In this document: piece after piece, positions 1 through 64,000 of the stretch
How positions within the stretch are numbered: the first letter of the stretch is position 1
How the letters are laid out: the number at the start of each line of letters is the position of its first letter
Assembly: GCA_019637155.1 (NCBI GenBank)
Contig: JAHBWE010000001.1
Span: forward strand, 186,001 to 250,000
Source: Labilithrix sp.
GTDB lineage: Bacteria; Myxococcota_A; Polyangia; Polyangiales; Polyangiaceae
Length of the DNA stretch: 64,000 nt
Reading direction: 5' to 3'
Notes under the pieces: model-generated
What the model was told of the DNA's origin: nothing
The model's database searches: none
The model's input: the letters and a program-made list of their open reading frames with translations, nothing else
Program-made: the position numbers and the translations under genes

Positions 1-156
1 AGCGCGCCGCCCGCGACCGCGCTCGCGCCAGCGCCATCGCCGCCCCCGCCGCCCCGCGTCGAGACCGCGGCCGCGTTGCCGCTCGACTTCCTCCTCGAGA
101 CCGCGCCCACGCGCGTCCGCCTCGACGCCGATCCCATCGAAGGACTCCGCCCATGA
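1..156 (+). CDS. C-terminal end of an unidentified protein (5' end outside window)
   Basis: The frame starting at base 1 stays open and stops at a TGA that overlaps the next gene's start codon (ATGA). The visible 51 residues begin with an Ala/Pro-rich stretch containing five consecutive prolines and end in LDADPIEGLRP. Codons are strongly GC3-biased, as in real genes here. The 4-base overlap implies translational coupling with the Spy/CpxP-like lipoprotein that follows. In related gene arrangements the partner is often an RNA polymerase sigma factor or anti-sigma-type membrane protein, but nothing visible here proves that. Function is unknown. Confidence 0.6.
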   Translation, partial: SAPPATALAPAPSPPPPPRVETAAALPLDFLLETAPTRVRLDADPIEGLRP

Positions 157-677
157 AACGTCCGCGCGCATTTCTCCTCGTCCTCCTCCTCTTCGTCGTC
201 GCCTGCGCGCAGAAGCGAGAGCCGCTCCCCGGCGACTCCGTCTCCGCCGACGGCGCCGTCACGCTCTCGCCCCCGCGCCTCAGCTCGTCGCCCGCGTCGG
301 CGTCGCCGGCGGAGGGCCCGATCGAGACGCGCCTCTACCCGCCGGAGCTCGCGATGGAGCGGCAGATCGAGCTCGGCATCACCGAGGAGCAGAAGAAGGC
401 GCTCATCACCGAGTCCGAGCGCGGCCACTCCGAGGTCCTCAAGTACCAGTGGGAGCTCGAGGCCGAGAAGGAGAAGCTCGTGAAGCTCCTCGAGCCCGAC
501 ACCGTCGACGAAGCGAAGGTGAAGGACGCCGCCGCGCGCGTGATGGACCGCGAGACGAAGGTGAAGGCGGCCTACCTCACGATGCTCGTCCGCGTGAAGA
601 ACGTCCTCACCCCCGAGCAGAAGACGAAGCTCCGCGAGCTGCGCGCGCAGCAAGCCCGCGGCGACGCGGGGCGCTGA
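153..677 (+). CDS. Spy/CpxP-like periplasmic lipoprotein (LTxxQ type)
   Basis: This is a 174-residue protein with an N-terminal lipoprotein signal (KRPR, then a Leu/Val-rich core, lipobox VVAC, Cys at about 18). A Ser/Pro-rich linker follows to about residue 60. The rest is predicted helical: LGITEEQKKAL near residue 75 and LTPEQKTKLRELR near residue 155. These are the paired 'L(T/S)xEQ' motifs of the Spy/CpxP/heavy-metal-sensor family, whose members act as periplasmic chaperones or stress-signal damping proteins. The start ATG overlaps the stop of the upstream gene (ATGA), and the next gene begins 2 nt after the stop, so it sits inside an operon. Family assignment is by motif and helical pattern; the specific stress it responds to cannot be read. 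Confidence 0.7.
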   Translation: MKRPRAFLLVLLLFVVACAQKREPLPGDSVSADGAVTLSPPRLSSSPASASPAEGPIETRLYPPELAMERQIELGITEEQKKALITESERGHSEVLKYQWELEAEKEKLVKLLEPDTVDEAKVKDAAARVMDRETKVKAAYLTMLVRVKNVLTPEQKTKLRELRAQQARGDAGR

Positions 678-679
678 CC

Positions 680-1744
680 GTGCGCCGCGTCCTCCTCCTC
701 CTCCTCGCGATCGCGCTCTTTACCGCGTGCCGTCCCGCGGCCGCGCCCGCGCCCACCTCGGAGCCGCCGCGCATCTCGTACCTCGGACGCGTCGACGTGA
801 GCGATCCCGGCGGACCCCGCCTGTCCTGGGGCGGGACGCAGGTCGTCGTGCGGTTCGAAGGGACCGCGCTCTCCCTCACGCTCGCGGAGCGCGGCGAGAG
901 CCGCTACGAGGTCGCGATCGACGGAGCGCCCGCGGGCGAGCCGTTCGCGCCGAAGGAAGGCACGCACACCTATCCGATCGCGAAGGGCCTCCCGCCCGGC
1001 GTCCACGTCGTCGTCCTGACGCGCCGGACCGAGCCGAAGGTCGGCGTCACGCAGCTCCGTGCGTTCGCGTTCCCGGACGGCGGCCGGCTCCTCGCGCCCC
1101 CCGCCGAGCCGGCGCGGCGGATCGAGCTCCTCGGCGACTCGGAGATGACCGGCTACGGCATCGAGTGCGCGACGCCGGCCGCGTCGTTCAGCGCCGAGAC
1201 CGAGAACGCGACCAAGGCCTATCCGTCGCTCGTGGCGCGGACGCTCGCCGCCGACGCGCACGTCCTCGCGTACTCCGGGAAAGGTGTATACCGCAACGAT
1301 CCGCCGGAGGGCCCGCCGTTCGCGACGTACTACCGGCAGGCGGTCCCGCCCGCGGCGTGGAGGGCGAACGTCGTGTGGATCGCGCTCGGCGGGAACGACT
1401 ACGCGCCGCACGGCGGCCCGCCCGATCGCGAGGTGTTCGCGGCGGCGTATCGTGAGCTCGTCGACCTCGCGCGCGCGCGGAGCCCGGACGCGCAGATCGT
1501 CCTCGCGGTCCCCGCCGGCGTGAGCGACGCGTATCCGGAGGGCTTCGCCGCGCGCACCAACGTCCGCGCGGTCGTAAGCTCCATCGCCCGAGAGCGCGGC
1601 GACGCGAAGCTGCACGTCGCCGAGCTGCCGGAGGCGACGGAGGCCGATCGCACCGGCTGCGACGAGCACACCGGCGCCGCCTTCCAGGCGAAGCTCGCGT
1701 CGATCGCCGCCGCGAAGATCGCGGAGATCGCCGGCTGGAGGTAG
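680..1744 (+). CDS. SGNH/GDSL-type esterase lipoprotein, carbohydrate esterase family 2-like
   Basis: I chose the GTG at 680 because it opens a clear lipoprotein signal (RRVLLLLLAIALFTAC, Cys near 17) and lies 2 nt after the upstream stop. The open frame extends further upstream only as out-of-frame shadow. An N-terminal beta-rich region (about 35-135) with YLGRVDVSD and a VVRFEGTALSL strand fits the jelly-roll domain of CE2 enzymes. The SGNH domain follows: block I LLGDSEMTGYG (about 150-160; Ser nucleophile in GDS), block III GGND (about 237), and a C-terminal Asp-x-His (DEHTG, about 333-337). CE2 enzymes deacetylate polysaccharides such as xylan; here that would happen at the cell envelope after lipid anchoring. 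The substrate is not determinable. 354 residues is normal for the family. Confidence 0.75.
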   Translation: MRRVLLLLLAIALFTACRPAAAPAPTSEPPRISYLGRVDVSDPGGPRLSWGGTQVVVRFEGTALSLTLAERGESRYEVAIDGAPAGEPFAPKEGTHTYPIAKGLPPGVHVVVLTRRTEPKVGVTQLRAFAFPDGGRLLAPPAEPARRIELLGDSEMTGYGIECATPAASFSAETENATKAYPSLVARTLAADAHVLAYSGKGVYRNDPPEGPPFATYYRQAVPPAAWRANVVWIALGGNDYAPHGGPPDREVFAAAYRELVDLARARSPDAQIVLAVPAGVSDAYPEGFAARTNVRAVVSSIARERGDAKLHVAELPEATEADRTGCDEHTGAAFQAKLASIAAAKIAEIAGWR

Positions 1745-1761
1745 CTCGCGCGGCGCGCCTG

Positions 1762-2241
1762 TTGACACTGACAAGGTCGGTTGCTCCGATCGAGCGCGAT
1801 GCACGTGGAGCGCCGCGTCCGCCCGACGACTCCGCACGGAGCGGCGCCTTGAGCGCGCTCGCGACGCTCGGCTCGGCCGGCGCGGGCTTCCGCACGGCGG
1901 GGAGCCACGAGGGGACCTCGCTCCGCGTGAGGATGGAGGGCGAGGCGAGCTACGACGTGCTCGACGCGCTCGGACGCGTGCTCGACGCCACCCACGACGA
2001 GGCGATCCGCCTCGCGGTGAAGGACGTGGTGATGGACGTCACGAAGCTCGAGTTCCTGAGCTCGTCGGGCGTGAAGCAGTTCGTCATGTGGCTCCGCAAG
2101 GCGTCGGAGGCCGCGCCCGACGCCGGGTACCACGTTCGGTTCGTGTCGAGCCCGCGCGTGCCGTGGCAGCGGCGCGGGCTCGAGGCGCTCCGCTGCTTCG
2201 CTCCCGACCGCGTGAGCGTGGAGACGTCATGTTCGACGTGA
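1762..2241 (+). CDS. STAS-domain protein (anti-anti-sigma-like)
   Basis: The protein of about 159 residues ends in a STAS-type fold: a strand around SLRVRMEGEASY, then VVMDVTKLEFLSSSGVKQFVMWL, where the D-x-(S)-S-G turn at the start of the second helix is the STAS hallmark. The serines here (SSSG) are candidate phosphorylation sites. The start is uncertain: TTG at 1762 gives the longest form, TTG 1849 or ATG 1933 shorter ones, but 1933 would cut the first strand. The gene overlaps the V4R gene by 13 nt and stands two genes upstream of a SpoIIE-type phosphatase. In Rsb/Spo systems such phosphatases dephosphorylate STAS proteins. I infer that this is the substrate of the phosphatase at 3696-5195. 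Confidence 0.7.
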   Translation: MTLTRSVAPIERDARGAPRPPDDSARSGALSALATLGSAGAGFRTAGSHEGTSLRVRMEGEASYDVLDALGRVLDATHDEAIRLAVKDVVMDVTKLEFLSSSGVKQFVMWLRKASEAAPDAGYHVRFVSSPRVPWQRRGLEALRCFAPDRVSVETSCST

Positions 2242-3419
2242 ATCGGTTCGGCGATCGCCTGGCGCTCTCGTACGACGCGGCCTCGTACCGCCGCGTCATC
2301 GCCGGGCACGACGTGATCCTGCATTGTCATCACTACAACTCGCGCCTCCAGAACACGATCGAGGGCGCGACGCAGATCGACGGCAAGGGGATCCTCCGCC
2401 GCGCGGCGGAGGGCGTGTTCGCCGCCCAGATCGCGAGCGCGTTCCGTCCGGACGACGACGTCGCCCGCAAGTGGGCGGTCGCGCAGAGCCTCTACGGCCA
2501 CCTCGGCTACGGCTGGTTCGACGTCGACGAGATCGCGCGCGGCGTCGTCACCGCGTCGGCCTCGCACTTCGTCGAGGGATGGAACGCGGGCTTCCCGGGC
2601 CGCTCGTCGCCGGTCTGCACCTTCACCGAAGGCTACCTCCAGGCCGCGCTCGCGGCGGTGACGGGGAAGCCGGCGCGCGTGACGGAGAAGGAGTGCATCG
2701 TCACCGGGGCCGCGGCCTGCCGCTTCGAGATCGACCCCGCGCGCACGGAGCCGGTGGACGCGAACCCGAAGCAGGCGGTCACGTTCACGCCGCGCGCGAT
2801 GCCGGCGCTGCCGCCGTCGAACATCGACGCGCAGAGGATCGTCCGGGCGCTCGTCGAGATGCCGATCCACGGCAACACCGAGGGCCTCATCCCCGCGTTC
2901 GGCGTCTACCTCGCGAGCACGCCGGCGGACTTCTACAACCGGATCAGCATCGACTTCGTCGCCGAGATGGCGAAGGTCGGCCTCGGCCGGAACGCGCGCA
3001 AGCTCCTCGTCTACGACGCCGAGACGTGCGGGATGAACACGTTCCGCGGGATCATGAGCTCGCCCGAGTGGGAGGGCCTCGTCGGGCCGATGATCAGGGA
3101 GTACGACGACAACCTGTTCGGCATCGTCGCGGTGTCGAACGCGCTCGGGTGGGGCAACTGGCACGTCACCGCGCATCGCTCCGGCGTCACCGCGCGGATC
3201 GAGTCGTTCAACGGCTACGAGGCGCTCGGCTATCTCGGTTATCGCGGAGAGGCGAGCGAGCCTCAATGCATGATGCTCACCGGCGTCGCGGCGGGGATCA
3301 TGGAGCTCGTCTACAGCAAGGGCAGCATCGCGGACCGCTTCGGCACGTTCGCTTCGGCGGAGCACGAGTGCATCTCCTGCGGGGAGGAGTCCTGCGTGTT
3401 CCAGGTCGAGAAGACCTGA
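2229..3419 (+). CDS. Double V4R-domain sensor protein
   Basis: The 396-residue soluble protein starts at ATG 2229, inside the end of the STAS gene. Two copies of a V4R (4-vinyl-reductase) fold are visible. The first half (about 1-175) ends with EGYLQAALAAVTG, then KECIVTGAAACRFEI. The second half (about 200-396) ends with GIMELVYSKGS, then HECISCGEESCVFQVEK. Both ends carry the helix followed by a Cys-containing hairpin typical of V4R. The second has Cys-x2-Cys-x4-Cys, a possible metal site. V4R domains bind small hydrophobic ligands, for example in XylR/DmpR regulators and BchJ. A free-standing tandem pair beside STAS and SpoIIE suggests the ligand-sensing input of a partner-switch. The ligand is unknown. 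Confidence 0.75.
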   Translation: MFDVNRFGDRLALSYDAASYRRVIAGHDVILHCHHYNSRLQNTIEGATQIDGKGILRRAAEGVFAAQIASAFRPDDDVARKWAVAQSLYGHLGYGWFDVDEIARGVVTASASHFVEGWNAGFPGRSSPVCTFTEGYLQAALAAVTGKPARVTEKECIVTGAAACRFEIDPARTEPVDANPKQAVTFTPRAMPALPPSNIDAQRIVRALVEMPIHGNTEGLIPAFGVYLASTPADFYNRISIDFVAEMAKVGLGRNARKLLVYDAETCGMNTFRGIMSSPEWEGLVGPMIREYDDNLFGIVAVSNALGWGNWHVTAHRSGVTARIESFNGYEALGYLGYRGEASEPQCMMLTGVAAGIMELVYSKGSIADRFGTFASAEHECISCGEESCVFQVEKT

Positions 3420-3436
3420 GCCCGTATCGCGAGCTG

Positions 3437-3709
3437 GTGCACGCGTGCGCGCGCGGGGGCACGTACAAGTACTTCTTCGACAAAGGAGAGGTGGCGGAGG
3501 TCTGGCGCCGGCTCGAGGCGGCTTATGGCCCCGTTCGCCGGAACGAGACGTTCAAGACGATCGAGATCGAGAGCGATCGCTTCATTTTTCGGTCGACGTT
3601 CCTTGCCAATCCGGTCACGGTATTACGGAAGCGGAAATGCGGGGAGGCCGACGTCGAAGCGCTGCACGCGCTAATTGGATATCCTGAAAGAGATAATGGG
3701 CCCGCCTGA
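3437..3709 (+). CDS. Small 90-residue hypothetical protein in signalling cassette
   Basis: Between the V4R gene and the phosphatase gene a third frame is open and protein-like: GTYKYFFDKGEVAEVW, FKTIEIESDRFIF and a basic VLRKRKCG stretch, rich in aromatic and charged residues rather than the Arg/Ala/Pro bias of shadow frames. GTG 3437 is the best start, 17 nt after the V4R stop; reinitiation from CTG 3416 is possible. Its stop at 3707-3709 overlaps the beginning of the next gene by 14 nt. No domain is recognised. Its position suggests a partner or adaptor of the STAS/V4R/SpoIIE unit, or a C-terminal piece separated by an ancestral frameshift from the V4R protein. No other gene covers this stretch. 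Confidence 0.5.
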   Translation: MHACARGGTYKYFFDKGEVAEVWRRLEAAYGPVRRNETFKTIEIESDRFIFRSTFLANPVTVLRKRKCGEADVEALHALIGYPERDNGPA

Positions 3710-5195
3710 TCAAGATCGATTCCGCGGGCTCCCGATCGGCGTGCTCGCGCTCGACGCGGGGCAGGTGGTCACGGCGTGCGACGATGTGTTCTGCGCGACC
3801 TTCGCCTGCGCGACGGCCGACGTGCTCGGACGATCGCTCGACGACCTCTTCAGCCCGCGCGACCGGCGCGCGTCGCTCGAGTACGCGACGAAGATGAGCC
3901 GCTTCACCGGCGGCGTGCTCGACCTCCTCGTCACGCTGCGCCTCGGCGGGAAGGACCACGCCGCGCGGCTCCGCGTCTGCCTGCGCGACGGGGGCTTCGC
4001 CGCCTTCGCCGAGCCGGCCTTCGGCGCCGACAACGTGCTCTATCGCTTCACCGCGATCGAGCAGCGCTGGCGCGGCACGGTGCGGAGCTCCGCCGACGGC
4101 ATCGTGATCCTCGACGAGGGCGGCCGCATCGTCGAGCACAACGCGCGCTTCTTCTCGCTCATGGGCTTCCGCGACGCGCACGGCGTCTCGCTGAGCGAGG
4201 ACGCGGTCGTGGGGCGCAAGCTGCTCGACCTCGTGCAGGCCTCCTTCGCCGGCCTCGCCGAGTTCCTCGCGCGGCCGGAGGACGAGCTGACGACGCGCTC
4301 CGTCGAGGCGAGCCGCTGCCTCGAGCTCAAGGCGATGCCGATGACGCTCGCGACCGGCGCGCGGCTCGGCACCTTCGTCATGGTCCGCGACATCACGGAG
4401 GAGCTGCAGGTCGCCGCGCGCGACGCGATCATCCGCGACAACCTCCTTCACGCGCGGGCGTTCCAGCGCGCGATCCTCACCGCGCCGCCGGCGGTGCCGG
4501 GTCATCACGTCGACGTCGCGTACCAGCCGCTCGACGTCGTGGGCGGCGACATCTACGACGTGACCTTGCTCGGCGACGTGGTCCGCCTGTTCATCGCCGA
4601 CGCGACGGGGCACGGCGTGCCGGCCGCGCTCGTGACGATGCTGCTCAAGAGCGCCTACGAGTTCGTGAAGGACACGAAGGCCGGTCCGGAGACCGTGCTC
4701 GCGCTCCTGAACGATCGCGTCGCCCGCGCGCACGGCGCCCTCGACGCGATGTGCACCGCCGCCGTCGTCGACGTCGACCTCAAGACGCGAGAGGCCACCT
4801 ATTCGTGCGGCGCGCACCCCGGCCCGCTCCTCGTGAACGACGGCGCGGTCGAGGAGCTGAGCTCGGGCGGCACGTTCGTCGGCGTCGACGCGGGGCGCAC
4901 GTTCCCGCGCTGGAAGCGGCAGCTCGCGAAGGAGGACGGCCTCTACCTCGTCACCGACGGCATCAGCGAGTCGCGGCGCGCGGACGGCGAGCACTTCGGC
5001 GACGCGCGCCTCCACCGCGCGCTCGCGGAGGCGAACGAGCTCCGCGAAGGCGCGAGCGACGCGGTGCTGATGCGGCTCGAGGCGTGGCTGCGCCCGAACG
5101 CCCTCGACGACGACGCGACCATCGTCGCGCTTCGTCCGGAGCGCCCGGGCGTGCCGGTCACGGAGTCGGGGCGCTACGCGCCGTTCCGCGGTTGA
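3696..5195 (+). CDS. PAS-PAS-SpoIIE (PP2C-type) serine phosphatase, RsbU-like
   Basis: ATG 3696 is preceded by AAAGAG at a fair spacing; TTG 3675 is an alternative that adds 7 residues. Two PAS-like segments precede the catalytic domain: one at about 10-110 (PIGVLALDAGQVV, then DVLGRSLDDLF) and one at about 128-230 (SADGIVILDEGGRIVEHN, then LMGF). The C-terminal 230 residues are a SpoIIE/PP2C-like phosphatase with metal-binding acidic motifs GGDIYD, IADATGHGVPAAL, LVTDGISES and DDDATIVAL. Such enzymes dephosphorylate phospho-STAS proteins; the STAS protein at 1762-2241 is the natural candidate. The gene ends 10 nt from the convergent topoisomerase-helicase gene, so the operon must stop here. 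Confidence 0.88.
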   Translation: MGPPDQDRFRGLPIGVLALDAGQVVTACDDVFCATFACATADVLGRSLDDLFSPRDRRASLEYATKMSRFTGGVLDLLVTLRLGGKDHAARLRVCLRDGGFAAFAEPAFGADNVLYRFTAIEQRWRGTVRSSADGIVILDEGGRIVEHNARFFSLMGFRDAHGVSLSEDAVVGRKLLDLVQASFAGLAEFLARPEDELTTRSVEASRCLELKAMPMTLATGARLGTFVMVRDITEELQVAARDAIIRDNLLHARAFQRAILTAPPAVPGHHVDVAYQPLDVVGGDIYDVTLLGDVVRLFIADATGHGVPAALVTMLLKSAYEFVKDTKAGPETVLALLNDRVARAHGALDAMCTAAVVDVDLKTREATYSCGAHPGPLLVNDGAVEELSSGGTFVGVDAGRTFPRWKRQLAKEDGLYLVTDGISESRRADGEHFGDARLHRALAEANELREGASDAVLMRLEAWLRPNALDDDATIVALRPERPGVPVTESGRYAPFRG

Positions 5196-5205
5196 GCGGG
5201 TGCGC

Positions 5206-8200
5206 TCACTTTTGCCGGCGCGGCTTGGTGCTCGTCTTGGGCTTGCGCTTTCGGCGCGCGAACCAGGCGCCCTTCTTCTGGGGTCGCGGCGGCGGCGTGA
5301 CGATCACGCGGAGCGCGGCGTTGGTGGTGCCGTCGGCGTTCTTCAGCCATACGCGCTGGAAGGGGATCGTCTTACCGTCCTTCACGAGCGCGTCGCCGAC
5401 GAGCGCGATCGCGCCGGCGCGCGCGAGGGCGCCGAGGACGTGCTCGAGGCCGCGGCGATCGAGCTCTTTGTCGCCGACGACGTCGCGATGGAGCTGCCCG
5501 ACGGTGCGCCCGTCGCGTTCGCGGAGCGCGGCGAGGACCTTCGTCGCGGCCGCGTCTTCGCGCTCGCTCGGCGCGCGGAAGCCGAGCGCGATGCACGTCT
5601 CGGGCGCGCAGACGTCGCACGCACCGCACGGCGCGCCGCCGTCGTGCTGATCGCCGAAGTGGGTGACGAGCTGGAGCATCCGGCACGTCGCCGTCTCCGC
5701 GTAGCGCCGCATCTTCGCGAGCGCCTCTTGCTTCCGCGCGCGCGCGGCCTCGTAGGCGGGCCGCCAGGCGCCGCCGGCGGGGAACGCGTTGCCGTCGGCG
5801 TCGAGCGTCGCGCCGCCGCTCGCGACGAGCTTCTCGAGCGCCTTCTCGACGACGTCGGACTTCGTCTTGGTCTTCCGCGCGATCTTCGCGACGGGCGCGC
5901 CCTCCGGCGGGAGCGCCTTCTGCACCTTCGCGACGACGCTGGTCTCGGGGTAGTCGCGCTCGAGGAAGAACTCGTGCGTCTTGGTGTCGACGAACGACCA
6001 GAGGAGCACGGCGCGGGACGGTTTGCCGTCGCGCCCGGCGCGGCCGATCTCCTGGTAGTAGCCTTCGAGCGAGGAGGGGAGGGCGGTGTGGATGACGGTG
6101 CGGACGTCGGGTTTGTCGATGCCCATGCCGAAGGCGGTCGTCGCGACGATGACGTCGAGCGCGCCGCCGAGGAAGGCGGACTGCACCTCGTCGCGCACGT
6201 TCGCGGAGAGCCCGGCGTGGTACGCCGCGGCGCGCATCTTCTTCAGCGAGCCGGCGACCTTCTCGGCGTCGCTCCGCGTCGGCGTGTAGACGATCGCGGG
6301 TCGGCGCGCGGGGTCGGCGAGGAGCTCCTTCACGATCGCGGTGCGCTCGCTCGGGTTCCGCTCGATGACCTCGACCGCGATGTTGTCGCGCCGGAACCCG
6401 TGGATGAAGCGCGCGGGCGCGTCGAGCCGGAGCTGCGCGCCGATGTCGTCCTGCACCGGTCGCGTCGCGGTGGCGGTGAGGGCGATGACGGGCGCGGGGC
6501 GCAGGAGCGGCAGGCGCTCGCCGAGGAGGCGGTAGTCGGGCCGGAAGTCGTGACCCCACTGCGAGATGCAGTGCGCTTCGTCGATCGCGATGAGCGTGGG
6601 CTTCCGGCGCGCGAGCATCTCGGGGAAGCCCGGGACACGCAGCCGCTCGGGCGCGATGAAGAGGAAGTCGAGCGCGCCGTCGAGGTACGCCTGACACGCC
6701 GCCCGCGACGCGAGCCGCGGCCGCCCGGAGTGGATGCGCTCCGCCGCGACCCCGCGCGCGGTGAGCTGCGCGACTTGGTCTTCCATCAACGCGATGAGCG
6801 GGCTGACGACGAGCGTGGTCCCACCTCGCGCGAGCCCCGGCAGCTGATAGCAGAGCGACTTCCCCGCGCCCGTCGGCATGACGAGGAGCACGTCGCGCCC
6901 CGCCGCCGCCGCGCGACACACGTCCTCCTGATACGGCCGAAACCCCCCGAACCCGAACACACGCTGCAGGAGCCCGCCAAGGTCGGAGGGCCGCTCCCCA
7001 CGAGGCACCCGCGCCACCACGGCAGGCGCCTCGAGCGCCGAGAGACTCAGCTGCCCCACCGCGCCACCCTCACGACTCGGCCTCGCGTCGCGGCTCGGTC
7101 CCAGTTGCACGCGCGCGTCGCCGGTGGGTTCAGCGCGACTCGGCCTCGCGTCGCCGGTCCCGTCGCGGTTCGGTCGCGGTTGCGTGCGCGCGCCGTTGCT
7201 GCCGACAGGCTCGTTGCGGCTCGGCCGGGGTGGTCTGCGGTGCTCGCGCGCGGGCGGCTCCGGCTCGTGGTCGGCCCACGGATGCGTCTCGGGCTCGTCG
7301 TCGCCGCGCACGAGCCGGCGCGCGCGCGACGACTTCGGCGGGGGCGGCGCCGGGCTCGATGCGGCTTGCTCCTGCGTGGCGTATGCAGCGGAGAGGAGGT
7401 CGGCGCGGGAGGAGCGCGGGCCGTTGGGCTCAGGTCGCGTGTGTGTGACGTTGGTGATGACGTCGCGGACGTAGGCCTCGATCGCGGACATGAAGCCCGC
7501 CAGGGTCTCGGCGCCGCGCTCGATGCGGGTGAGCTTTGCTTCCCACTCGCCGGTCATCGCCGGGCTCTTCACGTGAGGATGCACCATCGCGACGAGCGCG
7601 ATCCCCTTGTCCGTGGCGGCGAACGTCTTCTCGTCGCGGACGACGTACCCACGCGTCAGGAGCGTCTCGATGATCGCCGCGCGCGTCGCCGGCGTGCCGA
7701 GCCCGCACTCCCGCATCGCTTGCGAGATCTCCTTCTCGTCGACGAGGCGGCCCGCCGTCTCCATCATCGTGAGGAGCGTCGCGTCGGTGAAGCGCGGCGG
7801 CGGACGCGTCTGCTTCTCGACCGCCCTCGCGTCGAGCACCTGCTTCGTCTGACCACGCTCGAGCCCCCCGGGCAGACCTGGCGGCGGCTCCTTCGCCCGC
7901 GCCGTCGTCACGTCGAGCACCTTCCAGCCTCGCTCCTCGACGCTCGTGCCGGTCGCGAGGTAACGGTCCTTCGTCTCGCCGTTCGTCACCACCGTGATGA
8001 CGCTCGTCACCGCGTAGACATGATCGCCGTGCCAGGCGGAGAGGAGGCGGCGGCAGACGAGGTCGTAGATGCGCCGCTCGTCGCTCGTCAGGTCCTCGGG
8101 CGCGGCGCGATCGGTCGGGATGATCGCGTGGTGATCGGTCACGTGCGCGTCGTCGACGAACCGTTTGCCGAGCGGTCGCGCGCCGGTCCCCTCGGCGAGG

Positions 8201-9249
8201 AGCGCGCGGTACGGCTCCGCGATCGCGCGGACGACGCCGGGGAGCTCGCCCGCGACCGTCTCTGACAGGTACCGGCTGCTCGTGCGCGGGTACGTGATGA
8301 GCTTCCGCTCCTCGTAGAGCTTCTGCGCGATCTGGAGCGTGCGCTGCGCGGTGAAGCCGTAGAGGCGGTTCGCGTGACGCTGCAGATCGGTGAGGTCGTA
8401 GAGCTGCGGCGGCGGGAGGCGCCGCGTCTTCCGCTCGACCGAGTCGACCTTCGCCGCGCCGGTCTTCGCGCGAAGGACGATCGCGGCGGCCTCCTCGGCG
8501 TCCGGCGCGAAGCGGATCGCCTCGTTCTTCCCCGGCGAAGCTCCGACGTACGTGCCGGTGTACTTCCCGCCGCCGCCGCCGCTGTCGCCGAAGTCGGCCA
8601 CCACCTCGAGGTAGTCCTCCGGGACGAAGTCGCGGATCTCGAGCTCGCGCTGGACCAGCATCGCGAGCGTCGGCGTCTGCACGCGACCGACCGAGAGGTG
8701 ATCGTCGTGGAGGAGGCTGTACACGCGCGAGAGGTTCATCCCGACGAGCCAGTCCGCGCGGCTCCGCGCGCGCGCCGCGTCGGCGAGGCGATCGAAGTCG
8801 CTCCCCGGCGCGAGCGACTTGAACCCGCGCGCGATCGCCTCCGCGGTGAGGGAGGAGATCCAGAGCCGCTTCACCGGCTTCTTCGAGCGCGCGGCCTCGT
8901 AGACGTAGCGGAAGATGAGCTCGCCCTCGCGCCCCGCGTCCGTCGCGCAGACGACGCCGCGCACGGCGGGATCGACGAGGAGCCGGCGCACGACGGCGTA
9001 TTGCTCTTTCGTCTTCTCGCCGACGACGAGCGGCCACGAGGGCGGGACGATCGGGAGATCGGCGAGGCGCCATCGCTTCCACGCCGGGTTGACGTCGTGC
9101 GGCTCCGCGAGCGCGACGAGGTGACCGATCGCCCAGGTCACGATCCAGCCGCCGCCGCTGAAGTGCCCGTCGCCGCGCGCGCGGGCGCCGAGCACCTGCG
9201 CGATGTCGCGCGCGACGCTCGGCTTCTCGGCGACGACGAGGACGGTCAT
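5206..9249 (-). CDS. Topoisomerase III-RecQ helicase fusion protein
   Basis: This is one uninterrupted 1347-residue frame. Residues 1 to about 600 are a type IA topoisomerase III: TOPRIM start (VLVVAEKPSVARDIA), acidic TOPRIM motif ATDAGREGE near 103, active-site tyrosine in LITYPRT at Tyr320, and no zinc fingers after the core, as in E. coli TopB. A polar Arg/Pro/Glu linker spans about 605-745. Residues about 755-1347 are a RecQ helicase: FRPYQ, Walker A MPTGAGKS (Lys797), DEAH box near 890 (IDEAHCISQWGHDFR), GMGIDKPDVR, motif VI IGRAGRDG, a four-Cys zinc module (CRML, then CGACDVC), a winged-helix-like RQC region and a basic tail. No HRDC domain is evident. RecQ and Topo III act together in decatenation and double-Holliday-junction dissolution; here they are covalently joined. 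Confidence 0.93.
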   Translation of the reverse strand: MTVLVVAEKPSVARDIAQVLGARARGDGHFSGGGWIVTWAIGHLVALAEPHDVNPAWKRWRLADLPIVPPSWPLVVGEKTKEQYAVVRRLLVDPAVRGVVCATDAGREGELIFRYVYEAARSKKPVKRLWISSLTAEAIARGFKSLAPGSDFDRLADAARARSRADWLVGMNLSRVYSLLHDDHLSVGRVQTPTLAMLVQRELEIRDFVPEDYLEVVADFGDSGGGGGKYTGTYVGASPGKNEAIRFAPDAEEAAAIVLRAKTGAAKVDSVERKTRRLPPPQLYDLTDLQRHANRLYGFTAQRTLQIAQKLYEERKLITYPRTSSRYLSETVAGELPGVVRAIAEPYRALLAEGTGARPLGKRFVDDAHVTDHHAIIPTDRAAPEDLTSDERRIYDLVCRRLLSAWHGDHVYAVTSVITVVTNGETKDRYLATGTSVEERGWKVLDVTTARAKEPPPGLPGGLERGQTKQVLDARAVEKQTRPPPRFTDATLLTMMETAGRLVDEKEISQAMRECGLGTPATRAAIIETLLTRGYVVRDEKTFAATDKGIALVAMVHPHVKSPAMTGEWEAKLTRIERGAETLAGFMSAIEAYVRDVITNVTHTRPEPNGPRSSRADLLSAAYATQEQAASSPAPPPPKSSRARRLVRGDDEPETHPWADHEPEPPAREHRRPPRPSRNEPVGSNGARTQPRPNRDGTGDARPSRAEPTGDARVQLGPSRDARPSREGGAVGQLSLSALEAPAVVARVPRGERPSDLGGLLQRVFGFGGFRPYQEDVCRAAAAGRDVLLVMPTGAGKSLCYQLPGLARGGTTLVVSPLIALMEDQVAQLTARGVAAERIHSGRPRLASRAACQAYLDGALDFLFIAPERLRVPGFPEMLARRKPTLIAIDEAHCISQWGHDFRPDYRLLGERLPLLRPAPVIALTATATRPVQDDIGAQLRLDAPARFIHGFRRDNIAVEVIERNPSERTAIVKELLADPARRPAIVYTPTRSDAEKVAGSLKKMRAAAYHAGLSANVRDEVQSAFLGGALDVIVATTAFGMGIDKPDVRTVIHTALPSSLEGYYQEIGRAGRDGKPSRAVLLWSFVDTKTHEFFLERDYPETSVVAKVQKALPPEGAPVAKIARKTKTKSDVVEKALEKLVASGGATLDADGNAFPAGGAWRPAYEAARARKQEALAKMRRYAETATCRMLQLVTHFGDQHDGGAPCGACDVCAPETCIALGFRAPSEREDAAATKVLAALRERDGRTVGQLHRDVVGDKELDRRGLEHVLGALARAGAIALVGDALVKDGKTIPFQRVWLKNADGTTNAALRVIVTPPPRPQKKGAWFARRKRKPKTSTKPRRQK

Positions 9250-9344
9250 GCTCGGCGGGGGACGGTCGGCCGCGACAGGCCGCGGTTCTCGTCAGTCTAC
9301 GTCCAATCCCGCGCGGCCGTGGTCCGCGCCGCCGTTCGGGCCAA

Positions 9345-9794
9345 TCAGCGGCAGCACCCGAGGAAGAGCTGATCGCCGTGGACGACGGAGACGCTCCAGT
9401 CGAACGTGTCGTTGCTCTCGTCGTGGCACTCGCTGCTCGTGATGATGACGGAGAGGTTCTTGTTCGGGCTCTCGGTCGTCGTGCCCTGGTAGAGCGCGGC
9501 CCACGCGGCGGTGCTGCCCTGCGCCGGCGTCGCGCCCTTGTTCGCGATCGTCTGCGTGCTGTCGTCGAAGCTCTTGAACTGCACCTTCGACGAGTCGATC
9601 GCGATCGACCAGAACGGCTCGCTGCCCCAGCAGCTCGTGACCTTGTCGGCGCCTTCGGCGACGTTCGGGCGGCCGCGCTCGTCGAGGTTCGACGTGGCCG
9701 TCGCGGCGTCGTCGGAGGGCTCACCGCACGCGGTGGTCGCGAACGAGGCGAGAGCAACAGAAGCAACAAGGATGCATTTGGCGAAGGTGTTCAT
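9345..9794 (-). CDS. EPFW-motif lipoprotein (COG3650-like)
   Basis: The 149-residue protein has a lipoprotein signal (lipobox FATTAC, Cys near 24). Its body starts with a Cys followed by GSEPFW, then alternating strands SIAIDSSKVQF, LSVIITSSEC and a C-terminal paired Cys (LGCC). The 'C-G-x-E-P-F-W' signature is found in a family of small envelope proteins of unknown role (COG3650-like), often beside META/HslJ or NlpE domains. Four body cysteines could form disulfides. It lies 95 nt upstream of the topoisomerase-helicase gene on the same strand and is probably transcribed separately. Function is not known; I see no catalytic motif. Confidence 0.7.
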   Translation of the reverse strand: MNTFAKCILVASVALASFATTACGEPSDDAATATSNLDERGRPNVAEGADKVTSCWGSEPFWSIAIDSSKVQFKSFDDSTQTIANKGATPAQGSTAAWAALYQGTTTESPNKNLSVIITSSECHDESNDTFDWSVSVVHGDQLFLGCCR

Positions 9795-9929
9795 GGTGAG
9801 CCCACCCTTGCGTACATCGTGCCGCCTCTCGATGATCCTGGAATTTCGGCCACTTGGCGGCGGCGGACTCGCGAAGCGTCGGTGTGTTTGCTCCAGATCA
9901 GGGTTCCCCCCGGCACCAGCCGGGAGCGC

Positions 9930-10049
9930 GCAGAAGGCCCTCGGCCGAACCGACGAGGCGCGCGCGAACCTCCAGCGCGCGGCCGCGCGCTCGGCCCCGC
10001 CTCCCTCGACGCGACGTGGACCGCGCGCGCCCTTGCCGCGCTCGCGTAA
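9930..10049 (+). pseudogene. Possible remnant of a TPR-protein 3' end, frameshifted
   Basis: In the gap between two minus-strand lipoprotein genes, the plus strand reads ALGRTDEARANLQRAAA in one frame and continues as LGPASLDATWTARALAALA with a TAA stop (10047-10049) after a 2-nt shift in a GC alternation near 9985-9995. Joined, the two parts look like the last repeat of a tetratricopeptide protein. Nothing protein-like precedes position 9920, so if real this is only a scar. The rest of 9795-10054 shows no gene. Chance in high-GC DNA is a serious alternative. Confidence 0.25.
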
Positions 10050-10054
10050 CGGCC

Positions 10055-11614
10055 TTACTCGGCGTTCTGGATGCCGCCGACCGCTTGCGGGTCCGTCGCG
10101 ATCACGGGGAGGTGCGTCTCCAGCGGCGCGCGGCGCGAGCCGCTGCTCGTGCACGTCGCGAGCGACTTGCTGAACTGCGTCGCGTGGTAGTAGCGCCAGC
10201 AGTGGAGGGGATGCACGTCGTAGAGGCCGCCGAAGTCGATCGGCTTGCCCGCGGCGACGTCGGCGAGGCACGCCGCCTTCGAGGCCGGCTTCAGCATCGA
10301 GAGCGCGAAGGTGCCGATCGCGACGGGGTCTCCGCCGATCGCGGAGAGCACGCGCATCGACGCGTCGTCGGCGTCCTCTTCGTAGTCGTAGACGCGGACG
10401 CGCGGCAGGTTGAGCGACGCGTCGTTCCGGATGCCGACGACGTCGGCGCGCACGAGCGCCTCCGCGCGGAGGATCTTGTCGGAGAGGAGCGCGCCCGGCA
10501 TCTCGGCGTCGACCTGCTTCTCGATCGCGAGCATGCCGGCGCGGATCTCCGCGTACGCCGGATCGCTCGGGTCCTCCGCCGCGGCGGGCGAGAGCTGCTG
10601 CATCAGCGCGGAGACGACCGCGAGCGACGACGTGTCCGAGTTCGGACCGGCGCACGCCTTGAGGTCGGCCGCGAGCGCGTCGGTGAGGCGATCGAGCTCG
10701 GCCTTCTCCGCGGCGCTCGGCAGGCGCGGCGTGAGGTTCCCCTCCTGCGCGCCGGGGAGGAACATGATCTGACGGAAGGCCAGCTGCTGCGCCTTCGCCT
10801 GGATGCCCGAGCACGCGCTCGACGTCGACTCGGTCGGCGAGAGCAGCTGGCTCACGAGGCGGAAGTACACGCCGGGCATGATCATGTTCATGCCGAGCTG
10901 CGAGACGCCGCCGACGCGCGACTGGCCGCCGAGGAGCCGGCCGATCGGATCGGCGAGCGCGGGATCGTCCGCCTGCGCGGCGCCGAGGATGCCGTCCTCG
11001 CTCCCGGTCCCGAGCGAATACGCGTGGCGCACGCGCGCCTGCACCTTCGGCTGGAACGTCTGGAGCACGAGGTGGCCGATCTCGTGCGCGAACACGGCGC
11101 GGAGCTCGTCGTCGGTGTTGCCGTGCTCGAGGAGCGCGCTGCTGACGACGAAGAACCACGGGCTCTTCGGGATCATCATGAAGCTCTCGAACGTCGCCGC
11201 CATCGCGAACGCGTTCGGCATGTTCGACTGGACGACGACGACCGGCGGCGCGCGATCGAGCCCCGCGCTCTCGGCGGGGAAGGCGAGCTTGAAGCCCTCG
11301 AACACCTCGCCGACGAGGCGCACCGAGCGCGCGTCGGTGTTGACGCCGCGGAGCGTCGACCCGGGCCCGAGCGCCTGCGCGAGGATCCCGAGCTGGATCA
11401 GCTGGTTGACGTTCGCCGCGACCGCCTGGTCGTTCGCGAAGAAGTGATAGAGCTCGCTCGCGGCGGGACGCGGCCCGTAGTCGAGGGTCGAGCAGATGCC
11501 GCCGGTGACGAGGTCATCGGCCGAAGCGCCGGTCTCTTCCGGCGCCGCGGACGAGCACGCAGCGGCGGTGGTGGCGAGGATCGCGGCAAGGCCCAGGGCG
11601 AGGAGGCTTCGCAT
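10055..11614 (-). CDS. M48-family metalloprotease lipoprotein
   Basis: ATG at 11614 opens RSLLALGLAAILATTAAAC, a lipoprotein signal with Cys near 20; the open frame runs further upstream but without a signal and with shadow-like composition. The 519-residue protein has the zinc protease motif HEIGH at 177-181, preceded by SSALLEHGNTDDELRAVFA, which matches the peptidase M48 pattern (HExxH after an Asp-Glu-Leu-Ala helix). Downstream there is no second recognisable protease signature; the third zinc ligand probably lies around 245-265. It is a predicted soluble lipoprotein rather than the membrane HtpX form. M48 lipoproteins such as BepA or LoiP take part in outer-membrane protein quality control; a similar role is inferred. 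Confidence 0.8.
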   Translation of the reverse strand: MRSLLALGLAAILATTAAACSSAAPEETGASADDLVTGGICSTLDYGPRPAASELYHFFANDQAVAANVNQLIQLGILAQALGPGSTLRGVNTDARSVRLVGEVFEGFKLAFPAESAGLDRAPPVVVVQSNMPNAFAMAATFESFMMIPKSPWFFVVSSALLEHGNTDDELRAVFAHEIGHLVLQTFQPKVQARVRHAYSLGTGSEDGILGAAQADDPALADPIGRLLGGQSRVGGVSQLGMNMIMPGVYFRLVSQLLSPTESTSSACSGIQAKAQQLAFRQIMFLPGAQEGNLTPRLPSAAEKAELDRLTDALAADLKACAGPNSDTSSLAVVSALMQQLSPAAAEDPSDPAYAEIRAGMLAIEKQVDAEMPGALLSDKILRAEALVRADVVGIRNDASLNLPRVRVYDYEEDADDASMRVLSAIGGDPVAIGTFALSMLKPASKAACLADVAAGKPIDFGGLYDVHPLHCWRYYHATQFSKSLATCTSSGSRRAPLETHLPVIATDPQAVGGIQNAE

Positions 11615-11895
11615 GCCGCGCGACGTACCGCCGGCACAAGGACGGCGCCAGCGGGGGTTTTCCCCCATCCACCCTTTCAGGACCCGCATCCACACGCACA
11701 TTTCTTTGGCGCGCACGACTCTCCAGTCCCCTGCAACGCCTCGGGTATGCGGCGTCGCGAGGATCAGCCTTTCCGCAACACATCACGCCCGCACCCCAGC
11801 CAAAGCTCCCTCCCCGCGTCCACCACCCATCCCCCCTCGGCACACCCGATAGGGGGAAGCTGAATTTTCGCCGCGTTGTCGCTTCGCGACCTGCC

Positions 11896-12015
11896 TCATC
11901 GCACGTACCGGCGAACGCGCCACACCCGAAGGACGTCCTCGTTGGGGGGCAGCGACACGTGGACCATGAACGGGGGCACGACGAGCGCGTGCGTCCAGTC
12001 GACGTCGCGGCTCAT
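11896..12015 (-). CDS. 39-residue ORF coupled to the preceding small gene; possible truncated toxin
   Basis: Its ATG (complement 12013-12015) overlaps the stop of the 61-residue gene as ATGA, the usual arrangement of an antitoxin-toxin pair. The product is 39 residues: it starts MSRDVDWTH, has a beta-like FMVHVSL segment and ends DVLRVWRVRRYVR. The basic C-terminal end vaguely recalls RelE/ParE-type toxins, but the protein is less than half their usual 85-100 residues. If it was a toxin it is probably truncated. The downstream stretch 11615-11895 shows no convincing continuation in another frame. Confidence 0.35.
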   Translation of the reverse strand: MSRDVDWTHALVVPPFMVHVSLPPNEDVLRVWRVRRYVR

Positions 12016-12197
12016 TCGTCGTCGCTGCAGACGATATGCTCAAACGCCTCGCCGCGGCTCATGCGGATCCACTTCGGATCGGCCACCGCCTCGCGAAGCG
12101 CTGCGCGATCCTCCTCGCTGAGCGGGGGTCCGTCCTCCGCTTCATCGAACGCGCGGGCGAGCGCGTCCGTTGCGAGCTTCTTCACCGTCGGGCTCAT
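12012..12197 (-). CDS. Small acidic helical protein, antitoxin-like
   Basis: The protein has 61 residues: SPTVKKLATDALARAFDEAEDG, then LSEEDRAALREAVADPKWIRMSRGEAFEHI. It is acidic and helix-rich, ending in SDDE. A coding-like composition and GC3 bias contrast with the flanking DNA. The last base pairs overlap a 39-residue frame (ATGA), suggesting a coupled two-gene unit. Size, charge and coupling resemble type II antitoxins of the small helical kind, but no DNA-binding motif is clear. I would call it hypothetical with a possible antitoxin role. Confidence 0.55.
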   Translation of the reverse strand: MSPTVKKLATDALARAFDEAEDGPPLSEEDRAALREAVADPKWIRMSRGEAFEHIVCSDDE

Positions 12198-12630
12198 GCG
12201 CCTTAGCGTAGCACCACAAGCGATCGCGAGCCGAGCGCACGTCGAAGTCGGGCGGACGATGCTACCGACCGCCGAACGGAGTCGGGGGGCCGAGCGTTCG
12301 TGCCCGCACGGCGCAACTTGGCGCCGATCGCTCAGGCACGGGTGAGCGGATCGCGGATCTCCTTCGCGCGTGCGGTCGCCCGCTCGTCGCGCCCGGCAAA
12401 GCTGGCGAAGATGAGCGCCGCGTTCGGCGGACATTGCGGCCGACCACGCTCCGGCGCGCAGCAGCTTCGATAGGATCTGAAGTGTGTCGGCCGAATCCGA
12501 CGACGAGCGCGGGTAGGGGACGAAGCCCGACGTTGACTGTAATCGCTGGTTGACGCGTGCAACGAGAAGTCCTCGGTAGGCCCTCGCGCGCGCGCTCGAG
12601 AGATGCGCTTGCTTCGGGGCGGCCTGCGGA
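12198..12630 (+). other. Intergenic region without a recognised gene
   Basis: This 433-base stretch lies between two divergent genes. Short frames exist on both strands, for example a minus-strand one ending in FASFAGRDERATARAKEIR near 12340-12410, but codon use is mixed and no start site or family pattern supports them. It must contain the promoters for the small minus-strand pair and for the DUF2330-like gene. TTGACT at 12533 and TTGACG at 12552 are possible -35 boxes, without a clear -10 partner. Confidence 0.4.
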
Positions 12631-14229
12631 TTGCCGTGGGTCCGGGCAGTGCACTGCATAGGCCGCTTCGCGCTCGTCCTCGCTGCCGTCCTCGCTCTCG
12701 TCGCGGCGCCGGGCTCCGTGCGTGCCGCTGGTGCGGTCCTGCCTGCGAGCGAGATGCCTGCGCCCGTCGTCGGTATGCGTATGGCGGTCGCCGTCGCGCC
12801 CGCGGCGACCACGCGCTGGTCCGAGGTCACGCTGCCCGCCGGGCCCGCGGCCGGGTGGCTCGTCCCCATCCGGCCCGGCGCCTCGATCGAGTGGGCGTCG
12901 GGCGCGTGGCTCTCCTCTCTCGACGTCGCGAGCGCGCCTCGCGTCCTCCCGCCGACGGCGCCGACGTCCTGCCGCGTCCGGACGAGCTACGAAATGCCCT
13001 CGCAGTGGGTCACGCCTCGCGCGCGCCTGCCGGCGAGCACGATCACCCTGCACCTCAGCGTCGCGGAGACCGAGGCGTGGGCGCAGGCGCGTGGGCTCGA
13101 GGTCGGCGCGGCGCAGGGGGGGCGGCTCGACGAGCTCTACGCGTCCGGCTGGCAGGTGGCGGCGATCGAGCTCGCCGCCTCCGACGCCGCCCGCACCTCG
13201 CCGACGCTACGGGTCACCGACGACGGTGGACCCGTCCTTCCGCTCTCGCTCGGCGCGTCCGAGCTCGAGACGGCCGTCACGCTCTTCGTCATCGGCGCCG
13301 GCCACGCGAAGGTCGCCGGCGCGCGCGACGTCGAGCGGAGCAAGGTCCTGTGGGGCCCCGCGCGGAGCTCGTACGAGGAGCTCCGCGAAGAGACGCTCCT
13401 ACGAACGTCGGGTTGGCTGCGAGAGTCGACGTCGCACGCGGCGTTGTTCGACGACGTGCCCTTGAAGGGCGTCCGCGTCCGCCCCGTCGCCGCGACGTAC
13501 TTCGACGATCCCGACTGCGCCGCCTCCGTCCAGCGTCTGGGATCGCGCACCGTCGCAGAGGGCCCGTCGATGCTCACGTGCGGCGCGCAGACGGACCTCG
13601 CCGTCGCGCTCGCGGGGATCGCCCCCGCGGACGCGAACCTCACGCGCCTGATCGGCGTCCTCCCGGCGAGCGGCGATGAGAGCACGAGCGTCGCGCTCGA
13701 GAGCGGGCCGCAGCGCTCCGCCGTGTTCGCCGCGGCCGGCTACGAGGCGTGCGACCCGAACGCGAACGGCGCGAACGGCGCGAACGGCGCGGACCCGCGC
13801 GACCCGATCGTCGATCGACCCGACTGGCCGTCCGGTCCGACGTTTCCTTCGTCCCCGTCGAAGGCCGGCAGCACGAGCGCGTCGTCGGACGACACGAGCA
13901 TCTACGTGCCGGGCGACGGCTGCGGCGGCGGCGTCGTCGTCAGCGACACGGCGTCGGACGACGACTGGACCACGAGCGACTCGAGCGACAGCTGCTCCAG
14001 CGACACCAGCAGCAGCGACGGCTGGGACACGAGCGACACGAGCGACTCGAGCGACAGCTGCTCCAGCGACACCGGCGACGGCTGGGACACGAGCGACTCG
14101 GAGACCTGCGCGACCGCGAAGCGCCGGCGCCGGGGACCGAGCCTGCTCTCGCGCGTCGTCATCTTCGCGGTCGCGATCCTGCTCCCGCTCCGCCGCCGTC
14201 TACGCCCTGCCTCCGGAGAACGCTCATGA
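12631..14229 (+). CDS. DUF2330-like secreted protein with Asp/Ser repeat tail and C-terminal anchor
   Basis: TTG 12631 (GTG 12649 possible) gives a signal peptide ending near SVRAAG. The body resembles DUF2330 proteins: WSEVTLPAGPAAGWLVPI, then WLSSLD followed by PRVLPPTAPTSC corresponds to the family's 'LWxx-x-G-P-x-x-F-x-W-V-L-P-V' and following Pro/Cys motifs. After about residue 370 come NGA repeats, a Pro/Ser stretch, and an Asp/Ser/Thr-rich low-complexity tail (about 425-495) with periodic SSDSCSSD units. The C-terminus is Cys-x3, RRRR, a 14-residue hydrophobic segment (VVIFAVAILLP) and another Arg cluster, similar to but not a textbook MYXO-CTERM sorting signal. The stop overlaps the next ATG. 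Predicted envelope or surface protein; molecular function unknown. Confidence 0.65.
   Translation: MPWVRAVHCIGRFALVLAAVLALVAAPGSVRAAGAVLPASEMPAPVVGMRMAVAVAPAATTRWSEVTLPAGPAAGWLVPIRPGASIEWASGAWLSSLDVASAPRVLPPTAPTSCRVRTSYEMPSQWVTPRARLPASTITLHLSVAETEAWAQARGLEVGAAQGGRLDELYASGWQVAAIELAASDAARTSPTLRVTDDGGPVLPLSLGASELETAVTLFVIGAGHAKVAGARDVERSKVLWGPARSSYEELREETLLRTSGWLRESTSHAALFDDVPLKGVRVRPVAATYFDDPDCAASVQRLGSRTVAEGPSMLTCGAQTDLAVALAGIAPADANLTRLIGVLPASGDESTSVALESGPQRSAVFAAAGYEACDPNANGANGANGADPRDPIVDRPDWPSGPTFPSSPSKAGSTSASSDDTSIYVPGDGCGGGVVVSDTASDDDWTTSDSSDSCSSDTSSSDGWDTSDTSDSSDSCSSDTGDGWDTSDSETCATAKRRRRGPSLLSRVVIFAVAILLPLRRRLRPASGERS
13974..14073 (+). repeat. 34-bp perfect direct repeat within Asp/Ser-rich coding tail
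   Basis: The block at 13974-14007 is repeated exactly at 14040-14073 (period 66 bp). A following block, GACGGCTGGGACACGAGCGAC, also recurs at 14017-14037 and 14077-14097. The repeat encodes SDSSDSCSSDT-like sequence in the DUF2330-like protein. The identity at DNA level indicates a recent in-frame duplication. Confidence 0.9.
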
Positions 14230-14483
14230 AATGGATCGCCTGCTCCCTCTTCGTCGCCCTCGGCCTCGTCGCGTGCGCCCCGACCTCGACGCCGCGCATC
14301 CGCGTCGCGCGCGACCTCGGATGCACCGCCGACGAGACGACGACCGTCCGGATCGACGAGCGCCGCTGGCGCGTCAGCGGATGCGGGCGGACCGCGATCT
14401 ACCTCTGCACCTACCCCGTTCGCGACTGCTGGCGCGAAGGCGAGATCCAGCCCGCTCAGCCCGCTCAGCCGCCGTCGGACTGA
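14226..14483 (+). CDS. Small Cys-containing lipoprotein, function unknown
   Basis: The 85-residue protein has a signal sequence KWIACSLFVALGLVAC (lipobox LVAC, Cys near 17). The body contains four cysteines (GCTADE, SGCG, LCTYP, DCW) and ends in a short QPAQPAQPP run. The start overlaps the stop of the DUF2330-like gene (ATGA), so the two are translationally coupled. The 3' end overlaps by 19 nt the end of the convergent giant TPR gene. Only the two-gene operon suggests a role, namely at the envelope with its neighbour. Confidence 0.7.
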   Translation: MKWIACSLFVALGLVACAPTSTPRIRVARDLGCTADETTTVRIDERRWRVSGCGRTAIYLCTYPVRDCWREGEIQPAQPAQPPSD

Positions 14484-17400
14484 AGCTGCTCGAGGAGCTG
14501 GCGCGCCTCCTCGAGGGTGGGATCGTCGTCGATCGCGCGCTTCAGGAGCATCATCGCGCGGCGCGTGTCGCCCTGCTGGCGCGCGATCTCGCCGAGGTGC
14601 TGGTACGCGATCGCCTTCGGCATCGGCGCCGCGACCTTGAGCATCGTGATCTGGCGGAGCGCGCGTTGTGCAACCTCCAGGTTGCCTAGCTCGAGCCCGA
14701 GGTACGCGAGCTCCGACGCGACGACGCCGTTCTGCGCGTCCATGTCGAGCGCGGTGACGAGGTGGCCGAGCTCGGTGTTGCGATCGCCGAGCATCTCCGC
14801 GATGCGCGCGAGGCGGTGGTAGAGCGCGGAGAGCTCGCGCGCGCGGCGGCCCTTGAACGTGCCGATCGTGCGCGTGAGCAGCTCCTGCGCTTCGTCGAGG
14901 CGGTTCGCGGAGGCGTACGCGTCGGAGAGGAGCGCGGCGCAGTCGAGATCGGCGGGGCGGAGCGCGTGCGCCTCTTCGAGGGCGGGGATCGCGTCGCTCG
15001 CGTCGGGGTTGCCGCCGTTCGGATCGGCCGCCGCTTCGAGGTAGAGCTGCCCCGCGCGGACGAGGCCGTCGAAGCGCGGGCCGACGTCGCCGTTCGCGCG
15101 CGCGTCCTCGATGACGAGGCCGGCGAGCTCGCGCAGCGCGCCGATCTGCTCGTAGAGCCACGCGAGGCGCTCGCGCAGGTTCGCGTCGTCGGGCGCGGCG
15201 ACGCGCGCGCGCTCGAGGCCGCCGCGCGCGTCGGCGAGGCGCCCCGCCTTCTCGCACGTCTCGAGCAGCTTGAGCGCGGCCTCGACGATGCCTTCTCCTT
15301 CTTCGAGGCCGACGAGGCGCCGGTAAGTCGCGCTCGCGGTGTCCCACCGCTCCTCGAGCTCGTCGACGTACGCGATCGCGCGGAGGGTCGCCTTGTCCTT
15401 GCTGTCTTGCTTCAGCAGCTCGGTGAGGACGTTGCGCGCCTCCTCGATGTCGCCGATCTCGAGGCGGAGCGAGGCGATGCGGAGGCGATGGATGCGCCAG
15501 AGCGCGACGTCGCCGCGGCCCGCCGCCTGGAGCGCCATCTTGCCGAGGTGATCGGCGAGGTACGCGCGGAGCTCGAGCTTCCCGGCGGTGACGGCCTCCT
15601 CGAAGTCCTCGAGCGCGCCGTCCATGTCGTTGAGGCGCGAGCGCAGGACCGCGCGCCGCGAGATGAGCTCGATCCGGAACGGATCCTCCGGCGTCACCGC
15701 CTCGAGCGCGGCGCCGAGCTCGGCCTCCGCCGTCTTCAGCTCGCCGGAGGCGGAGAGGGTGTCGACCATCTCGAGGAGGAGGAGGGGATCGCTCGGATCG
15801 GCCGCGCGCGCGTCGCGCAGGATCTTCGCCGCCTGCTCCGGATCGGAGAGCTGATCGCTGTAGATGTGCGCCGCCTCGCGGAGGCGGAGGCTCTTCTCGC
15901 TCGCGTCGGCGCGGCCGTTCGCGTCGAGGACGAAGAGCTCGGCGAGCTTCGCGAACTCGCTCGTCTCGCGGTAGATCGCCTCGAGTCGATCGCGGAGCTG
16001 GACGCTGCGCGGCGCGCCGCGGAAGCCGGTCTCGAGCGCACGGAGCGCGCCCTCGACGTCCTCGAGCGAGCGGCGCGTGTCGTGGAGCGAGAGCGCGAGC
16101 GCCTCCGCTTCCTCGCCGTGCTCGGTCGCGAGGCGGCGCTCCATCACGTCGGAGCGCGCCTCGATGTCCATGTCCTCGTCGTGCATGCGCTCGAGCGCGA
16201 TCAAGACCTCGCGCGCGTGCGGATCCCAGTCGAGCGCGGCGTAGTAGACGTCCTTCGCCTGGTTGCGATCGCGCTTCTCGAGGAGCATGCCGAGCCGGCG
16301 CGACAGGGAAGAGACCGCCTCCGCGTCCTGGCGGTCCTTCGCCGACTCGAGCTGGCTCGCGAGGAGCTGGGCGAGGTCTTCCTCGCGCCCGCCGCGCTCG
16401 AAGATCGTGCCGAGCAGGTGCGCCGCGTCGACGTTGGCCGGGTGCTCGTCGACGATGTCGCGCAGCTCCTGGGCCGCGTCGTCGTCGCTGAGCTTCAGCT
16501 TCTGCATCTGCACTTTGACGCGCTCGAGCCGGAGCTTCGAGCGCTCCATCGGATCGTCGACGAACTCGACGACGCGCGCGACGAGCGCGACGAGCTTCGA
16601 GAACTCCTCGAGCCGGCGGTAGACGTCGAGGAGCATCTCCCACGCGTCGCGGTCCTGCGGCTCCTTCTCGTGGAGCTCCTCGTAGATGGAGGAGGCGAGG
16701 CGGAGGTCGGCGAGCGGTCCGGAGGCGAGGCCGGCGACCTCGAAGAGGAAGCGCCGCGCCGCGTCCGGCTCCGCGATCTCGGCCGCCTCGCGCTTCAGCT
16801 CCGCGGCCTCGCGCACGCGGCCCGACTCCTCGCAGCGCCACGCGAGGAGCGCGAGCGCCCAGACGCGGCCCTCCTTGTCCTCGTGCTCCCGCTCGAGGTA
16901 GCGGCGGAGCAGCGACTCGGCGAGCTCCTTGTCCTCGATCTTCTCAGCGAGCTCGACGGCCTCCTTCATCGGGCCGGTGCCGGCGCCGGGGAGCGTCCAG
17001 CGCCGCGTGAGCGCGTCGACGAGGGAGCGCTCGCGGCCGTCGACGCGCGTGAGGCGCTCGTAGATGTCGATGATGCGCCACGCCTTCGGGTGTTTGTCGG
17101 AGGCCTCGCGGAGGAGCTGCTCCGCGCGCTCCTGATCCTCCTCCGTCGCGAAGGCTTGCTCGAACGCGTCGCAGCCGGCATCGACGTCGCCGGAGCGGAA
17201 GCGGAGCTGCGCGAGGCGGTAGAGCGCATCGGCGGAGGCGCCGCCGGCCTCGGCGTCGAGGTCGACGCGCATGCCGAGGACGCGCGCCTGCGCGGCGTCG
17301 TCGCCGAGGCGCTCGTAGACGCCGGCGAGGGTGGAGAGGAGCTCGCGGTCCTGCGGGCGCGCAAGGACGGCGCGCTCGTAGTGGCCGGCCGCCTCGGCGT

Positions 17401-20400
17401 CGTCCTTGTGCTCGTTCGCGGCGATGTAGCCGAGGCGGGCGAAGAGCATGCCGGCGAGGGCGGGATCCGTACCCGTGTATTCTGCAATCGAACGGACGCG
17501 GCCCTCGTAGTTGAGGAGCTTGTGCGTCGCGGCGGCGAGGCGGAAGGCGGCGTCGTGGGCCTGCTCGTTGGTGGGGTCGAGGTCGATCGCGCGGAGGATC
17601 ATCTCGAGCGCCTCGTCCTTGCGATCGAGGTGCGCGTCGAAGAGGAGGCCGAGCTCGGTGCGGAGCGCGGCCTCGTCGTCGGGGTTGCCGCGCTCGAGGC
17701 GGGTCGAGAGCGCGCGCGCGAGGTTCATGTGATCGCCGGCGCGACGGAGCGACGCCTCGAAGCGGCGCGCCTCGACGCGGTTCTCGTTCGCGAGCTCGAA
17801 GGCGGACTCGAGGATCTCCTTCGCGCGGTCCTGATCGTCGAGCCGCAGCGCGATGCGGGAGAGCTCGAACATGACCTCCGAGCGCGTGACCGGCGACTCG
17901 TCGGTCGGATCGTCCTGCCGGCGGAGGACGGTGAGGAGCGCGCGGTAGGAGCGCTCGGCGCGATCGAGCTGGCCGTCGTCGCGCGCGAGCTCGGCGAGGG
18001 CGCGGAGGATCTCGGCGTTCGCGGGATCGATCCGCGTCGCGGCGTCGAGCTCGACGAGGGCGCGCGCGCGATCGCCGACCGCGAGGTCGAGGCGCGCGAG
18101 GTAGAAGTGGACCGGCGCGCGCTCCTTCGGGCGGCGGCCGCCGAAGGCCTCGATCAGGGTGCGGAGCAGCGTGCGCGCTTCCTCGAAGCGCTGCGCCGCG
18201 CCGAGCGCGTCGGCGAGCGAGAGCTTCACCGCGTTCTCGTCGGGCGCGAGATCGGCCGCTTGCTCGAGGAGCGGGATCGCCTTCTCGGGCTCGTTCGTGC
18301 GGCCCCTATGGAGCGCCGCCGCTTCACGCAAGCGCGCGAGGCGCGTCGCCTTGTCGGGCGCGTGCTGCGCGCCCTCGGTGAGGAGGACCGCGAGCGCGGG
18401 CCAGTCCTGCGCCGCGCGGTACGTCTCGGCGAGGCGCACGCGCACGATGTCGGCCTCGGGATCGCGGGCGACCTCGGACTCGAGCTTCGCCCGCGCCTCG
18501 GCCTTCCGGTTCGCGGAGACGAGCGCGTCGGAGAGGCGGAGGTTCACCGCCGCGCGCTGGGCGCCGTCGGTGAGCTCGCGGAGGCGATCGAGGTACTTCG
18601 CGGCGTCGTCGAACGCCTTCTCCACGGTGGAGAGGCGCGCGAGGTCGTCGTACGCGCGCGTGCGCTCCTCGAGCGCGACGACGCGGCGGAGGTGCGCGAT
18701 CGCGCGCGGCAGGTCGGCGAGCTGCTTCTCGGAGACCTCGGCCGCGCGGGAGAAGAAGTCCGCCGCGATCGTCTTGTCCTCGGCGCGCTCGGCGAGCTCC
18801 GCCTGCGCGGAGAGGAGCTCCTCGAGCTCGGTCCAACGCTCCTCGCGCTGGAGGAGGCCGGCGAGCATCTTCACCGTCGCTTCGTGGCGACCGGACTCGG
18901 CGAGGTTCTCGCGGAGGACCCCCGCCGCGCGCTCGACCGAGCCGAGCTCGTCCTCGATCGGCGCGACCTCGAGGCGGAGGTAGAGCCGCGCGCGGACGTC
19001 CTTCGCCGTGCCGACGAGGTGGCGCTTGAGATCGAGCAGCTCCTGGCGCCGCCCGCCCGCTTCGTAGAGTGCGACGAGGCGCTGGACCGCCTCCGCGTCG
19101 TGCGGGTCTTCCTCGATCAGCTTGAGGTAGATCGCGACCGCGCGATCGACCGCGTTCAGCTTGTCGACCGCGACCACCGCCGCCTCGTGGCGGAGCGCGC
19201 GCGCCTTGTCCGTCTTCCACGGCAGCTGCGACGTGTCGAGGAGGAGCTGGACGACGCGGTCGTTGTCGCCTTCGTCGCCGTAGATGCGGACGAGCTCGCG
19301 CGTGGCGCGATCGACGTAGTGCTCCGGCGCCTGCGCCGCGCTGGTGGCGCTGTTGCCCGCGATCGTGACGCCGAGCCAGCGCTCGGCGGACAGCTTCAAG
19401 AGCCGGTCGTAGATCGACTTCGCGAGCGCGCGATCTCCGACGCTGTTGACCGCGGTCTCCGCCGCCTCGGAGAGGAGATCGAGATCGCCGCCGGTCGACT
19501 CCGAGAGGCGGAGGAGCGAGTCGACGAGGGGGCGGCCGCGCACGCGGCGCTGCAGCTTCGCGAGCTCGGCGAGGAGCGGCGCGTTGGTCGGGTCGTGCCC
19601 GAGCGCGCGCGTGTACGCGGACTCCGCCGCGTCCGGATCGCCGCGGCGGTCGCGATGCCAGATCGCGATGACCTCCTCGAGATCGCGCGCGAGCCCCGGC
19701 GCGAGGCCGGCGCCGTCGTGGACGAGCGACGCGAGCGAGAACGTGATCGAGTCCCAGCCCGAGCCGACGACGGCGGCGTCCTCGATCGCGTCGATGAGGC
19801 TGCGCTCGAGGTTGTCCCGTGCGCGCGTCGACTCCACGAGCGCGCGCGCGGCCGCGTCCCAGCGTCCGGTCTTTCCCGCGACGCGGATGACCGCGGTCGC
19901 GGCGTCGAGCTCGCCGGGGACCTGATCGTCGACCTGGACGTACGCGTCGAGCGCGGCGCGCGGCTCCTCGAGCTGGTTCTCGAGGACCTGCCCCATGCGG
20001 TAGCGGAGGTTCCGCGCCCAGTCTTCGGTCTTGCCCTCGATGCACTCGCGCAGCGTCTCGGCGAGGGCGCGCCACGCGCGGGTGCGCTCGGCGAGGCGGA
20101 AGAACTCCTCGACCGTGTCGAGGCGCGTCGGATCGAGGAGCACCGCGCGGCGGACGAGGACGAACGACGCGTCGGGATCGTCGGCGCGGTCCTCGGAGAT
20201 CTTCGCCGACTCCATGAGGATCGCGACCTGCTTCACCTCCGGGGTGGGGTTCAGGTCGGAGGCGGCGGCGAGGCGGTGCTCGGTGAGGTCGAGGATGAGG
20301 CGCCAGTCGTCGGCGGTCTGGTACGCGGTGAGGAGCACGCGCACGACCTCGGCGCGCTGATCGGCGCGGCGGAGGAGGGAGCGGAGTCCGGCGCGCGCGC

Positions 20401-23400
20401 CTTCGTTCCGCGGATCGTTGAGGAGCGCCTGCTCGTAGCTCACGATCGAGCCAGCGATCTCGTCGAGCTGCTCGCGCTGGACGTCGCCGAGCTCGCGCAG
20501 CGTCTCCGCCTTCTCGGTCGCGTTCGGCGCGCGGGTGGCGGCGCCGGTGAGGTGCTCGGCGAGCTCGTCCCAGCGCTGCGTCGTGCGGAGGAGCGACGAG
20601 AGCGCCTTCGTCCCGTCGTCGGAGTGACCGAAGACCTGCTCGATGTCGCGCCAGGTGTCGATCGACTCCTCGGTCGCGTCGAGGTTGTCGCTCAGGATCC
20701 GCGCGACGCGCACGCGATCGGTGCGCCGCAGCTCTTCTCCGCGCTCGCTCTTCGCGGCGCGCTTGTCGAGGACGGCGATGAGGGAGCGCCAGCGCTGCGC
20801 CTTGTCGAACAAGAGGACGAGGCCGTCGAGCGCCTCGGGATCGCCGGCCCGCACCTCGAGGCGGCCCTCCCACGCCCAGATCGCGCGGTCGTTCTCCTCG
20901 AGCTCCATCGCGAGGCGCGCCGCCTCGCCGAGGACGTGCCACTTCACGTCCGGCTCCTGCTCGAGGATCGCGAGGCGCTCGAGGACGTCGAGGCGATCGT
21001 TCTTGCGCTCCGCGCGCGCGAGGAGCGGCTCGACGTGGCGGCACGCCTCGAGCAGCTTCGCGTCGGCGATCCCCTGCACCGCGAGGATGCGGAAGAACAG
21101 CTCGATCGCCTTCTCGATGTCGCCGATGTCGTGGGCGGTGACCTCGCCCGCGCTCATCAAGAGGTCGACGCGGAGCACGTCGTCCTGCGAGTCGTCCGCC
21201 GCGGCGACGAGGACCTCGGCGTAGCGATCGTAGCGGCCGATCCGCGCGGCGACGGTCTTGAGCTCCTCGCGGTGCGCGGGCTCCTCCGGCTCGAGCAGCA
21301 CGAGCGACGCGAAGTGCTCGAGCGCCTGGTCGTCGTTGCCGAGCGCGGCGTAGAGGCCGGCGAGCTGGAGGTGGCGGCGGATCCGCTCCTTCGAGGAGCG
21401 GACGACCTCGAGCTCGACCTCGAGCACGCGCGCGAGGTTCGCGTCGTCGTTCTCCGCCTCGTAACGCGCGCGGAGGAGCGCGGCGGCGCGCTGGCGGACG
21501 AGGCCGCGCTTCGGCGGCATCGGGAAATACGAGTCGCGGCGGCCGTCGGGCGGCGGCGGGAGGGACTCCTTGATGTCCGCCGTCTTCGGCGCGAGCGCGA
21601 GGATGCGCTCGAGCAGCGTCGTGACGTCGATCGCGGGCGGCGGCGGCGCGAACGACGCGGACGAGGCGAGCGGGATGTCCGGCTGCATCTGCACTTCGCC
21701 GACCGCGGCGGTGTTCGTGACGATGTCCTCGACGACGATGAGCGCGCTCGAGGGATCGTTGAGCTCGTCGAGCCAGAGCGACGCGATGCGGGAGCGCTCG
21801 CGCTGCGCCTCGTCGGGCGGGAGGTTCGCGAGGCGGAGGCCGCGGAGGGTGATGAGCTCGCGGTGGCAGCCGTGGCGCTCGTAGAGGCGCTCGAGCGCGG
21901 CGGTGAGGCGGACGTTCCCCGGCTTCAGCTCGAGGAGCTGCTCGAAGTAGCGGATCGCGCGCTGGGCGTGGTTGGCGAAGTCCTTCGCGATCTGGGCCGC
22001 TTCTTCGAGGAGCTCGAGGCGGCGCTCCTTGTCCGCGCCCTCGGCGGCGCGATCGTAGAGCGAGAAGAGGTCGTCCCAGCGCTCGTTCGCGTCGAAGATC
22101 AGCTTGAGGCGATCGAACGCCCACGTGTCCTCGGGGTCGATCTCGAGGAGCCGCTCGAGCACGCGCACGACGCGGTCGCTGTCCTCGTACCACTCCTCGT
22201 AGAACGCGACCGCGCGCTGCCCGAGCTCGATCGCGTCGGCCTTCGACAGCGCCTGCGCGCGCGGGTTTTGGAGCGTGCCGCGCAGGACCGCCTCGTACAT
22301 GTCCGCGAGCGGATCGGCGGAGGTGACCTGGCGCGCGATCGCCTCGGCGCGATCCCAGAGCATGAGCTCGGCGGGGAGGTCGCTCACCGCGCGGAGCGCG
22401 ACTTTGTAAGCGTCGGCGCCGCGGTCGTACTCGGCGAGCGTGTCGAGGTAGCGCTCGTAGCGCTCTCGCGTCGGCTCGCCGTGCGAGACGATGTGATCGA
22501 GGATCTTGAGCTTCTGATCGGGGTCCTCGACCGCGTCGAGCGACTGCTCGAGGACGCCGGTCGCGCGCCCGCCGACCTCGGGATCGGTGAGGAGCTTCGC
22601 GGCGAGGCCGATCGCGGCGTTGTCGCCGGGGGACACCTCGAGCACGCTCGCGATGCGGTCGAGCGCTTCGCCCTGACGGCCCGGGCGCTCGACGAGGATC
22701 GTCGCGATCTGCACGTCGAGCGCGTTCTTCGCTTCCCCCTCGCTCGCGGCGTGACGCGCGGTCAGGGCCGAGAGCGCGCCCTCGACGTCGCCGTGCTTGA
22801 GCGAGAGGCGCGACACGGCCGCGAGCGCCTCGAGGTCCGACTCGTCGGCCTCGACCACCTTGCGATACAGCTCGAGCGCGGTCTGCTCGTGACCGAGCTC
22901 GCGCTCCTCGGACTCCGCCCACGCGAAGAGCGCGCGCGCCTTCTCGTCCGGCTTCGCGTGCTCGACGCGCCAGCCGTGGAGCCAGCGCACGTCGCGCGTG
23001 CGCGCCTGGCTGCGCGGCATCCCGCGGAGGAGCTCCTCCATCCCGAGCGACGCGGCCGACGTCGTCGTCCCGTCCTTGCTCCGCTCGAGGATGCCGCGGA
23101 AGGCGGCGGCGGCGTCGGACCACGTCGCCTCCTTCGAGGCGAGGACGCGCGCCTTCGCGAGCGTGAGCTCGCCCCAGGTGCCTTCGTTCACGTTCGAGCC
23201 GAGCGCGCCGAGCGCGCGATCGACCGCGGCGGCGAGGTCCTCGGTCCTGCCCGTCTTCTGCGCGAGGGTGGCGAGCTCGGCGAGGACCTCGCGGTCCTCC
23301 GGCGCGAGGGCGAAGGCCGATCGCGCCGCGTCGAACGCGCGATCGTGCTGCTTCAGCTCGTCGGTGAGCGTGCGCGAGAGCCGGCGCAGCAGCTCCACCC

Positions 23401-26400
23401 GCGTCGCGTTGCCGTCGGCGAGCTCGAGGAGCACCTCGTAGAGCGGCGGGACCTTGTCCCACGTGCCGCTCCGCTCGTGGAGCTCGACGAGCTGCGCGGT
23501 GGCGACCGCGTCCTTCGGCGCGATCGCGCGGAGGCGATCGAGGAGGCCGATCGCGGCGCTGTCGTCGCCCATGTTGGTGGCGATCTCGGCGCCCTGGCGC
23601 AGCCGCTCGATCGCCTGCTTCGGATCGCCGCTCCGCTCGGCGAGGGCGGCGAGGCGGCCGAGGCACTCCACCTGCTGGTGCGGATCGGCGGTCTCCCGCA
23701 CGCGCCGCTCGAGCACCGCGCGGAGGAGCACGTTGTCGCCGAGCCTCGTCGCGATCTCCTCGACGAGGTCGAGCTCCGCGTCGGAGAGCTGGCTGTCGTT
23801 GAGGAGCGCGAGGGCGTGGAGCGCGCCGCGGACGCCCTGGCCGTGCGCGGTCGCGATCTGCGCGAGCTGCGAGCGCGTCGAGCGGATCTCCTCCGCGCCG
23901 GTCGCGACCGCGAGGTAGTCCTCGAGCCGATCGCAGAGGTCGTCCCACGCCTCGGTCTCGGTGTAGAGCTCCACCAGCGCGCCGTGCGCGGCGCGGTCGG
24001 TCTGGTCGTCGGCGAGGGCCTGTTTGTACGCGGCGATCGCGGCCTTCGGATCGAGGAGCTCGTAGCGCTCGATCGTGCCGATGCTGTGGAGGAGCTGCCG
24101 GCGGCGCTGCGGCTCCGCCCCGCGCTCGAGCGCGGCGTGGTACAGCGCGACCCGCTCCTCGGGGTTGCCTTGCTCCTGGAGCAGCTGATCGACGCGCGCG
24201 ACGAGCTCGGGGTTCGAGGGCTCGAACGCGAGCGCGCGGCGGTAGGCGGTGAGCGCCTGCGCGACGTCGCCGGCGTTCGCGCTCTCCTCGCCCGCGCGCA
24301 TCGCGAGGTCCATCAGCTCCTGCGACTCGATCTCCTTCTCGCCGAGCGCCTTCACGAGGAGCGCCGCGCGCCGCTTCGGGTCGAGCTGGGTCGTCAGCTC
24401 GTCGAAGCGCGCGACCCAGGGGCCGACCGGCTCGGAGCTCTCGACCGCCTCGCCGAGCGCGCGCGCGACGATTTCGACCGCTTTGTCTTCTGAGACGGAT
24501 TCCGCCACTTTCGCGGCTTCCTCGAAAGCCGCGAGCCGGTCCTGCACGATCGGCGACGACGCGGCCCGGATCTCGAGGACGCGGAGGAGGCCCTGCCCGT
24601 TCTGCTCGCCGCGATAGATGGGCTCGAGGACGGCGGCGGCGGCGAGGCGGTGCTCGGTGCCGAGGAGGAGCTTCTCGAGCGTGCTCCGGCTCGTCTTCTC
24701 CGCCGCGTCGAGGTCGAGCGCCCGCTTGAACGCGTCGATCGCGAGGTCGGTCTCGCGCGTGCGCTGGAGGTACACGTTGCCGAGGCGCGCGAGGATCTCG
24801 GGCTGCTCTTCCTCCGCCGCGAGCTCGGCGTCCTTCGAGAGCGCCTCCGCGAGCTCGGGCCACTTCCGCTCCTGCTCGAGGATCGGGACCCACTGCACGT
24901 AGACGTCGCGCGAGGGGCCGAAGCGCTCCACGAGCGCGCGCCACGCCTCCGACGCCGCGGCGGCGTCGCCCGACTGCATCCGCACCTCGGCCGCGCGGTA
25001 GGCGAGGCCGCGCGCGTCGTCGGGGTCCTCGGTGTCCTTCGCGCGCTCCTCGAGGACGTAGGCGAGGTCTCCCCACTGCTTCCTGTCTTCGTAGAGCGGC
25101 TCGAGGGCCGCGAGCGCGCGCGCGCGGGCGGGGGAGTCGACGAGGCGGCGCCACGCGGCGATCGCGCGGTCGACGTCGCCGAGCTCGTTGCCGCAGATCT
25201 CGGCGATGCGCTCGTTCGCGGCCTGCTTCTCCTGCTCGTTGTTGGAGAGCTCGCCGATCTTGGCGAGCACCTCGACGAGGTTCTTCACGTCGCCCTCGCC
25301 GGCGTAGACGGAGGCGAGCGCGCGCGCGGCGGTGAGGACGGCGAGCGGATCCGCGCTCGGCGCGGCGAGGACGCCGGCGAGGGTCGTGCGCGCGCGCTTC
25401 AGGTCGCCGCCCTTGAGCAGGAGGTCGCCCATCTCCGCGGTGATGCGGGAGCGGATGCCGGCGTCCTTCGCGACGGTGGAGACGCGCGCGAACGTGCGCG
25501 CGACCTCGAGCGGGCCCTTCAGCTGCGAGCCGAGCTGCACGTAGCGCTGGCGGAGCTCGTCGTCGGCGGGGTCGATGCCGAGGGCTTGCTCGAACGCCTC
25601 GAACGCGCCCTGGTAGTCGCCGAGCTCGTCCTGCTTGAGGATGCCGATGCGGCGGAGGACGTCGCGGCGGCGGGGGCCGCGCGTGTGCTCGAGCTCGATG
25701 CCGAGGTACTTCGTGCGCTCTTCCGTCGAGGTCGCGCCGGCGACGAGGGTGGCGGCCGCGCGCGCGGCGAGCCCCTTGCTCTCGAGGAGGCGCGTCGCGA
25801 CGCGGCGGGCCTCGACGTTGGTGGGGTCGACCTCGAGGAGCGCCTCGACGTGAGGCATCGCGCGCTCCGGCTCCTTGAGCTGGTTCGCGAACACCTCGAT
25901 CAGCTTCGACCGGATGCGCGTGGCCTCCTCCGCCGGCGGCGCGGGCTCGCCGCCGAGCGCCTGCTCGAGCATGCGCGCGACGTCGCGGAAGCGGTTCGCC
26001 TTGATGAAGCGCTGCTCGAGCGCGTTCCGCAGCTCTTCGTCGCCGGGCTCGAGGCGAACGAGCTGCTGGTAGGTCTCGATCGCTTTGTCGTCGAGGCCGG
26101 CCTGCTCGAACAGCGCCGCGGCGCGCTTCAGGAGCTCCACCTGCTCGGGCCGCTGCCGGTGCCCCGCGGTCTGCACGCACAGCTCGGCGAGCCGCTTGTG
26201 ATCTTCGGTGCGCGTGAGCTGCGCCTCGAGCCGCTCGAACGCGGCGACGTGCCCGGCGTGCGCGGCGAGGGCCTTCTCGAGGTAGGTCGCGGCGCCGACG
26301 TCGTCGCCGAGCTGATCGCCGAAGAAGGTGGCGGCGCGGTACAGCACCTCGGCCTGCACCTGCGGCAAGAACGTCTTGAGCTTGCGACCGGCCGCCGCCG

Positions 26401-26593
26401 ACTCGTACGCGAAGGCGAGCTCCGAGACGCGGTCGTGCTTCACCGCCGCTTCGTGCAGCTCCTTCCACATGTCGTGGTCGAGCGCATTCCGCGAGAGCGC
26501 CGACATGATCTGGTCGAGCACCTCCTCTTCGTTCTGGAGGCTTGCCTCGAACGACGGAATACCTGCGCGTGACTGTCGGGCGGACGGACCCAT
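14465..26593 (-). CDS. Giant cytoplasmic TPR-repeat protein (4042 residues)
   Basis: ATG 26593 is preferred over TTG 26623. The protein has no signal peptide or membrane segment and is almost wholly helical, with TPR and TPR-like motifs throughout. Examples are AIETYQQLVRLEPGD near 190, AFEAFEQALGIDPADDE near 345, AIDAFKRALDLD near 635, ALTAYRRALAFEPSNPE near 800 and AMMLLKRAIDDDPTLEEA at the extreme C-terminus. A Pro-rich break (APPPPAIDV, then LPPPPDGRR) near 1650-1695 divides the superhelix. Giant all-TPR proteins are known in Myxococcota; length and architecture recall AgmK/GltI of the Myxococcus gliding machinery, but that identity is inference. The protein presumably scaffolds a large complex. 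It stands alone between convergent genes, and its 5' region (26594-26660) must hold its promoter. Confidence 0.9.
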   Translation of the reverse strand: MGPSARQSRAGIPSFEASLQNEEEVLDQIMSALSRNALDHDMWKELHEAAVKHDRVSELAFAYESAAAGRKLKTFLPQVQAEVLYRAATFFGDQLGDDVGAATYLEKALAAHAGHVAAFERLEAQLTRTEDHKRLAELCVQTAGHRQRPEQVELLKRAAALFEQAGLDDKAIETYQQLVRLEPGDEELRNALEQRFIKANRFRDVARMLEQALGGEPAPPAEEATRIRSKLIEVFANQLKEPERAMPHVEALLEVDPTNVEARRVATRLLESKGLAARAAATLVAGATSTEERTKYLGIELEHTRGPRRRDVLRRIGILKQDELGDYQGAFEAFEQALGIDPADDELRQRYVQLGSQLKGPLEVARTFARVSTVAKDAGIRSRITAEMGDLLLKGGDLKRARTTLAGVLAAPSADPLAVLTAARALASVYAGEGDVKNLVEVLAKIGELSNNEQEKQAANERIAEICGNELGDVDRAIAAWRRLVDSPARARALAALEPLYEDRKQWGDLAYVLEERAKDTEDPDDARGLAYRAAEVRMQSGDAAAASEAWRALVERFGPSRDVYVQWVPILEQERKWPELAEALSKDAELAAEEEQPEILARLGNVYLQRTRETDLAIDAFKRALDLDAAEKTSRSTLEKLLLGTEHRLAAAAVLEPIYRGEQNGQGLLRVLEIRAASSPIVQDRLAAFEEAAKVAESVSEDKAVEIVARALGEAVESSEPVGPWVARFDELTTQLDPKRRAALLVKALGEKEIESQELMDLAMRAGEESANAGDVAQALTAYRRALAFEPSNPELVARVDQLLQEQGNPEERVALYHAALERGAEPQRRRQLLHSIGTIERYELLDPKAAIAAYKQALADDQTDRAAHGALVELYTETEAWDDLCDRLEDYLAVATGAEEIRSTRSQLAQIATAHGQGVRGALHALALLNDSQLSDAELDLVEEIATRLGDNVLLRAVLERRVRETADPHQQVECLGRLAALAERSGDPKQAIERLRQGAEIATNMGDDSAAIGLLDRLRAIAPKDAVATAQLVELHERSGTWDKVPPLYEVLLELADGNATRVELLRRLSRTLTDELKQHDRAFDAARSAFALAPEDREVLAELATLAQKTGRTEDLAAAVDRALGALGSNVNEGTWGELTLAKARVLASKEATWSDAAAAFRGILERSKDGTTTSAASLGMEELLRGMPRSQARTRDVRWLHGWRVEHAKPDEKARALFAWAESEERELGHEQTALELYRKVVEADESDLEALAAVSRLSLKHGDVEGALSALTARHAASEGEAKNALDVQIATILVERPGRQGEALDRIASVLEVSPGDNAAIGLAAKLLTDPEVGGRATGVLEQSLDAVEDPDQKLKILDHIVSHGEPTRERYERYLDTLAEYDRGADAYKVALRAVSDLPAELMLWDRAEAIARQVTSADPLADMYEAVLRGTLQNPRAQALSKADAIELGQRAVAFYEEWYEDSDRVVRVLERLLEIDPEDTWAFDRLKLIFDANERWDDLFSLYDRAAEGADKERRLELLEEAAQIAKDFANHAQRAIRYFEQLLELKPGNVRLTAALERLYERHGCHRELITLRGLRLANLPPDEAQRERSRIASLWLDELNDPSSALIVVEDIVTNTAAVGEVQMQPDIPLASSASFAPPPPAIDVTTLLERILALAPKTADIKESLPPPPDGRRDSYFPMPPKRGLVRQRAAALLRARYEAENDDANLARVLEVELEVVRSSKERIRRHLQLAGLYAALGNDDQALEHFASLVLLEPEEPAHREELKTVAARIGRYDRYAEVLVAAADDSQDDVLRVDLLMSAGEVTAHDIGDIEKAIELFFRILAVQGIADAKLLEACRHVEPLLARAERKNDRLDVLERLAILEQEPDVKWHVLGEAARLAMELEENDRAIWAWEGRLEVRAGDPEALDGLVLLFDKAQRWRSLIAVLDKRAAKSERGEELRRTDRVRVARILSDNLDATEESIDTWRDIEQVFGHSDDGTKALSSLLRTTQRWDELAEHLTGAATRAPNATEKAETLRELGDVQREQLDEIAGSIVSYEQALLNDPRNEGARAGLRSLLRRADQRAEVVRVLLTAYQTADDWRLILDLTEHRLAAASDLNPTPEVKQVAILMESAKISEDRADDPDASFVLVRRAVLLDPTRLDTVEEFFRLAERTRAWRALAETLRECIEGKTEDWARNLRYRMGQVLENQLEEPRAALDAYVQVDDQVPGELDAATAVIRVAGKTGRWDAAARALVESTRARDNLERSLIDAIEDAAVVGSGWDSITFSLASLVHDGAGLAPGLARDLEEVIAIWHRDRRGDPDAAESAYTRALGHDPTNAPLLAELAKLQRRVRGRPLVDSLLRLSESTGGDLDLLSEAAETAVNSVGDRALAKSIYDRLLKLSAERWLGVTIAGNSATSAAQAPEHYVDRATRELVRIYGDEGDNDRVVQLLLDTSQLPWKTDKARALRHEAAVVAVDKLNAVDRAVAIYLKLIEEDPHDAEAVQRLVALYEAGGRRQELLDLKRHLVGTAKDVRARLYLRLEVAPIEDELGSVERAAGVLRENLAESGRHEATVKMLAGLLQREERWTELEELLSAQAELAERAEDKTIAADFFSRAAEVSEKQLADLPRAIAHLRRVVALEERTRAYDDLARLSTVEKAFDDAAKYLDRLRELTDGAQRAAVNLRLSDALVSANRKAEARAKLESEVARDPEADIVRVRLAETYRAAQDWPALAVLLTEGAQHAPDKATRLARLREAAALHRGRTNEPEKAIPLLEQAADLAPDENAVKLSLADALGAAQRFEEARTLLRTLIEAFGGRRPKERAPVHFYLARLDLAVGDRARALVELDAATRIDPANAEILRALAELARDDGQLDRAERSYRALLTVLRRQDDPTDESPVTRSEVMFELSRIALRLDDQDRAKEILESAFELANENRVEARRFEASLRRAGDHMNLARALSTRLERGNPDDEAALRTELGLLFDAHLDRKDEALEMILRAIDLDPTNEQAHDAAFRLAAATHKLLNYEGRVRSIAEYTGTDPALAGMLFARLGYIAANEHKDDAEAAGHYERAVLARPQDRELLSTLAGVYERLGDDAAQARVLGMRVDLDAEAGGASADALYRLAQLRFRSGDVDAGCDAFEQAFATEEDQERAEQLLREASDKHPKAWRIIDIYERLTRVDGRERSLVDALTRRWTLPGAGTGPMKEAVELAEKIEDKELAESLLRRYLEREHEDKEGRVWALALLAWRCEESGRVREAAELKREAAEIAEPDAARRFLFEVAGLASGPLADLRLASSIYEELHEKEPQDRDAWEMLLDVYRRLEEFSKLVALVARVVEFVDDPMERSKLRLERVKVQMQKLKLSDDDAAQELRDIVDEHPANVDAAHLLGTIFERGGREEDLAQLLASQLESAKDRQDAEAVSSLSRRLGMLLEKRDRNQAKDVYYAALDWDPHAREVLIALERMHDEDMDIEARSDVMERRLATEHGEEAEALALSLHDTRRSLEDVEGALRALETGFRGAPRSVQLRDRLEAIYRETSEFAKLAELFVLDANGRADASEKSLRLREAAHIYSDQLSDPEQAAKILRDARAADPSDPLLLLEMVDTLSASGELKTAEAELGAALEAVTPEDPFRIELISRRAVLRSRLNDMDGALEDFEEAVTAGKLELRAYLADHLGKMALQAAGRGDVALWRIHRLRIASLRLEIGDIEEARNVLTELLKQDSKDKATLRAIAYVDELEERWDTASATYRRLVGLEEGEGIVEAALKLLETCEKAGRLADARGGLERARVAAPDDANLRERLAWLYEQIGALRELAGLVIEDARANGDVGPRFDGLVRAGQLYLEAAADPNGGNPDASDAIPALEEAHALRPADLDCAALLSDAYASANRLDEAQELLTRTIGTFKGRRARELSALYHRLARIAEMLGDRNTELGHLVTALDMDAQNGVVASELAYLGLELGNLEVAQRALRQITMLKVAAPMPKAIAYQHLGEIARQQGDTRRAMMLLKRAIDDDPTLEEARQLLEQLQSDGG

Positions 26594-26660
26594 TGCGAAG
26601 TCAGGTGAAGCCCGAGAGTACAAGAACTCGTTAAGGAAAGGACAAATAGGGCGTGGTCTC

Positions 26661-26679
26661 GGATCCGGATATCGGATCC
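26661..26679. repeat. 7-bp perfect inverted repeat upstream of ctaB and the TPR gene
   Basis: GGATCCG, a 5-nt spacer GATAT, then CGGATCC. It lies in the divergent gap between the giant TPR gene (start 26593) and ctaB (start 26876). The position would suit an operator for either gene. The remaining part of 26594-26875 shows no other gene. Confidence 0.45.
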
Positions 26680-26875
26680 CAAGTCGAAGCGAAGCGGAAG
26701 CGAGCCAGGGGGGTGCGGGGGCGTGGAGAGGACGTCGTAGGTGGGAAGGCCCGCCCGCGCCCCACGGAACGAGGCCGAAGTACGCGACGACGTCGTGCGG
26801 GTCAAACGACGCTCATGGAGCTTGAAGTCGGTCCTTGACGCTGACTCGTTGCCTCCCTATGAGGCGAACGATTTC

Positions 26876-27790
26876 ATGCAGAAGCCGTTCGCGGAGGTGC
26901 TGGAAGAGAGCCGGGCTCCGTCCGTCGCGGTGCGCGACCTCGTCGCTCTCGCGAAGCCGCGCATCACGCTCATGGTCGTCATCACGGCGGCGGGGGGGCT
27001 GTTCCTCGCGAGCCGCGCGGGGCGGCTCGACGCGGCGGACATGTCGTCGGCGACCGTGTTCTGGACGCTCGTCGGGCTCGCGCTCATCGTGTCCGGCGCG
27101 AACGCGCTCAACATGTACATCGAGCGCAACATCGACGGGCGGATGGACCGCACGAAGAACCGGCCGCTGCCGAGCGGGCGACTCCAGCCGCGCGTCGCGC
27201 TGTGGTTCGGCGTCGTCACGTCCGCGGTCGCGGTCCCCGTCCTCGCCGTCGGCGCCAACGCGCTCACCGCGCTCCTCGCCGTCATCGCGAACCTCCTCTA
27301 CGTGCTCGCGTACACGCCGCTGAAGCAGCACTCGCACTACGCGCTCCACGTCGGCGCGATCCCGGGCGCGATCCCGCCGCTCCTCGGGTGGACCGCCGGC
27401 ACCGGCCGCATCGACGCGGCGGGCATCATCCTCTTCGCGGTCCTCTTCCTCTGGCAGATCCCGCACTTCATCGCGATCACGCTGTTCCGCAAGGCGGACT
27501 ACGCGCGCGCGGGGCTCGTCGTGATGCCGAACGTGACGGGGGAGCTCGCCGCGCGGCACACGATCGTGCGCTGGATCTTCGCGCTCGTCGCGGCGAGCCT
27601 CCTCATCGTCCCGCTCGGACTCGCCGGCCGCGGCTACCTCTTCGCCGCGACCGTGCTCGGCGCCGTCTTCTTCATCTGGGGCTGCTACGGCCTCCGCGCC
27701 GGCAGCGGCACGAAGTGGGCGAAGTCCCTGTTCGGGATCTCGATCCTCTACCTCATGCTGCTGTTCGCGGCGCTCGGCGTCGATCCCTGA
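26876..27790 (+). CDS. ctaB: Heme O synthase (protoheme IX farnesyltransferase)
   Basis: ATG 26876 gives a 304-residue protein, the normal length; the frame is open further upstream to about 26741 but that part is Arg-rich and not family-like. A UbiA-type prenyltransferase with about nine membrane helices: VALAKPRITLMVVIT at the start, the first Asp-rich motif NMYIERNIDGRMDRT with NRPLPSGR, YTPLKQ, and the conserved loop FLWQIPHFIAI with FRKADYARAGLVVMP. It transfers farnesyl from farnesyl-PP to heme b to make heme O, needed by the aa3/caa3 oxidase encoded at 41292-45230. No ctaA (heme A synthase) is visible in this window. It ends 6 nt before a convergent lipoprotein gene. Confidence 0.93.
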   Translation: MQKPFAEVLEESRAPSVAVRDLVALAKPRITLMVVITAAGGLFLASRAGRLDAADMSSATVFWTLVGLALIVSGANALNMYIERNIDGRMDRTKNRPLPSGRLQPRVALWFGVVTSAVAVPVLAVGANALTALLAVIANLLYVLAYTPLKQHSHYALHVGAIPGAIPPLLGWTAGTGRIDAAGIILFAVLFLWQIPHFIAITLFRKADYARAGLVVMPNVTGELAARHTIVRWIFALVAASLLIVPLGLAGRGYLFAATVLGAVFFIWGCYGLRAGSGTKWAKSLFGISILYLMLLFAALGVDP

Positions 27791-27796
27791 CCGGCG

Positions 27797-28198
27797 TCAG
27801 CTCGTCATCGTGATGTTGCGGAAGTGGAAGGCGAGGAGCTTTCCACCGATGCTCTTGATCTCGAGCTGGCACTTGCCGTTCGCGAAGACGAGGTCGTAGT
27901 TGCCGGACGTGGTCGTGACGCCGTTGTTCGTCGACGTCTGCATCCCCTTCATCGACTTCGACTTGAGCGGGCCGAGCTTCTTGATCGCGGTGTGACCTTC
28001 GTCGAACTCCGCCTGCGACACCTCCTGGATCAGGCCGGGGTGCGCGTCGGCCTTGAAGTGCTCGTAGTCGGAGGTGTCGATCGCCGTCAGGAGGTGATCG
28101 ACGTCGGCGTCGAGCGATGCCTTGGACTTGCAGCCCCCGAGCGTGGCGATCGCCATCCACGCCGCAAAGAGCCAAACGATGAACGCTGTTTTTCGCAT
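27797..28198 (-). CDS. Small lipoprotein, function unknown
   Basis: The 133-residue protein has a signal sequence with lipobox LGGC (Cys near 23). The body has an acidic helix (SLDADVDHLLTAIDTSDYEHF), VSQAEFDEGHTAIKKLGPLKS, and two beta strands near the C-terminus (YDLVFANGKCQLEI, LAFHFRNI). The pattern resembles small secreted proteins in which a helical region precedes an NTF2/DUF4019-like sheet, though I cannot name the family firmly. It is convergent with ctaB, 6 nt from its stop. Confidence 0.6.
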   Translation of the reverse strand: MRKTAFIVWLFAAWMAIATLGGCKSKASLDADVDHLLTAIDTSDYEHFKADAHPGLIQEVSQAEFDEGHTAIKKLGPLKSKSMKGMQTSTNNGVTTTSGNYDLVFANGKCQLEIKSIGGKLLAFHFRNITMTS

Positions 28199-28235
28199 CA
28201 CGCGAGGATAGCGGTACTGCGGTGCAGTGGTCGCG

Positions 28236-28841
28236 CTACTTGCACTTGCCGCTGCCCGTGACCTCCTTCGAGCAGCACGCGTGCTGGTCGCGCACGAATG
28301 GAGGAAACAGGATGGGAGCCTCGACGTCCTTCTTGAGGCACGGACGGCACTGCGGGAAACCGTTCGCCGTGGAGCAGAAGGCGTCGGCGCAGCAGTCCTT
28401 TCGCTCGAACGGGTTGCAGGGCATCGCGCTGTTCGGCGCCACGCACTCGGCGTGACACCTGCGGTCCTCGTTGCATTTCTTCGTCCCCGGCTCGTCCTCG
28501 CAGTCCTCGTTGTCCTCGCACGGGCCGCCGCTCGGACCCGGCTGGAAGCCGCTGTCGAAGGCGTCGGGGCTCGCGTCGAACGTGCCGCTCGTCGACGTGC
28601 TCGTGCCGCCGCCATCGCCGTCGCCGCTCGAGGTGGAGCCTCCGCCTCCGCTTCCGCTGGAGCTCGTGGAGCTCGCGGAGGACGTCGTCGTTCCGGGCGC
28701 CGGGTCGCCGCTCGAGCTGCCGCCGCCGTCGTGCGCGTTGGCGGCGCTCTCGACGTTGGTGTCGGGCTGATCGAGCCCGACGATCGTCGCGCACGCGGCG
28801 AGCAACGTGCAAGCGAGCATGAGGCTGGGACGAACGCTCAT
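28236..28841 (-). CDS. Cys-rich lipoprotein with Ser/Gly linker (paralog of next gene)
   Basis: Start at ATG 28841 (SVRPSLMLACTLLAAC). The mature N-terminus reads C-A-T-I-V-G-L-D, a lipoprotein start common in Polyangiales. A Ser/Gly/Thr low-complexity linker follows to about residue 100. The C-terminal 95 residues hold about 14 cysteines in the order C-x5-C, KKCNEDRRCHAEC, KDCCADAFC, C-x2-C, then a final ACCSK and C. The same cysteine pattern recurs in the adjacent gene at 28872-29318, indicating a tandem duplication with divergence. Probably a disulfide-stabilised surface protein; function unknown. Confidence 0.7.
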   Translation of the reverse strand: MSVRPSLMLACTLLAACATIVGLDQPDTNVESAANAHDGGGSSSGDPAPGTTTSSASSTSSSGSGGGGSTSSGDGDGGGTSTSTSGTFDASPDAFDSGFQPGPSGGPCEDNEDCEDEPGTKKCNEDRRCHAECVAPNSAMPCNPFERKDCCADAFCSTANGFPQCRPCLKKDVEAPILFPPFVRDQHACCSKEVTGSGKCK

Positions 28842-28871
28842 GAGCCTTGGCTCGAGCATAGCGCCTTTGCG

Positions 28872-29318
28872 CTACGGATCGCTCGTACATGCCTTGAGCA
28901 CGGACGAGACGCGCTTCGAGCAGCAGTGGTTCTCGAAGAGAGGGATGATGCCGTCGGGGACGCAGCGCTGGCACTTGGCGGAGTTGTCGCAGAAGTAGCC
29001 CACGCAGCAGTCCTTCAGGTTCCGGTTGCAGGTCTCCGTCTTGCACTCCGTCGCGCAGCGGAGCTGCTCGGTGCAGTTCCCGCTGATGCACTCGGCGCGC
29101 TGTTTACACGAGGCATCGAGCTCTTTGACGGCGAGCGGTCCGCCGTCCTCCGCGTCGGAGCCGGCGTCGGCGATCGGCGGGGCGTCGGCGTCCGCTTCGA
29201 GCGGGGGCGCGCCGTCGGGCGGCGTGTCGGCGCCGGGGCGGTCGGCGGCGTCCAGACCCGCGATCGCCGCACACGCGCCCACGGTCGTCGCGGACACGAG
29301 CGCGAGACCCCAGCGCAT
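28872..29318 (-). CDS. Cys-rich lipoprotein (paralog of neighbour)
   Basis: 148 residues; signal RWGLALVSATTVGAC and mature start C-A-A-I-A-G-L-D. The linker is short and Ala/Asp/Pro-rich. The Cys-rich domain has SCKQRAECISGNC, LRCATEC, CNRNLKDCCVGYFC, C-x2-C, then NHCCSK and a final C. The KDCC followed by F-C, C-x2-C and CCSK spacing matches the downstream gene at 28236-28841, 30 nt away on the same strand, so the two form a likely operon. Function unknown. Confidence 0.7.
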   Translation of the reverse strand: MRWGLALVSATTVGACAAIAGLDAADRPGADTPPDGAPPLEADADAPPIADAGSDAEDGGPLAVKELDASCKQRAECISGNCTEQLRCATECKTETCNRNLKDCCVGYFCDNSAKCQRCVPDGIIPLFENHCCSKRVSSVLKACTSDP

Positions 29319-29421
29319 CGAGCCAGGATAGAGGGTCAGGCAGCGGCGAGGAAGCTCTGGTCGAGCGCGTGGGGGACTCCGGCCGACGCGTGGAACGTGG
29401 CGGCGCTTCGAGGATAGGCGC

Positions 29422-30864
29422 TCAGGCCGCGGCGATGAAGTCGGCGTCGAGCGCGTCGAGGAGCGCGAGCGCGGCGGCGGCCTCGGGCATGCCCGCGCGG
29501 GCGCGGAGATCGGCGTCGGGCTCGATCGCGAGCTCGGCGCGGAGGTCGGCGAGGGCGCGGCGGCGCGCGTCGTCGACGAGGAGGCGCTCGTCGGTCGTGA
29601 GCTGCGGCTCGAGCCACGCGGCGACGTCCCACGCGAGGCCGGCGTGCTTCGTCTCGTCCTCGGCGATGGTCTGCATCATCCGCCGGATCGCGCGATCGTT
29701 CGCGGTCTTCGCTTGCCGGTGCGCGACGAGCGCGCCGTAGGTCTCGCGGACGCAGCCTTCGGTCGCGTTCTCGAGCGCGATCTCGAGCGTGGTGCGCTTC
29801 GTCGCGGGCGCGACCTCCGCCTTCGCGGGCGCGCCGCCGAAGCGACGCGCCATCTTCGCCGTCATGCGCGCGTGACGGACCTCGTCGTCGCGGCTCGCGC
29901 GCGAGGCGGCGACGAGCTCCTCCGGCGCGCCGAGGGCGACGAGCTCCTCGGTGAGCCGCTCGAACGAGAACACGCTCGCGGCCTCGAGGTGCGCGGCGGC
30001 GGCGAAGAAGCGGCCGACCGGATCGGCGCACTCCGTCGCCGCGTGCGCGACGAGGCCCTCGGGCCGGCGCCCGATCGCGCACCCGCCTTGGCCCTCCTCG
30101 ATGACGGTGGATTGCTCGATCGTGATCTTGCCGTCCGTCGTCACCGCGAGGATCTCCTCCTTGCGCGAGGTGCCTTCGCCGCAGGCGATGCCGTTCTGCA
30201 CGAGCACCTGCCAGCCCGTCGCCGTCTTCTTCACGTTGGGCTTGCCGCAGACGACGTGGTTGGCGCCCTCGGCGACGGCGAGGAGCGCGGCGGCGGCGGG
30301 GCTGTCGACCGTCGCGATCGCGGAGGTGAGGCCGGCGAGCGAGGTGATCGCGGTGACGTCGTTGCCCTTCGTCGTCACGCCGTAGCGGTGCCGCGGGACG
30401 TCGTTGCCCCACGACTTCACGCGCCAGCCGTCGGAGCGGAGCGAGGTGAGCGTCGCCTTGCACGCGCTCGCGTCGTCCGCGCTCGCGCACGCGGTGCCGG
30501 TCGATCCGAGCGACCGCGGCTCTTGCGACGGATCGGCGTGGTCGTACTCCTCGCGCAGCTCGAAGAAGTCGACGCCCGCGATCGTCACGTTGGCGCCGGG
30601 CTTGTGCTCGCCGTCGACGCAGACGTCCGTGTCGAGCACCACCGTCCCGCTCGATCCGCTCGAGCCGCTGCTCGATCCGCTGCTCCCGCCCGACGAGCTC
30701 CCGCCTCCCGACGACGAGCTCGCGCCGCCGGACGACGAGCTCGTTCCACCCGACGACGTCGCCGCGGGCGAGGGGAACGCCTCTTCGGTGCTCCCACCAC
30801 AGGCCGCCGCAGCGACCGATGCAAGAGCGGGAAGAAGGACACGAAGACGAAGGGTATGGCGCAT
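29422..30864 (-). CDS. Ferritin-like-domain lipoprotein
   Basis: The 480-residue protein has a lipobox AAAC (Cys near 22), then an almost pure Ser/Gly linker (about 35-75). A beta-rich region with five cysteines spans about 80-270. The C-terminal ~190 residues are four-helix, ferritin-like: HLEAASVFSFERL, DDEVRHARMTAKMARRFG, ENATEGCVRETYGAL, and EDETKHAGLAWDVAAWL. The spaced Glu and ExxH pairs are the di-iron ligand pattern of this fold. This suggests an anchored di-metal protein (oxidase or metal storage), but iron binding is unproven. GGS linker length and mature-domain order are typical for surface lipoproteins here. Monocistronic, minus strand. Confidence 0.75.
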   Translation of the reverse strand: MRHTLRLRVLLPALASVAAAACGGSTEEAFPSPAATSSGGTSSSSGGASSSSGGGSSSGGSSGSSSGSSGSSGTVVLDTDVCVDGEHKPGANVTIAGVDFFELREEYDHADPSQEPRSLGSTGTACASADDASACKATLTSLRSDGWRVKSWGNDVPRHRYGVTTKGNDVTAITSLAGLTSAIATVDSPAAAALLAVAEGANHVVCGKPNVKKTATGWQVLVQNGIACGEGTSRKEEILAVTTDGKITIEQSTVIEEGQGGCAIGRRPEGLVAHAATECADPVGRFFAAAAHLEAASVFSFERLTEELVALGAPEELVAASRASRDDEVRHARMTAKMARRFGGAPAKAEVAPATKRTTLEIALENATEGCVRETYGALVAHRQAKTANDRAIRRMMQTIAEDETKHAGLAWDVAAWLEPQLTTDERLLVDDARRRALADLRAELAIEPDADLRARAGMPEAAAALALLDALDADFIAAA

Positions 30865-30962
30865 GCGCCGCCTTCACGCACGACCCGTGCCGAGTTTAAT
30901 TTCAGGCACTTATGCTTGATTGTGCCAGGCATCCAGGACTGAGTGGCACATGCGCCGTGCCA

Positions 30963-31436
30963 TCAGGGCGAGCGGGGTGCAGGGGCGGAGCCCCTGCGTT
31001 GAAAATACCCCTCTGCTTCGTCGTGGTGGGTCGGGCAGTCGCGCGCGAGGACGGTGATGGTGGCGCCCTCGCGCGAGGGCGTCCGCACGGTCACGGTCTT
31101 CGCCGTCGTCGAGACCTCCTCGTGCTTGGGAGTGTCCTTCGTCTTCGCGCGGATCGCGACGAGCATGCCGAGGTGAAACTCGAAGCGCGCCTCGGTGATG
31201 TTCGAGGCGGGATCGCGCGCGGTCCACTCGAGCACCGTGTCGTCGCCCGCGCCGAGCGCGGTCTGCCACGCCCCCGGCTCCGCCCCGCCCGGCTGGAACC
31301 GCTCGCGCACGTCGCGCGGCGCCATCCCCAACCGCACGTGGGGGATCGCATCCGGCGCCTCACGCGAGCACCCCGCCGCTCCCGCCGCCGCCGCCGCCGC
31401 CCCCGCCGCGACGAGCGCGATCGTTGCGATTCGCAC
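30963..31436 (-). CDS. Small lipoprotein, function unknown
   Basis: A GTG start at 31436 opens RIATIALVAAGAAAAAAGAAGC, a lipoprotein signal; the frame continues upstream without start-like context. The 157-residue product includes HVRLGMAPRDVRERFQPGG, which resembles the 'I-x-L-G-M-s-x-x-e-V' opening of small SmpA/OmlA-like or DUF-type envelope domains, followed by LEWTA, ARFEFHLGMLVAIRA strands. One Cys pair is possible (lipid Cys and ARDC). The assignment to a BamE/OmlA-like fold is weak. The gene diverges from the respiratory operon; 31437-31695 is the shared promoter region. Confidence 0.5.
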   Translation of the reverse strand: MRIATIALVAAGAAAAAAGAAGCSREAPDAIPHVRLGMAPRDVRERFQPGGAEPGAWQTALGAGDDTVLEWTARDPASNITEARFEFHLGMLVAIRAKTKDTPKHEEVSTTAKTVTVRTPSREGATITVLARDCPTHHDEAEGYFQRRGSAPAPRSP

Positions 31437-31600
31437 CTTCCACACGCGCACCTTCGTAGGTCCGCTCCCGCACCGCCGCCACTCTTTCCCGCCCAGCCAC
31501 GACCGCGCGCCAACGGCGACGTCGAAGGGGTCCCGCGCGACGCATCTCGCGACGGTCGGTGCGCCGAAATTTTTGCGCGGCTTTATGTGAAGACGGGGGC

Positions 31601-31630
31601 TTGTAGCGGCTCGTCCCATTCCTCTATAAA
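31601..31630 (+). promoter_or_regulatory. Candidate sigma-70-type promoter of the act-cox operon
   Basis: TTGTAG (31601-31606), an 18-nt spacer and TATAAA (31625-31630), 65 nt before the ATG of actA. The -10-like box is an unusually AT-rich island in this GC-rich DNA. Position and strand fit transcription of the whole respiratory cluster. Confidence 0.55.
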
Positions 31631-31695
31631 GCGCCCCGCCGTACCCAGGTTTTACGGGCTTACGCCTCCTGTTGCCCCCATCGCGAGACCCGCGC

Positions 31696-32325
31696 ATGCA
31701 GATCTTTCCCCGATCGCTCAACAAGCTCCCGCTGATCCTCGGAGGGGTCGGCGCGGTCTTGCCGGCGTTCCTCGTCGGAGCCGTCTGGTATTACGCCACC
31801 CCGAAGAACTTCCAGGTGGGCTACGAACCGACGCAGCCGGTTCCCTATTCGCACCGCCTCCACGTCGGGCAGATGGGCATGGACTGCCGCTACTGCCACG
31901 CGAACGTCGAGGTCGCGGCGAAGGCGATGGTGCCGCCCACGCAGACGTGCATGGGGTGCCACGCGATGGTGAAGACCGACAGCGCGCGCCTCGCGCCGGT
32001 GCGCGCGAGCTTCGAGTCGGGCAAGCCGATCGAGTGGGTCCAGATCCACCGCCTGCCGGACCACGCCTACTTCGATCACAGCGCCCACCTCGCCGCCGGC
32101 GTCGGGTGCGTCACGTGCCACGGCCGCGTGGACCGCATGGAGATCGTCCGCTCCGAGCAGCCGCTCAGCATGGGCTGGTGCCTCGATTGCCATCGCGATC
32201 CGACGCCGAACCTCCGTCCGAAGGACCAGGTCACGAACATGGAATGGAAGCCGGAGAATGCGCCCGCGGGCTGGAAGGCCCCCGTAGTCAATCCGCCGCA
32301 GCACTGCTCGGGGTGCCACCGATGA
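31696..32325 (+). CDS. actA: Alternative complex III pentaheme cytochrome c subunit ActA
   Basis: ATG 31696 gives 209 residues with one N-terminal membrane helix (LPLILGGVGAVLPAFLVGAVWYY) and five CxxCH heme motifs: CRYCH, CMGCH, CVTCH, CLDCH and CSGCH. The distal ligands are probably in H-rich segments such as PYSHRLHV and DHSAHLA. ActA is the pentaheme subunit that passes electrons from the quinol-oxidising part of alternative complex III toward cytochrome c or the oxidase. It is the first gene of the cluster; its stop overlaps the actB start (ATGA). Confidence 0.93.
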   Translation: MQIFPRSLNKLPLILGGVGAVLPAFLVGAVWYYATPKNFQVGYEPTQPVPYSHRLHVGQMGMDCRYCHANVEVAAKAMVPPTQTCMGCHAMVKTDSARLAPVRASFESGKPIEWVQIHRLPDHAYFDHSAHLAAGVGCVTCHGRVDRMEIVRSEQPLSMGWCLDCHRDPTPNLRPKDQVTNMEWKPENAPAGWKAPVVNPPQHCSGCHR

Positions 32326-35300
32326 GCCGCCGCGAACCCGTCGTTACGAAGGCGCCCGAAGACGGCGCGAAGGTCTTCTGGAAGAGCCTCGAAGACAAAG
32401 CGAACCCCGAGCGCGTCGCGCAGCGCGCCGCGGTGGAGGTCGGCGCGCAGGCGAGCGACCTCATCAAGCTCGGTAAGAAGAAGAAGCCGACCGACGACGC
32501 GATCGGCGACGCGACGATCTCGCGGCGCGGTCTCTTCACCTTCGCCGCCGCGTCGACCGCGCTCGCCGCGTGCGCGCGCCGCCCGGTCGAGAAGATCATG
32601 CCGTACTCGAAGGCGCCCGAGCACGTGCTCCCCGGCGTCTCGTCGTACTACGCGTCCGTCCTCCCGGCGCGCGGCGACGCGATCGGCGTCCTCGTCGAGA
32701 GCCACGAAGGCCGCCCGACGAAGATCGACGGCAACCCCGCCCATCCGTCGAGCTTCGGCGGGACGGACGTGTGGACGCAGGCCTCGATCTACGACCTCTA
32801 CGATCCCGATCGCGGCACGACCCCGATGAAGGGCACGCGCCAGCCGAGCGGCGGCTTCGGCGCGCACGCGCCGGCCTCGTGGAACGACTTCGACGCCGCG
32901 TTCGCCGAGATCCTCCGCACCGCGGGATCCGACGGCGGCTCGCGCCTCCGCATCCTCTACGAGCCGACGACGTCGCCGACGCTGCTCCGCCTCCTCGCCG
33001 AGGTGAAGACGAAGCACCCGAAGGCGGGCCTCCACGTCTGGTCCGCCGCGCACGACGGCAACGTCCGCGAAGGCGCGCGCCTCGCGTTCGGCCAGGTCGT
33101 CAACGTCGTCCCGGCGTACGACCAGGCGAAGGTCATCCTCGCGCTCGACTCCGACTTCCTCGGCACCGAGACTGGCTCGACGCGCGCGTCGCGCGGCTAC
33201 GCGCAGGGCCGCAAGCTGAAGAACGGCCCCGCCGACTCGATGAACCGCCTCTACGTCGTGGAGCCCGCCTTCACGACGACGGGCATGAACGCCGACCATC
33301 GCCTCCGCCTCCCGGCGCAGGACGTGGAGCGCTACCTCGTCACGCTCGCGAAGGAGCTGATGCTCGCGCACAAGCTCGAGCTCGGCGGGATCGGCGGCGC
33401 GCTGAAGAGCGAGCCGGCCGGCATCCCGCCGAAGTGGCTGAGCGCCGTCGCGGCCGATCTCGCGGGCGCGCGCGCCGGCGGCATCATCGTCGTCGGGTCG
33501 CGCCAGCCCGCCCGCGTGCACGCCCTCGCGCACGCGCTCAACGCGGCGCTCGGCAACGCCGGCCACACCGTGAATTACTACCAGCCGGCGGACGACAAGG
33601 AGCCGGAGCCGACCGCGAGCATCAAGCAGCTCGCGGCCGACATCGAGAAGAACGCGGTCGGCACGCTGATCATCCTCGGCGGCAACCCGGTCTACGACGC
33701 GCCGGCGGACCTCAAGATCCTCGACCGCATCAAGTCGGTCGGCTCGTCGGTCCACGTCTCCACCCACGTCAACGAGACGAGCGAGGTGTGCACGTGGTTC
33801 GTCCCGCGCGCGCACGAGCTCGAGACGTGGGGCGACGCCCGCGCGCTCGACGGCACGATCGCGGTGCAGCAGCCGCTCATCGCGCCGCTCTACGGCGGCC
33901 GCAGCGACGTCGAGATCGTCGCGCGCGTCGCCGGTCAGGTCGGCGCGAAGGGGCACGACCTCGTCCAGCAGACGTTCAAGGCCTCGGCGCCGGCGGGCAT
34001 GAACCCGACGACGGCGTGGAACACCGCGCTGAAGACGGGCGTGGCGGGGCCCTCCGGTCGCGCGCTCGGCCCGCTCGACGCGCGGCAGGCGGAGGTCTCC
34101 GCCGCGTTCCTCGCGGCGACGAAGGCGCCGGGCGCGCTCTCGCCGCAGGCGCTCGAGGTCACGTTCGCGGCGTGCCCCAAGCTCCTCGACGGGCGCTACG
34201 CGAACAACCCGCTCCTCCTCGAGCTCCCCGATCCCGTCACGAAGGTGTGCTGGGACAACGTCGCCTTCGTCTCGATGAAGACGGCAGAGGACCTCGGCGT
34301 CCAGACCGGCACGATGGTGCGTTTCCAGAAGGACGGCGGCAACGCGATCGACATCGCGATGTTCGTCACGCCGGGGCAGGCCGACAACTCGATCGCCGTC
34401 CACCTCGGGTGGGGTCGCCAGCGGGCGGGGCGCTACGGCGCGAAGCACGGCTTCGACGTCATGCCGCTCCGCACCTCGGACGCGCTCGGTTGGACCACCG
34501 GCGTGAAGGCGAAGGTGCTCGACTCCGGCGAGATCGACGCGACGCGCGACCGCTACCGCAAGGTCGGCATGGCGGCGGGCGAGAGCCCGATGCCGGCGCG
34601 CATCCGCCCCGACGATCCGTTCGAGGTCGACACCAAGAAGTACAAGGTCACGCAGACGCAAGAGCACGACACGATGGAGGGCCGCCCGGTCGCCATCGAC
34701 GCGACGCTCGAGCAGTACCGGAAGAACCCGCAGTTCCCGCAGTTCCCGGACGAGGAGCGGAAGGACAAGAACGAGCAGGGCGCCGTCATCCCGGTCCGCC
34801 GCGCGGGCTCGCCCGATCCGCACACGCCGCCGCTCTGGGGCGAGTGGAAGGAAGAGTCGTTCTTCAAGAACCAGCACCGCTGGGGCATGGTCGTCGACCT
34901 GACGAGCTGCACCGGCTGCAACGCGTGCGTCATCGCCTGCCAGATCGAGAACAACGTGCCCGCGGTCGGCAAGGAGCAGGTCTGGCGCGGCCGCGAGATG
35001 TACTGGCTCCGCGTCGATCGCTACTTCGTCGGCCTCGACGCGAACGATCCGCAGATCGTCTTCCAGCCCGTCTCGTGCGTGCAGTGCGAAGAGGCCCCCT
35101 GCGAGAACGTCTGCCCCGTCAACGCGACGGAGCACTCGCCGGAGGGCCTCAACGACATGGCCTACAACCGCTGCATCGGCACGCGCTACTGCGCGAACAA
35201 CTGCCCGTACAAGGTCCGGCGCTTCAACTTCCTGAACTACCACACGAGCGGTGGCTGGTACGAGGACGTGCCCGAGACCGAGAAGATGCACTACAACCCG

Positions 35301-35609
35301 AACGTCACCGTCCGCATGCGCGGCGTCATGGAGAAGTGCACGTACTGCGTGCAGCGCATCCAGGAGGCCAAGATCAAGAGCAAGCGGACCGGCAAGCCGA
35401 TCAAGGACGGCGACGTCGTGACCGCGTGCCAGTCGGTGTGCGCCGCGGACTGCGTCGCGTTCGGCGACCTCGACGACCCGACGAGCAAGGTCGCGAAGTG
35501 GCGCGCGAAGGACCGCAACTACCGGCTCCTCTCCGAGCTCGGGACGCGACCGCGCACGACCTACCTCGGCAAGATCCGTAACCCGAACCCTGCGATGGAG
35601 AAGGCCTGA
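32322..35609 (+). CDS. actB: Alternative complex III iron-sulfur/molybdopterin-like subunit ActB
   Basis: 1095 residues from ATG 32322 (overlaps actA stop). A Tat-type signal [18 protein letters not shown] (RR at 68-69) lies after a 60-residue N-terminal extension; Cys84 could also be lipidated. The first ~750 residues resemble a molybdopterin oxidoreductase chain ([16 protein letters not shown]), which in ActB has lost its cofactor. The C-terminal ~240 residues are ferredoxin-like: [13 protein letters not shown] near 862, [35 protein letters not shown], and CTYCVQRI with a distal CQSVCAADC, fitting three 4Fe-4S and one 3Fe-4S type clusters. It faces the periplasm and links quinol oxidation at ActC to ActA hemes. 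Confidence 0.94.
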
Positions 35610-37036
35610 TGTCCTCCGCCAATCTCCCGATCAAGGAGCTCGGCGAGTCGCCGCTCACGGCTGAAGGCGTCACCTTCAAGTCGATCAGCGAGACCGTCTG
35701 CCGCGTGACCGAGAACAAGGCGCCGCGCGGATGGTGGATCGGCTTCCTCCTCGCCGCCTCCTTCACCGGCGTCATGGGCGCCGCGATCGGCTACCTCTTC
35801 TGGACCGGCATCGGGGTCTGGGGCAACAACGCCCCCGTCTACTGGGCCTGGGACATCACGAACTTCGTCTGGTGGATCGGGATCGGTCACGCCGGGACGC
35901 TGATCTCCGCCGTCCTCTTCCTCTTCCGCCAGAAGTGGCGCACGGCGATCAACCGCTTCTCCGAGGCGATGACGATCTTCGCCGTCATCTGCGCCCTCAT
36001 CTTCCCCGGGATCCACGTCGGACGCGCCTGGTTCGCGTACTACATGTTCCCGCTCCCGAACGAGATGAGCCTCTGGCCGAACTTCAAGTCGCCCCTCATC
36101 TGGGACGTCTTCGCGGTCAGCACCTACTTCACGGTGTCGCTCCTCTTCTGGTTCGTCGGCCTCGTCCCCGACTTCGCGACGCTGCGCGACCGCGCGACGA
36201 ACAAGTACCGCCGCATCGTCTACGGCGCGCTCGCCCTCGGCTGGCGCGGCGCGAACCGCCACTGGCAGAACTACGAGCGCGCGTACCTCATCCTCGCCGC
36301 GCTCTCGACGCCGCTCGTCCTCTCCGTGCACAGCGTCGTCTCCTTCGACTTCGCGACGTCGCTCATGCCGGGCTGGCACACGACGATCTTCCCGCCGTAC
36401 TTCGTCGCCGGCGCCGTCTTCTCCGGCTTCGGCATGGTCATGACGCTCATGCTCCTGACCCGCGCGGTCTACGGCATGCGGTCGCTCGTGCTCATGAAGC
36501 ACCTCGAGCTGATGAACAAGATCATGCTCACGACCGGATCCCTCGTCGGATACGCGTACGGCATGGAGTTCTTCATCGCCTGGTACAGCGGCAACGAATA
36601 CGAGCTGTTCTGCTTCAAGAACCGCGCGTTCGGCCCCTACGCCTGGGCGTACTGGACGATGATCTCCTGCAACGTCCTCTCGCCGCAGGTGTTCTGGTTC
36701 AAGCGCCTCCGCACGAGCATCCCGGTGATGTTCGTCGCGTCGATCCTCATCAACATCGGCATGTGGTTCGAGCGCTTCGTCATCATCGTGACGTCGCTCC
36801 ACCGCGACTTCATCCCCTCGAGCTGGGGCTACTTCCGCCCGACGCTGGTCGACATCTTCACCTACGCCGGCACGCTCGGTCTCTTCTTCACCGCATTCCT
36901 CCTCTTCATCCGCTGGATCCCGATGATCGCGATCGCGGAGGTCAAGGGCGTCATGCCCGAGGCCGATCCGCATCACGAAGAGCACGGCGATCACGAGCAC
37001 GCGGCTCACGAGCCCGCCACCGCCGAGGCCGAGTGA
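35609..37036 (+). CDS. actC: Alternative complex III quinol-oxidising membrane subunit ActC (NrfD-like)
   Basis: 475 residues; ATG overlaps actB's stop by one base (TGATG). About ten membrane helices of the NrfD/PsrC type with conserved patches [57 protein letters not shown] and [20 protein letters not shown]. The His/Asp residues in these helices line the quinol site and a proton path in this family. The C-terminus is His/Glu-rich and non-conserved. ActC binds and oxidises menaquinol or ubiquinol; the neighbouring actF is a second homologous NrfD-like subunit. Confidence 0.94.
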
Positions 37037-37635
37037 TGGCTGACGTCAAAGACACGCAGGAGATGCCGGCGCTGTTCCTCGCGGAGTTCAAGTCCGCGGG
37101 CAGCGTCCTCCACGCCGCCGAGAAGCTGCGCGACGCGGGCTACACCCAGTTCGACACCCACTCGCCGTTCCCGATCCACGGGATGGACAAGGCGATGGGG
37201 CTGCCGGACAGTAAGCTCGGTCTCATCGTCTTCCCGATCGGCCTCACGGGCACGACGCTCGCGTGGCTGATGATGTGGTGGATGAACGGCGTCGACTACC
37301 CGCTCGTCATCGGCGGCAAGCCTGGATACAGCCTGCCGTCGATGGTCCCGATCATGTTCGAGCTGACGATCCTCCTGTCGGCGTTCGCGACCGTGTTCGG
37401 CATGTTCCACCTGAACCGCCTCCCGCGGCACCACCACCCGATCTTCAACTCGGAGCGCTTCAAGGGCTTCTCCGACGACAAGTTCTTCGTCTCGGTGGAG
37501 GCCTCCGATCCCAAGTTCGATCTCGAGCGCACGAAGGCGCTCCTCGAGGGCGCGCACGCCGAGCACATCGAGCTCGTCTACGACGACGAAGAGGGCGGCG
37601 CGGACTTCGAGCCCTCCGAAGAGGGAGCGCACTGA
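37036..37635 (+). CDS. actD: Alternative complex III subunit ActD (DUF3341)
   Basis: 199 residues. ATG overlaps the actC stop (TGATG). DUF3341 pattern: FKSAGSVLHAAEKLRDAGYTQFDTHSPFPIHGMDKAMGL, two membrane helices (LIVFPIGLTGTTLAWLMMWW; MVPIMFELTILLSAFATVFGMF), then NRLPRHHHPIF and a C-terminal soluble domain with FFVSVEA. ActD is a structural membrane subunit with no cofactor. Normal length for the family (170-200). Confidence 0.9.
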   Translation: MADVKDTQEMPALFLAEFKSAGSVLHAAEKLRDAGYTQFDTHSPFPIHGMDKAMGLPDSKLGLIVFPIGLTGTTLAWLMMWWMNGVDYPLVIGGKPGYSLPSMVPIMFELTILLSAFATVFGMFHLNRLPRHHHPIFNSERFKGFSDDKFFVSVEASDPKFDLERTKALLEGAHAEHIELVYDDEEGGADFEPSEEGAH

Positions 37636-37637
37636 CC

Positions 37638-38501
37638 ATGAAAATGCTCCTCATCACGGCGGTCTCGCTGTCGTGCCTCGCGGCGTGCCGCGGGCAGACC
37701 TCGCGCGACGAGCCGATCACCGGCATCCGCAACATGTACGACCAGCCGCGGTACAACGTGCAGGAGGAGTCGACGTTCTTCGACGACCACCGCACGATGC
37801 GCCCGCTGCCGGACGGCGTCGTCGCGCACGACCAGGAAGTGAACCCCGAGATCGCGAACGGCCGTCTCGAAGACGAGACCGGCTACGTCCTCACGATCCC
37901 GCAGGCGGTCGTGCAGCGCAGCGGCGGCATGCAGACGATGGTGGAGCGCGGCAAGGAGCGCTACGGCATCTACTGCACGCCCTGCCACGACAACACCGGC
38001 TCCGGCGAGGGCCTCGTGAAGCGCCGCGCGGTCGCGGGAGGCGCCGCCGCGTTCGTGCCGCCGACCTTCCACCAGGACCGCCTCCGCCACGCGCCGGACG
38101 GCCAGATCTACGCGACGATCACGAACGGCAAGAGCAACATGCCGCCGTACGCGATGCAGATCGCGGTCGACGACCGCTGGGCGATCGTCGCCTACGTCCG
38201 CGCGCTCCAGGTCGCGGGTCCGAAGATGGCGGCCCCGGCCGCCGCTCCGACCACGATCCCCGGCGCGACGGCCCAGCCTCCGCCCGGCGGCTCGGTCGAA
38301 GTGCCGCCGGCTCCCGCCGGCTCCGACACCGCGCCCGCCGCCGCGCCCGACGCGGGCGGCGCGGCTCATCAAGATGCGGCTGCAACGCCAGGCGCTCCGC
38401 CGAAGCCGACGGGCGCCACGAACACCACGCGACCGGCGACCTCGATCCCGGTCGTCCCCGCCCCGCCTCCGGCTGGAAGCGGTCAGGAGAACAACCCGTG
38501 A
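37638..38501 (+). CDS. actE: Alternative complex III monoheme cytochrome c subunit ActE
   Basis: 287 residues. A lipoprotein-like signal KMLLITAVSLSCLAAC, then N-M-Y-D-Q-P-R-Y region, and a single heme motif CTPCH near 115 with downstream MPPYAMQI as probable Met ligand. The last ~100 residues are Pro/Ala-rich and low in complexity, longer than usual for ActE; they may form a flexible tether. It lies 2 nt after actD, and its stop overlaps actF (GTGA). It carries electrons from ActA toward caa3 or soluble cytochrome c. Confidence 0.88.
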   Translation: MKMLLITAVSLSCLAACRGQTSRDEPITGIRNMYDQPRYNVQEESTFFDDHRTMRPLPDGVVAHDQEVNPEIANGRLEDETGYVLTIPQAVVQRSGGMQTMVERGKERYGIYCTPCHDNTGSGEGLVKRRAVAGGAAAFVPPTFHQDRLRHAPDGQIYATITNGKSNMPPYAMQIAVDDRWAIVAYVRALQVAGPKMAAPAAAPTTIPGATAQPPPGGSVEVPPAPAGSDTAPAAAPDAGGAAHQDAAATPGAPPKPTGATNTTRPATSIPVVPAPPPAGSGQENNP

Positions 38502-39883
38502 GCGCCGCCAAAGCGAAAGACGATCAGCAGAACTGGACGCTGAAGGGCTCCTCCTGGGAGGGCGCCTGGAAGGTGTTCGCCGGCATCGGCGTGCTCGGCC
38601 TCGCCGGCGCGGGCGCCGGGTACACGATGGACCAGCGCCGCTTCGCGTTCTCGTGGCTCTTCGCCTTCATCACCGTGCTGACGATCACGCTGGGCGCGCT
38701 CTTCTTCGTGCTCGTCCAGCGCCTCACGTCGGCGGGGTGGAGCGTCACCGTCCGCCGCACGGCGGAGTACTTCAGCCTCGGCGTCATCCCGCTCGCGGTC
38801 CTCTTCGTCCCGGTGCTCCTCACGACGAACCACCTCTTCCCGTGGTTCGGCGGCGAGCACCACGGCGCCGAGAACGCGGCGCCCGCGCACCACGGCAGCA
38901 TCGAGCTCGTGAAACCTGCGCACGCGCAGGAGCACGCCGCGCCGCCGCCGGTCGCGGAGGGCCACGCCGCGAAGCCCGCCGACGCGCACGACGCGCACGG
39001 CGCGCACGGGCCGGCGGGCGATCCGCACGAGGTCATCGAGAAGGAGATCCTGAAGTCGAAGGAGCCCTACCTCAACCCGCAGTTCTTCTACATCCGCGTC
39101 TTCGTCTACTTCGCGGTCTGGATCTTCCTCGCGACGCGCCTCTTCAAGCTGTCGCAGGACCAGGACAAGTCGAAGGACCCGAAGCTCACGCTGAAGGCGC
39201 AGGCGCTCGCGCCGGCGGGCACGTTCCTCTACGGCATCACGCTGACGTTCGCCGCCTTCGACTGGATCATGTCGCTCGAGCCGACCTGGTTCTCGACCAT
39301 CTTCGGCGTCATCATCTTCGCGTGCGGCGTGGTCTCGAGCTACGCCGTGCTCATCCTCGTGACCCTCGCGCTCCGCAGCGCGGGCCCGCTCAAGGGCGCG
39401 GTCACGATCGAGCACTACCACGACCTCGGGAAGCTCCAGTTCGGCTTCCTCGTCTTCTGGGCCTACGTCCAGTTCTCGCAGTTCATGCTGATCTGGTACG
39501 CGGCGCTCCCGGAGGAGACGACCTTCTTCCACAACCGCTGGGACTACGAGCCCTGGAAGAACGTGTCGCTCGCCATCCTCGGCGTGCACTTCGTCATCCC
39601 GTTCTTCTGGACGATCTCGAGGAACTTCAAGCGCAACACCGATCGCCTCCGCATCGGCTCCGCGATCATCCTCGTGATGCACGTGGTCGACATGTACTGG
39701 TACGTGATGCCGAACTACCTCCTCGGTAAGGACGGCTTCTCGTTCCACTGGCTCGACGCAGCTTGTCTCCTCGCCGTCGCCGGCGTCTGGGGCGCCTTCG
39801 TCTTCAACCGCATGACGCAGCACTCGATGGTCCCCGTCGGCGACCCGCGCCTCCAGCGCGCCCTCGAGTTCCAGAACGCCTGA
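38498..39883 (+). CDS. actF: Alternative complex III membrane subunit ActF (NrfD-like)
   Basis: GTG 38498 overlaps the actE stop. 461 residues with about ten predicted helices; conserved stretches include FAAFDWIMSLEPTWFSTIFG, QFGFLVFWAYVQFSQFMLIWYAALPEE and PFFWTISRNFKR. A His/Ala/Pro-rich cytoplasmic or periplasmic loop (about 125-180) separates the first four helices from the rest. ActF is the second NrfD-like subunit of alternative complex III, lacking the quinol site but thought to be involved in proton movement. A typical length and operon position make the call secure. Confidence 0.9.
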   Translation: MSAAKAKDDQQNWTLKGSSWEGAWKVFAGIGVLGLAGAGAGYTMDQRRFAFSWLFAFITVLTITLGALFFVLVQRLTSAGWSVTVRRTAEYFSLGVIPLAVLFVPVLLTTNHLFPWFGGEHHGAENAAPAHHGSIELVKPAHAQEHAAPPPVAEGHAAKPADAHDAHGAHGPAGDPHEVIEKEILKSKEPYLNPQFFYIRVFVYFAVWIFLATRLFKLSQDQDKSKDPKLTLKAQALAPAGTFLYGITLTFAAFDWIMSLEPTWFSTIFGVIIFACGVVSSYAVLILVTLALRSAGPLKGAVTIEHYHDLGKLQFGFLVFWAYVQFSQFMLIWYAALPEETTFFHNRWDYEPWKNVSLAILGVHFVIPFFWTISRNFKRNTDRLRIGSAIILVMHVVDMYWYVMPNYLLGKDGFSFHWLDAACLLAVAGVWGAFVFNRMTQHSMVPVGDPRLQRALEFQNA

Positions 39884-39892
39884 GAGAGAGCC

Positions 39893-40444
39893 ATGGCGAT
39901 CGACAACACACCGCCGAGACTCAAGCTGATCGTGACGATCGCGGCCATCACCGTGATCACGCTCATCGGCATCAGCTTCGCGACGCAGAGCTACTACGCG
40001 TACATGTCCGACGAGGCGCGGCACGAGAAGATCGCGCCGACGAAGGACAAGGACGAGCAGCTCAAGGCCGAGGAGGCCGCCTTCAAGAGCGGCCTCCCGA
40101 TCGACCAGGCGATGGCGCAGATCGCGAAGGGCGCCCGCCCCGAGTCGATCACGCCGGCGCCGTCGGAGGACCTCGGCCCGATGACGGGCTGGAGCAAGAT
40201 GCCGAAGCCGGCGCCGGTCCCGCATCCGCACGCGGAGCCGGCCGTCGCCGACGGCGGCGTTGACCTCGCGGCCGACGGCGGCGGCGTGGACCTCGCGACC
40301 GCCGACGGCGGCGTGGACCTCGCGACCGACGGCGGCGCGCTCGTCGCTGCGCCGGAAGACGCGGGCGCCCCGTCCGACGCCGGCGCGCACGGCCGCGACG
40401 GCGGCGCGCGTCGCCACCGTCCTCTCGACGGCGGGAACCACTGA
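39893..40444 (+). CDS. Single-span membrane protein with Asp-Gly-Gly repeats, unknown role in act-cox operon
   Basis: 183 residues. One membrane helix near the N-terminus (LIVTIAAITVITLIGISFA), then a charged region with DEARHEKIAPTKDKDEQLKAE and DLGPMTGWSKMPKPAP, then an Asp/Gly/Ala repeat tail of units like ADGGVDLA (three to four copies, DNA period about 27-30 bp at 40246-40345). The ATG follows a GAGAGAG purine run 9 nt after actF, and the gene stops 1 nt before SCO. It is not a named Act subunit I recognise; ActG/ActH-like small subunits are possible. It might be a lineage-specific accessory subunit of the complex. Confidence 0.6.
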   Translation: MAIDNTPPRLKLIVTIAAITVITLIGISFATQSYYAYMSDEARHEKIAPTKDKDEQLKAEEAAFKSGLPIDQAMAQIAKGARPESITPAPSEDLGPMTGWSKMPKPAPVPHPHAEPAVADGGVDLAADGGGVDLATADGGVDLATDGGALVAAPEDAGAPSDAGAHGRDGGARRHRPLDGGNH

Positions 40445-40445
40445 G

Positions 40446-41282
40446 ATGAAGAAGCTCGCGTGGCTCGCGTGCGTGATCGTGACGCTCTTCGGCGTCATGC
40501 CCGCGCACGCGCAGATCGCGCACACGCCGAAGGAGCTCCAGCACGTCGGCGTGACGGAGCACCTGGACGAGCCGCTCCCGCTCGACACCGCCTTCCGCGA
40601 TCACACCGGCAAGCCCGTCACGCTCCGCTCCGTCTTCGACGGCAAGCGTCCGGTCGTGCTCCAGTTCGCGTACCACACGTGCCCCGTCGTCTGCGGGATG
40701 ATCACGACGAACCTCGCCGCGGGCCTGAAGGGCGTGCCCTGGACGGTGGGCGACCAGTACCAGGTCGTCACGATCTCGATCGACCCCAACGAGTCGCTCG
40801 AGCGCACCGCCGCGAAGCGGACGTCGATCCTGAACGACTACGGCCGCGGCGTCACGGAGGGCTGGCACTTCCTCGTCGGCGACAAGGCCGCGATCGAAGC
40901 GGTCACGAACGCGGCCGGCTTCGAGTACCAGTACGACGCGGCGCAGAAGCAGTGGGGGCACCCCTCCGTCGTCTTCGTCGTGAAGCCGAACGGACAGCTC
41001 GCGCGCTACCTCTACGGCCTCGAGTTCCCGTCGAACGACCTGAGGCTCGGGCTCTTCGAGGCCTCCGAGGGTCGCAGCATCTCCACCGTCGAGCAGCTGA
41101 TCCTCTACTGCTACCACTACGACCCGCAGGGCGGGAAATACGTCCTCGTCGCGCGCCGCGTGATGCAGGTCGGAGCCAGCGCCGTCGCGCTCGTCCTCGG
41201 GATCGTCCTCGCGACGTTCTGGGTCCGCGAGCTCCGGAAGAACAAGAAGTCGGAAACGACCAAATTAGCTGAGGCCGTCTAG
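40446..41282 (+). CDS. SCO1/SenC-type copper chaperone for CuA assembly
   Basis: 278 residues: signal sequence [19 protein letters not shown], thioredoxin-like fold with the copper-binding CPVVC (Cys79, Cys83) and His172 in [12 protein letters not shown]. An extended C-terminal part contains [16 protein letters not shown] and a membrane helix ([22 protein letters not shown]), so the protein is anchored at both ends or only C-terminally if the signal is cleaved. SCO proteins deliver copper and set the redox state of the CuA site in oxidase subunit II, encoded by the next gene. Its TAG stop lies inside the AGGAGG ribosome-binding site of coxB. Confidence 0.9.
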
Positions 41283-41291
41283 GAGGCACTC

Positions 41292-42263
41292 GTGTTTCTT
41301 CAACCCGTCCCGAGCGACAACTTTCAGCTCCCGCCGTCGATGGCCGACACCGCGCCGCCGATCGACAAGGCGTACGACTTCATCTTCTGGTTCTCGGTCG
41401 TGTTCTTCGTCGCGGTCAACGCGGCGATGATCTACTTCGTCATGAAGTACAAGCGCCGGAAGGGCGTGCGGCCGGAGCCGACCGGCCACTTCATGAAGCT
41501 CGAGCTGTTCTGGACGATCACGCCGACGATCTTCATCTTCTTCCTCTTCCACGCCGGCTTCACCGGCTACATCCGCAACGCCACCGCGGCGGAGGGCGCG
41601 ACCGAGATCCGGGTCCGCGCGAAGAAGTGGTCCTGGGAGTTCGAGTACCCGAGCGGCGACCGCGCCCCGGCCGAGCTCACGCTGGAGCTGAACCGTCCGT
41701 ACAAGATGATCATCTCGTCGGAGGACGTCCTTCACTCCTTCTACATCCCCGAGTTCCGCATGAAGCGCGACGCGGTGCCGGGGCAGTACTCCTTCATCCA
41801 GTTCACCCCCACCGTCGCCGGCGACGCGCACGTCTTCTGCGCCGAGTACTGCGGCACCTCCCACTCCGGCATGCTCGCGACGGTGAAGATCCTCCCGCCC
41901 GAGCAGTACAAGGAGTGGGAGAAGACGCTCGGCAAGTGCACCGGCACGCCCGAGGAGTGCAAGCCCGAGAAGTGGGGCGAGACGCTCTTCGTGAAGAACG
42001 GCTGCCCGACCTGCCACGGCGCGGGCGGCACCGGCGACATCGCGGGCTCGAAGTCGCCCGGTCCGAAGCTGGTCGGTCTCTTCGGTCATCAGGAGAACAC
42101 CACCGCCGGCCCCGTCACCGCCGACGAGAACTACATCCGCGAGTCGATCCTCCGCCCCAACGCGAAGATCGTCGCCGGATACCAGACCGTGCAGATGCCG
42201 CCGTTCGTCTTCAAGGACGATCAGCTCGACGCCATCATCGCCTACATCAAGAGCCTGAAGTAA
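41292..42263 (+). CDS. coxB: Cytochrome c oxidase subunit II with fused cytochrome c domain (caa3-type)
   Basis: GTG 41292 with a full AGGAGG at 41281-41286. 323 residues: two membrane helices ([39 protein letters not shown]), a cupredoxin domain with [26 protein letters not shown], and CuA ligands [12 protein letters not shown] (about 182-193). After residue 210 a class I cytochrome c domain is fused: CPTCH near 237 and a Met ligand in VQMPPF. The fused heme makes this a caa3-type subunit, accepting electrons from ActE or another cytochrome directly. Followed 5 nt later by coxA. Confidence 0.95.
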
Positions 42264-42268
42264 CCACC

Positions 42269-44016
<1,748 letters not shown>

Positions 44017-44020
<4 letters not shown>

Positions 44021-44742
44021 GCAGCGAAGCGACCGCCGGCGCACACGCGGGCGATCACGGCGACGGCCACGGCGACGGCCACGGGCATCACGGCCCGAAG
44101 TGGCTCGCTCACCACTTCGACACGCCGGCGCAGCAGTTCGACGCGGCGAAGCTCGGGATGTGGGTGTTCCTCGCGCAGGAGCTCCTCTTCTTCAGCGGTC
44201 TCTTCGTCGCCTACGGCGTCTACCGGTCCTGGTACCCGGAGATGTTCAAGGCGGCGAGCCACCAGCTCGACAAGATCATGGGCGGCACGAACACGATCGT
44301 GCTCCTGTTCTCGTCGTTCACCGCCGCGATGGCGGTGCGCTCCTCGCAGCTCGGCAAGCAGAAGGAGACGGGGCGCTACCTCCTCGTCACGATCCTGTGC
44401 GCCTTCGGCTTCTTGGTGATCAAGTACTTCGAGTACCAACACAAGTTCGAGGCGGGCCTCCTCCCGAGCCGCTACTTCCACCCGCACATGGACCACCTCG
44501 TCGCGGGGTCGGCGCCGCTGCCCGCGAACACGGGCACGTTCTTCGGGATCTACTTCATGATGACGGGCGTGCACGGCGTGCACGTCATCGTCGGCATCGG
44601 CGTCCTGATCTGGATCTACCTCCGCAACCAGCGTGGCGACTTCTCGAAGGAGTTCTTCACGCCGGTCGACATCGCGGCGCTCTACTGGCACCTCGTCGAC
44701 CTCGTGTGGATCTACCTCTTCCCGCTCCTCTACCTCGTCTAG
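44017..44742 (+). CDS. coxC: Cytochrome c oxidase subunit III
   Basis: 241 residues starting within the coxA stop (ATGA). N-terminal His/Asp/Gly-rich extension (about 1-30, several HGDGHGD units) then five helices with [48 protein letters not shown], and [19 protein letters not shown] with [18 protein letters not shown]. The E-near-H pair in VHGVHV and the C-terminal YWHFVD-like motif identify subunit III. The His-rich N-terminus could bind metal but is likely just a flexible soluble tail. Confidence 0.94.
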
Positions 44743-44753
44743 GACACCTTCCG

Positions 44754-45230
44754 ATGGCACACGAAGCGACCCACGCACCCAAGGAAGACGGCGCCGTCCA
44801 CGCGCACATCTCCTCGGCCGGCTTCTACATGATGATCTTCGCGGCCCTGATCGGGCTGACGATCCTCACCGTGGGCCAGTCGTACGTCGACCTCGGCCGC
44901 GCGAACTTGATCGTGGTCATCCTGATCGCGACGACGAAGGCGAGCCTCGTCGTCTCGTTCTTCATGCACCTGCGCTACGACAACAAGTTCAACGCGCTCA
45001 TCTTCATCTCCTGCATCTTCTTCATCGGCATCTTCTTCGCCTACACGATGAACGACACCGAGAGACGCGGCGAGCTCGACGCGGATCAGAACGTGAAGAT
45101 CCTGCAGAAGACGGGCGAAGAGGCCCCCGGCGGCTTCGTCCCGAACACGCCCGCGAGCGGCCACGCCGACGAGCACGGGGCGGCCCCGGCTCCGAGCGGC
45201 GCCGCCCCCGCCGGCGGCGACCACCACTGA
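44754..45230 (+). CDS. coxD: Cytochrome c oxidase subunit IV-like protein
   Basis: 158 residues, three membrane helices (FYMMIFAALIGLTILTV; LIVVILIATTKASLVVSFFM; ALIFISCIFFIGIFFAYT). The motif ATTKASLVVSFFMHLRY is the conserved core of prokaryotic oxidase subunit IV. N-terminal His-containing segment and a Pro/Ala/His C-terminal tail are variable. Last gene of the act-cox operon, 11 nt after coxC; it converges with the small minus-strand gene at 45259. Confidence 0.9.
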   Translation: MAHEATHAPKEDGAVHAHISSAGFYMMIFAALIGLTILTVGQSYVDLGRANLIVVILIATTKASLVVSFFMHLRYDNKFNALIFISCIFFIGIFFAYTMNDTERRGELDADQNVKILQKTGEEAPGGFVPNTPASGHADEHGAAPAPSGAAPAGGDHH

Positions 45231-45258
45231 CCTGACTCACGAACGGGACGAGCTCGAA

Positions 45259-45555
45259 TCACGGGACGAGCTCGCGCGCCGGCTGGAGGTAGCGGCGCGC
45301 GGCGCGCGCGAGCGACTCCACCTCCGCGAGGAGCTGGAGTCGCGACGGCATGTCGGGCGGACCCTCGCGGCGCCACCCCGCGACCTCGCGTTTCAGCTCG
45401 AGGGCGTGGAGGTGGAGCCGCTTCGTGTCCGGCTGGAGCGGGATGCGGCGCAGGTCGTGCGCGAGCACGTAGAGGCACTCCTCCGCGTGCGTGGTCCACG
45501 TGTCGTCGGAGGAGGTGGCGAGCGGGGCCGCCGGCATCGAGCGCTTCGCGTTCAT
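45259..45555 (-). CDS. Hypothetical 98-residue protein coupled to carbonic anhydrase
   Basis: ATG at 45555 overlaps the carbonic anhydrase stop (ATGA). 98 residues, helical and basic, beginning NAKRSMPAAPL; contains EECLYVLAHDLRRIPLQ, LHLHALELKREVAGW and LAEVESLARAARRYLQPA. No signal peptide, membrane helix or known domain. Its coupling suggests a carbonic-anhydrase-associated role, but nothing more. A 14-bp direct repeat (ACGGGACGAGCTCG at 45243-45256 and 45261-45274) covers its last codons and the terminal gap. Confidence 0.6.
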   Translation of the reverse strand: MNAKRSMPAAPLATSSDDTWTTHAEECLYVLAHDLRRIPLQPDTKRLHLHALELKREVAGWRREGPPDMPSRLQLLAEVESLARAARRYLQPARELVP

Positions 45556-46148
45556 GCCGCCTCGTGGAGCTCGGGCAGCGGCTCGAACGAGCGGCGCCGC
45601 GCGTCGTACGCGAGCACCTCGCCGGTGCCGATGCGGTAGAACCATCCGTGCAGACGCAGCTCGCCGCGCGCCTCGGCGGCCGCGACGGAGGGGTGGGCGC
45701 GGAGGTTCGCGAGCTGCGCGACGACGTTGGCTCTCGCGGCCGCCTCGACGTCCGGTGCGTCGATCGCGGGGCGCGCGTGCGCGAGCCAGGCGCGCAGCGC
45801 GGGCACGTCGGCGGCGGCGCGGGGATCGAGCAGCGCTCGCATCGCGCCGCAGTCGGAGTGGCCGCAGACGATCACGTCGCGGACGCCGAGGCCGAGCACC
45901 GCAAACTCCACCGTCGCCGCTTCGCTCGAGGGTGGGCCGTGCGGCGGGACGATGTTCCCCGCGTTCCGGAGCGTGAACAGGTCGCCGGGGCGGCTCTGCG
46001 TGATGAGGTTCGGATCGACGCGTGAGTCTGCGCACGTGATGAACAGCGTCTCCGGCTTCTGCCCGCGCGCGAGCCGTTCGAAGAGCGCTGCGTTCGTGCG
46101 GAAGACGTCGCGCCGGAAGGCCTGGTTGCCTTGGACGAGCTTCTGCAT
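45552..46148 (-). CDS. Beta-class carbonic anhydrase
   Basis: 198 residues. Zinc ligands and catalytic dyad: CADSR (Cys39, Asp41, Arg43), and GHSDCGAM (His97, Cys100). Other family blocks are FTLRNAGNIVPP and VEFAVLGLGVRDVIVCGHS. It interconverts CO2 and bicarbonate. It starts at complement 46148 with GAGGTGA 3-6 nt upstream. That Shine-Dalgarno element can pair with an upstream TCACCT (see the hairpin). The downstream hypothetical gene overlaps its stop. Confidence 0.93.
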   Translation of the reverse strand: MQKLVQGNQAFRRDVFRTNAALFERLARGQKPETLFITCADSRVDPNLITQSRPGDLFTLRNAGNIVPPHGPPSSEAATVEFAVLGLGVRDVIVCGHSDCGAMRALLDPRAAADVPALRAWLAHARPAIDAPDVEAAARANVVAQLANLRAHPSVAAAEARGELRLHGWFYRIGTGEVLAYDARRRSFEPLPELHEAA

Positions 46149-46151
46149 GAT

Positions 46152-46168
46152 TCACCTCGCGAAGGTGA
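46152..46168 (-). promoter_or_regulatory. Hairpin that may mask the carbonic anhydrase ribosome-binding site
   Basis: In the mRNA direction the leader reads TCACCT, five loop bases, AGGTGA, then ATC and the ATG. The second arm is the Shine-Dalgarno sequence. The two arms are perfectly complementary over 6 bp, so the folded leader would hide the RBS. Confidence 0.5.
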
Positions 46169-46241
46169 CGGATGGATCCCGGAGCGAGACGTGTCAAGGG
46201 GCCGGCTTGACGAAAGCGGCGCGCGACTTAGGTCCGGCCGC

Positions 46242-46940
46242 ATGCTGACCGCCGCAGCCGGGATGGTGAACGCGCTCGCGTTCCTCGCGACGGAGCGCTT
46301 CGTCAGCCACGTCACCGGCACGGCCACCCAGCTCGGAATGAGCGTCGCGAGCTTCTGGCTCGGCTTGGACGTCGCGTTCGTGATCGGCTCCTTCGTCCTC
46401 GGCGCGATGTCGGCGTCGTACGTCATCGACGTGCGCGGGCACGCGGGCAAACGTCCGCTCTACGCGCTGCCGCTGTTCGTGACGGCGGCCCTCGTCGGCG
46501 GCGCCGGCGTCGCGGGGACGCGCGGGGCGTTCGGACCGTTCGGCGGAGGCGCGGACTCGCCGGCGGACTTCGCGTTCCTGATCGTCCTCGCGTTCGCGAT
46601 GGGCCTCCAGAACGGCGCGGTCGCGACGAGCACGGGGATGGTCGTCCGCACGACGCACCTCACCGGACCGGCGACGGACCTCGGTCTGAGCCTCGCGGAG
46701 CTCCTCTTCGGTCCGACCGAGCGTCACGCGCACGCGCGGCGCCACGCGCTCCTGCGCGCCGCGAAGCTCGTGGCGTTCGTGAGCGGAGCGGCGCTCGCGG
46801 TGCCGTGCGCGCGGGCATGGTCGTACGCCGCGCTCCTCGTGCCCGCCGCCGCGATCGCGCTCGCGAACGCGCTCAGCTTCGTGGACCTGCGCGCGCTCGG
46901 CCGCGCGCCCCACCTCCGCTTCTCCACCCGCCGAGCGTGA
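46242..46940 (+). CDS. YoaK/DUF1275-family membrane protein
   Basis: ATG 46242 begins MLTAAAGMVNALAFLATERFVSHVTGT, the family's opening with 'xxxSHxTG'. 232 residues with about six hydrophobic segments: VAFVIGSFVLGAMSASYV, LPLFVTAALVGGAGVAG, FAFLIVLAFAMGLQNGAVATSTGMVVRTTHLTGPATDLG, and two near the C-terminus. The MGLQN and T-HLTG motifs are typical of DUF1275. Function unknown in the family; it resembles small-molecule transporters. Divergent from carbonic anhydrase with about 93 nt between the starts; TTGACG at 46207-46212 may be a -35 box. Confidence 0.85.
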   Translation: MLTAAAGMVNALAFLATERFVSHVTGTATQLGMSVASFWLGLDVAFVIGSFVLGAMSASYVIDVRGHAGKRPLYALPLFVTAALVGGAGVAGTRGAFGPFGGGADSPADFAFLIVLAFAMGLQNGAVATSTGMVVRTTHLTGPATDLGLSLAELLFGPTERHAHARRHALLRAAKLVAFVSGAALAVPCARAWSYAALLVPAAAIALANALSFVDLRALGRAPHLRFSTRRA

Positions 46941-47008
46941 CGAGCCGCGCCGGCGTGGCGAGCCGCGCCGAGCGTGGCGAGCCGTGCCGTGCGTGGCGAG
47001 CCGCGGTC
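46933..47008. repeat. Four imperfect 18-19-bp tandem repeats between convergent genes
   Basis: Units at about 46933-46951, 46952-46969, 46970-46988 and 46989-47008, sharing GCGTGGCGAGCCGCGCC. The array covers the last codons of the YoaK-like gene and reaches the stop of the convergent gene at 47007. It sits where a bidirectional terminator would be expected. Confidence 0.75.
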
Positions 47009-47585
47009 AAGGCGCGGTGTCGCGTGGGTCGGCGTACTTTGCCGGGAGGCAGAAGGTGCCGCGGACGCGGACGACCGGGGTGCCGAAGGCGGGGGTGCGG
47101 GTCGTGTCGTCGACCTTGCTGACGTCCGCTTCGAAGTGGCCGCGCACGAACGCGTCGTCGACGCTCGAGACGACGAGGACGGAGCGGCCGTCTCTCGCGA
47201 GCGTGTAGCCGCGGTCCTCTCCCTTCACGCGGAGGGTGAAGATCGTGAGGTGCGTCGCGCCGACGTCGGACGTCATGAAGCCGCCGGTCGCGTGGACGTC
47301 GAGCGGGCCGTCGTGGACGGTGAGCCACGGCATGCGCTCGCCGCCGCGCCGGTACTTGCGGCTCGCGGCGGCGTTCGTCGACACCGCCGGCGCGAACGCG
47401 TCCTCGCCGTCGAGCGTGACGCGCACACCGGGCGTGCTGCAGTCATGCTCGAGCGAGATCGGCGGCGGCGCGACGACCTGCACGACCGGCGCAGGCGCGT
47501 TGCGTCCCCACGCGTAACCCGTCGCGCCGACGACGAGCACCCCGAGGACCACGCTCCCGATCTCCACCGTCCGCAGCCAAGCCAT
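47007..47585 (-). CDS. Membrane-anchored hypothetical protein
   Basis: ATG 47585 (MAWLRTVEIGS) is preferred; an earlier ATG at 47639 is in frame, but its 18 codons are rich in A/T-ending codons and overlap a palindromic operator-like site. 192 residues: a membrane helix IGSVVLGVLVVGATGYAW, then a Pro/Val-rich linker. A beta-rich periplasmic domain follows with two cysteines (HDCSTPGVRVTLDG; FCLPAKY), and LTIFTLRVKGEDRGYTLARDG and VLVVSSVDDAFVRGHFEADV. No family recognised. Confidence 0.6.
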   Translation of the reverse strand: MAWLRTVEIGSVVLGVLVVGATGYAWGRNAPAPVVQVVAPPPISLEHDCSTPGVRVTLDGEDAFAPAVSTNAAASRKYRRGGERMPWLTVHDGPLDVHATGGFMTSDVGATHLTIFTLRVKGEDRGYTLARDGRSVLVVSSVDDAFVRGHFEADVSKVDDTTRTPAFGTPVVRVRGTFCLPAKYADPRDTAP

Positions 47586-47624
47586 GCCTCGAGAACGCCG
47601 CCTCGATGCGGACCATTCGTAATG

Positions 47625-47638
47625 TGAGCGATCGCTCA
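47625..47638. promoter_or_regulatory. Perfect 14-bp palindrome, operator-like
   Basis: TGAGCGATCGCTCA in the divergent gap between the membrane-anchored protein and the Coq4-like gene. Such uninterrupted palindromes are typical of TetR-family operators. A related site lies about 95 bp away. Confidence 0.6.
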
Positions 47639-47720
47639 TGTTCGGACGCCGACAGGCATCAATGACCCGAAACTACGACGAAATCGCGCCGTGGTCGCGC
47701 TCGAGATTGCGAGTAGAAAA

Positions 47721-47736
47721 AGCGAGCATTCGCTCA
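47721..47736. promoter_or_regulatory. Second operator-like half-palindrome before the Coq4-like gene
   Basis: AGCGA, 4 nt, TCGCT, followed by CA: the right half CGCTCA is identical to that of the perfect palindrome at 47625-47638. It lies 14 nt before the ATG at 47750, where a bound repressor would block transcription or translation initiation. Confidence 0.5.
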
Positions 47737-47749
47737 CATATTGAGGGAC

Positions 47750-48427
47750 ATGAAGATCAAGCCGCTCCGCGCCGCCAAGGCCATCTACAGCCTCGCCCAG
47801 CTCGTTCGCGATCCCAACAAGCTCGGGCAGGTCTTCGAGATGGCGGACGCGCTCGCGGAGCCGGCGCGGCTCGCCGAGATGGTGGAGCGCCTCGCGAAGG
47901 ATCCGGCGAAGGCGGCGGCGATGGACGAGCGGCATCGCTTCCGGATCGATCTCCCCGCGCTGCGGCGCCTGCCGGAGGGCACGCTCGGCCGCGTGTTCGC
48001 GGAGCACATGATCGCAGAGGACCTCGACCCCGCCGCGCTCCCCGATCTCGAGGTGACCGATCGCGGCTCCTTCTTCCGCGCGCACCTCTACGACACGCAC
48101 GACATCTGGCACGCCGTGACCGGCTTCCGCACCGACGTCTTCGGCGAGATCGGGCTCCAGGCGTTCTACCTCGCCCAGATCGGCGGCCCGCTCCCCTCGC
48201 TCCTCCTCGCGGTCGGGTTCCTCCGCGTCGCGCTCTACGAGGTGGAGATGGGCCCGAAGCTGATGGAGTCCGTCGCGCGTGGATGGCGCATGGGCACGGA
48301 GGCGCAGTCGTTCTTCGGCGTCCACTGGGACGAGCTGTGGCACCTCCCGATGGCCGAGGTCCGGCGCCGCCTCGCGATCGAGAACGCCGACGTCGAGGCG
48401 CAAGGTGTGACGGCCCTCGCGGCGTGA
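47750..48427 (+). CDS. Coq4-family protein
   Basis: ATG 47750 with AGGG 3-6 nt upstream (start TTG 47741 possible). 225 residues, helical. The Coq4 metal motif HDxxHx11E is intact: His117, Asp118, His121, Glu133 in THDIWHAVTGF followed by VFGEIGLQAFYLAQ. Eukaryotic Coq4 organises and takes part in ubiquinone head-group decarboxylation; bacterial relatives have no settled role. VRDPNKLGQVFEMADAL near the N-terminus is also Coq4-like. The gene stands alone under the operator-like palindromes, separate from the respiratory operon. Confidence 0.85.
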   Translation: MKIKPLRAAKAIYSLAQLVRDPNKLGQVFEMADALAEPARLAEMVERLAKDPAKAAAMDERHRFRIDLPALRRLPEGTLGRVFAEHMIAEDLDPAALPDLEVTDRGSFFRAHLYDTHDIWHAVTGFRTDVFGEIGLQAFYLAQIGGPLPSLLLAVGFLRVALYEVEMGPKLMESVARGWRMGTEAQSFFGVHWDELWHLPMAEVRRRLAIENADVEAQGVTALAA

Positions 48428-48485
48428 GGCAAGTCGCCACGCAAGATGCGGCCAAGTCGGGCTAAGTCTGCGACGTAACGGCGGC

Positions 48486-51400
48486 ATGGAAGCTGCTCGA
48501 GGTCGCAGCCTCCCCATGGCACAGACCCCGAGCCACGTCGTTGGAATCGGAGCTTCCGCCGGAGGGCTCGAGGCGCTCGAGCGGTTCTTCGATCACGTCG
48601 AGAGCGAGACGCGGATGGCGTTCGTCGTCGTCCAGCACCTCTCGCCCGACTTCAAGAGCGTGATGGACGAGCTGTTGCGCCGTCACACCGACCTGCCGGT
48701 GCACCTCGTCGAGGAGGCGATGCCGGTCGAGGCCGGCCACGTCTATCTCATTCCGCCCAAGAAGGAGATGATCATCTCCGGCGGGAAGCTTCACCTGAGC
48801 GAGCGCGATCGGTTGCAAGAGCTGACGCTCCCGATCGACGTGTTCTTCCGTTCGCTCGCGCAGGACTGCGGACCGCGCGCGATCGCGATCGTCCTCTCCG
48901 GCGGCGGCAGCGACGGCTCGCGCGGCATCCGCGCCGTGCACGACGCCGGCGGCCTCGTCGTCGTGCAGGACACCGAGAGCGCGCAGTTCAACGGCATGCC
49001 GAAGACCGCGCGTGACGCCGGCGTCGCGCACTGGATCCTGCGGCCCGACGAGATGCCGCAGGTCATCGCCGAGCACGCCCGCTCGGGCGGCACCTCGCAG
49101 TCCCCGGCGGAGCCGACCGGCTTCGACGGCGTGTACCAGATGCTCCAGCACGAGTTCGGCATCGACTTCACGCACTACAAACCGAGCACCGTCACGCGCC
49201 GGATCGAGCGCCGCCTCAAGCTCGCGCGCGCCGCCGATCTCGACGCGTACATCGACCGGCTCCGCGCCGAGCGCGGCGAGCTCGACGTCCTCTACCGCGA
49301 CCTCCTCATCGGCGTGACGCGCTTCTTCCGCAACGAAGAGGCGTTCACGATGCTGGAGCAGAAGATCCTGCCCGAGCTCGCGAAGTCGAAGAAGAAGGGC
49401 GACCCGCTCCGCGTCTGGGTCGCCGGCTGCGCGACGGGCGAAGAGGCGTACAGCGTCGCGATCCTGCTCCACGAGCTCGCGAGCCGGAGCGACGGCCTCC
49501 AGGTGAAGCTCTTCGCCACCGACGTGCATCGCGGCTCGCTCGAGATCGCCGCGCGCGGCATCTACAACGAGGAGGCGATCGCGAACGTCTCGCCCGAGCG
49601 CCTCGAGCGCTACTTCTGGCGCCACGGCAAGGCCTACCAGATCGTGCCCGATCTGCGGCAGCTCATCGTGTTCGCGCCGCACGACGTGATCCGCGACGCG
49701 CCGTTCACGCGCGTCGACCTCGTCACCTGCCGCAACCTCCTCATCTATCTCCAGCCGCCCGCGCAGCAGAAGGTGCTCTCCCTCTTCCACTTCGCGCTCA
49801 ACCGCGGCGGCGTGCTCTTCCTCGGTCCGAGCGAGACGCTCGGCACCTCCTCCGCCGACTTCGAGACGCTCGATCGTCACTGGCACTTCTACCGGAAGTT
49901 CAGCGACGTTCGCATACCGGTGGAGACGCGCGTCCGCCCCGCGCGGCCGATCACGCTCGCGCAGACGAGCCCGCCCACCGGCCGCCTGGTCCCCGCCGCG
50001 TTGCTCGCCACCTACGACACGCTGCTCGAGGAGCTGATGCCGCCGAGCCTCCTCGTGAGCGAGCGCGGCGAGCTCGTCCACGTGTTCGGCGGCGCGAGCA
50101 AGTTCCTCGTCCTCCGCGACGGACGGCCGGGCCTCGACGTGCGCGACGTCCTCGACGACGAGCTGAAGGTCATCGTCGGCGGCGGCATCCAGCGCGCGCT
50201 GCGGTCGGACGACGCGCTCGTCTTCCGTAACGTCCGCGAGCACAAGATCACCGTGCGCAAGGTGCGCTCCGCCGCGGGCGCGGCGCACGTGCTCGTCTCC
50301 TTCGAGCCGGAGCCCGAGGACGTCCGCACCGTGACGCCGCGCGCGGAGACCGAGATCGACGTGAAGCAGATCTCGAGCGACCAGATCGGTCAGCTCGAGA
50401 ACGAGCTCAGCGTCACGAAGGAGAACCTGCAGGCCGCGATCGAGGAGCTCGAGACGAGCAACGAGGAGCTCCAGGCCGCGAACGAGGAGCTCCTCGCGTC
50501 GAACGAGGAGCTCCAGAGCACGAACGAGGAGCTCCAGAGCGTCAACGAGGAGCTCTACACCGTCAACGCCGAGTACCAGCGCAAGATCACCGAGCTGACC
50601 GAGCTCACGAACGACATGGACAACCTCCTGTCGAGCACGGACATCGGCACGATCTTCCTCGATCGCAAGCTCCGCATCCGCCGCTTCACCCCGCGCGTCG
50701 CGGACGCGTTCAACCTCCTCCCGCAGGACGTCGGCCGCTCGATCACGACCTTCGCGAGCAACATCGAGCACCCCGACCTCGCGACCGACCTCGCCCGCGT
50801 CGTCGAGACCGGGGAGCCGGTCGAGCGCGAGATCCACGACCGCGCGCAGCACGCCTTCCTCCTCCGCATCCTCCCCTACCGCGCGAAGGGCACCGTCGAC
50901 GGCGCGGTCGTCACCCTCATCGACGTCCGCTCGCTGAAGGCGGCCGAGAACGCGCTCCGCGAGGCGGTGAACCGCCGCGATCAGTTCCTCGCGATGCTCT
51001 CGCACGAGCTGCGCAACCCGCTCGGCGCGATCGTCACCGCGACGACGCTCCTCGACGAGAACGAGGACGTGCGCGAGAGCGGCGGGAAGTTCCTCTCGAT
51101 CCTCAAGCGGCAGTCGGCGCAGATGGCGCGCCTCCTCGACGACCTGCTCGAGGCGAGCCGCGTCACGCAGAACAAGATCGAGCTGAAGCGGCGCGTCCTC
51201 GACCTCCGCACCGTCGCGCGCGAGGCGGTCGACGTCGTGCGATCGGTCATGGACGCGCGCGGCATCGCGCTCGTCGCCGAGCTCCCGTCCGAGCCGGTCT
51301 GGGTCGACGGCGACGCGACGCGCCTCCAGCAGATCCAGGTCAACCTCCTCAACAACGCGGCGAAGTACACCCCGCGCGGCGGGCACGTGCGGCTCTCGCT

Positions 51401-52082
51401 CGGCGTCGAGGAGCGACGCGCGATCGTGCGCGTCGTCGACGACGGCGCCGGGATCTCCGCCGACATGCTGCCGAACGTCTTCGACCTCTTCGTCCAGTCG
51501 AAGCGCACGCTCGATCGCTCGGAGGGCGGGCTCGGGCTCGGGCTCACGCTCGTGCGCGCGCTCGTGACGATGCACGGCGGCGACGTGACGGCCGCGAGCG
51601 AAGGCGAAGGGAAGGGGACCACGATGACGGTGCGCCTGCCGCTCGCGTCGGCCCCGGCGCACTCCGAGTCGCAGGGCGCGCGTGAGCGGGGGCGGCGCCT
51701 CGAAGACGGCGCGCTCGTCATCGTCGTCGAAGACAGCCCCGACGCGTGCGAGATGATGTGCGAGCTCTTGGCGCAGGCCGGCCTCGACTGCCGCTCCGCG
51801 AACGACGGACCGAGCGGCCTCGACCTCATCGTCGCGAGCCGGCCCGCCGCCGCGATCGTCGACGTCGGTCTGCCGGGGATGGACGGCTTCGAGATCGCGC
51901 GGCGCGTGCGCGCGCGGCCGGAGCTCACCGGCATCTTCCTCGTCGCGCTCACCGGGTACGGCCGCGCGGTCGATCGGGAGCGCGCGCTGGAGAGCGGGTT
52001 CGACGAGCACATCGTGAAGCCGGTCGATCCCGAGAAGCTCGTCCGGCTCCTCGGGCGGCGCCGCGCTTTCGCCTCAAGGTGA
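48486..52082 (+). CDS. CheB-CheR-PAS-histidine kinase-receiver hybrid protein
   Basis: 1198 residues (ATG 48516 possible as start). Order: CheB-type methylesterase (about 15-200; [24 protein letters not shown]), CheR N-terminal and SAM-binding methyltransferase (about 210-480; [34 protein letters not shown]), a long heptad coiled coil with repeated NEELQ units (about 650-700), PAS (about 710-810), HisKA ([10 protein letters not shown], phosphoacceptor His near 840), HATPase ([28 protein letters not shown]) and a receiver ([25 protein letters not shown]). Such fusions couple receptor-methylation-like activities to histidine-kinase output. The genes flanking it contain no chemoreceptor. Confidence 0.92.
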
Positions 52083-52169
52083 TGGGCGGTGGGGCCGAAG
52101 GGCGGCGGCGAGGCCCGTCATTCCGCGGATCACGCCCGCGGTATGCGGCTTGCGCCCGGAGCATCGCGA

Positions 52170-53306
52170 ATGCAGTCTCCCGTCATGCAGCACCCGCGCC
52201 CGCGTCAGCTCACCGCAGATGCGCGCGCCCCGCGGATCGGTCACGTCGACGTCGTCCTTCCAGAGCACCGCTACTCGCAGCGGGAGCTCGTCCAGGTGCT
52301 CGAGCGGCGCTGGGCCGATCAGCCGCGGCTCCACGCCGTCGCGGAGAAGCTCTTCGACTCCGTCGCGGTGGAGGAGCGGCACCTCGCGCTGTCGCTCGAA
52401 GAGCACGCGAACCTCTCGGATTTCGGGGAGGCGAACGACGCCTTCATTCGCGTGGGCACCGACCTCGGCGCGAAGGCCGTCCTTCGCGCGGTCGCGCGGA
52501 GCGGGCTCGAGCTCGACGAGGTCGACGCGATCTTCTTCACGACCGTCACCGGCGTCGCCGCGCCTTCGATCGACGCGCGGCTCGTGAACCGGCTCGGGCT
52601 CCGGCGCGACGTCCGCCGCACGCCGATGTTCGGGCTCGGCTGCCTCGGCGGCGCCGCCGGCGTCGCGCGCGCGAGCGACTACCTCCGCGGGCACCCCGAT
52701 CACGTCGCGGTCCTCCTCGCGGTGGAGCTGTGCACGCTCACGTTCCAGCGTGACTTCTCGGTCGCGAACATCATCGCCTCGGGCCTCTTCGCCGACGGCG
52801 CGGCGGCGGTGGTGCTGACCGGCGCGGAGCACGCGCCGCGCTCGTCGCACGGCCTCCGCTCGCTCCGCGGCCGCGTGCGCCCGCGCGTCGTCGACACGAG
52901 GAGCGCGTTCTTCCCCGACACCGAGCGGGTCATGGGCTGGGACGTCGGGGCGACGGGGTTCAAGGTGGTGCTCTCCGCCGACGTCCCCGCGATCGTCCGC
53001 GAGCACGTCCCGCGCGAGGTCGATGCCTTCCTCGCGGCGCATGGATTGACCCGCGGCGACGTGAAACATTGGGTCTGTCATCCCGGCGGGCCGAAGGTGA
53101 TCGCGGCGATCGAGGAGTCGCTCGGCCTCCCGCGCGACGCGCTCGACGTCACGCGGCGCTCGCTCGCGACGGTCGGCAACCTCTCGAGCGCGTCCGTCCT
53201 CCACGTCCTCGGCGAGACGCAGGAGCGCGCGATGCCGGGCGACCTCGGCGTGATGATGGCGATGGGCCCCGGCTTCTGCGCGGAGATGCTCCTCTTGGCC
53301 TGGTGA
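52170..53306 (+). CDS. Type III polyketide synthase (chalcone synthase-like)
   Basis: ATG 52170 is preferred because GGAG sits 8 nt upstream; ATGs at 52143 and 52185 are in frame. 378 residues, normal size. The Cys-His-Asn triad is present: Cys158 in GLGCLGGAAG, His304 in VCHPGGPKV, Asn337 in GNLSSASV; C-terminal GPGFCAEMLLL is the family's GFGPG-like loop. It condenses an acyl-CoA starter with malonyl-CoA to alkyl-resorcinols or pyrones. First gene of a three-gene operon whose order equals srsA-srsB-srsC in Streptomyces phenolic-lipid clusters, so an alkylresorcinol product is the leading inference. Confidence 0.9.
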   Translation: MQSPVMQHPRPRQLTADARAPRIGHVDVVLPEHRYSQRELVQVLERRWADQPRLHAVAEKLFDSVAVEERHLALSLEEHANLSDFGEANDAFIRVGTDLGAKAVLRAVARSGLELDEVDAIFFTTVTGVAAPSIDARLVNRLGLRRDVRRTPMFGLGCLGGAAGVARASDYLRGHPDHVAVLLAVELCTLTFQRDFSVANIIASGLFADGAAAVVLTGAEHAPRSSHGLRSLRGRVRPRVVDTRSAFFPDTERVMGWDVGATGFKVVLSADVPAIVREHVPREVDAFLAAHGLTRGDVKHWVCHPGGPKVIAAIEESLGLPRDALDVTRRSLATVGNLSSASVLHVLGETQERAMPGDLGVMMAMGPGFCAEMLLLAW

Positions 53307-53321
53307 GGGCCTGGTGATCCG

Positions 53322-53846
53322 ATGACGTCCCTCGCCGTCTACGAAGGACTGCTCGTCGCCGTCGTCGGCGAACGCCTCGTCGAGCTGGTGCTCTCGAAGC
53401 GCCACGCCGAAGCGATCCTCGCGCGCGGCGGCGTCGAGCGCGGTCAGGGGCACTACCCGTTCATGGTCGCGCTCCACACCGCGTTCCTCGCGGGCTGCGT
53501 CCTCGAGCCATGGCTCTTCGCGCGGCCGTTCGTCCCTGCGCTCGGCGTCCCGATGCTCGTGCTCGCGCTCGCGGCGCAGGGGATCCGCTGGTGGGCGATC
53601 GCGACCCTCGGCGTGCACTGGAACACGCGCGTGATCGTGCTCCCCGGCGCGCGGCGCATCGGCGGCGGGCCGTATCGCTTCTTCGCGCATCCGAACTACG
53701 TCGCGGTCGTGCTCGAGGGGATCGCGCTGCCGCTCGTGCACATGGCGTGGGTCACCGCCGCGGTCTTCACGCTCCTCAACGCGTGGCTCCTCACCGTGCG
53801 CGTCCGCGCCGAGAACGCCGCCCTCGCGACGATGAGGGCGGCGTGA
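53322..53846 (+). CDS. Isoprenylcysteine methyltransferase-like membrane O-methyltransferase
   Basis: 174 residues, about four membrane helices. ICMT-type C-terminal motif: GVHWNTRVIVLPG, GPYRFFAHPNYVAVVLEGIALPL. N-terminal GERLVELVLSKRHAE matches the BpsB/YpbQ-like proteins that methylate type III PKS products in Bacillus; SrsB-type enzymes occupy the same position in Streptomyces. It probably methylates the hydroxyl of the polyketide at the membrane using SAM. It starts 15 nt after the PKS stop and its own stop overlaps the flavoprotein start (GTGA). Confidence 0.85.
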   Translation: MTSLAVYEGLLVAVVGERLVELVLSKRHAEAILARGGVERGQGHYPFMVALHTAFLAGCVLEPWLFARPFVPALGVPMLVLALAAQGIRWWAIATLGVHWNTRVIVLPGARRIGGGPYRFFAHPNYVAVVLEGIALPLVHMAWVTAAVFTLLNAWLLTVRVRAENAALATMRAA

Positions 53847-55024
53847 GCGACGACTTCGACTTCGACGTCGTCGTCGCCGGCGGCGGACCGGCGGGGCTCG
53901 CCGCCGCGATCCACGCCGCGCACGCCGGCCTCCGCGTGCTCGTCGTCGATCCGCACGGCCCCGCGTCGATCGACAAGGCGTGTGGCGAAGGGATCATGCC
54001 GGGCGGCGTCGACGCGCTCCGGCGCCTGGGCGTGCGCCCGGAGGGGCGGCCATTCGTCGGCATTCGCTACGCGCTCGCCGCCGATCCGGCGTGCGAGGCG
54101 TTCGGGAACTTCCCGATCGGGAGCGGCCTCGGCGTGCGGCGCACGGCGCTCTCGGGCGCGCTCCTCGATCGCGCGGCGATGGCGGGCGTGCGTTTCCGCG
54201 AGGGGCGCGTCGCGGGCTTCACGCAGGAGGGGGACGAGGTCACGCTCGCGGACGGGACGCGGGCGCGCTGGCTGATCGCGGCGGACGGCCTGCGCTCTCC
54301 GATCCGTCGCGCGCTGAAGCTCTCGGCGCCGCCGCGACACGCGCCGCGGTTCGGGCTTCGCCGTCACTACGCGATGAGCCCGTGGACGATGCACGTCGAG
54401 GTGCACCTCGCGGCGGACGCGGAGGCGTACGTCACGCCGGTCGCGGACGATCTCGTCGGCGTCGCGATCCTGTTCGGCGGCGCGATCGGGGGCGCCGATC
54501 CCTCGCTCGAGCATGGAGCCGGGCGCGGCGTCGAGCTCCCGCCCGAGCACGGGGCCGGGGCGCGCTACGACGCGCTCTTGCGCCGCTTCCCCGCGCTCTC
54601 GGCGCGGCTCGCGGGGGCGGAGGCCGCGTCGGCGGTGCGCGGCGCGGGTCCGTTCGAGCAGCGTGTCTCGCGGCGCGTCGCCGGCAACGTGCTCCTCGTC
54701 GGCGACGCGGCGGGCTACCTCGATCCGCTCACGGGCGAGGGCGTCGCGCTCGGCCTCGCGACGGCGGAGGCGGCGGTCGACGCGATACGCGCCGACGATC
54801 CCGCGAGCTACGACGCGCGCTACGACGCGATCACGCATCGCTACTTCACGCTCACGTCCGCGCTCCTCGCCGTGGTCCGCCGTCCCGCGCTGCATCGCCC
54901 GCTCATCCGCGCCGCGCGCGCGTGGCCGAGCATGTTCGACCGCGTGCTCGGGGTCCTCGCGCATCTCCGCGCCGACGGGGAGACGCCGGTGGGTCCGCTC
55001 TTGCCCGAGGCGCCGTACGTCTAA
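53843..55024 (+). CDS. FAD-dependent oxidoreductase / monooxygenase
   Basis: GTG 53843 overlaps the methyltransferase stop. 393 residues; N-terminal FAD-binding Rossmann motif VVAGGGPAGLAAAIHAAHAG, KACGEGIMPGGVDALRRLG (GR2-family characteristic), DG box LIAADGLRSPIRR, and the ribityl-binding GDAAGYLDPLTGEGVALGLATA. It resembles geranylgeranyl-reductase/UbiH-like flavoproteins and SrsC, which hydroxylates alkylresorcinols to hydroquinones. With the two preceding genes it would complete a phenolic-lipid quinone pathway. Ends in a 10-bp tandem repeat including its stop. Confidence 0.87.
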   Translation: MSDDFDFDVVVAGGGPAGLAAAIHAAHAGLRVLVVDPHGPASIDKACGEGIMPGGVDALRRLGVRPEGRPFVGIRYALAADPACEAFGNFPIGSGLGVRRTALSGALLDRAAMAGVRFREGRVAGFTQEGDEVTLADGTRARWLIAADGLRSPIRRALKLSAPPRHAPRFGLRRHYAMSPWTMHVEVHLAADAEAYVTPVADDLVGVAILFGGAIGGADPSLEHGAGRGVELPPEHGAGARYDALLRRFPALSARLAGAEAASAVRGAGPFEQRVSRRVAGNVLLVGDAAGYLDPLTGEGVALGLATAEAAVDAIRADDPASYDARYDAITHRYFTLTSALLAVVRRPALHRPLIRAARAWPSMFDRVLGVLAHLRADGETPVGPLLPEAPYV

Positions 55025-55036
55025 ACACGTCTAAAC
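55017..55036. repeat. 10-bp tandem duplication across a stop codon
   Basis: ACGTCTAAAC occurs twice head-to-tail; each copy contains TAA in the frame of the flavoprotein's end or just after it. It looks like a local slippage duplication. The rest of the gap to 55097 shows nothing else. Confidence 0.7.
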
Positions 55037-55097
55037 ACCGATCGTGATCCGCGCGGGGCTCCTCGGCTGGGGTGCTTGGTCGCTGCCCGCGCTTCTA

Positions 55098-56153
55098 CTA
55101 GCGGTAGCGTGCCCAGTCGATGGCGAGCTTGCGCATCTTGCCGCGGAGGGTGTGCGGGTTGAGGCCGAGGAGCGCGGCCGCGCCGGCGGGGCCTTCGATG
55201 CGTCCGCGCGTGCGCTCGAGCGCCTTGCCGATGTGCGCCCGCATCGCGTCCGCCAGCGTGGGGAAGGCGTCGGCGCGCGGGGCGACCGAGACGACGGAGG
55301 ACTCGATCGCGGGCAGCGGATCGCCGAGCGCGCCCGCGAGGTCGAGGCGGAGGCCGCCGCCGAGGATGGCGGCGCGCTCGACGACGGCGGCGAGCTCGCG
55401 CACGTTGCCGGGCCACGTGTAGCGCTGGAGCGCCGCGATCTCGGCCTCGGTCGGGACGAGCGGCACGCCGGTGAGGCGGAGGCCGGAGCGCCGCGCGAAA
55501 TGAGCGGCGAGGGCAGGGATGTCGTACGGCCGATCGCGGAGCGGCGGGATCCGCACCGCGAAGACGCCGATGCGGTACCAGAGGTCCTCGCGGAAGGCGC
55601 CCGCCGCGCACATCGCGCGGAGATCGCGATGGGTGGCGGTGACGATGCGCACCGAGACCTCGAGCGTCTTGCTCCCGCCGACGCGCTGGAGCGTGCCCTC
55701 CTGGAGCACGCGGAGGAGGCGCACCTGCGCCGCGAGCGGGAGCTCCGCGATCTCGTCGAGGAAGAGCGTGCCGCCGTCGGCGCGCTCGAACCAGCCCTGG
55801 CGCGAGCTCGTCGCGCCGGTGAAGCTGCCGCGCTCGTGGCCGAAGAGCTCCGAGTCGACGAGGTCCTTCGGGATCGCGCCGCAGTTGACGCGGATCATCG
55901 GCCCGCGCGCGCGCCGCGATCGAACGTGGAGGACGCGGGCGATGAGCTCCTTCCCCGATCCGGTCTCCCCTTCGAGGAGGACGGGCGCCTCCGTCGGCGC
56001 GACCTGCTCGATGCGCTCGATGACGGAGCGGAGCCCGGTCGCCGCTCCTACGACGGGATCGTCATCAAACTGAACGGCTCCGCCGTCGATCTCGACGGGC
56101 GCGGCCAGCGCCGGTGCTGGCCGCGCCCCCGCCAGATGCGGTCGAAACGGCAT
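55098..56153 (-). CDS. Sigma-54-dependent activator without sensor domain
   Basis: Start 56153 (MPFRPHL) is preferred; ATG 56201 in frame would extend it over the -24/-12 promoter of the divergent gene, and those codons lack GC3 bias. 351 residues: a short N-terminal tail, then the AAA+ ATPase from about 33: Walker A EGETGSGKE (61-69), GSFTGA loop (109-114; the usual form is GAFTGA), Walker B GGTLFLDEI, R-finger region with REDLWYRIGVF, and WPGNVRELAAVVERA. A Fis-type HTH is at the C-terminus (LADAMRAHIGKALERTRGR, then AAALLGLNPHTLRGKMRKL). With no receiver, PAS or GAF domain it resembles PspF-like enhancer-binding proteins controlled by a partner. It diverges from the uptake operon. Confidence 0.88.
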   Translation of the reverse strand: MPFRPHLAGARPAPALAAPVEIDGGAVQFDDDPVVGAATGLRSVIERIEQVAPTEAPVLLEGETGSGKELIARVLHVRSRRARGPMIRVNCGAIPKDLVDSELFGHERGSFTGATSSRQGWFERADGGTLFLDEIAELPLAAQVRLLRVLQEGTLQRVGGSKTLEVSVRIVTATHRDLRAMCAAGAFREDLWYRIGVFAVRIPPLRDRPYDIPALAAHFARRSGLRLTGVPLVPTEAEIAALQRYTWPGNVRELAAVVERAAILGGGLRLDLAGALGDPLPAIESSVVSVAPRADAFPTLADAMRAHIGKALERTRGRIEGPAGAAALLGLNPHTLRGKMRKLAIDWARYR

Positions 56154-56173
56154 TTCTGCGGGGATCCTCGAGC

Positions 56174-56189
56174 TGGCACTACGCGTGCT
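56174..56189 (+). promoter_or_regulatory. Sigma-54 (-24/-12) promoter of the uptake operon
   Basis: TGGCAC at 56174-56179 and TGCT at 56186-56189, with exactly 10 nt between the invariant GG and GC, as in the consensus TGGCACG-N4-TTGCW. It points toward the gene at 56202, predicting a transcript start near 56200, and lies beside a sigma-54 activator gene. Confidence 0.75.
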
Positions 56190-56201
56190 TACGGCGGACA
56201 T

Positions 56202-57392
56202 ATGTTCAATATAACGGACGCCGGTCTTGGAAACAAGACGGTGGCCCTCCTCTTTGGCGCCGGGGTCCTCCTCGTCGCCTCGCCTGCGCGGGCGGACGGC
56301 AACTGCAAGGACAAGCCGGCGCCGATCTACGGCATCGGCGGGAGCGCGACGAAGCCGCTCTTCGGGAAGGTCGGCGCCGCGCTCGCGGCGGCGTCGCCGC
56401 GGACGCTCGTCTACCAAGCGCCCGGCGCGTGCGTCGGCATCAACGGCTTGCTCGGCGACACGAAGCTGACGGGGACGGCGAGCTACTGGGACGCCGACGG
56501 CAAGGAGCAGACCTGCACGCTCGACGTGCCGACGACGATCGACTTCGTCAGCATGGGCAACAGCGCGACGTCGTGTCCCGGCGTCGCCGCGCTGCCGGCC
56601 GACGTCGGCGACTTCGAGGGCCCCGTCAACGCGTACACGCTGATCGCGCCGGTGGCGTCGAGCCAGACGTCGATCAGCCGCGAGGCGGCGTACTTCGCGT
56701 TCGGGTTCGGCCAGCAGGGGCAGGCCGCGCCGTGGGTGGACGAGTCGCAGATCTACCGGCGCGATCCCAACGCCGCGGTGCAGCTCTTCCTCTCGATCGC
56801 GACCGGCGTCCCGGTCGAGAAGTTCAAGGGCATCGACACGAAGACGAACAGCGGCACCGTCACCGCGGTCGCGCAGTCGCCCAAGCCGGAGGCGGCGATC
56901 GGCGTCGTCTCGGGCGAGGTCGCGGACGCGAACCGGGCGACGGTGAAGATCCTCGCTTACCAGCACGCGGGGCAGCGCTGCGGGTTCTGGCCCGACTCGA
57001 GCCCGACCGCGTTCGACAAGAAGAGCGTCCGCAACGGCCAGTACTGGATGTGGGCGCCGCTCCACTTCTTCGCCAAAGTGGACGCGCAGAAGAAGATCGT
57101 GAACGCCGCGGCGGCGGACTTCATCGGCCTCTTTACGGGCGCGACGGCGCCGCCGGCGAACGTCGACATGCTCTCGATCGAGACGAAGTCCGGCACCGTC
57201 CCGCGCTGCGCGATGAACGTCTGGCGCGACGGCGACCTCGGCGACATCCGCCGCGAGGCCCCAGAAAAACCGTGCGGCTGCGCCTTCGAGAACATCGCGA
57301 CGGGCACGACCACGTGCACCGCGTGCACCACCGACGCCCAGTGCGGCACGAGCACCCCAACCTGCCGCTTCGGCTTCTGCGAGGCCCGATGA
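56202..57392 (+). CDS. Secreted binding-protein-like protein (PstS-like) with Cys-rich end
   Basis: Up to 396 residues. ATG 56202 would be nearly leaderless relative to the predicted -12 promoter; GTG 56241 is an alternative start. Signal segment TVALLFGAGVLLVASPARADG. The mature protein reads YGIGGSATKPLFGKVGAAL, TLVYQAPGACVGINGLLG, TGTASYWDADGKEQTCTL: this Gly/Ser loop and 'Y-x-x-x-G-S/A-C' opening recalls phosphate-binding (PstS-like) periplasmic proteins common in myxobacteria. The C-terminal 40 residues carry CGCAF, CTAC, CGTSTPTC, CRFGFC. Stop overlaps the next ATG (ATGA). Binding of phosphate or another anion is inference. Confidence 0.65.
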   Translation: MFNITDAGLGNKTVALLFGAGVLLVASPARADGNCKDKPAPIYGIGGSATKPLFGKVGAALAAASPRTLVYQAPGACVGINGLLGDTKLTGTASYWDADGKEQTCTLDVPTTIDFVSMGNSATSCPGVAALPADVGDFEGPVNAYTLIAPVASSQTSISREAAYFAFGFGQQGQAAPWVDESQIYRRDPNAAVQLFLSIATGVPVEKFKGIDTKTNSGTVTAVAQSPKPEAAIGVVSGEVADANRATVKILAYQHAGQRCGFWPDSSPTAFDKKSVRNGQYWMWAPLHFFAKVDAQKKIVNAAAADFIGLFTGATAPPANVDMLSIETKSGTVPRCAMNVWRDGDLGDIRREAPEKPCGCAFENIATGTTTCTACTTDAQCGTSTPTCRFGFCEAR

Positions 57393-57811
57393 GCACGCGC
57401 GATCGTCTCACCGCAGGCTCAGCCGCGGCCGCGGGCTCGGCGGGTCCGACGGGCGTGGGCAGCCGCGCGGCGGGCGCGGGTAGGCGCGTGGCCGGTCGAT
57501 GGCGCGATGTGCTCGTCCTCGTGCTGTCGTTCGTGCCGGTTGGGTTTGCTTGCTCGAACGCGCAGGAGTCGGCGCCGTCGCGTACGGTCGGGGTCGCCGG
57601 CACCTCGACGAGCGGCGGCGCGGCGGACGGCGGCGACGTCGACGCCGACGTCGATCCTTCGTGCCTCGGCGCGGAGGGCTGCTTCACGTGCGAGCCGACG
57701 CGCACGATCGATCTCCTCAACGCGTGCACCGACGGCCAATGCGCGCCGTTCGACAACGCGGCGCGGCTCCCGCTCTTCGTTCCCGGTCAGGCGCTCCCGC
57801 CCGTCCTGTGA
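57389..57811 (+). CDS. Small Cys-containing lipoprotein, function unknown
   Basis: 140 residues. ATG overlaps the preceding stop (ATGA). An Ala/Gly/Arg-rich N-terminal extension (about 1-35) precedes a lipoprotein signal (DVLVLVLSFVPVGFAC, Cys near 54). The body has the Asp/Gly linker ADGGDVDADVD and then GCFTCEPTRTI, NACTDGQCAPF. The long N-terminal extension is unusual; GTG or TTG inside it might be the real start. Co-transcribed with the binding-protein-like gene and the porin. Confidence 0.6.
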   Translation: MSTRDRLTAGSAAAAGSAGPTGVGSRAAGAGRRVAGRWRDVLVLVLSFVPVGFACSNAQESAPSRTVGVAGTSTSGGAADGGDVDADVDPSCLGAEGCFTCEPTRTIDLLNACTDGQCAPFDNAARLPLFVPGQALPPVL

Positions 57812-57814
57812 TCC

Positions 57815-59227
57815 GTGGGCCTCGTCCTTCCCATCGTCCTCCTCCTCCAGGCTATTTCTGGCCGGCCTGCGGAGGATGACCTCGAGGTGCCGGCGGTCCT
57901 GACTCAGCCGCCGGCCCTCGAGCCCCAGGTGACGCCGGTGCAGGCTCCACAAGCTCCTGTGGAGCCCGCACCGGCGCCGCCGCCTTCTCCTCCTCCTTCG
58001 CCCCCGCCCCCCGACGTCGTCACCGGCCGCCCGGAGCCGTCGCTCACGGGCGGGCTGACGGGACCGCTCGGGCTCGTCATATCGGGATATGTCCAAGGCC
58101 AATACCAAACGAGCGCGGCGTCGGAGGACCAGCTCCAGCAAGGCGGATTGCCTCTCAACGAGGACCGCTTCCTCGTCCGCCGCGCGCGTATTCGCGTCGA
58201 TCGAGCGTGGAAATGGGCCGCGACGGCGATCGAGATCGACGGCAATACGACCCGCGGCCCGACGTTCGGCCTCCGCCGCGCCGAGGTCGCCTTCGTATGG
58301 CGCAATCCGGAGGCGAACGCGCCGCCGTACTTGAGAGTCACGGCCGGGTTGTCCGAAATCCCATTTGGTTACGAGATCACCGACTCGCCACGAGCGCGCT
58401 GGTTCATGGAGCGATCCGCCGGCGGCCTCGCGCTGTTCCCCGGGGAGCCCGACCTCGGCGTCCGCGTCTCCGGCGGGGTCGGGTTCTTTCGCTACTCCGT
58501 CGCGGCGCAGAACGGCGAGCCGCTCGACGATCGACCCGGCCGCGCGAACCGCGAGCTCAACGCGGCGAAGGACCTCGTCGGTCGCGTCGGCGTCGATACG
58601 GCGGTGGGCTCGCGCCTGCGCGTGAGCGGCGGCGCGTCGTTCCTCACCGGCGAAGGGTTCCACGCCGGCAACGACGCGACGAAGAACGCGACGCTCTGGC
58701 GCGACCTCAACGAGAACGGCCAGATCGACAACGGCGAGATCACGGCCGTGCCCGCCACCGCCGCGACGCCGTCGCTGACCTTCTCGCGCTGGGCCTTCGG
58801 CGTCGACCTCCAGCTCGCGTTCGAGACGCGCTTCGGCAAGTCGCGCCTCTACGGCGAGGTCTTCGTCGCGCAGAACGCGGATCGTGGCCTCTTCGGCGCC
58901 GATCCGATCGCGACCGGCACCGACGCGCGCGAGCTCGGCTGGTACGTCGCGTTCGTGCAGGACGTCACGCGCTGGGGCGTCGTCGGCTTCCGCGCCGACT
59001 ACTACGACCCGAACGCCGACTTCTTCGACGAGCGCGGCGGGAAGCTCATCCCCGCGAGCGCAGCGATCCGCACGTACTCGCCGCTCGTCGGCCTCGTGCT
59101 GCCCGATCGCCTCCGGCTCCTCGTGCAGTACGACGCGATCGTCGACAACCTCGCGCGCGACGCGCAGGGCGTCCCGACCGATCTGAAGAACGACCAGCTC
59201 ACGCTCCGCCTGCAAGGAGAGCTGTGA
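57815..59227 (+). CDS. Outer-membrane porin-like beta-barrel protein (OprO/OprP-like)
   Basis: GTG 57815, 3 nt after the lipoprotein stop. 470 residues: signal GLVLPIVLLLQAISG, a Pro-rich periplasmic or linker region (about 35-75), then alternating strands with LVISGYVQGQYQ, NEDRFLVRRARIRVDR, WKWAATAIEIDGN, FGLRRAEVAFVWRNP, YLRVTAGLSEIPFGYEITDS and a C-terminal strand ending LTLRLQGEL. The 'F-x-I-R-R-A-R-x-x' start and 'G-x-x-x-x-P-F-G-x-E' motif are typical of phosphate-selective porin O/P-type proteins. It likely lets the substrate of the binding-protein-like product or another anion cross the outer membrane. The Pro-rich segment is unusual for porins. Confidence 0.78.
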   Translation: MGLVLPIVLLLQAISGRPAEDDLEVPAVLTQPPALEPQVTPVQAPQAPVEPAPAPPPSPPPSPPPPDVVTGRPEPSLTGGLTGPLGLVISGYVQGQYQTSAASEDQLQQGGLPLNEDRFLVRRARIRVDRAWKWAATAIEIDGNTTRGPTFGLRRAEVAFVWRNPEANAPPYLRVTAGLSEIPFGYEITDSPRARWFMERSAGGLALFPGEPDLGVRVSGGVGFFRYSVAAQNGEPLDDRPGRANRELNAAKDLVGRVGVDTAVGSRLRVSGGASFLTGEGFHAGNDATKNATLWRDLNENGQIDNGEITAVPATAATPSLTFSRWAFGVDLQLAFETRFGKSRLYGEVFVAQNADRGLFGADPIATGTDARELGWYVAFVQDVTRWGVVGFRADYYDPNADFFDERGGKLIPASAAIRTYSPLVGLVLPDRLRLLVQYDAIVDNLARDAQGVPTDLKNDQLTLRLQGEL

Positions 59228-60096
59228 TGCGGCGGTGGGCCCTCGCGCTCCTGATCGCGTGCTCCGGCGTCGAGGCGCGGAGCGGGCTCGACGAGCCGCT
59301 CCAGGTCCGCGGCGGGAGCTTCAAGTCGGGCGCGCTGCCGGGCGGGGCCGAGCGGCCGGAGGTGACCGCGATCGAGTCGGCGAGCCTCGTCCTCCGTCCC
59401 GGGCAGACGGAGAAGGCCGTGCTCGGGCGGACCTCCACCGACGCCGCCGCGGTCGCCGTCCGTTTTGCCGATTTGGGGACCGGCTATTGGGTAATTCCGG
59501 TCGGCGGGCCGGACCCCTCCAACGGCGGAGAGCTCGAGTGGGCGGTCTCGCTCTCGTTCGGACCGGACGTCCCGCCGGGGCCGCACGAGCTGCTGGTGGT
59601 CGCGATCGACGCGGCGGGGAACGCGGGGGCCCAGCGCGGACTGCCGACTTGTGTCGCCTCGGCGATACCGGACAACGACGTCGCTTGCGATCCGAATGCC
59701 AAGTTGCCGGCGGCGGTCGTCTCCTTGACGTGGGACACGCCGGCGGATCTGGACCTCGTCGTCGTGGCTCCGGACGGCACGCTGCTCTCCGCCAAGCGGC
59801 CGCGGAACGGCGATCCTGACGCCGGCGCCGGCACGATCACGCGCGACTCGAACGCCGCCTGCCTCCTGGATCACGTTCACCGTGAAGACCTGGTGTTCCA
59901 GGTCCCTCCGCCGGCGGGCTCGTACCTCGTCTACGCGAGCCTCTTCGACGCGTGCGGTCGCGCGCCGGTGCACTTCCGCGTGTCGGTCAAGCAGGGGCCG
60001 GACGTGACCCTCACCCGTGAAGGGACGTTGCTCGGCGTCGACGCCAACGGGGGCGCGACGCTCGGGACGTTCGTGACGGAGCTGTCGTTCGAATGA
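59227..60096 (+). CDS. Secreted lipoprotein with YfaP/DUF2135-like domain
   Basis: 289 residues; ATG overlaps the porin stop (TGATG). Signal RRWALALLIAC, lipobox LIAC. An N-terminal beta domain (about 50-150) with LELRPGQTEK-like SLVLRPGQTEKAVLG and PPGPHELLVVAIDAAGN. The C-terminal half has LTWDTPADLDLVVVAPDGT, ITRDSNAACLLD, REDLVFQVPPPAGSYLVYASLFDACG: the D-L-D-L-V-V-x-P-D-G motif followed by a PxGxYxVxxxxF strand is the YfaP/DUF2135 signature. Two Cys pairs. It may bind calcium or carbohydrate; its place between porin and TonB genes suggests a role in the same uptake system. Confidence 0.68.
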   Translation: MRRWALALLIACSGVEARSGLDEPLQVRGGSFKSGALPGGAERPEVTAIESASLVLRPGQTEKAVLGRTSTDAAAVAVRFADLGTGYWVIPVGGPDPSNGGELEWAVSLSFGPDVPPGPHELLVVAIDAAGNAGAQRGLPTCVASAIPDNDVACDPNAKLPAAVVSLTWDTPADLDLVVVAPDGTLLSAKRPRNGDPDAGAGTITRDSNAACLLDHVHREDLVFQVPPPAGSYLVYASLFDACGRAPVHFRVSVKQGPDVTLTREGTLLGVDANGGATLGTFVTELSFE

Positions 60097-60108
60097 AGGA
60101 GCAAAGCC

Positions 60109-60756
60109 ATGATCGTTGACCGTCTCCTCAAGGTCGCCCTCGCCGGAAGCACGTGGGTGCTCTGGCTCCTCCTCGCGCTCTCGGTCGTGTCGTTCGCCGC
60201 GATGCTCGAGCGCTGGCTCTTCTTCCGCCGCCATCGCGACGACGTGGGCTCGCTCCGCGCGCGGGTCGGCAAGGCGCTCGCGCGCGGCGACGTCGACGGC
60301 GCGGAGGCGGCGCTCTCGAAGAGCCCGAGCATCGAGGCGCGGGTGGTGCGCTCGGCGTTCGCGTTCCGCCGCGGCGGCCCGGAGGCGATCGCGGACGCGG
60401 TCGACAGCGAGCTCGGCGTGGCGCGGAAGGAGCTCGAGCGCGGCACCAACCTGCTCGGCACGCTCGGCAACAACGCGCCGTTCATCGGCCTCTTCGGCAC
60501 CGTCCTCGGCGTCATCGAGGCGTTCCATCAGCTCGCGGGCGGCGCGGCGAAGGCCGCGATGGGCAACGTCATGAGCGGCATCGCGGAGGCGCTCGTCGCG
60601 ACCGGCGTCGGCCTCTTCGTCGCGCTCCCCGCCGTCGTCGCGTACAACGTGGCGCAGAAGCGGATCTCCGAGATCGAGAGCGACGCGATCTCGCTCTCCA
60701 AGCTCGTCACCGCCGCGCTGCGGGCGCCCTCCGCCGGCGCCGCGGAGGCCGAATAA
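60109..60756 (+). CDS. exbB: ExbB/TolQ-family proton channel protein
   Basis: 215 residues, ATG 60109 with AAGGAG upstream. Three membrane helices: GSTWVLWLLLALSVVSFAAMLERW, NLLGTLGNNAPFIGLFGTVLGVIEAF, and GIAEALVATGVGLFVALPAVVAYN. The GLFGTVxG and AL-x-T-x-x-G-L-x-x-A-(I/L)PA motifs identify ExbB/TolQ/MotA proteins. With ExbD it uses the proton gradient to energise TonB. Its stop overlaps exbD (TAATG). Confidence 0.93.
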   Translation: MIVDRLLKVALAGSTWVLWLLLALSVVSFAAMLERWLFFRRHRDDVGSLRARVGKALARGDVDGAEAALSKSPSIEARVVRSAFAFRRGGPEAIADAVDSELGVARKELERGTNLLGTLGNNAPFIGLFGTVLGVIEAFHQLAGGAAKAAMGNVMSGIAEALVATGVGLFVALPAVVAYNVAQKRISEIESDAISLSKLVTAALRAPSAGAAEAE

Positions 60757-61163
60757 TGGCCGGCACCGCGGCGGGCCGGCGCGGGCCCATCGTCGGCATC
60801 AACGTGACGCCGATGGTCGACGTCGTCCTCGTCCTCCTCGTCATCATGATGGTGTCGGCGACGTACATCGTCGCGCAGAGCCTCAAAGTGGAATTGCCGA
60901 AGACGGCGTCCTCCGACGAGGCCGCGCCGCAGACGGCGGCGGTCACGCTGACGAAGGACGGAAAGACGCTCTACAACGAAGAAGAGATCGCGGAGCCGGC
61001 GCTGATCGAGAAGCTGCGCGCCGCCCACGGCGCGAACGCGGACCTGAGCCTCGTCGTGAGCGCCGACCAGGAGGTCCATCACGGCGCGGTCGTCCACGTG
61101 ATCGACATCGCGAAGGTCGAAGGTATTTCGAAGTTCGCGATCCACGTCGAGCGCTCGAAGTAG
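60756..61163 (+). CDS. exbD: ExbD/TolR-family protein
   Basis: 135 residues; start overlaps exbB stop (TAATG). Cytoplasmic N-terminus with NVTPMVDVVLVLLVIMMVSATYI: the conserved Asp in the membrane helix (Asp near 22) is the proton-binding residue. A periplasmic TolR fold follows with VTLTKDGKTLYNEEEI and LSLVVSADQEVHHGAVVHVID. Together with ExbB it forms the TonB motor. Confidence 0.93.
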   Translation: MAGTAAGRRGPIVGINVTPMVDVVLVLLVIMMVSATYIVAQSLKVELPKTASSDEAAPQTAAVTLTKDGKTLYNEEEIAEPALIEKLRAAHGANADLSLVVSADQEVHHGAVVHVIDIAKVEGISKFAIHVERSK

Positions 61164-61165
61164 CC

Positions 61166-61870
61166 GTGCTCACCCGCGCCGGGATCCTCTACCTCGCGAG
61201 CTTCGCCGCCCACGGCGCGCTCGCGGTCGGCATCGTGTCGCTCAAGGGCGAGCGGCGCTACGAGGACGTCGCGATCTCGATCGTGGAGCCGGCGAAGAAG
61301 GAGGCCGCGCCGCCGCCGGAGACGCCTCCGCCGCCCGCCCCGCCGCCGGAAGATGCGCCGGCGCCGAGGAAGGCGAAGCTTGCCGCGCGCGCCGCGGAGC
61401 CTGCCGCTCCTTTGCCCGAAGCCGCGCCCGCGACGGCGGGCGACGCGGTCCCGGACTTCGGGCTCTCGCTCGGCGGCGGCGGCGCGGGCCCCGGCCTCGC
61501 GGTGCGCGCCGCTGCTCCCGCCCCCGTCGCGGCTTCGGCTTCGGCCCCGCCGGTCCACCGCGTCCTCGCGGCGGCGCCGGCGCCGGCCGAGACGTGCGAC
61601 GAAGCCCCGAAAAAACCGAAGCCGATCGCGATCGCGCAGCCGGCCTACACCGCCGAGGCGCGCGCCGCGAACGTCGCGGGGAAGGTGCGCGTCGAGATCA
61701 CGGTCGACGCGACGGGCAAGGTGACGAGCGTGCGCGTCCTCGAGGGGCTCGGGTACGGCCTCGACGAGGCGGCGTTGGCGGCGGCGCGGGCGGCGACGTT
61801 CGAGCCGGGGACGAAGTGCGGGAAGCCGGCGACCGCCACGTTCACCGTCGCGATGCGGTTCACGCTCTGA
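61166..61870 (+). CDS. tonB: TonB-family energy transducer
   Basis: GTG 61166, 2 nt after exbD. 234 residues: an N-terminal signal-anchor helix (YLASFAAHGALAVGIVSL), a Pro/Ala-rich periplasmic spacer (about 45-140) and a C-terminal TonB fold (about 155-234): AQPAYTAEARAANVAGKVRVEITVDATGKVTSVRVLEGLGYGLDEAALAAARAATFEPG. The 'YPxxAR' of TonB is YTAEAR here. It would drive the TonB-dependent receptor encoded next. Confidence 0.92.
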   Translation: MLTRAGILYLASFAAHGALAVGIVSLKGERRYEDVAISIVEPAKKEAAPPPETPPPPAPPPEDAPAPRKAKLAARAAEPAAPLPEAAPATAGDAVPDFGLSLGGGGAGPGLAVRAAAPAPVAASASAPPVHRVLAAAPAPAETCDEAPKKPKPIAIAQPAYTAEARAANVAGKVRVEITVDATGKVTSVRVLEGLGYGLDEAALAAARAATFEPGTKCGKPATATFTVAMRFTL

Positions 61871-61877
61871 GCGATCG

Positions 61878-64000
61878 ATGCGCCGTCGCTCCGCCACGCT
61901 CGCGGTCGCGCTCGCGCTCCTCGCGCCGGCGACCGCGTCCGCGCAGAAGCTGACGAAGCCCCCGCGCCTCGTGCAGCTCGCCGAGGCGGCGAACCCGGAG
62001 AAGCGCGCGGCGGAGGTGGTGCTCCGGATCACGATCGGCGCGACGGGCCGGGTCGAGGCGGCGGAGGTGGTGGAGTCGGCGGGTCCCGTCCTCGACGCGG
62101 CGGCGCTCGCGGCGATCCGCGACTCCGTCTTCGAGCCCGCCGAGATCGACGGCAAACCGTCGCCGATCAAGTTGCTATTTCGTTATGCCTTCACGATCGC
62201 GGAGGAGGCGCCGACGACCGCGACCTTCGAGGGGATCGTCCGCGATCGCGCCACGCGTAAACCCATTGGCGGCGTCGAAATCGAGGTCGGAGGCCTCTCC
62301 GCTTCGACCGACGATAGTGGCCATTTCTCGCTCACCGGCGTCGCGCCGGGCAAACAAGCCATTACGCTCTCGGGCGCGGGGTTGACCGCGCTCCGGACGG
62401 AGGAGACCTTCGAGGCGGGGAAGAAGCTCGAGGCGGTCTACGACGTCGCGGCGCCGGCGGCGGCCGGCGACGCGGCGGGGGACGGGGACGACCTCGAGAT
62501 CGTCGTCACCGCGCCGGCGCTCGAGAAGCACGTCGTCGCGACGGAGGTGACGGCGGAGGAGGGGCGCCGCCTCCCCGGCACGCAGGGTGACGTGCTGAAG
62601 GTGATCGAGAGCATGCCCGGCGTCGCGCGCGCGCAGGTCGGCTCGGGCGCGCTCGTGGTGTGGGGCGCGGCGCCGGAGGACACGCGCGTCTACGTCGACG
62701 GCGTGCGCGTCCCGCGCCTCTACCACGGCGGCGGCCTGCGCTCCGTCGTCGCGACCGATCTCGTCGAGTCGGTCGAGCTCGCGCCGGGGGGCTACGGCGC
62801 CGCGTTCGGCCGCGGCCTCGGCGGCCTCGTGACGGTGCGGACGCGGCGCCTCACCGAGCCGCGCCTCCACGCGAGCGCGGGCGTCGACCTCCTCGACGCG
62901 TCCGCCGCGCTGCGCGCCCCGATCGGCGAGCGGCTCCACGTCGCGATCGCGGCGCGCCGGAGCCACCTCGACGCGGTGCTGAACCCGATCACCGGCGGCG
63001 ACGCGAAGGACTTCTTCCCGATCCCCCGCTACGAGGACGCGCAGGCGCGCGTCGCCTACGAGGTCGCGAAGGACGAGCGGGTCGAGGTCACGTGGCTCCA
63101 CTCGAGCGACGACGTCGAGCGCGTCGCGACGAGCACCGATCCGCTCCTCCGCAAGCTCGATCGCCGCGTGCTCGCGTTCGAGCGCGTCTACGCGCGCTGG
63201 GAGCGCGGCGGCGCGAGCGTGGTCCCGTGGTTCGGCCTCGACCGCGCGCGGCGCGAGGACCGCTTCGGCGAGGTGCCCGCCTTCTCGCGCCAGGACACGA
63301 CGCTCTACGGCCTCCGCGCCTCCTATCGCGGATCGATCGCGAAAGACGTCTCCGTCGCGGTGGGCCTCGACGCCGAGGTCGACGACGCCCGCCTGACGCG
63401 CAGCGGCTCGATCACCACCCCGCCGCGCGAGGGCGATCTCCGCGTCTTCGGTCAGGCGCCGGCCGATCGCGTGAACGCCGATCGATGGAAGGTCGTGACC
63501 GCGGGGATCGCGCCCTATTCGGAGTTCGATATTGGCCTGTTCGGCGGGCGCGTCCACGTCGCGCCGGGCCTCCGCTTCGATCCCTACTTCGTGAGCGTGA
63601 GCCGCAAGACCCCGGCGGTGGGCGACACGCCGGGGCTCGGCGCGTTTCGCCAGGGCGCCGCGCTCGAGCCCCGGCTCGCGGTGCGATGGCAAGCGGAGCC
63701 GCGCCTCCTGCTCCGCGCGGCGTATGGCCGATATCACCAGCTCCCCGCGGCGGAGGACCTCTCGTCGGTGTTCGGCAATCCGGCGTTGCCGGCGGCGGGA
63801 GGCGACCATTTCGTCCTCGGCGGAGCCTTCAAGGTATTTCCCAAAACGGCGCTCGAGACGACCTCGTTCCTCACGCTGTCGTCCGATCTCTCGATGCGCA
63901 ACCCCGCCGCCGCGCCGCTCCTCGCGGAGGCGCTCCTCCCGGTCGGCGACGGCCGCGCGTACGGCGTGCAGACGCTGCTGCGCCAAGAGCTCTCGCGCCG
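61878..64000 (+). CDS. TonB-dependent receptor with N-terminal TonB-C-like domain (3' end outside window)
   Basis: ATG 61878, 7 nt after tonB; still open at the window edge (707 codons seen). Signal RRRSATLAVALALLAPATASAQ. Residues about 30-110 repeat the TonB C-terminal fold (AAEVVLRITIGATGRVEAAEVVES, LDAAALAAIRDSVFEPAEIDG). Residues about 115-195 are a carboxypeptidase-regulatory-like domain (FEGIVRDRATRKPIGGVEIEVGG, DDSGHFSLTGVAPGKQAITL). The plug follows from about 210 (VVTAPAL, LPGTQGDVLKVIESMPGVA, YVDGVRVPRLYHGGGLRSVV, GYGAAFGRGLGG) and then the beta-barrel strands. A TonB-C domain on the receptor itself is unusual. Substrate unknown; energised by the neighbouring ExbBD-TonB. Confidence 0.88.
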   Translation, partial: MRRRSATLAVALALLAPATASAQKLTKPPRLVQLAEAANPEKRAAEVVLRITIGATGRVEAAEVVESAGPVLDAAALAAIRDSVFEPAEIDGKPSPIKLLFRYAFTIAEEAPTTATFEGIVRDRATRKPIGGVEIEVGGLSASTDDSGHFSLTGVAPGKQAITLSGAGLTALRTEETFEAGKKLEAVYDVAAPAAAGDAAGDGDDLEIVVTAPALEKHVVATEVTAEEGRRLPGTQGDVLKVIESMPGVARAQVGSGALVVWGAAPEDTRVYVDGVRVPRLYHGGGLRSVVATDLVESVELAPGGYGAAFGRGLGGLVTVRTRRLTEPRLHASAGVDLLDASAALRAPIGERLHVAIAARRSHLDAVLNPITGGDAKDFFPIPRYEDAQARVAYEVAKDERVEVTWLHSSDDVERVATSTDPLLRKLDRRVLAFERVYARWERGGASVVPWFGLDRARREDRFGEVPAFSRQDTTLYGLRASYRGSIAKDVSVAVGLDAEVDDARLTRSGSITTPPREGDLRVFGQAPADRVNADRWKVVTAGIAPYSEFDIGLFGGRVHVAPGLRFDPYFVSVSRKTPAVGDTPGLGAFRQGAALEPRLAVRWQAEPRLLLRAAYGRYHQLPAAEDLSSVFGNPALPAAGGDHFVLGGAFKVFPKTALETTSFLTLSSDLSMRNPAAAPLLAEALLPVGDGRAYGVQTLLRQELSR

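Follow-up and report, generated by a model that had tools for sequence, protein, structure and literature searches.

Whether RecQ helicase and topoisomerase III (Topo III) act as partners in Bacteria, in the way that BLM/Sgs1 and Top3 do, is disputed, and this question is raised directly by a gene of Labilithrix sp. in which both enzymes are encoded in one chain. In animals and yeast BLM (the Bloom-syndrome helicase)/Sgs1 and Top3 are separate proteins. RecQ helicases unwind DNA in the 3' to 5' direction, and type IA topoisomerases require single-stranded DNA. For E. coli, stimulation of Topo III strand passage by RecQ in vitro is described (Harmon 1999/2003; Suski & Marians 2008; both as cited in PMC8185306, PMC13244152 and PMC7614492). 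A physical interaction of the two E. coli proteins was not seen, and recent E. coli genetics has Topo III working with RecG, not RecQ (PMC13244152); it is this work that keeps the dispute alive and makes a natural fusion relevant to it.

A topoisomerase III and a RecQ helicase in one chain

The window analysed here is a stretch of 64,000 nucleotides (positions 186,001 to 250,000 of contig JAHBWE010000001.1), in which the gene and its parts are arranged as follows.

5206..9249, minus strand: topoisomerase III-RecQ fusion gene, 1347 codons (1347 aa), ATG start at 9249, stop at 5206-5208
8851..9243, minus strand: Toprim domain (Pfam), residues 3-133, with E8, K9, D104 and E108 invariant in 32 fused proteins
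7489..8793, minus strand: type IA topoisomerase core (Pfam Topoisom_bac), residues 153-587, fold match obtained via the homologue L053
8290..8292, minus strand: catalytic Tyr320, invariant in 32 fused proteins
6985..7431, minus strand: interdomain linker of low complexity, residues 607-755 (149 residues), 20-386 aa in homologues
6448..6939, minus strand: RecQ RecA-like domain 1 (Pfam DEAD), residues 771-934, with Walker A K797 and DEAH 890-893
6025..6336, minus strand: RecQ RecA-like domain 2 (Pfam Helicase_C), residues 972-1075, with QEIGRAGRD 1066-1074
5755..5949, minus strand: insert between RecA2 and the zinc site, residues 1101-1165 (AlphaFold, RecQ part of the window protein), putatively winged-helix-like
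5608..5751, minus strand: RecQ zinc-binding domain (Pfam RecQ_Zn_bind), residues 1167-1214, with C1189, C1208, C1211 and C1214
5344..5565, minus strand: C-terminal winged-helix-like domain, residues 1229-1302, RQC-like by predicted fold (AlphaFold; no score with Pfam RQC)
5209..5343, minus strand: basic tail, residues 1303-1347, where most relatives have HRDC

The protein passes the NCBIfam models PRK07726 (DNA topoisomerase 3; 654 bits vs a cut-off of 597) and recQ_fam (385 vs 220) and scores 550 bits against the cut-off of 516 for TIGR01056, while the NCBIfam RecQ equivalog TIGR01389 (E. coli RecQ type) is not reached (440 vs 640 bits). Among solved structures it is closest to E. coli topoisomerase III and to bacterial RecQ cores. 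The original prediction of a single 1347-codon frame carrying the full motif sets of both enzymes is thereby borne out, with both halves above family cut-offs and the catalytic residues present; as judged from its sequence, the window protein is a complete topoisomerase III joined to a complete RecQ helicase with a zinc site.

The catalytic residues checked are shared by the entire set of 32 aligned fused proteins. Invariant positions include E8/K9 and D104-A-G-R-E108 of the Toprim domain and Tyr320-Pro-Arg322 in the topoisomerase half, together with the Walker A motif GAGKS (Lys797), DEAH 890-893, a W-G-H-D-F-R-P segment, GRAGRD 1069-1074 and the zinc ligands Cys1189, Cys1208, Cys1211 and Cys1214 in the RecQ half. 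The linker varies from 20 to 386 residues across the fused homologues and its sequence is unconserved, which argues that no fixed geometry is under selection.

Integrity and distribution of the fused gene

A genome scan (one genome per species, using peptide patterns from the window protein) revealed, among the best 80 loci, 38 besides that of the window in which a single open frame encodes both enzymes; two of these (L050 and L051) have the 5' end cut by the contig. The fused loci among these 80 belong to Myxococcota and Acidobacteriota. Among the carriers in the former phylum are Minicystis rosea and Nannocystis poenicansa, both with complete genomes, and N. exedens with large contigs, along with others; those in the latter are Bryobacterales, Terriglobia and Thermoanaerobaculia bins. 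The covalent fusion put forward in the original prediction, together with the listing of taxa suggested there, has thus led to a real and conserved family extending over two phyla and not to a one-off. Carriage by viruses or plasmids was considered and rejected: no relatives were found in viral contigs, and among the 5000 best records no plasmid covers 80% of the query.

The possibility that a sequencing or assembly error merged two genes is negligible. It could draw on one homologue, L038 (Nannocystis pusilla Na p29), in which the fusion falls into three overlapping frames; this is the only broken locus, and its frames probably reflect sequencing errors, as close relatives are intact. Against an artefact stand the 38 independent open frames over the junction, complete genomes among them, and the codon usage of the window gene itself, where GC at the third codon position remains highest in frame across the linker (0.85, vs 0.94 in the halves). 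The homologues rule it out, and both outcomes initially named as speaking against a fusion (a frameshift in the linker, or homologues split at this point) fail, given that the other 38 loci read through. A separate start of RecQ is possible but not favoured, since the linker contains no in-frame ATG but only GTG codons.

Predicted structure

A homologue with one of the shortest linkers (L053, 1177 residues) was modelled by AlphaFold with pLDDT of 84.8 and pTM of 0.56, the linker being below pLDDT 50. The topoisomerase half of L053 (not the window's own) matches E. coli Topo III (1d6m) with a TM score of 0.86 by target length, supporting the four-domain toroid fold of type IA enzymes, and the remainder of the model matches RecQ cores. 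This model predicts no fixed contact between the two halves; the alignment behind it is shallow (35 rows), so that a weak interface might go undetected. The modelled chain looks like two folded enzymes on a tether, with their mutual orientation unfixed.

The RecQ part of the window protein, modelled by AlphaFold with higher scores (pLDDT 91, pTM 0.86), aligns over the RecQ core. In this model residues 1101-1165, inserted between RecA2 and the zinc site, form three helices and two strands, and the domain that follows the zinc site (residues 1229-1302, without a Pfam RQC score) has a similar HHH-beta-beta arrangement. We read both as predicted winged helices. A winged-helix-like insert ahead of the zinc site seems to be missing in E. 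coli-type RecQ.

HRDC domain and C-terminal tail

The lack of an HRDC domain in the RecQ part, as originally noted, holds for the window protein, in which Pfam detects no HRDC match, but it cannot be generalized to the fusion, as 21 of the 32 fused proteins do have this domain. In the window protein and in other lineages its place is taken by a Lys/Arg-rich tail, and the RecQ tree requires the HRDC state to have changed at least five times. Taken together, these observations indicate that the absence of HRDC is most likely a secondary, lineage-level loss rather than a founding feature of the family. A late frameshift in the window genome as the cause was rejected, with no HRDC remnant within the window.

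Several of the HRDC-less fused proteins have a short aromatic motif close to the C terminus (WFARRK in the window protein, AFFARMK in L010, AFFARRG in L027, AYFAKQA in L030, WFFINRN in L042 and WAFINKH in L063), possibly a protein- or DNA-binding motif.

Origin and inheritance of the fusion

The topB tree, in which separate TopB of Methylococcales, Verrucomicrobia, Desulfobulbaceae and Eubacterium serve for comparison, places the fused sequences in a single clade (SH-aLRT 96), and the fused/solo label changes only once, with the contig-truncated L017 counted as fused. The patristic distances of the two halves correlate at 0.93 over 37 fused proteins (permutation maximum 0.21). A single clade of the topoisomerase half and agreeing trees of the two halves make it likely that there was one ancient fusion, with topB upstream of recQ, which was then passed on as a unit within Myxococcota and Acidobacteriota. 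The two phyla are not cleanly apart on the tree of either half; there may have been transfer between them, or some of the bins may be mixed.

Four RecQ proteins of the fused clade (L024, L025, L048 and L052) are devoid of the topoisomerase half. In the draft bins of L025, L048 and L052 (G001, G002 and G003, respectively) no topB match was found, the topoisomerase half matching only TopA-like sequence, and no topB lies beside the recQ of L024. In the tree L025 adjoins L019, a fused protein; both come from Emb289P4 bins of Polyangiaceae. This placement points to a loss of the topoisomerase half there and suggests that such losses occurred in some lineages. A second, divergent fusion-type RecQ (50% identity, besides a copy at 60%) was observed in another Polyangiaceae genome, that of L029 (G004, C1276:761-2758 and C599:8280-8780), so fusion paralogues may exist.

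Genome context

As to separate copies of the two genes in the genome of the window (10.1 Mb, 46 contigs, 97% complete), for which the original prediction had proposed a check, the answer is divided: no other topB match was found, and a canonical RecQ with RQC and HRDC is present on contig C23. The fusion is thus the only topoisomerase III found in this genome and its second RecQ. A TopA with Zn-ribbon domains is encoded on C2.

The fusion gene is flanked by genes for a PAS/SpoIIE phosphatase (convergent, 10 bp away) and an M48 peptidase. The phosphatase, the window's only shared neighbour, groups with genes at five closely related Acidobacteriota loci. An operon or conserved neighbourhood was rejected: there is no repair operon around the fusion gene and no neighbour common to the fused loci as a whole. 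Elsewhere in the window (14465-26623, minus strand) lies an ORF of 4052 aa composed mostly of tetratricopeptide repeats.

Proposed function

The reading that we favour, at a probability of roughly 0.7, is that of a single-chain topoisomerase III-RecQ enzyme, a tethered 1:1 "dissolvasome" that would derive from one ancient fusion; the "all-in-one dissolvasome" of the original prediction thereby remains the most likely function. The RecQ half would move 3'-5', opening duplex or driving branch migration of joint molecules, the candidate substrates being double Holliday junctions, hemicatenanes and converging forks or late replication intermediates. The tethered topoisomerase III would act on the single strand so exposed, cutting, passing and resealing it, and linked duplexes would separate without crossover. 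The tether may stand in for the protein contacts or the RMI-type scaffold that link BLM/Sgs1 to Top3, handing single strands straight to the topoisomerase gate; it would provide a fixed 1:1 stoichiometry and a high local concentration, not a rigidly joined machine. For a broader proposal, that these proteins constitute a new family of bacterial single-chain dissolvases with RecQ and Topo III as obligate partners, stemming from one ancient fusion in Myxococcota and Acidobacteriota, the chances appear about even.

The tether could also serve co-expression alone, with the two enzymes of the chain working at separate times or places and the fusion being tolerated rather than selected for coupling. 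Such a role would fit the linker of 20-386 aa with no conserved sequence, the lack of a confident interdomain geometry (pTM 0.56) and the RecQ halves that stand alone in four relatives. We consider it rather unlikely, as the fusion has been kept over two phyla with both sites intact, even though recQ and topB are separate elsewhere. A different kind of alternative concerns the substrate: the main role of the protein might be linked to replication, at converging forks or precatenanes at termination and not at double Holliday junctions. In vitro resolution of converging forks is described for E. coli RecQ together with Topo III and SSB (Suski & Marians 2008, as cited in PMC7614492), and Topo III foci are reported at forks (PMC12448304). 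Sequence cannot separate this role from that of a tethered dissolvasome, with which it overlaps as a sub-case rather than being exclusive of it; as the main role it can be proposed only tentatively.

Far less probable is a reverse-gyrase-like enzyme performing an ATP-driven change of topology, even though reverse gyrase is the known case of an SF2 helicase module naturally joined to a type IA topoisomerase (PMC8185306). The domain order is reversed, the reverse gyrase model yields 115 bits vs a cut-off of 472 its best stretch being confined to the topoisomerase part, and the helicase, a full RecQ, has a zinc site and follows a flexible linker; on these grounds the assignment was rejected.

The tethered dissolvasome is retained as the preferred reading. 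A fusion that spans two phyla and keeps both active sites intact provides strong gene-fusion evidence for a real partnership in some bacteria, and, if the proposal is true, bacteria have an equivalent of the BLM-Top3 pairing, the negative E. coli genetics notwithstanding. The fusion would also offer one purifiable protein for studies of dissolution, decatenation and single molecules without RMI factors.

Comparison with known systems

In the open-access journal literature searched, no account of a natural Topo III-RecQ fusion was found, and protein databases probably list such fused chains under the name of one half. The parts belong to standard families, and it is the joined form that appears to be undescribed, reverse gyrase being the older helicase-topoisomerase fusion. 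Reverse gyrase has its helicase-like module first, and this module is of another SF2 type than RecQ. The fusion shares with it a type IA topoisomerase and an SF2 helicase module in one polypeptide, but differs in having the topoisomerase first, a flexible linker and a true RecQ with a zinc site.

Separate bacterial RecQ and TopB resemble the halves of the fusion, which pass the recQ_fam and PRK07726 models; they are encoded by two genes, whereas the fusion is one chain with Topo III first. The RecQ-first order, to which the fusion had been contrasted at the outset, has one real precedent in this analysis, namely Listeria, where separate recQ and topB genes follow each other in this order 23 bp apart. 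With the eukaryotic BLM/Sgs1-Top3-RMI dissolvasome the fusion has in common the combination of a RecQ-family helicase with a type IA topoisomerase III, which act as a unit there and presumably do so in the fusion. In that system, however, separate chains are held together by contacts and RMI proteins, while the fusion is one chain with a topoisomerase half of the bacterial PRK07726/TopB family.

Follow-up and report, generated by a model that had tools for sequence, protein, structure and literature searches.

Which polymerase and which signal turn on a TonB-powered uptake operon, and for what substrate, is the question raised by a 64-kb stretch of DNA (the window, always taken at its full length), part of the 10.1-Mb genome of a soil myxobacterium. 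In the window a -24/-12 motif faces genes for a binding protein (PBP), a porin and a TonB system, and a gene for a sigma-54 activator (EBP) diverges from them. The whole model proposed here, an EBP-driven sigma-54 promoter serving an uptake operon under sulfur limitation, is considered likely. Confidence that sigma-54 and the divergent EBP drive the operon is high for an analysis of sequence alone; sigma-54 dependence is inferred, without expression data.

Orthologous operons were gathered by profile search from a comparison set of same-genus Labilithrix relatives and other Myxococcota, and were then compared by tblastn. Genome-wide statistics come from pattern searches.

Operon layout, promoter motif and divergent activator

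The operon genes and the elements immediately upstream are the following.

55098..56201, minus strand: sensor-less sigma-54 activator (EBP), 367 aa, with AAA+ domain, GSFTGA loop, Walker A and Fis-type HTH
56174..56189, plus strand: predicted sigma-54 (-24/-12) promoter TGGCACTACGCGTGCT, predicted +1 at 56200
56202..57392, plus strand: PBP, exported binding protein of predicted PstS fold, 396 aa (AlphaFold2 model, fold match)
57389..57811, plus strand: lipo1, small lipoprotein-like protein, in the same place in most operons
57815..59227, plus strand: outer-membrane porin, predicted beta barrel matching porins
59218..60096, plus strand: lipo2, lipoprotein, position conserved
60109..60756, plus strand: ExbB (PF01618, E=5e-31)
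60750..61163, plus strand: ExbD (PF02472, E=4e-27)
61166..61870, plus strand: TonB (PF03544, E=1e-18)
61878..64000 and past the window, plus strand: TonB-dependent receptor with N-terminal TonB_C domain (profile match, contig continuation)

The order PBP-lipo1-porin-lipo2-ExbB-ExbD-TonB-receptor is widely kept; gene order and the sequences themselves are shown. Gaps between the operon genes range from -10 to +12 nt, so that a single transcript is likely. Beyond the window end the receptor gene continues and is followed by a ninth gene, encoding a lipoprotein (lipo3) and overlapping the receptor's end. Residues 38-106 of the receptor, at its N-terminus, form a TonB C-terminal domain, and a separate TonB is encoded just upstream; the same N-terminal arrangement appears to be shared by MxcH, the myxochelin receptor model. 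Elsewhere in the window, chalcone-synthase-like, isoprenylcysteine-methyltransferase-like and FAD oxidoreductase genes follow one another at 52089-55024, possibly forming a small polyketide cluster, and 48486-52082 encodes a 1198-aa fusion resembling CheB-CheR-PAS-histidine kinase-receiver.

The motif TGGCAC-N6-TGCT at 56174-56189 agrees with the sigma-54 consensus (TGGCAC-N5-TTGCW) at 10 of 11 positions, with GG and GC 10 bp apart; the sole mismatch is a G where TTGC has its first T. No other site in the window fits with a single mismatch and, when the window was scanned by a matrix based on the published consensus, the motif was the top-scoring of 127,968 positions (13.9 bits, the next reaching 11.6). 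Under a third-order Markov model a score this high has a frequency of about 2.7e-6 per position. The exact string TGGCACN6TGCT is present at 27 sites genome-wide, some inside genes, and the bare motif is not enriched; the weight of the assignment therefore rests on position and conservation. The genome contains one copy of rpoN (E=8e-65) and encodes about 80 sigma-54 activators.

Profile search of the EBP detected an AAA+ domain (PF00158, E=1.6e-67), a lid and a Fis-type HTH (HTH_8 over cut-off), and no sensor domain; its GAFTGA-type loop reads GSFTGA. Orthologs were found in 18 other genomes, most of them 61-75% identical. EBP relatives in G039, G048 and G067 are longer at the N-terminus, by about 150-190 residues or more; in G039 and G048 no Pfam domain was found in this extension. 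A start at 56153 was considered first and replaced by 56201 on promoter geometry. The divergent start codons of EBP and PBP abut (CATATG) and, if the activator starts at 56201, the sigma-54 promoter is inferred to lie inside the activator gene.

A preliminary description of the locus had claimed that TGGCAC and TGCT, at the exact -24/-12 spacing, face the gene at 56202 and that a sigma-54 enhancer-binding protein without sensor domain diverges from it; both claims held. Its prediction of a sigma-54-controlled uptake operon reaching at least the TonB receptor is well supported by comparative evidence, expression being inferred, and the operon extends further, to the ninth gene. Points beyond that description are the abutting starts, the predicted PBP start at +3, the promoter placed by inference within the EBP gene and a probable sulfur class of substrate.

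Co-occurrence of the motif with a linked activator

All nine operons with an adjoining activator, found in Polyangiaceae and Labilitrichaceae genomes, keep the motif before PBP. The activator gene is divergent in the window, L063, L065, L066, L072 and L111, and lies downstream of the receptor in L071, L073 and L074; the linked activators are 68-75% identical. The nine motifs score from 8.8 to 16.7 bits, those of L073 and L074 having two consensus mismatches and that of L111 ending in TGTA instead of TGCA. Among operons without a linked activator, about one in 16 has the motif (Fisher p=5e-6, relatedness not corrected); in this lone case, L107 (G067), the genome has an EBP on another contig. 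On the PBP tree the motif trait requires 4 changes by parsimony, at least two of them on well-supported branches, and none of 500 shuffles was as low. L064, nested in the window's clade, is devoid of both motif and linked EBP. G048 is a misfit: an EBP ortholog is present, yet the PBP operon is without the motif.

These data, in which conservation and co-occurrence are shown, bear on the possibility that the motif arose by chance and that the operon is read from an ordinary promoter. The 27 exact strings mentioned above, some of them within genes, speak for it; against it, in ten genomes whose flanks have diverged the motif keeps its place, its strand and nearly its spacing, and it tracks the EBP. 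This explanation is rated very unlikely.

A scan of the upstream EBP gene for inverted repeats, proposed in the preliminary description, was run and gave, post hoc, one candidate site.

56083..56098, no strand assigned: candidate activator site (enhancer) CCGTCGATCTCGACGG, centre at about -109, inside the EBP gene, binding inferred

The dyad CCGTC-N6-GACGG and its converse came from enumerating inverted repeats, and were found upstream of more promoters than in shuffles. Allowing one mismatch at most, either form is present in 8 of 10 sigma-54 operon promoters vs 2 of 23 controls, a post hoc count including some promoters that are close relatives. In 7 of the 10 it is centred between -75 and -121, at -109 in the window; L111 and L107, both among these ten, have no such dyad. 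An activator site of a sigma-54 promoter would be expected about 80-150 bp upstream, and the post hoc dyad is a candidate for it.

In the mechanism proposed, sigma-54 polymerase would transcribe PBP-lipo1-porin-lipo2-exbB-exbD-tonB-TBDR-lipo3 from 56174-56189, and the divergent EBP would activate it via the CCGTC-N6-GACGG dyad about 109 bp upstream, within its own gene. Since the EBP is without a sensor domain, its amount should be the signal, as with SfnR. Protein-site pairings, the signal and all expression steps are inferred only.

Palindrome, sulfur context and substrate

The region of the abutting starts contains three further elements.

56208..56236, minus strand: predicted sigma-70-type EBP promoter, with -35 TTGTTT at 56236-56231, 17 bp, -10 TATATT at 56213-56208 and 6 nt to ATG
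56204..56219, no strand assigned: putative palindromic operator GTTCAATATAACGGAC, over the EBP -10 and first PBP codons
56224..56239, no strand assigned: second inverted repeat GTCTTGGAAACAAGAC, over the EBP -35, with a low palindrome-matrix score, assignment tentative

The geometry of the EBP promoter is near constant: in 8 of 9 genes a -35 of TTGTTT or a variant and a -10 of TATANT or a variant are 17 bp apart, with 6 nt between the -10 and the start codon, the ninth (L071) having 7 nt and a poor -35. A second activator copy (L187, G005:C194) has identical promoter geometry and is located close to genes for a lipoprotein and for a second receptor whose N-terminus is TonB_C-like. The 16-bp palindrome GTCCGTTATAACGGAC spans the PBP start, and the location of the EBP -10 under it would fit a repressor site and a leaderless EBP mRNA. 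The PBP N-terminal sequences MSVITN and MSTITD were rejected as protein conservation, operator DNA being the better explanation.

With up to 3 mismatches, 14 palindrome sites were found in the own genome vs 4 for a reversed control, several of them inside genes. The palindrome precedes rhodanese-MoeB in 7 Labilithrix genomes, and is also found before metK, mercaptopyruvate sulfurtransferase, the sulfate-binding gene of G084-G088 and cysD of G001. The GTCCGTTATAACGGAC sites listed for G000 (L132-L137: C24:40377, C8:26485, C8:26503, C1:385394, C1:385415) precede rhodanese-MoeB and metK, and one pair adjoins an activator gene and an unknown lipoprotein. In G001 the EBP gene is followed by cysD and then cysN, in G084-G088 it closes a sulfate ABC operon, and in L106 and L114 sulfate transport genes, read from sequence only, neighbour the PBP operon. 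The palindrome sites are read, by inference, as a sulfur regulon whose regulator is not identified. On gene context and palindrome, a sulfur compound is inferred as the likely substrate class.

Rrf2 was suggested as the palindrome's protein by gene order in G075 and G048, and was given up: the genome's only Rrf2 gene lies elsewhere, in an unrelated context. No palindrome scoring above 9 was found in the EBP/Rrf2 stretch of G048. The methionine regulators SahR/SamR (PMC4239095) were also considered, without sequence comparison. The failure to find the palindrome regulator, the single Rrf2 gene of the genome having no such link, counts against the model.

A different assignment of the proteins is possible, in which the sigma-54 promoter is served by another of the roughly 80 activators, or the EBP binds the palindrome and not the dyad. 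It is favoured by the location of the palindrome between the divergent genes, and before some EBP genes. Against it, the palindrome precedes metK and rhodanese genes and is found in operons without an EBP ortholog, for which reason it was rejected as the EBP site in the main reading; moreover, linked EBP and motif co-occur, and the dyad tracks sigma-54 operons. The alternative is regarded as unlikely. In the preferred model, the EBP promoter would be overlapped by the palindrome also found before sulfur genes, and an unidentified sulfur-status regulator would keep this promoter and the first PBP codons closed when sulfur is plentiful. Upon sulfur limitation the EBP would be made, and outer-membrane uptake of a sulfur compound would be turned on; the imported substrate is perhaps sulfate or another tetrahedral oxyanion.

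Search of PBP revealed no Pfam or NCBIfam match (no Pfam match even at E<=10), and its profile no match among PDB sequences. The AlphaFold2 model (pLDDT 90) has PstS as best fold match (Z 25.9 over 251 residues, rmsd 2.4), followed by ModA and sulfate-binding proteins, so far as predicted folds are concerned a shown result. Phosphate binders outscore sulfate binders (Z 25.9 vs 14.9); the modelled fold suggests a tetrahedral oxyanion, and does not separate phosphate from sulfate. The porin model (pLDDT 69) has a generic barrel fold, and deriving specificity from it was given up. Porin_O_P was detected in one ortholog only, below the gathering cut-off (14.8 vs 20.9 bits, E=0.018).

These results leave room for a rival reading, in which the operon imports phosphate or another non-sulfur oxyanion and the nearby sulfur genes are incidental. 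The closest fold, PstS, with the Z scores just given, and the weak Porin_O_P similarity support it. Against it, the operons examined were seen to have no pst or pho gene next to them, and sulfate ABC genes, cysDN and the palindrome tie the operon to sulfur in several lineages. It is held to be improbable, the substrate itself remaining an inference.

Start-codon spacing and comparison with known systems

The PBP start lies 12 nt after the motif in 8 of 9 orthologs, and 16 nt after it in L065. If +1 is 12 nt from the -12 C, the start is predicted at +3, behind a 2-nt leader, the RNA 5' end being inferred; in the proposed mechanism both divergent mRNAs would be leaderless or nearly so. In the own genome, an RTG at PBP-like spacing was found at 8 sites, all of which open frames of plausible genes, mostly lipoproteins.

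Spacing was evaluated genus-wide by searching for the motif followed by 0-30 nt and ATG, and was computed over 150 matches from G000 and G001-G004, the fifth genome being covered in part. The ATG lies at 11-15 nt in 64 of them, corresponding to 12.8 per spacing vs 3.3 elsewhere (p=1e-14), and none has it at 8-10 nt. The peak, about four-fold over other spacings, is mostly found before lipoprotein genes. Each of the 24 peak ATGs fetched from the own genome begins a reading frame, in most cases for an exported protein, and 17 of them have a lipobox according to a simple pattern. Examples of peak genes (L198-L221) are mostly lipoproteins, while two resemble protein kinases. Shine-Dalgarno pairing is stronger where the ATG lies further from the motif. 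Three further genera of the family show a weak peak (p=0.015, 0.045 and 0.13). These spacing statistics are shown; RNA 5' ends are inferred.

A point against the model is that PBP starts with GTG in half of the cases: this codon serves leaderless mRNAs poorly in E. coli, and the leaderless mRNAs of S. meliloti do not use it (PMC3616915). The motif could be real and translation start downstream, for example at GTG 56241, leaving a normal leader. Such a possibility is supported by the unusual character of leaderless GTG starts and by a weak SD-like GGCGG before the PBP ATG in the window. Against it, L071, L073 and L074 each offer a single in-frame start between motif and signal peptide, exactly 12 nt past the motif; the genus-wide peak, with its void at 8-10 nt, and the 24 frames opened in the own genome also oppose it. 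A downstream start is judged unlikely.

A bolder reading of the leaderless starts is favoured by a narrow margin, as one joint judgement: sigma-54 polymerase would make a large class of mRNAs that are leaderless or have 1-5-nt leaders in Labilithrix and, more weakly, in its family, and this class would mostly encode exported lipoproteins, the TonB operon being one member. In this reading the short leaders would follow from a -12 element set at a fixed distance from the start codon. No pertinent report linking sigma-54 with leaderless mRNA, or leaderless mRNA with Myxococcus, was found in the open-access literature searched, most subscription papers being outside it.

The proposed model connects TonB-driven uptake across the outer membrane with sigma-54 and, judging from gene context, with sulfur supply, through an activator, a candidate site and an operator, each of which can be mutated. 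The fixed distance from -24/-12 element to start suggests that sigma-54 transcripts may be widely leaderless in these bacteria; if so, sigma-54 targets would be predictable from spacing alone.

Several known systems share parts of this arrangement. PspF and other sensor-less EBPs likewise consist of AAA+ and HTH without a regulatory domain; unlike PspF, the EBP has no PspA-like partner in sight, and some of its relatives have N-terminal extensions. PBP shares its predicted fold with PstS phosphate-binding proteins, but differs from them in having no profile match, no pst ABC partners seen, a cysteine-rich C-terminal tail and the company of TonB and porin. The predicted EBP promoter resembles those of leaderless Deinococcus-Thermus genes, with the -10 box beside the start codon (PMC12340547), whereas the PBP class would use a sigma-54 -24/-12 element.

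The preliminary description also held that sigma-54 control is not a known regulatory logic for TonB systems, which is too strong. A 2025 survey predicted sigma-54 promoters before TonB genes of Flavobacteriia and called them unconfirmed (PMC12316311); that evidence is a statistical enrichment, whereas here one conserved operon is accompanied by an activator, a candidate site and a physiological link. A second precedent is SfnR of Pseudomonas, which works with sigma-54 to activate genes of sulfur starvation (Endoh 2003, 2005, cited in PMC8234197). SfnR is not known to have a sensor domain. By analogy, it offers the closest known logic: a sigma-54 activator of sulfur-scavenging genes placed under a sulfur regulator, CysB. 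The EBP context shows the linkage to sulfur assimilation that is a criterion of the SfnR group. The two systems differ in that SfnR targets organosulfur monooxygenase genes, while a TonB, porin and binding-protein operon is found here, with a palindromic regulator site whose protein is not identified and divergent genes with abutting starts.
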